Shown here: positions 1-41,134 of the stretch, piece by piece
Layout: each line of letters starts with the position of its first letter
How positions within the stretch are numbered: the stretch's first letter is position 1
NCBI GenBank assembly: GCA_945836135.1
Contig: CAMAKT010000002.1
Span: 1-41,134, forward strand
Direction: 5' to 3'
DNA: 41,134 nucleotides
Source: an uncultured Clostridia bacterium
GTDB taxonomy: Bacteria; Bacillota; Clostridia; Lachnospirales; Lachnospiraceae
Translations under genes and position numbers: made by a program
The notes under the pieces: model-generated
Told to the model about the DNA's origin: nothing
Databases searched by the model: none
The model's input: the letters and a program-made list of their open reading frames with translations, nothing else

Positions 1-33
1 AAGTTCCGATGCAATTACATTAATAATATTCAT
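1..33 (-). CDS. 5' end of a CDS truncated by the window edge; MNIINVIASEL..., possibly a Tex-like S1 RNA-binding protein
   Basis: ATG at 33-31 with a GGAAGGA ribosome-binding site upstream, open to the window edge. The 11 residues resemble the Tex N-terminus (MDII..IA.EL). Too short for a firm call. Confidence 0.4.
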   Translation of the reverse strand, partial: MNIINVIASEL

Positions 34-120
34 ATTTTGTTTATCCTTCCGCGGGAAAATCCCCATAATGATTTATTATAAAACATTTTAAATCGTATGT
101 CCATGGTTAAAGCGTCAAAA

Positions 121-163
121 ATGCCCTGTGCATAAGGTCTGTTAAGCCTTATGCATCGGGCAT
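121..163 (-). terminator. Rho-independent terminator downstream of the hom-aspartokinase operon
   Basis: Hairpin ATGCCC-TG-TGCATAAGG / CCTTATGCA-TC-GGGCAT (outer 6 bp, inner 9 bp), followed on the minus strand by TTTTGACGC. Confidence 0.8.
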
Positions 164-184
164 TCATCAATCCGGTATATCTAA

Positions 185-1498
185 TTATGCTTCATAAAAT
201 GCTTTATAGATTGCTTTGAAAGCTCTCTCAAAGTCTTCTTCCTTAACAGCTACAATGATATTAAGCTCTGAAGAACCCTGGTCAATCATCTTGACATTGA
301 TGTTCTCCTCAGCAAGTGCGGTAAAGAGCTTAGCTGCAGTACCGTGACTCGACTTCATTCCACGCCCTACCACAGCTATAAGTGCAAGTCCCGATTCAAT
401 CTCAATGACATCCGGATGAACATTTCTGTGAAGACCTGCAAGAACTTCCTGTTCCTTCTCAACAAACTCATCCTGATGAATTACAACTGACATGGTATCA
501 ATACCGGACGGTGTATGCTCAAAGGAAAGTCCCTGTTTCTCGAATACTTCCAGAACCTTGCGTCCGAAGCCTATCTCAGAATTCATCATATCCTTCTCTA
601 TACTTACAACGGTAAAGCCCTTCTTGCCGGCAATTCCGGTGATTACATAGTCCGGCTTACGTGAAGTGCTCTCCACAATCATAGTTCCCGGATCCTCTGG
701 CTTGTTGGTATTGCGGATATTAATCGGGATTCCCTCCTTACGTACAGGGAAAATGGCCTCATCATGAAGAACGGTAGCGCCCATATACGACAGCTCTCTG
801 AGCTCCTTATAAGTAATGGTCACAATCGGCTTAGGATTGTCGATAATTCTCGGATCAGCAACAAGGAAACCTGACACATCCGTCCAGTTCTCATACAAAT
901 CCGCCTTAACGGCTCTTGCAACTATGGAGCCTGTTATATCGGAACCTCCTCGGGAGAATGTCTTGATTGTATCGTTCGGACGAATACCATAGAAGCCCGG
1001 AACCACTGCTCTGTCTACCGTCAGCAGTCTCTCAGACATAACCTGATTGGTCTTCTTGGAATCGAGGTTACCATTGGTATCGAAGAAAATAACTTCCTCC
1101 GCATCTACGAACTCATATCCTAAATATTTGGCAAGAATAATACCATTGAGATACTCGCCTCGTGAAGCCGCATAGTCACGTCCTGCTCTTGCACGGAATG
1201 CAGCCTCAATATTCTCGAACTCTTTTTCAAGAGAAAGGTCAAGCCCAAGCTCTGAGATAATCTCATTATATCTGGCCTTAATATCGTCAAAAATATCCGA
1301 AAAATCATATCCCTTAGACGCAACACCATAGCAGTCATAGAGCATGTCAGTAACCTTGGTATCCTCCTTGAAACGTTTACCCGGCGCAGATGGCACAACA
1401 TATCTTCTCGAATCGTCTGCATGAATAATATCTGCCACCTTGCGGAACTGCTCTGCACTGGCAAGTGAACTTCCGCCGAACTTAACAACCTTTAACAT
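185..1498 (-). CDS. lysC: Aspartate kinase, monofunctional, with C-terminal ACT domains
   Basis: KFGGSSLA motif, FSRGGSDITGS, C-terminal ACT-like segments. Start placed at MLKVVKFGG rather than the 1513 start. Confidence 0.92.
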   Translation of the reverse strand: MLKVVKFGGSSLASAEQFRKVADIIHADDSRRYVVPSAPGKRFKEDTKVTDMLYDCYGVASKGYDFSDIFDDIKARYNEIISELGLDLSLEKEFENIEAAFRARAGRDYAASRGEYLNGIILAKYLGYEFVDAEEVIFFDTNGNLDSKKTNQVMSERLLTVDRAVVPGFYGIRPNDTIKTFSRGGSDITGSIVARAVKADLYENWTDVSGFLVADPRIIDNPKPIVTITYKELRELSYMGATVLHDEAIFPVRKEGIPINIRNTNKPEDPGTMIVESTSRKPDYVITGIAGKKGFTVVSIEKDMMNSEIGFGRKVLEVFEKQGLSFEHTPSGIDTMSVVIHQDEFVEKEQEVLAGLHRNVHPDVIEIESGLALIAVVGRGMKSSHGTAAKLFTALAEENINVKMIDQGSSELNIIVAVKEEDFERAFKAIYKAFYEA

Positions 1499-1518
1499 TA
1501 TAATTTCCTCCACATAGT

Positions 1519-2733
1519 TTATAGCTCAATTCTTATTCTGTTTTTAATGCCCTTAAGACTGTTGGCAGCCTTAGCAAATTCTGCTTCCTTGATTGCTCCC
1601 GTAACGAAAGCAAACTCTCCCTCGCATACATTGTCACAAAGCGTAACACCACCGAAAAGTTCCTCAAGTACCGGAAGTTTCTCCGATGCGTCGCCTTCCA
1701 TACGGACATAGAAGCAGTTCTCCACTTCATCAATAGGGATAAGATCCCTCTTATCCTGAGCCCATCCGTTATTGACATGATGTCCCCTGTTGCGCACTGC
1801 GTCCACAATATCGGACACTACAGCACTGGCAGTTGGAAGCTTGCCTGCACCGGCGCCATAAAACATAACATCCCCTAACATATTGCCTTTCACACATACG
1901 GCATTGACAACATCATGAACCGACGCAAGAGGCTTCCCATAGCGCAGCATTCTTGGTGTCACCATCACATACATACCTGTATCGGTGACACAGCTCTTGG
2001 CAACCAGCTTAATTGTAACGCCAAGCTTAGCTGCATAAGCAAAATCCTCTGCTGTAACTGCTGTGATTCCCTCTGTATATACGTCCTCAAAATTAACCTG
2101 CTGACCTGAAACGATAGAACTTAAGATTGCAATCTTGCGTCCTGCATCAAAGCCTTCCACATCAGCCTCAGGATTACGCTCCGCATATCCCAGACTCTGT
2201 GCCTGAGCAAGCACGTCGCTGTATGAAGCTCCCTCTTTTTCCATCTTTGTAAGGATAAAATTAGTGGTCCCGTTGAGTATACCCGATACCTCCAGCACCT
2301 CATCGGCAGTTATACACTGTTCCAACGGGCGAATAATCGGAATACCTCCGGCAACACTTGCCTCGAAAAAGAAATTTGTGTTCCTCTCCTTGGCAATGCC
2401 CAGTAGCTCTGCGCCATGCTTCGCCACAAGCTCCTTGTTAGAGGTACATACACTCTTTCCCTGCAAAAGTGCCGATTTAACAAAGGAATATGCCGGATTA
2501 ACCCCTCCCATCACTTCAACTATTACCGAAACTTCCGAATCGTTAAGGATAATGTTGAAGTCATGTACTACCTTCTTCTCAATCGGTGTACCGGGAAACT
2601 CCTTCAAATCAAGAACATACTTGAGATTAATCTCCTCCCCGGCATTTCTGCATAAAACTGACGCATTTCTGCTTAACACCTCTACTACACCTGAGCCTAC
2701 TGTGCCGTAGCCAAGAACCGCTACATTAACCAT
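1519..2733 (-). CDS. hom: Homoserine dehydrogenase with C-terminal ACT-like region
   Basis: VAVLGYGTVGSGVVEVL NAD-binding motif, GILNGTTNFILTKM, AEADVEGFDAGRK-like motif (NPEADVEGFDAGRKIAIL). Confidence 0.94.
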   Translation of the reverse strand: MVNVAVLGYGTVGSGVVEVLSRNASVLCRNAGEEINLKYVLDLKEFPGTPIEKKVVHDFNIILNDSEVSVIVEVMGGVNPAYSFVKSALLQGKSVCTSNKELVAKHGAELLGIAKERNTNFFFEASVAGGIPIIRPLEQCITADEVLEVSGILNGTTNFILTKMEKEGASYSDVLAQAQSLGYAERNPEADVEGFDAGRKIAILSSIVSGQQVNFEDVYTEGITAVTAEDFAYAAKLGVTIKLVAKSCVTDTGMYVMVTPRMLRYGKPLASVHDVVNAVCVKGNMLGDVMFYGAGAGKLPTASAVVSDIVDAVRNRGHHVNNGWAQDKRDLIPIDEVENCFYVRMEGDASEKLPVLEELFGGVTLCDNVCEGEFAFVTGAIKEAEFAKAANSLKGIKNRIRIEL

Positions 2734-3193
2734 CCTGATTTTCCTCCATTAACTGCTTTGCATCTTCCGTTTCTTCCACGGTAAGTAAATTGTGAATATC
2801 AATAATAAGTACAAGCCTACCTTTGGTATTGGCTACCTTTGTAAAATATCTTGTGTCGGCATTAGCTGCTATACTCGGAAACTCACGTATATCATCTGCT
2901 GATAAATCATCAATTTCCTCTACCTCGTCAACCTCAACTGCCAGTTTCATATCCGGCAGATTGGTTATAATAAGCTTTGTTTGATTAGGTGATGGCGGAA
3001 GATTGAACTTCTCTCGCAAACTGTATACAGGAATAATGTCTCCTCTTAAGTTGATAATACCTCTAATATTATTTGAAGCATTAGGAACCCTTACAACCGT
3101 CTGGTCTTTTTCAATTGCATTGACATACTGTATATCAATTCCATACAGCTCATTACCTATTCTGAATACAATCGGTTTAAAAGTATCTGCCAT
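2726..3193 (-). CDS. cheW: CheW-type chemotaxis coupling protein
   Basis: FRIGNELYGIDIQYVNAIEK...VRVPNASNNIRGIINLRGDIIPVYSLREKF is characteristic of CheW. Its 3' end overlaps the hom start by 8 nt. Confidence 0.9.
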   Translation of the reverse strand: MADTFKPIVFRIGNELYGIDIQYVNAIEKDQTVVRVPNASNNIRGIINLRGDIIPVYSLREKFNLPPSPNQTKLIITNLPDMKLAVEVDEVEEIDDLSADDIREFPSIAANADTRYFTKVANTKGRLVLIIDIHNLLTVEETEDAKQLMEENQDG

Positions 3194-3205
3194 AGTAATC
3201 CTCCT

Positions 3206-4331
3206 CTATTCCTGTGTATTTTTCTTACCTAAGCTCAGCCACTTAAGGTATGCTCCCATAAATCTGTCAATGTCACCGTCAAGAACTGCTGCTGCATTGC
3301 CGGACTCCTCACCTGTACGGTTGTCCTTCACCATAGTATATGGCTGCAAAACATAGCTTCTTATCTGACTTCCCCAGCCGTTATCCATAACCTCGCCACG
3401 GATATCAGCCGTCTTCGCAGCATTCTCAGCCTGCTTGAGTAAAAACAGCTTTGCCCTTAACATCTGCATTGCCTTATCCTTATTCTGATGCTGCGAGCGC
3501 TCATTCTGACACTGTACCACTGTTCCTGTCGGAATATGCGTAATTCTGATAGCAGAAGAGGTCTTGTTGATATGCTGTCCACCTGCTCCGCTTGAACGAT
3601 AGGTATCAATCCTCAAATCGTCCTCATTAATCTCAATGTCCACATCTTCTTCAATATCCGGCATAACATCACAGGATACAAATGAGGTCTGACGCTTACC
3701 TGCGGCATTGAAGGGTGAAATACGCACAAGTCTATGCACTCCATGTTCGGACTTCAGGTAGCCATAAGCATTGAGACCGTTGACCTGAATGGTAACGGAT
3801 TTGACACCCGCCTCATCACCTTCAAGGAAATCCAGCGTTTCTACCGAATAGCCTTTATTATTGGCCCATCTTGTATACATGCGAAGCAGCATGGATGCCC
3901 AGTCACAGGACTCCGTTCCGCCCGCACCCGCATGAAGTGTAAGTATCGCGTTGCACTTGTCATACTCACCCGACAGAAGTGTCTCCATCTGAAGCCTTTC
4001 AAAGAGGCTCTCGAAATTGTCAACAAGCTGACCTATCTCAGGTATAAGGCTCTCGTCATTCTCCTCGTATGCCATCTCAATAAATTCCTCGGCATCCTGC
4101 TTATCCTTCTCAAGCTTCTTAAAATCCTCAATATCAGCCTTAAGCCCCTTGAGTTCTTTCATATAATTGTTGGACTGTTCAGGATTGTCCCAGAAATCCG
4201 GCTCCTCCATATGTCTCTCAATTTCTTCAATTCTCTTCGACTTATTAGCTAAGTCAAAGTGAATCCCTCAATTCGGTTAATGGCTGCTCGTATCCGCCAA
4301 GGCGGAATTTAAACTGATCTAATTCGACCAC
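3206..4331 (-). CDS. prfB: Peptide chain release factor 2, expressed through a +1 programmed frameshift: join of 4257..4331 and 3206..4255, skipping nt 4256
   Basis: The ORF-track segment has RF2 hallmarks (GAGGQHINKTSSAIRITHIPTG; SPF rather than PxT tripeptide). Upstream frame from GTG 4331 reads VVELDQFKFRLGGYEQPLTELRDSL then TGA. A +1 shift at CTT TGA C resumes DLANKSKRIEEIERHMEEPDFWDN. Confidence 0.93.
4253..4259 (-). promoter_or_regulatory. RF2 +1 recoding site CTT TGA C
   Basis: The minus strand reads TTGAGGGATTCACTTTGACTTAGC: slippery CTT-TGA-C preceded by a GAGGGA SD-like element. Confidence 0.92.
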
Positions 4332-4415
4332 TAATCTCACCACCCTTATTTTTATATATTATACATAAAAGAATATTTTTTGCAATTAAAATTTTAAAGT
4401 TTTAGCGCATTGCAG

Positions 4416-6986
4416 TTATGCATTTCTTCCGCAACAGTTCTTATACTTAAGTCCCGAGCCGCAAGGACATGGGTCATTACGCTGAATTTTCTTCGTTTCA
4501 CGCTTGACAGGCGCCTTGACAGCACTGTCATCGCGGTTAGTACCCGTAACCTTGGCAACCTGCTCTCGCTTCTCTGTCTTCTGCTCAACCTTCACATGGG
4601 TAATAAGACGTACCGTATCCTCCTGAATTCTGGATATCATGCTGTCAAACATATCATAACCCTGCATCTTGTATTCAACAAGCGGGTCTTTCTGTCCATA
4701 GGCATTAAGACCGATTCCCTGTCTTAACATATCCATATCATCTATATGGTTCATCCAGTTAGTATCAATGGCACGGAGCAGACATACACGCTCGATTTCG
4801 CGAATATGCTCAGGAACCGGGAATTCTGCTTCCTTCTCCGCATAGAACTTAACCGCGCGCTCCTCCACTGCCTGAACAAGTTCCTTCTTACTGCGATATC
4901 CGTCCTCAACCTTCACAGGCTCGATAGGCACAAGTCTTATGAGATTCTCGTTAAGCTCTGCATAATTCCACTCGGCAGGATCACCGTCGTCATTGATTGA
5001 GTAATCAATATAGCCCTCAATCTTATCCTTCATCATCTTAATTATGTCATTTCGCAGATTCTGTCCGTCAAGCACCTTGCGGCGTTCGGCATAAATAGTT
5101 TCTCTCTGCTCATTCATTACCTGGTCATAATCAAGAAGATTCTTTCTGATACCAAAGTTATTAGTCTCGACCTTCTTCTGTGCTCCCTCAATTGCCTTAG
5201 AAAGCATGCTGTGCTCAAGGCGTTCATTCTCAGGAATCTTAAGAGCATTGAACATGGCCATCAGCTTATCAGATGCAAAGAGACGCATCAAATCATCCTC
5301 AAGTGAAATATAGAAACGTGATTCACCCGGGTCTCCCTGACGTCCCGAACGTCCACGCAACTGGTTATCAATACGTCTCGACTCGTGGCGCTCCGTTCCG
5401 ATAATCATAAGTCCGCCTGCTGCCCTAGCCTCATCATCCAGCTTGATATCAGTACCACGCCCTGCCATATTGGTGGCAATCGTAACAGCTCCGTGCTGTC
5501 CTGCCTGTGCAACAATCTCGGCTTCCATCTCATGGAACTTGGCATTGAGCACATTGTGCTTAATTCCCTGCTTCTTGAGGAGGTTGCTGACCTCCTCGGA
5601 CTGTTCAATGGTAATTGTACCTACCAGGACTGGCTGTCCCTTTGCATGTGCGGCAACAACATCCTCAACCACTGCATGGAGCTTCTCCTTGCGGGTCTTA
5701 TAAATGACATCATCATAGTCAATTCTTGCTATCGGCTTATTGGTTGGAATCTCAATAACATCCATGCCGTATATCTCACGGAACTCTTTTTCCTCAGTAA
5801 GGGCAGTACCTGTCATACCTGCCTTTTTCTTAAACTTGTTAAAGAAGTTCTGGAATGTTATTGTGGCAAGAGTCCTGCTCTCCCTTCTTACCTTAACATG
5901 CTCCTTAGCCTCAATAGCCTGATGCAGTCCGTCTGAAAAACGTCTGCCCGGCATAATACGTCCTGTAAATTCATCTACAATAAGTACCTCATTGTCCTTC
6001 ACCACATAATCCTGGTCGCGGAACATAAGGTAATGGGCACGAAGTGCCAGAATAACATTGTGCTGGATTTCAAGGTTGGCAGGGTCGGCAAGATTCTCCA
6101 GATGGAAGAACTGCTCCACCTTTCTGGTTCCCTGCTCCGTAAGGTTGACTGTCTTGTCCTTCTCGCTGACAACAAAATCACCGGTCTCTTCAAAGCCGGC
6201 ACCCATAATAATATCCATCTTAGATATATCGTCATTGTTGCTGGTTCCCTTTTCAAGCTGTGTTGCAAGAATATCGCACACCTCGTAAAGCTTCGTGGAG
6301 GAATTACCCTGTCCTGAAATAATAAGAGGTGTTCTTGCTTCATCAATCAATACTGAGTCCACCTCATCGATTATGGCATAGTTCAAATCACGCAGCACAA
6401 GGTTCTCCTTGTATACCGCCATGTTATCCCTGAGGTAATCAAACCCAAGCTCGTTATTGGTAACGTACGTAATATCGCACTTATAGGCTTCTCTTCTCTC
6501 CTCCGGCTTCATGCTGTTAAGTACTACGCCAACCGTAAGTCCGAGGAAGCGGTGTACCTGTCCCATCCACTCCGCATCACGTGAAGCAAGATAGTCATTA
6601 ACGGTAATTACATGAACACCCTTACCCTCAAGTGCATTCAGATATGCCGGCAATGTGGCTACGAGAGTCTTACCTTCACCGGTCTTCATCTCCGATATAC
6701 GTCCCTGATGCAGGATTATACCGCCAATCAACTGTACCCTGTAATGTTCCATTCCTATAGAGCGCTTGGCAGCCTCACGTACTGTGGCAAACGCCTCAGG
6801 AAGTATATCATCTAATGTCTCTCCCGCGGAAAGTCTTTTCTTGAATTCCTCGGTCTTAGCTCTTAACTGTTCATCCGTAAGTGCCTGCATAGATGGGCGA
6901 AGTGCCTCAATCTTATCCACAATAGGATAAACTCTTTTGAGTTCATGCTCACTATGCGTTCCAAATAATTTTTGAATGATTCCCAT
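4416..6986 (-). CDS. secA: Preprotein translocase ATPase subunit SecA
   Basis: [13 protein letters not shown] Walker [28 protein letters not shown], and C-terminal SEC-C zinc motif [13 protein letters not shown]. Confidence 0.98.
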
Positions 6987-7071
6987 TGATATTATCTCCT
7001 AAATATAAAAATATACCCAATTATCAGTATTTTAACACCTATAAGGGGTATTTGTAAAGCAGGAATAAAAA

Positions 7072-7096
7072 GTGCCACATCTTCAAGATGTGGCAC
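7072..7096 (-). terminator. Rho-independent terminator downstream of the FecR-like gene
   Basis: Near-perfect inverted repeat GTGCCACATCTT-C-AAGATGTGGCAC, followed on the minus strand by TTTTTATTCCT. Confidence 0.9.
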
Positions 7097-7110
7097 CCTT
7101 CGTTTACAAC

Positions 7111-8229
7111 TTATTTCCAGCTTATGGTAACATCCTCTGTGACAGGCTTAGAAAAATCGTAGTCCCATTCTCCGCTTTGGCTCGGCGAAAGCCGTGGAAC
7201 CGATGCATTCTGCCCTGCTTCAACGGTCTGCGTGCCGAACACTGCCCCCTGATAGGTAAATGTCACCGTACAAGTCTTTGGCTCATCCGTCTCGTCAGTT
7301 GCTGCCTTCGATTCACTCTCTGTACCGGTTTCACTAGTCTCCTGGGTTCCCTCTTCGTTCTTGCTATCGCTCTCTACTTCACTCTGCATCTCCGTTTCAC
7401 TCCGGATTTGCGTTGTCTCTTCAGATGTATCCTCCGTTGTCTCCTCATCGGCGCGTCCGGACAAATTATCAGTCAGCTCCTCTAATTTCTCTACGGTAGT
7501 TCCCGTCAACACTGTTCCGCTTTCTGCAATTTCATGTAAGAAGTTCAATACCTGAACAGGCAGTTCTTCATATTCTATGTTCTGAGGTTCAGACAGATAT
7601 TCTGTTGAATCAGTATCCATGTAAATAATGACCGCCTTTCCGTCTTCAATATATACAGTCATCTCCTGTTGGGTTCCATCCGGAAGAACAAGTCTGCTTT
7701 CTACCTTGCCTTCAAAAGTTGCAACCCAAGTATATACTTCATTGTTTTCATCGTATGTAACTTCAACCCTGAACACGGTTCCGCGAACTGCCATGACTGA
7801 ATTCGGAGTGTTAACATCATATGATGAATCATCGCCCAGCTTGCTCTGAATCTCATTAGTAATTGCCCCCTGTTCAAGTTCAATGGACGTTCTCGACCTC
7901 TCTTTCGTTCCCTCCGCAACAATGGAAAGGATTGAATTTTCTTCCACCATAATATATTTATCATCGTCAAGCTTAAGACGCATATAACTGTCGGCATCGA
8001 CAATAATACGGTCGCCTGATACCAGGTATAAATTTTCGACAGCCGCAATGGAGCCTATACCTTCCCGCTCAATAGCAGCGGTACCCTCAAGTTCATATAT
8101 CTGTATGGAGCGATATGTATCATTCGACTTTGTATAGTTAACAATGATAAAAAACGTAACTGCTGCCAGTGCCACCACCGCTGTTGCAACAATTCCTATC
8201 CATTTTACGGACAATTTATTTTTTTCCAT
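7111..8229 (-). CDS. Membrane-anchored FecR-domain protein with acidic Ser/Thr/Glu-rich linker and a C-terminal bacterial repeat-like domain
   Basis: N-terminal TM (WIGIVATAVVALAAVTFFIIV). FecR-like core: LYLVSGDRIIVDADSYMRLKLDDDKYIMVEENS...VNTPNSVMAVRGTVFRVEV. Low-complexity T/E/S linker. C-terminal TCTVTFTYQGAVFGTQTVEAGQ. Confidence 0.82.
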   Translation of the reverse strand: MEKNKLSVKWIGIVATAVVALAAVTFFIIVNYTKSNDTYRSIQIYELEGTAAIEREGIGSIAAVENLYLVSGDRIIVDADSYMRLKLDDDKYIMVEENSILSIVAEGTKERSRTSIELEQGAITNEIQSKLGDDSSYDVNTPNSVMAVRGTVFRVEVTYDENNEVYTWVATFEGKVESRLVLPDGTQQEMTVYIEDGKAVIIYMDTDSTEYLSEPQNIEYEELPVQVLNFLHEIAESGTVLTGTTVEKLEELTDNLSGRADEETTEDTSEETTQIRSETEMQSEVESDSKNEEGTQETSETGTESESKAATDETDEPKTCTVTFTYQGAVFGTQTVEAGQNASVPRLSPSQSGEWDYDFSKPVTEDVTISWK

Positions 8230-8258
8230 GCAATTATCCTCCTGTTGCTGTATTCTTT

Positions 8259-11200
8259 CTACTGCATCTGAAAATCATAGTCTCCGTCCGTATTGACATA
8301 GAAACTTATGTCGCCATTGTACACCGTATTGTCACCATCCACCTTCCAATTTCCACTTCCGAGCTTGTACTGCTTTCCCCTAAGAAGCGCTTTTACGCCG
8401 GCAGAGTTAATCCCGTCGCGCATCCATATTTCCTCAACCATTACAGAATATGTGGTGGAATTTCCTGCTTTGTCCTTAGCTGTAATAACATATCTGCTGC
8501 CGGAAGATTGGAGTGAAACCGTCGCCGTATTTCCCGAAAATGCAACTGCCTTCCCGTCCACGGTAACAGACGCAAGATTATCATCGGATACCGTAAATAA
8601 CAGCCTATCCGCATAATAAGTCTGCCCATCTTCAATTCCCGAGATGCCGGGCGCAGTCGTATCTATCTTAAGCAGTCCAACCTGAATCGACCTTGTAACT
8701 GCACCGGTGCTTCCTTTCAAATATATAACCGGCTGTGCAGTGTTTTCCACTCTGTATGAGGTCAGGTATTCTCCGTCCATTTGTGTTGATATCAGGTAGC
8801 CATCTGCCGGAACAATGGTGACACCGCTTGTATACCAGTCCTCATTTCCCTTTGTCCCCTGCAAAATATACGGAATATCCGGGGTGGCAATATAGGAAAC
8901 ATTAAAGTCTGCGGTCACCTCCACCGCATGAAAATTCTTAGTCTCGGCAAAGACAGCCTTCACAGTATAGCTGCCTTCCTCCCTAGGAGCCGAAACGCTA
9001 TAGGCAGTATCTGCCTCCCCCTTCTGTTTATAAAAATAAGTCACATTATCTGTTCCGTTGGTTGATGATGAAGCCTCCGGTTTCGGCTCCTCACCAACAT
9101 AATAGTCCGCTACGCTAACGGCTGCACTTCCCTGTATCTTCTCAATCACACCATCCTGGTAAGTCTCGTCCTTTGGTGCAAGATAATATTCCTTAGCTTC
9201 ACCTGTCAGCGTGTACTTAACAGAAATAGTCTTTCCTTCACCTGCATCCGCATTATCATAAGAGGCATCTACCGTAAAGGCTACATCGTCATCCCCGATT
9301 ACTCCCGTAAGTGTTCCTCCGTTTACTGCTGCCGTGCTGCTTCCGTCATAGTTCTTGGTCTTCTCAATACTCAGACCTTCCACCTCAAGCTGCTTTTGGG
9401 TAATGTTCATTTTTACAAGCTGCTTATACTCTCCCCGAGAGCCGTCCATTTTAGTATAGCTGATGCATACCTTGCCCTCGTAGCTGCCAGGCTTCTGGTT
9501 AGGTGCGGCAGTTACCGTATAACTGTAGGTATCTGAACTTCCGCCAAGCAGATTTCTGGCTGCATTTTCGTCCTCCGTAACCACAAATGCCGGATTGTCC
9601 ACTGAAATCCCCGTAATCTTAATATCACCTATATAATCCTTATTGCTGACTGTCTGGCTTATTACATCCGTCTTGTCACCATAGACTGAGGTTCCGAAAT
9701 CAATGTCAGCTCCGCTTTCCATGTATGTGATAGGAACATCCGAGACCAGCAGCTTGGCGGCGTTAAGGTATACATCCTTATCTACTGTCTTTGTAACGGT
9801 GCTGCTTGGATAACCTGTGCCAAACAAGGTCGTAATATTCATACTTTCATCCGCACCGGATATCTTCAGGGCATAGCCCCCGTCCAATGTGGTTTCGATT
9901 GTACTCGAGTTAATAGCGGATGTACCTATTCCGTTGCTGAAGCCTACAGCATATTCATAATCCGTTGATTTGCAGTACAGCCCGCTCATAGTCGTATCCC
10001 CGCCAAGCTGAAAGCATGCCTGACTGCTGCTCTCAACAGTTCCGTTCTTGATGGTCCACGAACCATTCAGTTCAAATGCAGGATTACTGCTGTCGCTACT
10101 GGAAGGTGTATAACTTATTTTGTGGGAAGACAGGTCAAGTGTTCTTCCCTGCATTCCATTAACCACTTCCTCTGTAATCATATCCAGCCCCGTATCAATA
10201 TTCCCTACCGCTTCTATTGTCTTAACAGCATGACAATTCTCCACAGCATTCCTAAGTCCCTCCGGTGTACTTACCTGCGCCTTATATATTGCACTCAGTG
10301 TGGCAGCAGCCCCATCAACCTCTGCATATGCTTTTGCATATGCCTCTAACGAAACATATTCATTTCCCTTACTGTCAAGCCAGCCAAGGAATTCATAACT
10401 GTTTCCATCAGTTATTCTGTCTGTATCAAGCTCCGGTGTAACACCGCTTCCGCTGTTCGTGTATATCGTCCCATCAGTTCCTATGGATACCGGTAATAAA
10501 GAGCATAAGTCTGCATTGTATGCAGCTGTCGCCTCTTCCTCTGTATACTCATATGTCTCCAGTGTAGAGCGTTGTGTATCGAGGCATACCAGTCCGCCTG
10601 CAACAACATTAACTTTATCTACTGTGAATACGGTCGGCTGTCCATTTGAATCATTAAATGTATTATCTGTCAGAACATACCCCTTGGCAAGTATTCCGCT
10701 TCCGATAGTTCCGTCGCCATAATAATTGGTATAATCCCAATTACTTCCGCTCGCTATCATCCTTGCAATTCTGCCATTATATGTTCCACCGGATATGGAA
10801 ACATTGGCATCTTCTATATATTCTCCTATTACAAGGCTGCTTCCAGACTTGGCATTCAAATTAAATTCTCCTCCGGTTATTGTAAGTTCGTTTCCACTTC
10901 CTCCAATATAACAGGCATAGCCATAGCCATTGCTTTCTGAATTTTCTATAGTAAATGTTCCACCATTTATTATTATTTTAGAGCCCTTTGTATCATCTGA
11001 CATAAAGACTGCACCATTAGTGCTTTTTAATTTCGGATTGCCACCTTTTGCACCTATTGTCACGTTACAACTGCTGCCTATTTTAAGCGCAGCCTCATCA
11101 CCTTCAATATATCCTCCTTCAATCTCAAGACTTCCGCCGGTTGTTTCGATTGCAGTTCCATTACTTCCTGTATTAACCAGCTTTCCTTCCCCGGTGCTGC

Positions 11201-11531
11201 TGCCATCCACTATTATAAGTGTACCACTTGACAGGGTAAAAAAACTGTTTCCGGCAAGATTACCGCTTAAGGAATAACCATTCAGATCAATAGTCAGGGT
11301 ATTTGTCCCTGCATTAATAGTATGTGAACTCGTAAGTTCAATATTACCGTTCAGAATTGCCTCTACATCACCACTTTCTAATTGCTTAATAACATTCCCC
11401 AATTCCTCCTCCGTTCTCAAATCCGTTGCGGCCTTAACAATAATCATCCCACTGCCCGGCTTGATAATAAACATTGCCGCAACTGCCACTGCTGTAATAA
11501 GTGCCATCGCCCTTTTTACTCTTTTGTTCAT
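8259..11531 (-). CDS. Large secreted or cell-surface protein with an N-terminal beta-helix-like region and YDG-like repeat
   Basis: Signal peptide-like N-terminus. Many repetitive LTITGGEF / IIINGGTF / VSISGGTY strands. YDGSSTAAVNGGTLTGVIGDDDVAF is YDG-like. No LPXTG sorting motif seen. Confidence 0.75.
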   Translation of the reverse strand: MNKRVKRAMALITAVAVAAMFIIKPGSGMIIVKAATDLRTEEELGNVIKQLESGDVEAILNGNIELTSSHTINAGTNTLTIDLNGYSLSGNLAGNSFFTLSSGTLIIVDGSSTGEGKLVNTGSNGTAIETTGGSLEIEGGYIEGDEAALKIGSSCNVTIGAKGGNPKLKSTNGAVFMSDDTKGSKIIINGGTFTIENSESNGYGYACYIGGSGNELTITGGEFNLNAKSGSSLVIGEYIEDANVSISGGTYNGRIARMIASGSNWDYTNYYGDGTIGSGILAKGYVLTDNTFNDSNGQPTVFTVDKVNVVAGGLVCLDTQRSTLETYEYTEEEATAAYNADLCSLLPVSIGTDGTIYTNSGSGVTPELDTDRITDGNSYEFLGWLDSKGNEYVSLEAYAKAYAEVDGAAATLSAIYKAQVSTPEGLRNAVENCHAVKTIEAVGNIDTGLDMITEEVVNGMQGRTLDLSSHKISYTPSSSDSSNPAFELNGSWTIKNGTVESSSQACFQLGGDTTMSGLYCKSTDYEYAVGFSNGIGTSAINSSTIETTLDGGYALKISGADESMNITTLFGTGYPSSTVTKTVDKDVYLNAAKLLVSDVPITYMESGADIDFGTSVYGDKTDVISQTVSNKDYIGDIKITGISVDNPAFVVTEDENAARNLLGGSSDTYSYTVTAAPNQKPGSYEGKVCISYTKMDGSRGEYKQLVKMNITQKQLEVEGLSIEKTKNYDGSSTAAVNGGTLTGVIGDDDVAFTVDASYDNADAGEGKTISVKYTLTGEAKEYYLAPKDETYQDGVIEKIQGSAAVSVADYYVGEEPKPEASSSTNGTDNVTYFYKQKGEADTAYSVSAPREEGSYTVKAVFAETKNFHAVEVTADFNVSYIATPDIPYILQGTKGNEDWYTSGVTIVPADGYLISTQMDGEYLTSYRVENTAQPVIYLKGSTGAVTRSIQVGLLKIDTTAPGISGIEDGQTYYADRLLFTVSDDNLASVTVDGKAVAFSGNTATVSLQSSGSRYVITAKDKAGNSTTYSVMVEEIWMRDGINSAGVKALLRGKQYKLGSGNWKVDGDNTVYNGDISFYVNTDGDYDFQMQ

Positions 11532-12997
11532 TCCATGCCCTCCTTCAGTGCCTCATCCAGCCAGTCCACCAACCTAAGCTCCAGCTTACCTTCCTTTGCC
11601 ATGCTTCTTAACACTTCAAATGCTTTTGGTCGCGGCATTGGCTTCTTATATGGTCTGTCCACAGATGTCAATGCGTCATAGATATCCGTAACGGTGAGAA
11701 TTCTCGTCTCGATACCAAGTTCTTCCCCTTTAAGATGATTAGGATAGCCTGTTCCGTTCAGGTATTCATGATGGTCTGCTGCCCACTTCGGCACCATGCT
11801 GTAATTCTTGCGGAAATGTACCTTATCAAGAATCTTTCCCGTCATTTCCGCATGGCTCTCCATCTGCTTTCTGTCCTCTGCAGTCAGTGTTCCTTTTCTG
11901 ATGCTTAGGCAGTCCGTCTCTCTTTTAGTCAGGTATGACAGCTCTGTGCCGTCTTCCTTTATGTAGGATTTCTTTGACAGACTCTGCACATGCTCGTAAT
12001 TCTCATCATCAAGAAATCCAACTGTATCAATTCTGCGGATAAAATCAAGTCCATCCTCAAGTTCCCTTATATAATCATCGTATTCCTTCTGCGTGATTCT
12101 GCACTTCAGAAAATCTATTTCATAATACGCTGCAAGCAGCTTAAATCGTTCCTCTATCTGTTCAATGTCCTTGTCAAGCCTCGTTGCTCTGTTCATTATT
12201 CGCAATGGTATTACCATCTTGCCTATATCATGCAATAATGCGGCCAGCAGAAGTTTCTCCTTTCGTTCCTCATCGAAGAATTCCTCACAGTCCCCTGATG
12301 CATGCTTCTTGTTAATGTAATCCGCAAGAATTCCCGAATATTCGGCAACCTTTCTCGTATGCATGCCATTGTAGGGCGTCCTTTCGTCTACGGCTGTCGC
12401 AAATGCAGCCACAAAAGAACGCATCTGTGCCTTCAATTCCTCCACATATGCCAGATTGGTCAATTCAATAGCCGCCATAGAGCTTAATGAGCGTATTGTA
12501 ATATGATACTGTCTGTCAAACGGAATAATCTTTCCATTCTCATCCATTGCATTGATAAGCTGCAGAACACCCAGAAGCTCGTTCTCATTGTTCTCGATAG
12601 GAATAACAAGCATTGACTGTGTATGATATCCTGTAAGGGAATCATATTTCTTTGGTCCGATAAAATCAAACCTGTCACTGTCATAGACATTCGGCAGATT
12701 AACAATTTCCCTGTGAATAGCCGTGTATGCACATACATTGCTCTCCTCCATGGTCACCGGCGGCATATCATTAATCGGTTCTCCATCTGCGCCCCGGCTT
12801 ATGTCCATGGACAATGTCTTCATTATCCTGAATACCAGACAGTTATCCTGATAAAGGTATAGAGTTCCTGCATCACAACCGGTAATCTGCATTGCATTTT
12901 CAATAATGGAAGCAAGCAACTTATTTCTGTCTTTTTCCCTGCATAATTCAATTCCGATATTGAGTATTCGTTCAAAATCCTTGTACTCTAAATTCAT
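11528..12997 (-). CDS. GAF-HD-GYP protein, candidate cyclic-dinucleotide phosphodiesterase
   Basis: GAF-like N-terminus (ITGCDAGTLYLYQDN...SMLVIPIENNENELLGVLQLINA), LLHDIGKMVIP, HHEYLNGTGYPNHLKGEEL. 4-nt ATGA overlap with the 8259..11531 gene. Confidence 0.88.
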   Translation of the reverse strand: MNLEYKDFERILNIGIELCREKDRNKLLASIIENAMQITGCDAGTLYLYQDNCLVFRIMKTLSMDISRGADGEPINDMPPVTMEESNVCAYTAIHREIVNLPNVYDSDRFDFIGPKKYDSLTGYHTQSMLVIPIENNENELLGVLQLINAMDENGKIIPFDRQYHITIRSLSSMAAIELTNLAYVEELKAQMRSFVAAFATAVDERTPYNGMHTRKVAEYSGILADYINKKHASGDCEEFFDEERKEKLLLAALLHDIGKMVIPLRIMNRATRLDKDIEQIEERFKLLAAYYEIDFLKCRITQKEYDDYIRELEDGLDFIRRIDTVGFLDDENYEHVQSLSKKSYIKEDGTELSYLTKRETDCLSIRKGTLTAEDRKQMESHAEMTGKILDKVHFRKNYSMVPKWAADHHEYLNGTGYPNHLKGEELGIETRILTVTDIYDALTSVDRPYKKPMPRPKAFEVLRSMAKEGKLELRLVDWLDEALKEGME

Positions 12998-13018
12998 TTT
13001 TTTACCTCACCCTGCCTG

Positions 13019-13801
13019 TTAAAATGGATAAACATGGTGTTTTCTCATGTAATCTAATGATTTTTTCTGTGCTTCGTAACCTTTAACCTCAACAAGCACC
13101 GTGGAATCAATACCATAACGCCGTATCAGCACATCAAATTCCTTCCAGTCAATACTGCCGTCCCCGACCGGCAGATGTAAATCATTCTGTAAATCATTAT
13201 CGTTGATGTGCATATGCCGTATATAAGGAGCCAGAGCCTTGACCCACTCCTCCATCGGGCGGTTCTTCACCGCTCCATGTGCATAGTCAAGACATATACC
13301 GAAGTTGTCCACCACACTCATGGATTCTGCAAGCCCGGCAAGCTCATCCGGCGCATCATCAAACATATTCTCCATGAAAATCTGCTGTCCGGGATATTCC
13401 CCCGCAAGCTCCGTAAAGAAGCGCACATTCTCTTCCTTCCAGTGCTTAAGGTAGTAAGCTACTCTGAAACCGCCCAGCAGTCCCGTGTGAAAAATAATGC
13501 CCCTTAATCCCATGCGCTTTGCAATTTCCATGGACTGACGTATTCTCTGTTCGGAAACCTGACGTATGAGAGAATCCTCGCTGTGTATATATGTATCCAA
13601 AAATGCCCCATGCATGGTATCCTTGGAGAAATCAGTCCTGTACCCTGCATAATGCTCTATTATTTCTTCCTGCTTTCTTCTGTCGTCTAAGACCTCCGGT
13701 TTCCAGAAATCATTGTACTCAAAGGCTGCATCATATTCTTTTATTAGACTTACCGACCTAGCTGTATCCTGTCTGTCAGGAATTATATAAATCTGTCCCA
13801 T
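13019..13801 (-). CDS. Sugar phosphate isomerase/epimerase-like TIM-barrel protein (xylose isomerase-like / AP endonuclease 2 superfamily)
   Basis: IIFHTGLLGG, IFMENMFDD, FGICLDYAHGAVKNR, IRHMHINDNDLQNDLHLPVGDGSIDWKEF. Start moved to ATG 13801. Confidence 0.8.
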   Translation of the reverse strand: MGQIYIIPDRQDTARSVSLIKEYDAAFEYNDFWKPEVLDDRRKQEEIIEHYAGYRTDFSKDTMHGAFLDTYIHSEDSLIRQVSEQRIRQSMEIAKRMGLRGIIFHTGLLGGFRVAYYLKHWKEENVRFFTELAGEYPGQQIFMENMFDDAPDELAGLAESMSVVDNFGICLDYAHGAVKNRPMEEWVKALAPYIRHMHINDNDLQNDLHLPVGDGSIDWKEFDVLIRRYGIDSTVLVEVKGYEAQKKSLDYMRKHHVYPF

Positions 13802-13927
13802 CAACGCCTCACTTATCTTTGATTACATTATCCAACTGATACATTCTCAAGCTACTTTGATTTTACAACAAAAAAATACAACATGCAATCTTAACACAGC
13901 GGTGTTTCAAATGAAAATATATTTCAA

Positions 13928-13960
13928 CGGCTGAAGGCTATTATACATAGCCTTCAGCCG
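13928..13960 (-). terminator. Strong hairpin, probable terminator of the DUF2935 gene
   Basis: 14-bp perfect stem CGGCTGAAGGCTAT-TATAC-ATAGCCTTCAGCCG. The minus-strand tail TTGAAATATATTTT is moderately U-rich. Confidence 0.7.
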
Positions 13961-13984
13961 TATCATTATCCATAGAAGGGTATT

Positions 13985-14911
13985 CTATTTTTCAGTTGCC
14001 GGAACCTCTTTCAGTAGTCTGAGATAGTGATTAGCTTCCCTCAGCACATGGTCCGCCAGAAGCGGAAGAATCAGTCCTGCAATACTGAATTCGGTAATTC
14101 CCTTAGTCCCTGCCGCCTTAAAATCCCTGTAGCGCTCCGTCTCCTTAAGGCTTTTAATGCTTAACTCTCCGGTAGCCATGCAGTCCTTTTCCTTTGCTTC
14201 CTTAAGCAGTGCTTTATATTCATCCGCAAAATTGTCTGCCGTGTCAATCAGGTTCTCCTCCGTAGGGTCAAGAAGCCCTCTGATAAACAGTGCATGCTCC
14301 ATCATAATCCTGTTCCAAAAATTCTCCATTTCAAGAACGCTCTGTCCATCCAGAGTCCCTCTCCTCTCAAGTTCCGCTATCATCCGTCGGTACAGACCTG
14401 CTTCCCGTAGAATATGCTCTACCAGCAGATGATAATTGAAGGTAAATAGACAGCATTCCGCCATATCTTTTAGAACCTTTTCCTTAAATTCCATCAGACC
14501 GTCCGTCAGGCGCAATGCTTTTCTGTTTATCTGTCTAACAAGCTGAGCAATTCTGCGGTTTCTTTCATCCCTGCATCCCGACATGTCTTCCTGTGCTAAC
14601 GCTTTCTCCTGTGCCGTAATCCTGCTGTCAATTTCAATTCCAGTAAGAAAGCTCGTCCTGCGCTCCGCATCAAATGTATATTCTGTAACAATTTCTCCCG
14701 AGGAAAGAACATTATTGCCCACTCTTCCCCTGGCAAGCTCCACAACCTCACGAAGTAACTCCTCAAACTGCTCCCTGAACCAGTCCGCTCTCTTAATATA
14801 GTCCGCATTTTTTGCCGGGAATCCCGCCATCAGAAATAATGAATGTTCCTTCATTATTCTTCCAAAAAACAGATGGGTTTCCAATGACAATGATACATAA
14901 TCTCCAATCAT
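13985..14911 (-). CDS. DUF2935-family, all-helical protein with two repeated domains
   Basis: Two repeats: SLETHLFFGRIMKEHSLFLMAGF... and EMENFWNRIMMEHALFIRGLLD..., typical of the DUF2935 family. Confidence 0.78.
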   Translation of the reverse strand: MIGDYVSLSLETHLFFGRIMKEHSLFLMAGFPAKNADYIKRADWFREQFEELLREVVELARGRVGNNVLSSGEIVTEYTFDAERRTSFLTGIEIDSRITAQEKALAQEDMSGCRDERNRRIAQLVRQINRKALRLTDGLMEFKEKVLKDMAECCLFTFNYHLLVEHILREAGLYRRMIAELERRGTLDGQSVLEMENFWNRIMMEHALFIRGLLDPTEENLIDTADNFADEYKALLKEAKEKDCMATGELSIKSLKETERYRDFKAAGTKGITEFSIAGLILPLLADHVLREANHYLRLLKEVPATEK

Positions 14912-14996
14912 TACGCATACCTTTGTATTTTAATATTATAATAACAGCATATGCGGGAAATTAACCTTTGACACCTGAATCCTATAATGCAAAAAA

Positions 14997-15020
14997 CCTC
15001 CGGAGCAAATGCTCCGAAGG
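14997..15020 (-). terminator. Rho-independent terminator of hpf
   Basis: Minus strand CCTTCGGAGC-ATTT-GCTCCGGAGG followed by TTTTTT; 12 nt past the hpf stop. Confidence 0.92.
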
Positions 15021-15031
15021 CTCTCTTCATT

Positions 15032-15565
15032 CTAATCAAGTTCCGGTTCAATGAGTCCGTAGGTATTGCCCTTTCTCTTATATACGACATTGACTTCACC
15101 CGTCTCCGCATTGGAGAACACATAGAAGTTATGTCCAAGGAGTTCCATCTGTATGCACGCCTCTTCCGGGTCCATCGGCTTGATGCCGAATCTCTTGGAA
15201 CGAACAATCTTAATCTCTGCCTCTTCTTCATATTCATTATCTATGTAGTCCTTAGTAAATGAAGACGATGCATTCTGCTTGGACTGAATAATCTTATTCT
15301 TATATTTCTTGAGCTGGCGCTCAATAACCTCCTCAACTAAATCAATGGATACATACATATCCGAACTCGTCTGCTCTGAACGGATAATGCTTCCCTTGAC
15401 AGGTATCGTAACCTCAATCTTCTGTCTCTCCTTCTCGACACTGAGTGTTACGTTCACGGAAACATCCTTGTCAAAATACTTCTCAAGCTTGCCAAGCTTA
15501 TTCTCAACTGCACTTCTTAACCCCTCTGTGACATCAATGTTCCTTCCAGTAATAGTAAAACGCAT
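15032..15565 (-). CDS. hpf: Ribosome hibernation promoting factor, long form
   Basis: MRFTITGRNIDVTEGLRSAVENKLGKLEKYF N-domain; C-terminal VRSKRFGIKPMDPEEACIQMELLGHNFYVFSNAETGEVNVVYKRKGNTYGLIEP. Confidence 0.96.
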   Translation of the reverse strand: MRFTITGRNIDVTEGLRSAVENKLGKLEKYFDKDVSVNVTLSVEKERQKIEVTIPVKGSIIRSEQTSSDMYVSIDLVEEVIERQLKKYKNKIIQSKQNASSSFTKDYIDNEYEEEAEIKIVRSKRFGIKPMDPEEACIQMELLGHNFYVFSNAETGEVNVVYKRKGNTYGLIEPELD

Positions 15566-15728
15566 ACTACCAACTCCTTTACCCTATAATCTATCAGATA
15601 GCATCCAGAATTAATATATCAACTCATTAATTGTGCAAATATTTACTATCTAATATGTAAATATTATATCATATATCTGTAAATTTTCAAGCATAAGATA
15701 CATTATTCTATTAACTTTGTGTGAACAA

Positions 15729-15757
15729 TCTATAAACATTAATTATTTATTTGTCAA
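15729..15757 (-). promoter_or_regulatory. Candidate vegetative promoter for hpf
   Basis: Minus strand TTGACA (15757-15752), 17-nt spacer, TATAGA (15734-15729). Would give a leader of about 155 nt. Confidence 0.45.
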
Positions 15758-15864
15758 TAGAAAACGCCCATTTTTTTGTCGAAAAATGCAATTTATTAGA
15801 ACTTCACAAAACATTTTTTCGTGTTATCATGTATGAAATTGTGTTTTTCCACCACACAATTTAA

Positions 15865-15966
15865 TGTGGATAATGTGGATAACTTGGTGTATAAGTAAAA
15901 AACTCCATAAAATGGGCATTATTCAATGTGGATAAGTTCGTGGACAACTGGAGTTTTTGTGGATAA
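15865..15966. promoter_or_regulatory. DnaA-box cluster: four perfect TGTGGATAA boxes plus two degenerate ones
   Basis: Perfect boxes at 15865-15873, 15874-15882, 15927-15935 and 15958-15966. Degenerate: GGTGTATAA 15886-15894 and CGTGGACAA 15939-15947. All in the same orientation with AT-rich flanks. Confidence 0.9.
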
Positions 15967-16076
15967 CTATTTTGTCCCTTTTCATAGTCTTACATATTTT
16001 TTATGCAGATTGCACAAATTGTATCTTAATTTACTCATATTATACATAACATATTATGTTAATCGGTACTAAATAC

Positions 16077-16982
16077 CTATTGAAGATACTTTTCCACCGA
16101 CGCTACGGCATTGGCACCATCGGCAGCGGCAGTGACAATCTGTCTGAGCTGCTTGGTTCTGATGTCCCCGGCTGCGTACACACCCCTGATATTGGTACAA
16201 CAGTCCTCGGCGGCAATAATATAGCCTGCTTCATCCCTTGCAACAGCCTCGTCAATATATGCCGTCACAGGCTGCATGCCAACCGCAAAGAATACACCGT
16301 CAACCGCAAGCTCATTTCGAGCATCCGTCTTTTTATTTCTTAAGGCAACCGACGATACCTTATTTTCTCCCTTGACCTCCTCCACAACGCTGTCAAGCAC
16401 GAATTCTATATTCTCCGCCTGCCGAGCCTTGGAGACAAGGCTTTTCGCCGCACGGAACTCATTCCTGCGGTGGATGAGATACACCTTCCTGCACAACCTT
16501 GACAGATAAAGTGCATCCTCTAATGCTACATCACCACCACCTACCACTGCCGTCACCTTATTGCGAAAGAACGCTCCATCGCAGGTAGCACAGTATGATA
16601 CACCTCTTCCCGCATATTCCTCCTCACCCTTGACTCCCGCTTTGCGGTGTACGGCTCCTGTGGCAATAATAATGCTTCTGCTCTCATAGGTATTCTTTTC
16701 GGTGGTTACGCTTTTTATGCTTCCCTCAGCCTTCATAGAGAGCACATTCTCCGTCACAAATCTCGTTCCAAGCGTCCTTGCGTGTTCGGCAAACTTCGTT
16801 CCAAGCTCAAATCCGCCAACCCCCGGGAGTCCCGGGTAATTATCCACATCACTTGTAGTAAGTACCTGTCCTCCGGGCATCATGCTTCCCTCTATTACAA
16901 TAAAATCAAGTTCGGCTCTCGCCGCATAGATGGCTGCCGCCGTGCCTGCAGGGCCACCTCCTATAATAATTAAATCGTACAT
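16077..16982 (-). CDS. trxB: Thioredoxin-disulfide reductase
   Basis: MYDLIIIGGGPAGTAAAIYAARAEL FAD motif, YCATCDGAFF redox CxxC, GVYAAGDIRTKQLRQIVTAAADGA. Start at ATG 16982 with AAGGAG RBS. Confidence 0.95.
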   Translation of the reverse strand: MYDLIIIGGGPAGTAAAIYAARAELDFIVIEGSMMPGGQVLTTSDVDNYPGLPGVGGFELGTKFAEHARTLGTRFVTENVLSMKAEGSIKSVTTEKNTYESRSIIIATGAVHRKAGVKGEEEYAGRGVSYCATCDGAFFRNKVTAVVGGGDVALEDALYLSRLCRKVYLIHRRNEFRAAKSLVSKARQAENIEFVLDSVVEEVKGENKVSSVALRNKKTDARNELAVDGVFFAVGMQPVTAYIDEAVARDEAGYIIAAEDCCTNIRGVYAAGDIRTKQLRQIVTAAADGANAVASVEKYLQ

Positions 16983-17106
16983 TCCCTTTCTCCTTAACAT
17001 AAATAAAATTTTCGATTGTAAATCTAACTCTTTTTACTTAAAATATTAAACATGGGTAGAAGAATTTCTCCCTAATATTATTACGTTCTTCAAGAATGGA
17101 GCAATT

Positions 17107-17835
17107 ATGAAAAAAACAGTTCTTATCACCGGCGCCTCAAGGGGTATAGGTCGTGCCATCGCCCTTGCCTTCGCCCAAAAAAATTATAATCTGGTGCTGT
17201 GCAGCAGCAAAAGCGATGCAGAACTTGAACATACTGCGCAGGAAGTCCAGTCACTGGGTGCAGACTGTATCCGGATGCTTTCGGATGTGTCTGATTACCG
17301 CAGTGTTCAGGAACTTTTTGCCACTGCGAAATCCCGTTTCGGCAAAGTTGATATTCTGGTAAACAATGCCGGTATCGCGCACATTGGTCTCCTTCAAGAC
17401 ATGAGCTATGAAGAGTGGGAACATATTGTAAACGTCAATCTCAGTTCAGTTTTTGCTACCTGCAAACTTGCAATTCCCGACATGATATACCAAAAGAGCG
17501 GCAGCATCATCAATATCAGCTCAGTATGGGGTGTATGCGGAGCTTCCTGCGAGGTGGCATACTCCGCCACCAAGGGCGGCATCAATGCCTTTACCAAAGC
17601 TCTTGCAAAGGAGCTTGCGCCTTCCGGTATTAACGTCAACGCCATAGCTTGCGGTGTGATAGATACCGAAATGAACCACTGTTTTTCCCCGGAGGAACGT
17701 GTTGCCATACTCGACGAAATTCCGGCAGGCAGAATGGGAACTCCTGATGAGGTCGCTGGTCTTGTTCTTGCAATAAGCGAGGGAAGCTCCTACCTGACAG
17801 GTCAGATTATCGCTCTCGACGGCGGGTATATCTGA
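17107..17835 (+). CDS. Short-chain dehydrogenase/reductase, FabG-like (3-oxoacyl-ACP reductase family)
   Basis: VLITGASRGIGRAIALAFA, LVNNAGIAHIG, YSATKGGINAFTKALAKELAPSGINVNAIACG, C-terminal LTGQIIALDGGYI. GGAG RBS. Confidence 0.92.
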   Translation: MKKTVLITGASRGIGRAIALAFAQKNYNLVLCSSKSDAELEHTAQEVQSLGADCIRMLSDVSDYRSVQELFATAKSRFGKVDILVNNAGIAHIGLLQDMSYEEWEHIVNVNLSSVFATCKLAIPDMIYQKSGSIINISSVWGVCGASCEVAYSATKGGINAFTKALAKELAPSGINVNAIACGVIDTEMNHCFSPEERVAILDEIPAGRMGTPDEVAGLVLAISEGSSYLTGQIIALDGGYI

Positions 17836-17854
17836 CCTGCACATCGCAGTCGCA

Positions 17855-18850
17855 TCACAACAATGCTACAATAATCGGAATCGTAATCAGCGACAACGCC
17901 GTCGTGACTACAATATTTCTCGTCACAATCTTTGTATCAGCATCATGCTCGTTTGCCATCATAACCACCATGGACGCCACCGGCATACCATTTGTTATGG
18001 TGGCAATTGCTGTGTAAAATTCATTAATATGAAGAAAACGGCACACCCCAAGGGTAACAAACGGAATTATAAGCAGTCTTATTACGGAAAAACCATAGCT
18101 TCTTAAATCACTTAGTGACTCCTTAACCGGATACTGCGCAAAGGCCGCTCCCAGCACCAGCATGGACAGTACAGAGGTGGTATTTCCTATCATATAACAA
18201 GTCTCATATATCACCCCATCATCACGAATTCCGGTAATGAATATGACAAGCGCAAGGAGAATAAGAATAAATCCCGGCGTTATAAGCGACTTAGCAAGCT
18301 CTGATGCCCTTTCCCGCAGACTGCGGTTTCCTGCGCTGCCATCCTTATTGTCCGTATTGCGACGCTTGTCCGAAATGTTATTTTCACTCTTAAGCGACGC
18401 CGATTTAAGACAGTACACAGCGTAGGTATATATAAATATATTAAAAGAGAAATGCAGCATAGATGAGTAAAAAACAGCCTCGTCTCCAAGCACTGACTGA
18501 AGCACCGGAAATCCCATGAAGGAGTTGTTCGAAAACACCATCATGCACTCATATACCGGCCTGTCCTTTGGATTAATTCTAAGCAGCGTAGTAACAATTC
18601 TTGCAAATACGATAAAGCCCAGGTACATAAGTATTCCTGCACCGAACACCAGCAGCACCTTAAATCGGTTCTGCGTGGAGGCACTTAACGCCGTTGATAT
18701 AATCCACAGCGGTGCTGTCACCTTCACCACCAGTGATGACAGCTTTTTACCCGTAGCATTGTCAATAATATTACATTTATTCAGGACAAAACCCAAAATA
18801 AGTATAATAAAAAGCTTAAGCATACATTTTGCAATTACAACTATATCCAT
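17855..18850 (-). CDS. AEC (auxin efflux carrier) family permease
   Basis: Hydrophobic about 10-TM protein. N-terminal LKLFIILILGFVLNKCNIIDNATGKKLSSLVVKVTAPLWIISTAL and SNNSFMGFPVLQSVLGDEAVFY are characteristic. First ORF-track residue is TTG; ATG is at 18850. Confidence 0.88.
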   Translation of the reverse strand: MDIVVIAKCMLKLFIILILGFVLNKCNIIDNATGKKLSSLVVKVTAPLWIISTALSASTQNRFKVLLVFGAGILMYLGFIVFARIVTTLLRINPKDRPVYECMMVFSNNSFMGFPVLQSVLGDEAVFYSSMLHFSFNIFIYTYAVYCLKSASLKSENNISDKRRNTDNKDGSAGNRSLRERASELAKSLITPGFILILLALVIFITGIRDDGVIYETCYMIGNTTSVLSMLVLGAAFAQYPVKESLSDLRSYGFSVIRLLIIPFVTLGVCRFLHINEFYTAIATITNGMPVASMVVMMANEHDADTKIVTRNIVVTTALSLITIPIIVALL

Positions 18851-18877
18851 GACTTTTCGTCCTCTCAAGTCCCTGTT

Positions 18878-21187
18878 TTATTCGAATACCAGCACGTTAA
18901 CCGAATGAGGCGGTATATCATAATCGACAGCATTGTCGGATATTACAAGCTGTTCTGTGACCGGAACTACCTTATCCGGCTCATCCAGAGTGTTCTCCGC
19001 CAAAAGAGAACAGTTCTTAAGGCTGTGGCATACTGCCGAGCGCTTTGTGCTTCCTTCCAGCATAATCCGGGTCTTTTTCCCTTCTCCGGTCAGATTCACT
19101 GCCTTGACGATAACCCTTCCACAGTCCTCCTTAGAGGCGGCCACATATATTTCTTCAAGCTCAGGCAGACGATCCCATGTGTCATTATAGAGCTTGCCAT
19201 TAACATATGTGCGTATGCGCCTTCCTTCTATCTCAAGGCTGAGTGTGTACTCCTTATCCTCTACATGGAATATCCTGTGTGATATAGTGGAACCTCGTCC
19301 GTTTCTCATACTTGTAAGATTACAGTCCCAATTGTCCCAGCCGCCAAACTCCCACATAAGATGATTTTTGTCATCATGTTTCCCGAAAAGAAGCTTAAAG
19401 CCCTTTCTTCCACTACTCCGTCTGAACTTAAGTTCCAGTCTGTAGTGTCTGCTGTCAGCGTCAGTAATATTATGTACCTCATTCTCAAGGCTTATGTTAA
19501 AACTCCGTAACTTCTTAACTTCTCCCGTCTCCAAATCGGTAAAAGCTATATCCCATACTTTACCTTCTATATCATTGCCGACTACAGAAATGCTTCCCCC
19601 TATATTCTTCTCATCGGTAAGGGGAATAATCTCATCAAGACCTTCCAGACAGCTCTTAATTTCATAATCTCCCTGATACTGCATAAACATTTTCTGCACA
19701 TAATAATTAGGCGTCTTCATGATGCGGTGATTGTCAAACCATAGCATATCCGGTTTCCAGTTAACATAATCCACATTGGCAAGCATCGGTGCATAGCATG
19801 CCAGCTCAACAACCGGTGCCTTTTCAAGATGTGTCATGTAAGCAGCCTCCACAAGCGCATTATAGAATGTATTGCCCCATGAAGCATATTCTCCCAGAAA
19901 CACCTTAGTTCCGGAAGCATCGTAATCATCATAATGATGCATATTGGCCATAAACCACTCAGGCGAGCTGTAGTAATGCTCGTCAATCAAATCCGAGCCA
20001 TACTCTCTTGCACTCTTCCATCCGTCCTCATAAGCCTCACCCACAGCAAATGGCCCCGCTGTGTTGATAATCTTAATGTCAGGATATTTCTCTCGTATTG
20101 CCTTATGAAAATACGGATAACGCTCAAAAAATCCCGCACCAATCTCCTCGTTGCCGATTCCAATATACTCAAGCTTAAAAGGCTTAGGATGTCCCAATGC
20201 CGCACGCCTTGCTCCCCATACAGTATTCTCATCTCCCTTTGCAAACTCTATCAAATCAAGTGCATCATCAACCCATGATTTGAGCTTGTCAATCGGAACT
20301 CCCTCGCCCTTATGAGGATTGAAACCTCCCGGCAGAACAGGAAGTGGCTTGGCTCCTATGTCCTCACAGAAACAGAAATATTCGTAGTATCCAAGTCCAA
20401 GGGTCTGGTTATAACCCCAGTTATTCCGCCAGCTTGGTCTGCACTCAACCGGTCCTATTGTCCTCTTCCAACGATACATAGAATTGCGGGCATGATCATC
20501 AAGACTGCCGTCGTGGGTAAGACAGCCTCCCGGAAAACGCATAAATCTCGGCTTCATGTCTCTAAGTGCCTCTGCAATGTCCCGCCGCATACCGTTTTCA
20601 CGTCCCATGAAAGTATCCTCAGGAAACAGCGAAATCATGTCGAGCTTAAGCGTGGCATCTCCCGTAAGTTCTATATACAGCCTTCCGCGGGTCGAGGTTT
20701 CTTCAGCGGTAAGCAACTCTTCGTACTGTCTCCAATCCTTTCCTGAAAGAATAATTTTGCTCTCAGCGAATACTGTTTCTTCATCATCCCTCAGTGAAAT
20801 CCTTACAGTCATATTCTTCACCTCAGAAAGTACCGCAGCATACATTGAGAACTTATATTTCTCTCCTGCTTTCACATATATACCGGTATTAAAGCCGCAG
20901 TTATATATATAGCTTCCAGCAGAACCTTCCACTCTGAGGTAATGGGTATTATCTTCATTTAACGGTGCGTCCGTTTCCACAGACCACCTGGTTGTGTCTG
21001 ATTTATTCCAGGCTGTCAGACCATTGTAATCCTTGCGGTCAATGGTAGCGAATTCAAATGAACGATTCTGCACAAGCTCCCCGTACAAACCTCCGTCCGC
21101 CGCATGGTTAATATCTTCAAAAAAGATTCCGAATAAATCCTTAAGTTCCTTCGTTGTCTGATTCTCGTAAACCGTAATTTTTTTCAT
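18878..21187 (-). CDS. GH51-like alpha-L-arabinofuranosidase, apparently intracellular, with N-terminal CBM-like region
   Basis: LFGIFFEDINHAADGGLYGELVQNRSFE, MRFPGGCLTHD, YIGIGNEE (acid/base), FLGEYASWGN (nucleophile). No signal peptide. Confidence 0.88.
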   Translation of the reverse strand: MKKITVYENQTTKELKDLFGIFFEDINHAADGGLYGELVQNRSFEFATIDRKDYNGLTAWNKSDTTRWSVETDAPLNEDNTHYLRVEGSAGSYIYNCGFNTGIYVKAGEKYKFSMYAAVLSEVKNMTVRISLRDDEETVFAESKIILSGKDWRQYEELLTAEETSTRGRLYIELTGDATLKLDMISLFPEDTFMGRENGMRRDIAEALRDMKPRFMRFPGGCLTHDGSLDDHARNSMYRWKRTIGPVECRPSWRNNWGYNQTLGLGYYEYFCFCEDIGAKPLPVLPGGFNPHKGEGVPIDKLKSWVDDALDLIEFAKGDENTVWGARRAALGHPKPFKLEYIGIGNEEIGAGFFERYPYFHKAIREKYPDIKIINTAGPFAVGEAYEDGWKSAREYGSDLIDEHYYSSPEWFMANMHHYDDYDASGTKVFLGEYASWGNTFYNALVEAAYMTHLEKAPVVELACYAPMLANVDYVNWKPDMLWFDNHRIMKTPNYYVQKMFMQYQGDYEIKSCLEGLDEIIPLTDEKNIGGSISVVGNDIEGKVWDIAFTDLETGEVKKLRSFNISLENEVHNITDADSRHYRLELKFRRSSGRKGFKLLFGKHDDKNHLMWEFGGWDNWDCNLTSMRNGRGSTISHRIFHVEDKEYTLSLEIEGRRIRTYVNGKLYNDTWDRLPELEEIYVAASKEDCGRVIVKAVNLTGEGKKTRIMLEGSTKRSAVCHSLKNCSLLAENTLDEPDKVVPVTEQLVISDNAVDYDIPPHSVNVLVFE

Positions 21188-21216
21188 ATTATTCTCAATT
21201 CTCCCTTAATATTGTC

Positions 21217-22329
21217 TTATCTGCTGTCCCGTATTTTCTTAACCATATTGCGTCCGTATTCGGTTATAAGCGCTCTAAGAATGCGCCTCACCATTTTGGC
21301 CTTCTTAGGCTCCATGCCGAAGGTTTCCTTCACCATAATGTTAAACATGCTCGGATTATAGTGTTCCAAATCCGATAGATTATTAACTCCGGCATTAGTG
21401 AGAAGCTCATACACTGCATCCACAAACGCTACTCTCTGCTGGTTGTCAAGTCCCATAATCCACGTGCTGATTGTCTTGTCAATGACGAGACTTTCCTTTG
21501 ACCGCTCATCCAGCTCAACAAAACCATTCTTGTATACCTGCCAGCTCAGTCCATCATGCTGCATAATCCCACGGCTTGTGCTTTTAACTACCTCGTAACT
21601 CTCGCCATGCTCTAAGAGCATACCAACAATGGATGTTTCCGGTACAATGGTCTTAATTCGCTTCTCAACTTCACGGTATGCCTCTTTCTCAAGCATTGAT
21701 TCCAAAAAGCCCGGCCCGTCATTATTATAAATCTCGATAATGCGTTCCTTAAATTCTTCACGGCACATCACCGCCGCATAAATTGCAAGATTGCCGCCCT
21801 TGGAATGACCACCTATGCGTATCGGTCTGTCGTCATCTTCAATAGTACTCTCAAGATATCGCACCGCCTCCTCCTGGGAGGGAACCGGCATCTGGTATGC
21901 CATATTCAAGTCTTCCTTCCAGCCTAAAATCGTATCATCCGTTCCCGAATACGATATAAATGTAGTCCCGTCTTCCAAGCGAACATGTAATGCCGAGAAC
22001 TGCTCCTGATTTTCAAAATCATGCTTGTCAACGTATTTGCCAAGTTCTGCACCGGAGAAACGTTTTCCCTCTGCCATGGCATACAGCAGCAGTCCCGCAT
22101 TCCGCTCCAGCCTGCAGCTTGTCTCCATAGTACCGCTTTCCTTGAGCAGCCCCGCCGCTTCCTTAACCTTTATAAAACCGGCATCAGCTCCCGGCTCCGG
22201 CACAATACCTGCAAGTCCGGCATAGCTCAACTCTGCAAGAATAAGATTGTCCACCTCATTAAAGGGCAATACGGTGAAATCGAAATCCCCGTACCACTCC
22301 AGATAATCAATTATATTTCCTGTCATCAT
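21217..22329 (-). CDS. DUF2974 (Mbeg1-like) alpha/beta hydrolase
   Basis: FISYSGTDDTILGWKEDLNMAY, GGHSKGGNLAIYAA nucleophile elbow, IYNNDGPGF. First ORF-track residue is GTG; ATG at 22329 preferred. Confidence 0.85.
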   Translation of the reverse strand: MMTGNIIDYLEWYGDFDFTVLPFNEVDNLILAELSYAGLAGIVPEPGADAGFIKVKEAAGLLKESGTMETSCRLERNAGLLLYAMAEGKRFSGAELGKYVDKHDFENQEQFSALHVRLEDGTTFISYSGTDDTILGWKEDLNMAYQMPVPSQEEAVRYLESTIEDDDRPIRIGGHSKGGNLAIYAAVMCREEFKERIIEIYNNDGPGFLESMLEKEAYREVEKRIKTIVPETSIVGMLLEHGESYEVVKSTSRGIMQHDGLSWQVYKNGFVELDERSKESLVIDKTISTWIMGLDNQQRVAFVDAVYELLTNAGVNNLSDLEHYNPSMFNIMVKETFGMEPKKAKMVRRILRALITEYGRNMVKKIRDSR

Positions 22330-22366
22330 ACGCTGCACCTTTCATCCAATAAGCTGACTATACAAA

Positions 22367-22465
22367 TTAATATGTACACTCATAATCCGTAAATTGTGCC
22401 CTTCCGCTGCCCACTGCATACAGTCCAAACATCACTCCGGTAAAGCCACCTGCCACCTCTCCTAT
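22367..22465 (-). pseudogene. Probable C-terminal remnant of a glycoside hydrolase (GH43-like): ...IGEVAGGFTGVMFGLYAVGSGRAQFTDYECTY*
   Basis: In-frame minus-strand reading 22465-22367 ends at TAA. The EVAGGFTGVxxGLYA...FxxYE pattern resembles C-termini of GH43-type enzymes. No start codon or intact gene is present. Confidence 0.5.
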
Positions 22466-22506
22466 ACTGTTTTTAGAAAATTGTAGCACATGTGATAAAA
22501 TAAATA

Positions 22507-22530
22507 AAGAGTTCCTTAATTGGAACTCTT
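22507..22530 (-). terminator. Rho-independent terminator of the heptose cluster
   Basis: AAGAGTTCC-AATTAA-GGAACTCTT followed on the minus strand by TATTTATTTTATC, just after the hldE stop. Confidence 0.82.
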
Positions 22531-22552
22531 CATCATTAGCCCAAAAATGAAA

Positions 22553-23995
22553 TTATATACACTGTTCTTTCATTTTATTGATAATATTGGTCGTGGATTT
22601 TCCATCTACAAACGGAATGACTTCAACACTTCCTCCATAAGATTTCACAAAATCCGCACCTACAATATTATCCACATTATAGTCACCACCCTTTACAAGA
22701 ATGTCCGGGTGCACGCGACAGATAAGGTTATACGGTGTATCCTCTTCGAATAATACAATATAATCTATGAAATCCAACTCGGCAAGCATATCTATTCTAT
22801 CCTTTTCGGAATTAATAGGACGTTCAGGCCCCTTCAGCCTCTTGACAGAGGAATCGGAATTAAGTCCTACAACTAAAATATCTCCCTTATTCTTTGCTTC
22901 TTTCAGATATTTGATATGTCCAATATGAAGAATGTCAAAACAGCCGTTAGTAAATACTATCTTTTGGTCGCGCTTCGTTTCCAATACAGCCGCAATTGTC
23001 TCCATCGTCTGCACCTTATTATTGCCGGTATATAATTCGTCAATAACCTCGTCCATTGTAACAACCGTAGTTCCGAATCGCGTAATCTTAATTGATGATG
23101 CCGTATTAGCTATACTTAATATTTCCCTAGGCTTAAATCCATACACCAGAGATACGGCAGCATAAGCAAATGCAGTATCTCCCGCACCAACCACATCGTA
23201 TACCTTTCTAGAATCACATGCCACGTGAATAATACTGTTGTCTTCGCCCAGATACGCCATCCCGTCACCGCTTAGTGTTGCCAAAACACAATTACAGCAA
23301 GCCTTCTCCTTCAGATGCTCCATTGCTCTTTCCACTTGCTCCATAGTGTCCACAGGCATTCCGGAGAGCTCTGCCAGTTCCTTTCGGTTAGGCTTAAGCA
23401 TATATGCCCCGCTGTACTTAGTGGCATCTAAGTCTTTCACATCCACAATGACTTTCTTATTGTGTGCCGAAGCAATCCTAATTAATTGCTGTGTAAAATC
23501 AAATGATAGAACCCCCTTCATATAGTCCGATAAGAGAATTATATCAAAACTATCTATCTGCTCTTCATACCGACTAAGGAGCTGCTCCTGGGTATCAGAA
23601 TTAAGTGGCTTTGTGGATTCATCATCCACACGCAAAAGCTGCTGGTTATTTGCCACAAATCTTGTTTTAAGAGTTGTTGGTCTATCCTGCTCCACTGCCA
23701 CCATGTCAGTACATATGCCGGATTTTTCCAAAAGCTTAAGGACCGTCTTCCCCGCCTCATCATTGCCTACACATGCAAGTACAGAAACCTGCTGATGGAT
23801 GCCAAGAAGGTTCGCTGCCACATTGGCAGCACCACCAAGAATATTCTTTTCTTGCTGATACTTAAGCACCGGTACAGGAGCCTCGGGTGAAATTCTGTTA
23901 ATGCAGCCTATACAATATCTGTCCAGCATAATATCACCCACGACCAAAAAATTCTTAGGTCTGTCTATAATGTTCTGAAGCATTTCCTTCGTCAT
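22553..23995 (-). CDS. hldE: Bifunctional heptose 7-phosphate kinase / heptose 1-phosphate adenylyltransferase
   Basis: PfkB-type kinase (VVGDIMLDRYCIGCINRISPEAPVPVL, GAGDTAFAYA) fused to nucleotidyltransferase (VFTNGCFDILHIGHIKYLKEAKNKGDILVVGLNSDSSVKRLKGPERPI). Confidence 0.95.
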   Translation of the reverse strand: MTKEMLQNIIDRPKNFLVVGDIMLDRYCIGCINRISPEAPVPVLKYQQEKNILGGAANVAANLLGIHQQVSVLACVGNDEAGKTVLKLLEKSGICTDMVAVEQDRPTTLKTRFVANNQQLLRVDDESTKPLNSDTQEQLLSRYEEQIDSFDIILLSDYMKGVLSFDFTQQLIRIASAHNKKVIVDVKDLDATKYSGAYMLKPNRKELAELSGMPVDTMEQVERAMEHLKEKACCNCVLATLSGDGMAYLGEDNSIIHVACDSRKVYDVVGAGDTAFAYAAVSLVYGFKPREILSIANTASSIKITRFGTTVVTMDEVIDELYTGNNKVQTMETIAAVLETKRDQKIVFTNGCFDILHIGHIKYLKEAKNKGDILVVGLNSDSSVKRLKGPERPINSEKDRIDMLAELDFIDYIVLFEEDTPYNLICRVHPDILVKGGDYNVDNIVGADFVKSYGGSVEVIPFVDGKSTTNIINKMKEQCI

Positions 23996-24003
23996 ATTTT
24001 ACC

Positions 24004-25200
24004 TCAATTCTTCAATATCTTATCTATCATTGCATTGACCTGTTCCACAGTTATTTTATCTATGCACAGGTATCTTCCCGTCCTATCAACACAACTACTG
24101 CATTCCTTGGTAATTTTTCCATTCACACAACGCTTACACGGCATATCTGCATGGCATATATACATTGGGCTGTGTGAATCATTAAACTCTTTGTCGCAAT
24201 CATAAGGTAAAAACCTTCCAAAATGATATTCACCGGATATACATACTGCCGGTGTGTCCGTCACAGCGGCAAAATGAATTCCACTCGTATCATTGCTAAC
24301 TACAAGCTTGGCATGACGTATTACCTCAGCCAGTTCAAGAAGTGTTGTTCTTCCAAAATAATCCACCACTTTAGTTTCAGGCTGCTTAGCTGCCATCAGG
24401 TCTGCATATAAATGCTTTTCATCCATACCGCCACATACATATCCGACCCATCCGGTCTTCTTGTAAATATAATCTGCAACACCGGCAAACCGTTCTGTAT
24501 TCCACATCTTTTTTACAGAACTTGAGCCCGGGAACAAAACATAGTAATCACCTTCCGGAATCTTCTCCTTAGCATCCGTCTCATTGAAAAAAGGAATTCC
24601 TGTCTGAAAGTCGGTATAGCCCAGTGCACGAATCAGTTCTCCGTTTCTTTTTACCTCCATAAGCCAATCCGTAGATACAGGATAAAGTGTATCATATACC
24701 CGGTCAAATTTTTTTCTGTTTGCCTTAAAGGTAATATATCTGCTGAGGTCACTCCTGGATTCATCTGCTTGAAGTCCAACCTTACTGTATGCCGGAACCG
24801 CAGCCGCAATAATGTCCATATGAATAGTACGTGAATATACCGTCTGAATTATTAAATCATACTGCTCCTCTGAAAGCTTTTCTAACTGGCTCTTTCTATA
24901 TGAGCTATCTGACTCAAATTTCTTAATGTTCAATGACTTAATACTATCAAAATAGCCTGTTGCTTCTGCAATCTCCACATTCAAAGTATTGCATAACAGT
25001 ACCAGACGCTTATCAGGATAAAGTTTGCGAAACTCCTTTGCGCTGTCAAGCCAGATAAGGAAATCGCCTATGGCATCAAGCTTGATGATAAGCACTGCAT
25101 TACTTCCTTGCTCACACCTGCGATTTTTTACAGCGCCGAACTGAGCAACCCATATCTTAGCCCATCGCATCAGCTTATCATACTTGCTCTTCATTCCCAT
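24004..25200 (-). CDS. Glycosyltransferase family 9 (heptosyltransferase-like), Cys-rich C-terminus
   Basis: NAVLIIKLDAIGDFLIWLDSAKEFRKLYPDKRLVLLC, LVVSNDTSGIHFAAVTDTPAVCISG. C-terminal CHADMPCKRCVNGKITKECSSC. Start at ATG 25200 after GGAGG RBS. Confidence 0.88.
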   Translation of the reverse strand: MGMKSKYDKLMRWAKIWVAQFGAVKNRRCEQGSNAVLIIKLDAIGDFLIWLDSAKEFRKLYPDKRLVLLCNTLNVEIAEATGYFDSIKSLNIKKFESDSSYRKSQLEKLSEEQYDLIIQTVYSRTIHMDIIAAAVPAYSKVGLQADESRSDLSRYITFKANRKKFDRVYDTLYPVSTDWLMEVKRNGELIRALGYTDFQTGIPFFNETDAKEKIPEGDYYVLFPGSSSVKKMWNTERFAGVADYIYKKTGWVGYVCGGMDEKHLYADLMAAKQPETKVVDYFGRTTLLELAEVIRHAKLVVSNDTSGIHFAAVTDTPAVCISGEYHFGRFLPYDCDKEFNDSHSPMYICHADMPCKRCVNGKITKECSSCVDRTGRYLCIDKITVEQVNAMIDKILKN

Positions 25201-25220
25201 ACATATCCTCCAATCTGAAC

Positions 25221-25742
25221 TCATATTGCTCGCGCAAATTCCAGCAGATTGTTGAAGAGACATTCTTTATATACTCTCTTACTCTCTGCGTCAATCATAT
25301 GTCCTGTCTGCACCAGCCCCTGTCCACAGCCTAATTCATCTGCTGCAATTATATCCGTCACCTTATCCCCTACCATATATGATTTCTTCAAATCAATCTC
25401 AAAATCCCGGGCTGCCTGTAAATACAGCTTTGTCTTCGGCTTACGGCAGTCGCAATTATCGGCCTGTATATGTGGGCAATAATAAAAGCCGTCTAATTTC
25501 ACTCCGTCCTTTTGCAGCAAACGGTTCATATGTTCATTCACTCTGTTTACATCTTCTGCGGAAAAATATCCTCTGCCTATGCCGGACTGATTACTTATTA
25601 CGATAAGAAGAAATCCCTTTCGCTTAAGAATCTTTAAAGCTTCCACAACTCCGGGAAGAATTTGTATTTTCTCAATTTCATGCAGATATTCCACTTCAAC
25701 ATTAAGTGTTCCGTCACGATCAAGAAAAACTGCTTTTCTCAT
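25221..25742 (-). CDS. gmhB: D-glycero-beta-D-manno-heptose 1,7-bisphosphate 7-phosphatase (HAD family)
   Basis: FLDRDGTLNVEVEYLHEIEKIQILPGV, VISNQSGIGRGYF, YYCPHIQADNCDCRKPKTKLY zinc motif, MVGDKVTDIIAA. Confidence 0.93.
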   Translation of the reverse strand: MRKAVFLDRDGTLNVEVEYLHEIEKIQILPGVVEALKILKRKGFLLIVISNQSGIGRGYFSAEDVNRVNEHMNRLLQKDGVKLDGFYYCPHIQADNCDCRKPKTKLYLQAARDFEIDLKKSYMVGDKVTDIIAADELGCGQGLVQTGHMIDAESKRVYKECLFNNLLEFARAI

Positions 25743-25784
25743 GTTCTCCTCATTTCTTTATAATAATAAATGATAAAATGAACA

Positions 25785-26378
25785 TTATTCTTCAAAATAT
25801 CCCCTGCTGTATAACTCCTTCTCAATTATTCCACAGATTGTATGAATCAGCAGAATATGCATCTCCTGAATCCGGGCCGTATTTTCAGAAGGAACATTAA
25901 GACAGAAGTCACAGGCAGTACCAAGCATTCCTCCCTTTTCCCCGGTCATGCCGACAACAATAATCCCCTTATTCTTGGCTGCATTGCAGGCAGAGATAAT
26001 ATTCTTAGAATTACCACTGGTAGAAATAGCAAAAAGAACATCTCCCGAGTTTCCCAAAGCAATTACCTGCTTAGCATATATGCTGTCATAATCGTAGTCA
26101 TTGCCAAGAGCAGTCATAACTGCGACATTGGAGTTAAGTGCCACAGCAGCGATTCCTCGTCTTTCCATCTTGTATCTTCCCACAAGTTCGCCAACCATGT
26201 GCAGAGCATCTGATGCGCTTCCCCCATTTCCGCATGCAAGCACCTTGTGACCGCTTATATACGCCTCCACACATGCCTCGGCGACTTTTTCTATTGTAGA
26301 AATAAGCCCTTCGTTTTCCAGTATACGCTTCTTGGCATCTAAGGATTCCTTAATATTATCTACAATATATTCCTTCAT
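25785..26378 (-). CDS. gmhA: Sedoheptulose 7-phosphate isomerase (SIS domain)
   Basis: LACGNGGSASDALHMVGELVGRYKMERRGIAAVAL, FAISTSGNSKNIISACNAAK, RIQEMHILLIHTICGIIEKEL. ATG 26378 follows GGAGAAGGAG RBS. Confidence 0.95.
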   Translation of the reverse strand: MKEYIVDNIKESLDAKKRILENEGLISTIEKVAEACVEAYISGHKVLACGNGGSASDALHMVGELVGRYKMERRGIAAVALNSNVAVMTALGNDYDYDSIYAKQVIALGNSGDVLFAISTSGNSKNIISACNAAKNKGIIVVGMTGEKGGMLGTACDFCLNVPSENTARIQEMHILLIHTICGIIEKELYSRGYFEE

Positions 26379-26413
26379 CTCAAACTCTCCTTCTCCAAGT
26401 ATCAATTAGCTAT

Positions 26414-26442
26414 ATTCTATTACATTTTCTCCCCCATTTCAA
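26414..26442 (-). promoter_or_regulatory. Candidate promoter for the gmhA-gmhB-GT9-hldE operon
   Basis: Minus strand TTGAAA (26442-26437), 17-nt spacer, TAGAAT (26419-26414), about 36 nt upstream of the gmhA ATG. Confidence 0.6.
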
Positions 26443-26480
26443 GGACAACAGACTAAAGGCACCCAGATTCTGTTGTAAAA

Positions 26481-29312
26481 TCATAAATATTTCTTTAAAA
26501 ACTGTCCTGTATAGGACTTCTCATTCTTCGCTATCTCCTCGGGAGTGCCCTGTGCAATGACAGTTCCGCCGCCCTCTCCGCCTTCCGGTCCTATATCTAT
26601 AATATAATCTGCCGTCTTTATGACATCCAGATTGTGTTCTATGACAACCACCGTATTACCACTGTCCGACAGCTTTCTTAAAATATCCACAAGCTTATGG
26701 ACATCGGCAAAATGAAGCCCCGTTGTCGGCTCATCCAGAATATAGATTGTCTTACCCGTTCCGCGACGGCTTAACTCAGTAGCAAGCTTAATTCTCTGTG
26801 CCTCGCCGCCGGACAACTCCGTGGAAGGCTGTCCCAGACGTATATATGACAAGCCCACTTCATTCATAGTCTCAATCTTCCTGCGAATACTCGGAACATT
26901 CTCAAAGAATTTCACAGCCTCCTCCACAGTCATATTAAGAACATCATAAATACTCTTACCCTTATATTTAACCTCAAGTGTCTCACGATTATATCGCTTG
27001 CCACCGCAGACTTCACAAGGCACATATACATCCGGCAGGAAATGCATCTCAATCTTGATGATTCCGTCACCACCGCAGGCTTCACAGCGTCCGCCCTTCA
27101 CATTGAAGCTGAAACGCCCCTTGGAATAACCTCTTGCCTTGGCATCTGAAGTCGATGCAAACAAATCCCTGATAAGGTCGAATGCACCAGTATATGTGGC
27201 AGGGTTGGAACGAGGTGTTCTTCCTATAGGTGACTGATCAATGGCAATAACCTTGTCAAGCTTATCAATTCCAATAATATCATCATGCTCGCCCGGTATT
27301 GTTCTTGCACGGTTCAAGTCTCTTGCAAGCCTCTTATACAGGATTTCGTTCACAAGGCTGCTCTTGCCGGAGCCCGATACACCTGTCACACAGGTAAATA
27401 TGCCAAGAGGGATATCAACATCTATATTCTTAAGATTATTCTGTCTGGCTCCCTTAATTGTAAGCCAGCCGGAAGGCTTGCGGCGTTCCTCCGGAACAAG
27501 TATCTTCCTTCTTCCGCTAAGATATGCCCCCGTAATGGAGTTCTCGTTCTTCATAATCTCTTCCGCTGTACCTGTGGCAATCACCTCACCACCATGCTCG
27601 CCTGCTGCCGGTCCGATATCCACAATATAATCCGCTGCCCTCATGGTATCCTCATCATGCTCAACCACAATAAGTGTATTTCCAAGGTCACGAAGTCTCA
27701 TAAGTGCAGAAAGAAGCTTATCATTGTCCCTTTGATGAAGTCCTATGCTCGGCTCATCAAGGATGTACGCTACCCCTACCAGCCCTGAACCAATCTGTGT
27801 TGCAAGACGTATTCTCTGTGCCTCACCTCCCGACAGTGTCCCTGTAGCTCGTGATAGTGTAAGATATTCAAGTCCCACATTAACCAGAAAACCAAGCCTT
27901 GCCTTAATCTCCTTCAGAATCTGTTCTCCTATGGTCTGCTGCATAGGTGTCAATGTAAGCTGTTCAATAAAGTCTCTCAGCTTCACTATGGACATATTAG
28001 TCATCTGATAAATATTCAGACCTCCAACCGTAACAGCAAGGGAAGATGCCTTAAGTCTCTGTCCTTTGCAGACCTCACATGGTGTAATCTTCATAAATGT
28101 CTCATATTCCTGCTTCATGGTATCGGAGCCGGTCTCGCGGTAACGCTTCTGCATGTTGCGTATCAGTCCCTCAAATGCAACATCATACACGCCCTCACCC
28201 CGCTGTCCGCGGTAATGCACCTTCACGGTATGTCCTCCCGTACCGTTAATCAAAATATCCTTCACCGAATCAGGATAGTCCTTAAACGGAACGTCAAGCC
28301 TGAAATTATATTCCTTTGCCAGAGCTGTCAGGAGTGCTCTTGTAAAGCTTCCATCGTCTGTGGATGACTGCCAGCCGATTGCTGCAATGGCACCCTCATC
28401 AATACTTAACCTCTTATCCGGAATAATCAAGTCAATATCGAACTCCATCTTGTAACCAAGACCGAAGCACTCAGGGCAGGCACCGAATGGATTGTTGAAG
28501 GAAAAACTTCTCGGCTCCACCTCTTCCACACTGATTCCACACTCAGGGCAGGCAAAACTCTGACTGAAATTAAGCATCTCACCATCATTAACATCAATCA
28601 TCAGCAGGCCTTCGCCAAGGCTTAATGCATTCTCAACGGATTCTGTGAGTCTCTTCTCCATACCCTCCTTAACTGATAGACGGTCAACGACTATTTCTAT
28701 ATTGTGCTTCTTATTCTTTTCAAGCTTTATCTCCTCTGTGAGTTCATATATGATACCGTCTACTCTGACACGCACATAGCCGCTTTTCTTGGCACCCTCC
28801 AATACCTTGACATGCTCGCCCTTTCGGCCTCTCACCACAGGCGCAAGCACCTGAAAGCGTGTTTTCTCAGGCATGGACATAATCTGGTCAACAATCTGGT
28901 CAACAGACTGCTTCTTAATCTCCCTTCCACACTGCGGACAGTGAACTATGCCTATTCTGGCATACAGAAGACGCATATAGTCATAAATTTCGGTAACTGT
29001 ACCCACGGTAGAACGTGGATTACGGTTGGTAGACTTCTGGTCTATGGAAATAGCCGGCGACAGTCCATCTATGGTGTCCACATCCGGCTTCTCCATCTGT
29101 CCCAAGAACTGTCTGGCGTATGACGAAAGCGACTCCATATAGCGTCTCTGCCCCTCAGCATATATCGTATCAAATGCCAACGAAGACTTACCGGAGCCGC
29201 TGACACCTGTAAGCACAGTAAAGGAATCTCTCGGTATATCCACATCAATTCCCTTGAGGTTGTGCTCCCTGGCTCCTCTTATTTTGATATAATTTCTCGA
29301 ATACAATGCCAT
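26481..29312 (-). CDS. uvrA: Excinuclease ABC subunit A
   Basis: [65 protein letters not shown]; two ABC cassettes and CxxC zinc motifs. Confidence 0.99.
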
Positions 29313-29314
29313 CT

Positions 29315-31297
29315 CTATTCCTCCAGCATACTTTTCTTAATCTCAATAATCCTGTCACGAAGCTCTGCCGCTGTCTCGAAATCCAGCTCCGCCGCAGCCT
29401 TATGCATACGCTTATTCAATTCCTTGAGCAGCTTCTCAAGCTCCTGCCTGCTCATTGATTCAATATCCTTCTCCATATCAGCCTTCGGCTCACTTGCCGC
29501 CTTGGAGATTGCTATAAGGTCACGGACAGCCTTCTTGATTGTCGTCGGTGTAATGCCGTGTTCCTCATTATATCTCTGCTGTATCTCACGACGGCGGTTG
29601 GTCTCATCAATGGCATTCCTCATGGAATCGGTAATGACATCGGCATACATAATAACCCTTCCGTCCGAATTACGGGCTGCCCTGCCGACAGTCTGTATAA
29701 GAGAAGTCTCGGAACGCAGGAAACCTTCCTTATCCGCATCAAGTATGGCAACAAGTGTAATCTCAGGTATATCCAGTCCCTCTCTTAACAGATTAATTCC
29801 CACCAATACATCGAATACGTCCATTCTCATATCACGGATAATCTCAGCACGTTCCAATGTATCAATATCCGAATGAAGATATCTGACTCTGATTCCGACC
29901 TCCTTCATATAGTCGGTAAGGTCCTCCGCCATTCTCTTGGTGAGTGTGGTAATCAGCACCTTATTGTGCTTCGCAACCTCCTTGTTGACCTCACCGATAA
30001 GGTCATCAATCTGTCCTTCCACCGGCTTAACCGTAATCTCCGGGTCAAGAAGTCCTGTCGGTCTGATAATCTGCTCAGTCCTCATAAGCTCATGCTGTGC
30101 CTCGTACTCAGACGGTGTCGCCGAAACAAACATCATCTGGTCAATCTTAGCCTCAAACTCCGTAAAATTAAGCGGTCTGTTGTCAAGAGCGGAGGGCAGA
30201 CGGAAGCCGTAATCCACCAGTGTAGTCTTCCTTGAACGGTCTCCGGCATACATGCCTCTTATCTGCGGTATCGTGATATGTGACTCGTCCACAATAATCA
30301 AAAAATCCTCCGGGAAATAGTCAATCAGTGTGTAAGGTGGTGTCCCCGGTGCAAGCCCTGCAAGATGCCTTGAATAATTCTCTATTCCCGAACAGAAGCC
30401 CGTCTCAAGCATCATCTCCACATCAAAGCTCGTCCTCTCCTGTATTCTCTGAGCCTCCAACAGCTTATCCTCGCTCTTAAAATAAGCCACTCTCTCCTTC
30501 ATCTCCTCACGGATATTGGCAGCCGCCTCCACAAGTTTCTCCCTTGGAACCACATAATGGGATGCAGGAAAAATTGCAATATGTGAAAGCTCCGCCTTCT
30601 TCTCTCCGGTGAGTACATCTATCTCCGTAATTCTGTCAATCTCATCCCCAAAGAACTCAACTCTCACTGCGCGGTCCGTGGATGCTGCCGGAAATACCTC
30701 CAGCACATCTCCTCTCACCCTGAAGGAGCCTCTCTTAAAATCCATATCATTCCTTGTATACTGATTGTCCACCAGTTTACGTATAATCTCATCACGGTCC
30801 TTCTCCATCCCCGGTCTTAAGGACACAACCATGCTCTCATAGTCCACAGGGCTTCCCAGACCATATATACAGGACACACTGGCAACAATCACCACATCCC
30901 TGCGCTCCGAAAGTGCTGCCGTAGCCGAATGACGAAGCTTGTCTATCTCATCGTTAATTGAAGAATCCTTCTCAATATAGGTATCCGTGGAAGGCACATA
31001 AGCCTCCGGCTGGTAATAATCATAATATGACACAAAATACTCCACCGCATTCTCAGGGAAAAACTCCTTCATCTCACCATAGAGCTGTCCTGCAAGGGTC
31101 TTATTATGCGCAATAATCAGTGTAGGCTTATTAAGCGCCGCAATAACATTCGCCATGGTAAAGGTCTTGCCGGAGCCTGTAACACCCAGCAAAGTCTGAA
31201 ACTGGTTGCCTTCCTTGAATCCCTTGACAAGAGCATCTATAGCCTGTGGCTGGTCCCCCGTCGGGGCGTATTCCGAATGCAAAACGAATTTATCCAT
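29315..31297 (-). CDS. uvrB: Excinuclease ABC subunit B
   Basis: [66 protein letters not shown]-terminal UVR motif. Start at MDKFVL. Confidence 0.98.
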
Positions 31298-31321
31298 AAT
31301 AATCCTCATTTCCGTCTTTTC

Positions 31322-31335
31322 CAAACATACGTTCT
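31322..31335 (-). promoter_or_regulatory. LexA-type SOS box upstream of uvrBA
   Basis: Minus strand AGAACGTATGTTTG matches the Firmicute consensus CGAACRNRYGTTYG at 13 of 14 positions. A TATACT -10-like element lies at 31347-31342. Confidence 0.8.
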
Positions 31336-31407
31336 ATACATAGTATACCACATATTTAGAAAAAGTATAGTAGTAATTTTAAATAGTTACAATATTTATA
31401 TAGAAAA

Positions 31408-31439
31408 ATTCCACAGAACGTTTTTTCGTCCTGTGGAAT
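31408..31439 (-). terminator. Rho-independent terminator of the ABC exporter-GNAT operon
   Basis: ATTCCACAG ... CTGTGGAAT 9-bp stem with inner ACG/CGT pairing, then minus-strand TTTTCTATATA after the GNAT stop. Confidence 0.8.
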
Positions 31440-31443
31440 ATCG

Positions 31444-31872
31444 TCATTGCTTGTAAATTATCTTTCTCAAAGCCGGTCCGCAAAATTCATGAGGAATAAG
31501 CTTAAATCCCTGTTTCATATAAAAACCTTCCTTGCCCTTCTCCGATATAAGCTGAATGCTTGCCCTGCTGCCGGATGGCAGCCCGTTCTCTATATGCGAT
31601 AAAATCTTCCCAATAATCATGCTCCCTATACCCTTACCCTGATACTCCGGTCTGACAACAACATCCACAATGGTAAAATACATCCCATCACCTACAACCC
31701 TCCCCATGGCAATGTCCCTGTCCTCATCCTTCACCACCACCGAATATGTGCTGTTTTCCACGGCAGTTTCTGCCTGCTCACGGCAGAAATTCTTCCAGCC
31801 CACTGCCTCCCTCAGTTCAAAATATGTCTCGTATTTCAGGCAGTTTTCACATACTTTCAAGTCAGCATTCAT
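31444..31872 (-). CDS. GNAT-family N-acetyltransferase
   Basis: IVDVVVRPEYQGKGIGSMIIGKILSHIE acetyl-CoA motif; EKGKEGFYMKQGFKLIP. Confidence 0.88.
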   Translation of the reverse strand: MNADLKVCENCLKYETYFELREAVGWKNFCREQAETAVENSTYSVVVKDEDRDIAMGRVVGDGMYFTIVDVVVRPEYQGKGIGSMIIGKILSHIENGLPSGSRASIQLISEKGKEGFYMKQGFKLIPHEFCGPALRKIIYKQ

Positions 31873-31877
31873 GCTCG

Positions 31878-32288
31878 TTACCCCTCTTCGTGTTTACTTT
31901 TCGTTACATTCACCCTCCAGCAGATAAAATCCCCCAGAAGCAACACAGCCACAATCGGCAGAACAAATATCAGAAGGAGCGTCCCCACCAGCCCTGCAAA
32001 AAATCCCGTGTCAGTCATGATATCATATACCGAATACGCCGCTACTATCACACCTATTATACCATCTGTAATAGCAAATATTCTGTACGGCGATAAGGTT
32101 CGCCCCCGCTTAGCTGCCACGGCACAGCAGATGCATATTACAAAATAACAGATAAAAATAATAGAAAAAACACAGGCTGCAATTGCCAATTCCGGCTCCA
32201 GGCCTGATGGGTTAAAAACAATCTCAACAACCCACAATGCCGCTGCAATGATAAAACTGATGACCGTAATCAATATCTTTCTCTTCAT
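31878..32288 (-). CDS. Small multi-TM membrane protein, unknown function
   Basis: About four hydrophobic segments (ILITVISFIIAAALWVVEIVF; LAIAACVFSIIFICYFVICICCAVAA). RBS-consistent start at MKRKIL. Confidence 0.65.
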   Translation of the reverse strand: MKRKILITVISFIIAAALWVVEIVFNPSGLEPELAIAACVFSIIFICYFVICICCAVAAKRGRTLSPYRIFAITDGIIGVIVAAYSVYDIMTDTGFFAGLVGTLLLIFVLPIVAVLLLGDFICWRVNVTKSKHEEG

Positions 32289-32299
32289 ATGTATACCTC

Positions 32300-34072
32300 T
32301 CACTCCCCCTTGTTGAGGCTGTAGTACAGCCCCTTCTTATCCATAAGTTCCTCATGTGTACCGCTCTCCGCTATTCCTCCATCGGAAATGTACAGGATTC
32401 TGTCGGCATCCCTGACCGTGGACAGACGATGCGCCACAATGAAGGCTGTCTTGTCCTTAAGCACAATCTTCAGTGCCTGCTGTATCAACTCCTCCGTCTC
32501 GGTGTCTATGGAGCTGGTGGCCTCATCCAGAATTATGACGGATGGATTTTTAAGGATTATTCGCGCAAAGCTGATTAACTGCTTCTCCCCGGCGGAAAGT
32601 CCCTGGCCTCTCTCGTCCAGCCTGTGCATATAGCCATCAGGAAAAGACAGAAGTTTTTCTTCTATGTGCAGTGTTCTGGCAGCAGCTGCACATTCCTCAT
32701 CCGTCGCAGAAGGTCGACCGTAGCGTATATTGTCCATTATGGTGCCCTTGAAGATGAATGGGTCCTGCATCAGAACGCCCACTTCGCGCCGAAGTGATTC
32801 AAGTGTTACGCTTCGAACATCCACATCGTCAATCTTGACGCTTCCCTTGTCCACATCATAAAATCGTGTCAACAGGTTGATTACCGTTGTCTTTCCTGCT
32901 CCTGTAGGTCCCACAAGGGCAATGGTCTGTCCCGGTTTTACATGGAGGTCAAAATCCTTGAGCACCGGAGCATTCTCCTCATATTCAAAATACACATGGT
33001 CAAAATCAACCTTTCCCTTAACTTTGTTAAGCGATGCCGCATTCTCGCTGTCTGCAATCTCCACCGGGTAATCAATTGTGTCGAATACCTGCTCGAGATT
33101 GGAGCTTACCTGGGCAAGCTGTTGTATTATACTTGCAATCTGTGTCAACGGACCGGAAAAGAGGCTCATGTAATTGGTGAATACAACCACCGTCCCCGCA
33201 TTGACCATGGCGTTTCCGTTCTTAATCAGTGCCATGGCTATTCCGTATAAGGCAATCATTCCTGCATTCCAGAACAACATAACAATTGGAGTGTTAAGTT
33301 CATTCCTGCGGACTATTCTCATCCATATACTGACGCTCTGGTTGTGCACATCCCTGTAGGTCTCCCGGCTCTTCTCTGTGCGGTTAAAATTCTTGATTAC
33401 CTTTTCTCCCATTATCGATTCAATGAGAAATGCCGTTCTGTTGGAAAATTTAGCGCGGTGCGCAGGGAATATTCGCCTGACCGATTTTCTCAATGCAAAT
33501 ATACACAACATCATCGGAACCACCACTGCAATTACAACAAGTGTAAGTGGCACGCTTATGGCCAGCATGAAGAAAAGCACCAGCACAATCTTCATAACAT
33601 ACACCAAAAGCAGCACCATCTGGTTGGTAAAAAAATTGGCAAGGTCATTGATATAGTCCGTTACCCGCACTACAATCTTTCCGTCGGGCTTAGAATCGAA
33701 ATAGTCGAAAGGCAGCTTTTGGAGCTTGTAGAATACCTCCTGCCTTATAGCTGCAATAATGTTGTGACCTGCATTTCCCATAAGGCGCTGCTGAAGAAAT
33801 GTCATAAATATCTCAAGCAGAGCCAGCACTGCCATGCCTGCAATCACCAAGGTGAGTTCACGATAATTCTCGTCATATACAACCTTGTTAATAATATTCT
33901 TGAGCAGCAACGGTGATACCATAGAGGCAGCCGATGCCAGAACCATAAAAATCACGCTCATAATAAGCATACTTCGATACGGAAACACATAGCGGAACAC
34001 CTTGCGAAACTGCCCCATATCCGGCTTCTGCTCAATATGCTCATCCTGAAAATATGTATTGCGTCTCGCCAT
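32300..34072 (-). CDS. ABC exporter half-transporter (catalytically canonical Walker B)
   Basis: ABC_membrane TMD plus NBD: GPTGAGKTTVINLL, LSAGEKQLISFARIIL, VIILDEATSSID, FIVAHRLSTV. ATG 34072 overlaps the upstream stop region. Confidence 0.93.
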   Translation of the reverse strand: MARRNTYFQDEHIEQKPDMGQFRKVFRYVFPYRSMLIMSVIFMVLASAASMVSPLLLKNIINKVVYDENYRELTLVIAGMAVLALLEIFMTFLQQRLMGNAGHNIIAAIRQEVFYKLQKLPFDYFDSKPDGKIVVRVTDYINDLANFFTNQMVLLLVYVMKIVLVLFFMLAISVPLTLVVIAVVVPMMLCIFALRKSVRRIFPAHRAKFSNRTAFLIESIMGEKVIKNFNRTEKSRETYRDVHNQSVSIWMRIVRRNELNTPIVMLFWNAGMIALYGIAMALIKNGNAMVNAGTVVVFTNYMSLFSGPLTQIASIIQQLAQVSSNLEQVFDTIDYPVEIADSENAASLNKVKGKVDFDHVYFEYEENAPVLKDFDLHVKPGQTIALVGPTGAGKTTVINLLTRFYDVDKGSVKIDDVDVRSVTLESLRREVGVLMQDPFIFKGTIMDNIRYGRPSATDEECAAAARTLHIEEKLLSFPDGYMHRLDERGQGLSAGEKQLISFARIILKNPSVIILDEATSSIDTETEELIQQALKIVLKDKTAFIVAHRLSTVRDADRILYISDGGIAESGTHEELMDKKGLYYSLNKGE

Positions 34073-34073
34073 T

Positions 34074-35867
34074 TTACTCCACCTCCTTGTACTTTGCATT
34101 CTCCTGAATGTGGTACACCTTGGCAAAATGTCCGTTCAGTTTCATAAGCTCATCGAATGTACCTCGCTCAACTATCTTTCCGTCCTGCATATACAGAATT
34201 TCATCGCAATTCACAACACTTGACAGCCGATGCGCCGATATAATCACCGTCTTATCACGGTAACATTCGGTAATCTCTCCCAAGAGCTTATGCTCGGTCT
34301 TGACATCAAGAGCGCTGGTGGAATCATCAAAAATCAGCACCGGAGCACCTTTTAACAGTGCTCTTGCAATAGCCACTCTCTGCTTCTGGCCTCCTGATAT
34401 ACCGATACCCTTCTCACCCACAACAGTGGAATAGTCATCGGGTAAATCCATAATAAAGCCATGGGCCTGTGCATGCTTTGCTGCCGTCACAATCTCATCC
34501 TTGCGTACATATGGCTCACTGTAGGCTATATTGGCATCAATTGTATCAGAAAACAGAAACACATCCTGAAACACATACGAGAATATACTTCTTAAGGACC
34601 CCAAATCATACTCCGTTACGTTCACTCCGTTCAGAGTTATTCTTCCTGAGCTTGCATCATGTATTCTTGAAAGGGATTCCAGCAGAAGGCTCTTTCCGCA
34701 GCCTGTTCCGCCTACGACTCCCAACTTTTTACCCCATGGAATATCCACATTGATATCGTCAAGAACCTTGTTTCCTCCCAGCACCAGTGATACATGCTCC
34801 ATGCGAAGGTTCACCGGCTCTGCCTGCTCAATCTTACGTGGTCCGCTCTCTATATCTATAGGACATTCCATGAAATTAAGCATTTTTTCGCCCGACACGA
34901 GCTGCTGCTGCATCTGGAAAAGATAGTTGTTAATCTGTGTTAAAAAGCTCATAATCTTGAGCACATAGTTGGTACATGCCACAAGATACCCTACCTTAAT
35001 ATGCCCCCTGATTACCAGCACCGCTGCCACCGCAATACTCCCTATATATGCAGTCTGCCTGATAATACCAAATATAACCTCAAATTTTGAAGAAAGCCAT
35101 ATCTGGTCAATATGGGACTGCTTCAGGTTCTCATTAATTGTATCAAACTGTTTTTCTTCCATATCCTCATTGGTAAAGGAGCGCACCAGCCTGACGGCTT
35201 CAATATTTTCCTGAACCTTAAGGCTCAATGAAGAATTATTCTTTCGAATGACACTGTACTTTTCCTTGGCAAGTTTTTTGAAATGCATAAGCTCGTACGT
35301 AAATACCGGTGCCAGAATAATCGGAATCCATAATAAGGATATATCAATCTTCCACAGAAAATATATTGCAACGGATATGGCGAAAACGCTGTCCATAATG
35401 TATGGTATCATGTGGCAGAACATTTCCTTGAACATCATAGTATCCGTTGACAGGATATTCAAAAGCTCACCTGTGTTGTACTCCGATATTTTCTCCGAGT
35501 CTAAAAGCATCAGTTTATCATAGGTTGCCATTCTAAGGTCTGTTTCAAGCCCCAGCCCCTGCTTCTGCTGCATAATATTTCTGATATAAACCAGAATGCA
35601 GCGCAGCAGCAAAAGTCCCAGCAGGCTTACCGCCAGGGTAGCAAAAAGCCGGAAAGTATGAACCTGTCCATACTTTCCGGTCAAAAGGAAGCCAAATACC
35701 CCATTGGTATCCGGCTCACTGTCTCCTATGCAATAATCAATGAACATTTCTGAAAATAATGGCATAAGTAAATCAGCCGTCAGCACAAGAAAGCTGATGA
35801 GCTCTGCCACAATAGCACCGGGAAGATACTTCTTCCAGTATTTCATTCCAAACTTGAATACGTTCAT
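34074..35867 (-). CDS. ABC exporter half-transporter (degenerate Walker B Glu to Asp)
   Basis: GGTGCGKSLLLESL, GISGGQKQRVAIARALL, VLIFDDSTSALD, VIISAHRLSSV. Confidence 0.93.
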   Translation of the reverse strand: MNVFKFGMKYWKKYLPGAIVAELISFLVLTADLLMPLFSEMFIDYCIGDSEPDTNGVFGFLLTGKYGQVHTFRLFATLAVSLLGLLLLRCILVYIRNIMQQKQGLGLETDLRMATYDKLMLLDSEKISEYNTGELLNILSTDTMMFKEMFCHMIPYIMDSVFAISVAIYFLWKIDISLLWIPIILAPVFTYELMHFKKLAKEKYSVIRKNNSSLSLKVQENIEAVRLVRSFTNEDMEEKQFDTINENLKQSHIDQIWLSSKFEVIFGIIRQTAYIGSIAVAAVLVIRGHIKVGYLVACTNYVLKIMSFLTQINNYLFQMQQQLVSGEKMLNFMECPIDIESGPRKIEQAEPVNLRMEHVSLVLGGNKVLDDINVDIPWGKKLGVVGGTGCGKSLLLESLSRIHDASSGRITLNGVNVTEYDLGSLRSIFSYVFQDVFLFSDTIDANIAYSEPYVRKDEIVTAAKHAQAHGFIMDLPDDYSTVVGEKGIGISGGQKQRVAIARALLKGAPVLIFDDSTSALDVKTEHKLLGEITECYRDKTVIISAHRLSSVVNCDEILYMQDGKIVERGTFDELMKLNGHFAKVYHIQENAKYKEVE

Positions 35868-35883
35868 TTTATGCCCCTTTTGT

Positions 35884-37236
35884 CTATTTCATCTGTTTCT
35901 TAAGTATCTCTATTGCCTTCTGGAGCTGTACATCCTCATCCTCCGGTATTGTAACCAGAGTCTTAAGCTCATCAGGCAGGTCAATCTCCACATCCGGATC
36001 AACGCCAATCTTATGAATGCTTCTTCCGCTAGGTGTGTAATAATCCTCAATCGTTACCTTAACGCCCGTTCCGTCCCTCATGGAGAATATCGTCTGGACA
36101 ATACCCTTTCCGAAGGTTGTGGTTCCCACAAGGGTTCCAACTCCGTAATCCTGAACAGCTCCTGCGAATATCTCAGAAGCACTGGCGCTGTTACCGTTTA
36201 TCAAAACAGCAAGCGGCACATTAAGTCTTGTATCGGCATCAGAGGTGTACTCCTCAGTTGCTCCGTTTTTATCCTTGACAGAAACTATAACGCCCTTAGG
36301 AAGTATCTCGTCGAGCATATCAACCACGATGTTGAGAAGTCCTCCCGGATTATTGCGAATATCAACAACAAGCGCTTCCATTCCCTGCTCTTCCAGAGCA
36401 TCCATGGCAGCGGTAAACTGCTTGGCAGTTACCTCGTCAAACTCCTCCACAAGAATATAGCCTATATTGTCCTGCAGCATCTTGTAGCTTACAGTCTCAA
36501 CATCAATCTGTCTGCGGGTTACCTCAACGTCGAATTCCTCTTCCTCTCTCCTGATGGTTAAAGTAACCTTAGTTCCCTCCTCACCGCGAATCATGGAGAC
36601 GGCAGCGTTCAAATCCATGCCTGTAATCTCTGTCCCGTTTACTGCCAAAATAATATCTCCCGGACGAATTCCCGCCTCATATCCCGGACAGTTCTCATAT
36701 GGTCTTACCGCTGTAACAATTCCTGTCTCTATATTCTGCTGAACCACGACTCCGATACCGCAGTATGAGCCGGAGGAGCTCTCCAAAAACGCCTTGTACT
36801 CATCCTCCGTGTAATACACCGAATACGGGTCCCCCAGCGAATCCATAACAGCCTTATAAATTGCGTCTATCATGGCATCTTCATCATAATCATACAGATA
36901 ATAATAATCTACTACCTGCATAAGGGTATCTATCTTCTCGATAACCTCATCCGTAAGCTGCGGACTCACCGGAGTATAATTGCCGTATGAAGATTCCTTT
37001 GTTTTCTCTTCAGTCGTCTCTTTTTCGGTTGTCTTTTCCTCGCTTGTCTCGTCATCCTTACCATCCTGCTTACCGGAAGTCTCCTCTTTTGTCTGCTGAT
37101 TTTTGTAATCTGAGCCGGGACCAATCAGAGAAGAGAGACCGTTGCATCCGGCAAGAAGTGCCATAATCACAACAGCCAGAAGGACGCCAAGTCCCAAACC
37201 CTTAAAAAAACCATTATTATTCTTTTTACTTATCAT
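35884..37236 (-). CDS. S41-family C-terminal processing peptidase (CtpA-like) with PDZ domain
   Basis: SVYYTEDEYKAFLESSSGSYCGIGVVV, PGYEAGIRPGDIILAVNG PDZ, VVDIRNNPGGLLN, NGNSASASEIFAGAVQDYGVGTLVGTTTFGKG. First ORF-track residue is TTG; ATG at 37236. Confidence 0.94.
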   Translation of the reverse strand: MISKKNNNGFFKGLGLGVLLAVVIMALLAGCNGLSSLIGPGSDYKNQQTKEETSGKQDGKDDETSEEKTTEKETTEEKTKESSYGNYTPVSPQLTDEVIEKIDTLMQVVDYYYLYDYDEDAMIDAIYKAVMDSLGDPYSVYYTEDEYKAFLESSSGSYCGIGVVVQQNIETGIVTAVRPYENCPGYEAGIRPGDIILAVNGTEITGMDLNAAVSMIRGEEGTKVTLTIRREEEEFDVEVTRRQIDVETVSYKMLQDNIGYILVEEFDEVTAKQFTAAMDALEEQGMEALVVDIRNNPGGLLNIVVDMLDEILPKGVIVSVKDKNGATEEYTSDADTRLNVPLAVLINGNSASASEIFAGAVQDYGVGTLVGTTTFGKGIVQTIFSMRDGTGVKVTIEDYYTPSGRSIHKIGVDPDVEIDLPDELKTLVTIPEDEDVQLQKAIEILKKQMK

Positions 37237-37288
37237 ATTTATCACACTTTCCAAATAGTTCTAATTATGTGAACAGCTTACATCCATA

Positions 37289-38662
37289 TCAATATTTCGG
37301 AACAACAACATAATCCAGCGGATTGACAAATTCTCCTTTGACTATCAGTGAAAAATGAAGGTGAGGACCTGTGGAGTTACCTGTGCTTCCTACCAATGCG
37401 ATGGTGTCACCTGCGTTGACATACTGTCCCACCGACACCAGAATGGCCGATGCATGAGCATACAGTGTCTGTATACTTCCGCCATGGTCAATCTTGACAC
37501 AGTTTCCGTATCCCCAGTAGTACTCGGCTAACACAACTGTTCCGCTGTATGCCGCCACTATTGGCTTACCGTTTATGTCCGAACCCGATATATCTGTTCC
37601 GTCATGAAGCTTCTCATAACCCAGAATAGGATGTATTCTCATACCGAACTGTGATGTTATCTTATTATATCCCGGTATTGGCCATGTAAAACCTGTAACA
37701 TTGATTTCTGCAAGCTTGGCTGCCACTGCTGCATCCGGGTCCTGATTTTTCTTCGCCTGTTCAGCAAGCCATGCCGCATATTCCCGTTTTGCCTGTTCAA
37801 CACGCTCTTCCTGCTCTGCAACCTCCTTTTGTGCAAGAGCCTTCTTATCCTCGGTATCGTCCATCTGTTTTTCAAGATTGTCAAGCTCAGCATTCTTGCT
37901 GTTAAATATGGCAGTATAGCTATCCTTAAGTACTTCCTGCTCCTGCTTGACTATATCGAGCCCCTCCTTCTCCCTGTTGAGGTCAGCAAGGTTTGACTCA
38001 TATGTGTTCTGCTGTATCTGAAGCTCGCCCTCCTGCCATTCGAGGTTTGCAAGCAACGTAGAAATTCTTTCCTTAGTCTCTCCGTACTCTATAAGCTTTT
38101 CCCTGTCATACTTAGAAATCTCGGATATATACTCAGCATTGTTCAGAAAATCTATCATACTGTCAGAGGAGAACAGAATATCCATAAAATTCTCCTCGCC
38201 ATTCTCATACATATACTGAATACGAAGCTTCATGGAATTGTACTGTTCCGCCTCCGTATTCTGTGCATCTGAAAGGTCGTTGCGAGTCTGGTTTATCTCA
38301 GCCTCCACCCTCGCAATCTCATTTAAGGTACTGTCAAGCTGTTGCTGCATTTCATCAATTTCAACCTGCTTGTCAGCAATCTTCTGTTCAAGCTCATATA
38401 TCTGAACCGCCACATCCGCCATCAGCCCATCAACGTATGAAATATAGTCCTTGGTACTCGAGATGCTTGCAGCAATGTTATTGACTTCATTCTGCAGTTC
38501 TTCTGCCCTCTGCTTTGCTGCCTCAAGTTCTCTTTCCTCACGATCAATATCTTCCTGTGAAATTGCCTTATAATCTTCCATTCCAAGTGGAAGAAGCATT
38601 ATAAGTATGCCCGCAAACAGTGTTCTCTTAAGTACGCCCTTTACTCTGTGTCTTTTTTTCAA
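37289..38662 (-). CDS. M23 peptidoglycan endopeptidase with long N-terminal coiled coil (EnvC/PcsB-like architecture)
   Basis: Signal or TM N-terminus, extended coiled coil, C-terminal LytM/M23 (FGMRIHPILGYEKLHDGTDISG...VKIDHGGSIQTLYAHAS...GNSTGPHLHFSLI). Confidence 0.92.
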   Translation of the reverse strand: MKKRHRVKGVLKRTLFAGILIMLLPLGMEDYKAISQEDIDREERELEAAKQRAEELQNEVNNIAASISSTKDYISYVDGLMADVAVQIYELEQKIADKQVEIDEMQQQLDSTLNEIARVEAEINQTRNDLSDAQNTEAEQYNSMKLRIQYMYENGEENFMDILFSSDSMIDFLNNAEYISEISKYDREKLIEYGETKERISTLLANLEWQEGELQIQQNTYESNLADLNREKEGLDIVKQEQEVLKDSYTAIFNSKNAELDNLEKQMDDTEDKKALAQKEVAEQEERVEQAKREYAAWLAEQAKKNQDPDAAVAAKLAEINVTGFTWPIPGYNKITSQFGMRIHPILGYEKLHDGTDISGSDINGKPIVAAYSGTVVLAEYYWGYGNCVKIDHGGSIQTLYAHASAILVSVGQYVNAGDTIALVGSTGNSTGPHLHFSLIVKGEFVNPLDYVVVPKY

Positions 38663-38697
38663 AACTTATCCTCCTGAAATTTACACCATATAGCCCA

Positions 38698-39606
38698 TCA
38701 CACCTTAAGATGCTTGCGCAGAGTCATATAGCTTCCCAAAAATCCAATTCCTACTCCCAATATTGCTGCTACAGGCAGCAATGTAGAGAATATGGTCTTA
38801 ATAGGCAGAAATGCAAGTATATTTGATAAAAATGTAAATCTGCTGATAATATAGTACACGACATTCTCATACAAGTAATATATAACTATCATAGGAAGCA
38901 TGGCTCCGACAAAACCAATCACAATACCTTCCACAATAAAAGGTGCTCTGACAAAGGCGTTTCTCGCCCCTAAGAGCTTCATAATTGCAATCTCCTCCTT
39001 GCGGATGGATATTCCCACAGAAACCGTATTTCCGATAAGGAAAAGTGCCACCAGAAACAGCACAACAATCATAGTGATTGATACCATACTTACGAGACCG
39101 CTCACATCCGAGAGCGAATTAGCAGTAATCTCCGAACGTCGTACAGTTCTCACTCCGTCTATGTTCTCCACAGAGGAAGCCACCGTCGACAGTGCATCTG
39201 CGCTGTCAAGGTATACCGTATAGGAAGCAGAATCTGCCAGTGGGTTATCATCCTCAAACCCCTCCGCCAAATCCATCCTGTCTCCAAAATACTTCACTTT
39301 ATATTTCTCCCAGGCTTCCTCAGCTGAAGTAAATTCAATAAGTATGACATTATCCATCTGCTGAATCGTCTTTCCGATGGACTCAATTCTGGCATCTGTC
39401 ACACCCACATCAAAAAATACCGTAAGGCAGGTATTCTTCTCGGCTTCCTCTACCATATAGGATACATTCGTTACAACCGAATAGAAAATACCAAACAGAA
39501 AAATACAGGCTGACATCGTTGCAACAGAAGCAAGTGAGAATAGTCTGTTCCTGTATATATTCTTGAAGCCCTGCTTAATGCAATATCCAAGCGAGCTAAT
39601 CTTCAT
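38698..39606 (-). CDS. ftsX: Cell division protein FtsX
   Basis: GYCIKQGFKNIYRNRLFSLASVATMSACIFLFG, IRKEEIAIMKLLGARNAFVRAPFIVEGIVIGFVGA. Confidence 0.95.
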   Translation of the reverse strand: MKISSLGYCIKQGFKNIYRNRLFSLASVATMSACIFLFGIFYSVVTNVSYMVEEAEKNTCLTVFFDVGVTDARIESIGKTIQQMDNVILIEFTSAEEAWEKYKVKYFGDRMDLAEGFEDDNPLADSASYTVYLDSADALSTVASSVENIDGVRTVRRSEITANSLSDVSGLVSMVSITMIVVLFLVALFLIGNTVSVGISIRKEEIAIMKLLGARNAFVRAPFIVEGIVIGFVGAMLPMIVIYYLYENVVYYIISRFTFLSNILAFLPIKTIFSTLLPVAAILGVGIGFLGSYMTLRKHLKV

Positions 39607-40282
39607 AACCGTAATCCCCCCATTTCTCATCAGATACAATCTCTCCATGATCAATGGTGATAACTCTCTTCTTCATTGCACGGACAAGGTCCATGTTATG
39701 AGTTACCACAACCACGGTTGTTCCTCTTTTATTTGCCTCATCAAGAAGCTTCATAATCTCCCATGAATTAGCATTGTCAAGATTACCCGTAGGCTCGTCC
39801 GCCAACAGAATCTCCGGCTTATTAATCAATGCTCTGGCAATCGCGGCTCTCTGCTGCTCCCCTCCTGAAAGCTGTGAAGGAAAATACTTATACTTTTCAA
39901 GAAGCCCTACCATCGAGAGCATGGACAAAACTTCTGAACGTATTCTCCTGGCAGGAGCCTCCACAACCTTCTGCGCAAAAGCGATATTGTCATATATATT
40001 CCTGTCCTCAAGAAGTCTGAAATCCTGAAACACCACTCCCATATCACGGCGAATAATCGGAAGTTCTCTCCTCTTAGCCCTGCCAAGATTCTTGCCGTTA
40101 ATAAAAATATGTCCCGACGTCGGCTCTAACTCCTTAAGCAGCAGCTTAATAAGCGTAGACTTACCAGCACCGCTCTGTCCTACAATGAATACAAATTCAC
40201 CCTTTTCAACACGCAGGCTGATATTGTTCAAAGCAGGGAAACCGGTGGAATACGTCTTACATACATTTTCTAATATGAGCAT
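39596..40282 (-). CDS. ftsE: Cell division ATP-binding protein FtsE
   Basis: MLILENVCKTYSTGFPALNNISLRVEKGEFVFIVGQSGAGKSTLIKLLLKE, LSGGEQQRAAIARALINKPEILLADEPTGNLD. Overlaps ftsX by 11 nt. Confidence 0.96.
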   Translation of the reverse strand: MLILENVCKTYSTGFPALNNISLRVEKGEFVFIVGQSGAGKSTLIKLLLKELEPTSGHIFINGKNLGRAKRRELPIIRRDMGVVFQDFRLLEDRNIYDNIAFAQKVVEAPARRIRSEVLSMLSMVGLLEKYKYFPSQLSGGEQQRAAIARALINKPEILLADEPTGNLDNANSWEIMKLLDEANKRGTTVVVVTHNMDLVRAMKKRVITIDHGEIVSDEKWGDYGYED

Positions 40283-40335
40283 ATTTCTTGCCTCCCCTAT
40301 GTTCTTATGTAGCTCTATTCTATACTGACATGCTA

Positions 40336-41134
40336 TTAATAATCAAGTGATTCCATATATTTCATGTAGTCGCGTACCATCAACGCAATCTTAAAAGTAA
40401 TGGCATCATCAAACACTCTTAAGTCCAGCCCTGTATTCTTCTGTATCTTATCAAGACGGTATACGAGAGTATTGCGGTGGATAAAAAGCTGTCTCGATGT
40501 CTCGGACACATTCAAGCTGTTCTCGAAAAACTTGTTAATTGTGGTCAAAGTCTCCTCATCAAAATCATCCGGATTCTGTCCCTCAAAGATTTCCTTAATA
40601 AACATCTTGCAGTGAGACATTGAAAGCTGATAAATAAGTCTTCCGATTCCAAGCTTAGAATATGACACAATATTCCTGTCACTATAGAAAATCTTACCGA
40701 TATCAAGAGCCATCTTAGCTTCCTTATAGGACCTGGATACCTCCTTAATCTCATTGACAATGGTTCCGTAGGCAATATGGACTTTACTCATGGCCTCGGC
40801 ATTGAGAGTATCCAGAATGGTGAGTGCCACCTGGTTCATCTCCTCATAACTCTCACTATTCTTGAGCTCCTTGACAATAATAATATTCTTTTCGTCAACG
40901 GCTGTTATAAAATCCTTTGCCTTAGGAGCAAACAATGTCCTTAAAGTCTCCAGTGCATTATTGTCCTTCTCATGCTTAGTTTCCACAAGGAACACTATTC
41001 TCTTGACATCCGTGTCAATGTGAAGCTTCTTAGCCCTGTTATAAATATCAACAAGCAGAAGATTATCCAGTAAAAGATTCTTGATAAAATTATCCTTATC
41101 AAAACGCTCCTTATATGCCACAAGAAGATTCTGT
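40336..41134 (-). CDS. CdaR/PucR-type transcriptional regulator with C-terminal HTH, truncated by the window edge
   Basis: The reading frame stays open past the 41121 GTG to the edge (NLLVAYKERF...). C-terminal LNVSETSRQLFIHRNTLVYRLDKIQKNTGLDLRVFDDAITFKIAL is the PucR HTH. Confidence 0.85.
   Translation of the reverse strand, partial: QNLLVAYKERFDKDNFIKNLLLDNLLLVDIYNRAKKLHIDTDVKRIVFLVETKHEKDNNALETLRTLFAPKAKDFITAVDEKNIIIVKELKNSESYEEMNQVALTILDTLNAEAMSKVHIAYGTIVNEIKEVSRSYKEAKMALDIGKIFYSDRNIVSYSKLGIGRLIYQLSMSHCKMFIKEIFEGQNPDDFDEETLTTINKFFENSLNVSETSRQLFIHRNTLVYRLDKIQKNTGLDLRVFDDAITFKIALMVRDYMKYMESLDY

Follow-up and report, generated by a model that had tools for sequence, protein, structure and literature searches.

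Within the 41,134-nucleotide stretch of DNA analysed here (the window), a 511 bp gap (15566-16076) separates hpf from a trxB-like gene. The gap is 73% AT compared with 56% for the window, in agreement with the AT-rich gap of roughly 510 bp described in the initial annotation, and Pfam domains confirm the two flanking genes, both transcribed on the minus strand. A 102 bp segment contains four perfect copies of the predicted DnaA box TTATCCACA, two of them abutting, together with two degenerate boxes, all in a single orientation on the minus strand; a sequence check confirmed the box positions first reported. The features of the region are:

15032-15565, minus strand: hpf, encoding a long-form hibernation promoting factor (PF02482, PF16321), neighbour and possible target
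15663-15690, minus strand: probable core promoter of hpf, TTGAAA-N16-TATAAT, identified by eye
15752-15757, minus strand: conserved TTGAC(A) block, 55 bp past the LexA-like motif
15791-15946, minus strand: segment aligned to positions 8-162 of the 164-position element profile R1 (80.9 bits, E 1.3e-22, this copy being one of the 51 R1 training sequences, aligned as A1)
15803-15821, minus strand: conserved non-DnaA motif CGAAAAAATGTTTTGTGAA, LexA-like, with one mismatch in the left half (GAAA for GAAC)
15865-15873, minus strand: perfect DnaA box TTATCCACA, second member of the abutting pair
15874-15882, minus strand: perfect DnaA box TTATCCACA, first member of the abutting pair
15886-15894, minus strand: first box of the core triple, degenerate TTATACACC, in 12-bp register to the pair
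15927-15935, minus strand: perfect DnaA box TTATCCACA, 53 bp before the abutting pair, at a conserved spacing
15939-15947, minus strand: degenerate DnaA box TTGTCCACG
15958-15966, minus strand: perfect DnaA box TTATCCACA, the outermost
16077-17000, minus strand: trxB-like pyridine nucleotide-disulphide oxidoreductase gene (PF07992), upstream neighbour

Downstream of hpf and on the same strand is secA (4416-6986; region 4416-14911), with genes for a FecR protein, a 1090-aa YDG-domain protein, a GAF-HD protein, a sugar-isomerase-like protein and a DUF2935 protein lying between them; hpf and secA adjoin in many relatives. The hpf promoter in the window is sigma-A-like, unlike the sigma-H-like promoter (AGGATTATT...GTAGAAT) seen by eye in two other Clostridia families (L323, L331, L332, L333).

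The box cluster is one end of a ~215 bp element, in which a perfect box, a triple array, a LexA-like site (GAACRNNYGTTTTGT) and the TTGAC block follow one another toward hpf. The initial annotation recognised the cluster but missed the LexA-like site, the TTGAC block and the family-wide status of the element. The triple array has the form TTATACACn-nAG-TTATCCACA-TTATCCACA, with a 3-bp spacer before the abutting pair, and in most copies the pair starts 53±1 bp past the first box; other spacings are near 43, 64 and 75 bp, approximately one helical turn apart, with additional groups at 87-88 and 97-98 bp. The non-DnaA motif, GAACRNNYGTTTTGTGAA-N8-AAA, is 49-53 bp from the pair, and the distance from motif to TTGAC is 54-56 bp in 40 of 50 copies and one turn less (43-45 bp) in eight. 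The early suggestion that the boxes lie on one DNA face thus holds across genera, for box to pair (mostly 53±1 bp) and for motif to TTGAC (55 or 44 bp), and the spacings mostly vary by whole helical turns, which argues, by inference, for one shaped nucleoprotein complex. Identification of TTGAC as a canonical -35 hexamer is unsupported, as a consistent -10 is absent downstream in the copies examined.

Absence of the array from close relatives had been named as evidence against the proposal, and the element is instead well conserved. We examined 150 genomes of the window's family (Lachnospiraceae, judged by named loci), and R1 has strong matches in 118 of them, although some of these copies are training sequences and the count includes phylogenetically non-independent genomes. 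As a rule there is one strong copy per genome. Among the 118, 64 copies are upstream of hpf, on the same strand and 77-383 bp away, and the other 54 are away from hpf with comparable scores. Of the 150 genomes, 143 yielded an hpf gene, and the array is absent at about half of the family hpf genes. Where it is present upstream of hpf the architecture is the same in many genera, with almost all perfect boxes oriented toward hpf. The gene before the element often encodes an NlpC/P60 protein or is trxB, in both hpf-linked and hpf-free copies, and the next gene after hpf-free copies is mecA, a WecG/TagA-type gene or others.

The association with hpf extends beyond the family. When named genomes were searched for the core triple, at least 80 loci emerged; among those listed, somewhat under half have a same-strand hpf downstream, and the remainder are by other genes, incomplete, or from other groups. 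Lachnospiraceae make up most of the named matches listed (Butyrivibrio, Roseburia, Blautia, Anaerostipes, Anaerobutyricum, Hungatella, Enterocloster), and other Clostridia, Paenibacillus and one Listeria are also represented. R1 matches are directly upstream of hpf in 44 of the 147 matches listed (family members included), where 0.03 are expected, and about 14 families beyond Lachnospiraceae have such a match among those listed. Finally, in 44 other genomes that were not selected for the array, the triple register is present upstream of hpf in ten, in one orientation, and in none of the control stretches or shuffles.

There are informative departures from this arrangement. One example is the sister species G001, one of the 54 with an hpf-free copy, in which an insertion sequence (IS) with a DDE transposase and matching inverted ends sits after the TTGAC block (L143, L003). 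Movement of hpf to another place is ruled out by the junctions, which show that the IS inserted between the intact element and hpf; hpf has thus been separated rather than lost, and the likely core promoter is still beside it. In a second group (G186, G152, G272, G418, G242, G399, G360, G191) an R1-like array on the hpf strand is 2.4-3.8 kb upstream of the gene, an arrangement that would fit insertion of genes into the interval. As judged from the genomes compared, the linkage to hpf is old (about 15 families among the matches listed) but dispensable, since it spans many families and yet there are intact hpf-free copies.

This pattern bears on the proposal that DnaA controls hpf, for which the old linkage speaks and the intact hpf-free copies do not. 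DnaA bound 200-400 bp upstream would repress or activate the hpf promoter and so tie ribosome hibernation to replication status, and DnaA does act as a transcription factor in B. subtilis (PMC4447404). The 64 family genomes with a same-strand array immediately before hpf, the recurrence of such arrays in the further families, and the unselected sample, in which all arrays point toward hpf, are all consistent with it, and the depth of the linkage keeps the proposal alive. However, hpf control is evidently not required, because nearly half of the family copies have no hpf beside them; moreover, the distance to the hpf start is variable, an IS intervenes in G001, and many hpf genes have no array. 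Control of hpf by the element is therefore possible, although we regard it as doubtful that this is the chief role of the array.

The non-DnaA motif is conserved in its own right. Among 106 copies picked by the box array and the right half of the motif only, 99 have a left half matching GAAC with no more than one mismatch (5.5 expected), compared with 14 of the 384 GTTTTG words that these loci contain outside the motif; the match to GAAC is exact in 39 of the 106. The right half is near-invariant and longer (GTTTTGT). The lexA promoter boxes of the window's family are CGAACATATGTTTG, with a spacer preference as in the element motif, and C. difficile LexA sites are GAAC....GTTT (PMC4234289). 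The score of typical lexA boxes is reached by nine of 135 motif copies and 33 are within 4 bits of it, with none in controls. Both lexA and dnaA are absent from the window's own fragmented MAG, but there is a canonical SOS box, GAACGTATGTTT, where the uvrB-uvrA pair is annotated to begin (31323-31334, minus strand; uvrB 29315-31324, uvrA 26481-29312), which suggests that the organism has LexA. From the left-half excess, the family lexA boxes, the C. difficile sites and the uvrB box, we consider the motif to be LexA-like. A DnaA box hidden in the motif (GTTTTGTGAA) is ruled out by the low conservation (55%) of the required G. In two other families (L333, L334) the site is a perfect palindrome, ACAAAACAGGTGTTTTGT, which would fit a dimeric binding protein and not plain GAAC. 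The long near-invariant right half, the inexact left half, the few high scores and the mismatch in the window argue against LexA as the sole binder.

One reading of the site is a DnaA control element with a damage input. LexA, or a dimer resembling it, would be bound at a fixed helical phase and gate the DnaA complex outside oriC, so that DNA damage would be coupled to initiation control and, where the element is hpf-linked, also to ribosome hibernation; we put this forward tentatively and think it unlikely. It is rather improbable that the element is a locus of the datA/DARS type, in which a phased complex would change the nucleotide state of DnaA by hydrolysis or exchange with the help of an accessory DNA-bending protein. 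The rigid, phased, non-coding layout with accessory motifs resembles such loci, and whether B. subtilis has one is stated to be unknown (PMC13220808), but no IHF is known in B. subtilis, the best-studied relative (PMC13220808), and phasing is also expected from simple cooperative binding. A further proposal is an SOS-controlled promoter region, with the LexA-like box governing a transcript (a small RNA or leader) and the DnaA boxes co-regulating it. DnaA and LexA do act together at E. coli uvrB, and the site is present in nearly all of the copies tested, but neither the TTGAC block nor the motif is followed by a consistent -10 element and the gene after the element differs between genomes, so that we consider a promoter of this kind very unlikely.

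Since dnaA is missing from the fragmented MAG, chromosome positions were taken from 17 relatives with dnaA and the element on one contig; contigs were treated as circular where dnaA is at the start, and distances were obtained by subtraction. In all nine of these relatives that have an hpf-free copy (G084, G145, G036, G138, G085, G033, G039, G006, G102), the copy is 33-182 kb from dnaA, and the hpf-linked copies are 196 (G426), 334 (G370), 389 (G342), 421 (G285), 443 (G350), 688 (G391), 791 (G174) and 985 kb (G046) from it. All 17 (33-985 kb) are thus in the origin-proximal third of the replichore, and the element is co-oriented with the fork in 15, the exceptions being G046 and G391.

These positions bear on whether the cluster is itself an origin, main or secondary. 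It has DnaA boxes inside an AT-rich gap, and the same triple occurs in a dnaA-dnaN-like gap (L174). However, the latter has DnaA-trios and none follow the box pair in the element copies examined; the dnaA loci of the family bear their own DnaA-box clusters; and dnaA does not adjoin the element in the relatives but lies elsewhere. That no dnaA is visible near the cluster is correct for the window but uninformative by itself, as dnaA is missing from the fragmented MAG, and the relatives decide. The initial annotation was right that there is no leading-strand switch, the GC skew being uniformly negative along the window, and in G046 the only sign changes of the skew are at dnaA and in the 3.0-3.3 Mb interval, with no switch at the element (985 kb). 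Its argument against the main oriC is therefore borne out, its suggestion of a non-canonical origin is not, and we regard an origin of either kind as ruled out by the skew, the trios and the separate dnaA loci. Random clustering in DNA of 73% AT is the least credible explanation and is also ruled out, as the base composition of the 511-bp gap gives a probability of 5e-11 for four or more perfect boxes, the element is kept across genera, and, with 72 perfect boxes in the whole 2.75-Mb assembly, this is the sole place with four together (~3e-8 such clusters expected per genome).

We favour, with moderate confidence, a DnaA-sequestering or regulating element near the origin, of the B. subtilis cluster kind, with a LexA-like protein as its modulator. 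The class best supported is a DnaA-box cluster outside oriC, given the conservation, the origin-proximal position and the separate oriC at dnaA, and the element in 118 of 150 family genomes, its fixed, phased spacing and the 54 hpf-free copies with equal profile scores all speak for DnaA control. Since a rigid cluster recurs across many gut Clostridia away from the origin, the element near hpf probably serves as a conserved DnaA switch or sink. A plausible sequence of events is that ATP-DnaA would nucleate at the abutting pair and spread cooperatively across boxes on one DNA face, and that the resulting complex would hold DnaA and may alter its activity. Being near oriC, the element would be copied soon after initiation, and retention of DnaA at the duplicated element would thereby limit re-initiation, as the B. 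subtilis DnaA-box clusters do. Whichever dimer occupies the LexA-like site (LexA or another) would modulate the DnaA complex, and any effect on hpf transcription would be secondary or lineage-specific. Two points weigh against this reading: pure titration leaves the old hpf linkage unexplained, and a sink would be expected to have more than four to six boxes unless binding is highly cooperative.

On our best reading, what is new is a DnaA-box cluster of a familiar kind in a new place, with a fixed architecture and a LexA-like accessory site. A DnaA-box element before hpf does not seem to have been described, although this is judged from searches of the open-access literature, which found no relevant report of DnaA boxes with hpf or in Lachnospiraceae, so prior description is possible. 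Restraint of DnaA in Clostridia is poorly known, and according to a 2026 review (PMC13220808) it is not known whether even B. subtilis has regulators of DnaA nucleotide-state switching; the element is a small candidate locus found family-wide, and its fixed architecture lends itself to simple direct tests. Through the LexA-like site there is a testable path by which DNA damage could affect initiation, and through the old hpf linkage one by which replication status could affect translation shutdown.

The element shares features with several known systems. It has the same tandem-box triple as the basal unwinding part of dnaA-dnaN origins (e.g. L174), but is without the GC-rich stretch and DnaA-trios after the pair, adjacent dnaA and dnaN, or a skew switch. 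It resembles the LexA/SOS boxes of Clostridia in its GAAC-N4-GTTT half-sites and in the spacer preference of the family lexA promoters, and differs in its longer, near-invariant right half (GTTTTGT), a left half that is often one mismatch off and the absence of a recognisable promoter. Like E. coli datA, DARS1 and DARS2, it is a small non-coding DnaA-box locus outside oriC with a putative accessory protein site, but all of its boxes point one way.

DnaA-box clusters near other genes are also seen in this comparison. One, also conserved, is between murC and dnaD-like/dnaI-like replication genes (L144, L145, L148-L156). In most of these loci the gap has two abutting TTATCCACA pairs separated by ~155-176 bp, with the first pair located at the stop codon of murC. 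In the window's genome, two perfect boxes lie upstream of the dnaD-like gene, on the expected contig and side (G000:C38:10982-11034). Another is in Paenibacillus (L178, L201, L207, L221, L222, L224), in which the same triple array is beside an ABC-F gene, with tsaD (gcp) beyond it in L178, as at the B. subtilis gcp/ydiF cluster.

The closest parallel is with B. subtilis, which has eight high-affinity DnaA regions, two of them oriC and one between gcp and ydiF (PMC4447404), and whose clusters outside oriC are in the gcp/ydiF, sda-yqeG, ywlC, ywcI-vpr, yydA and trmE regions. Removal of six DnaA-box clusters advances initiation (PMC5295017, PMC13220808), and it is because the element is closest to these clusters that sequestration or regulation of DnaA is favoured. 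The window likewise has good predicted DnaA boxes clustered outside oriC more tightly than chance would give. In both cases there are tandem, high-match, intergenic boxes outside oriC, mostly origin-proximal and some upstream of genes, and the same triple array is present at gcp/ydiF in Paenibacillus. The element differs in being at another locus (hpf, or NlpC/P60 neighbours), and in having one fixed, phased architecture family-wide with conserved LexA-like and TTGAC sites.
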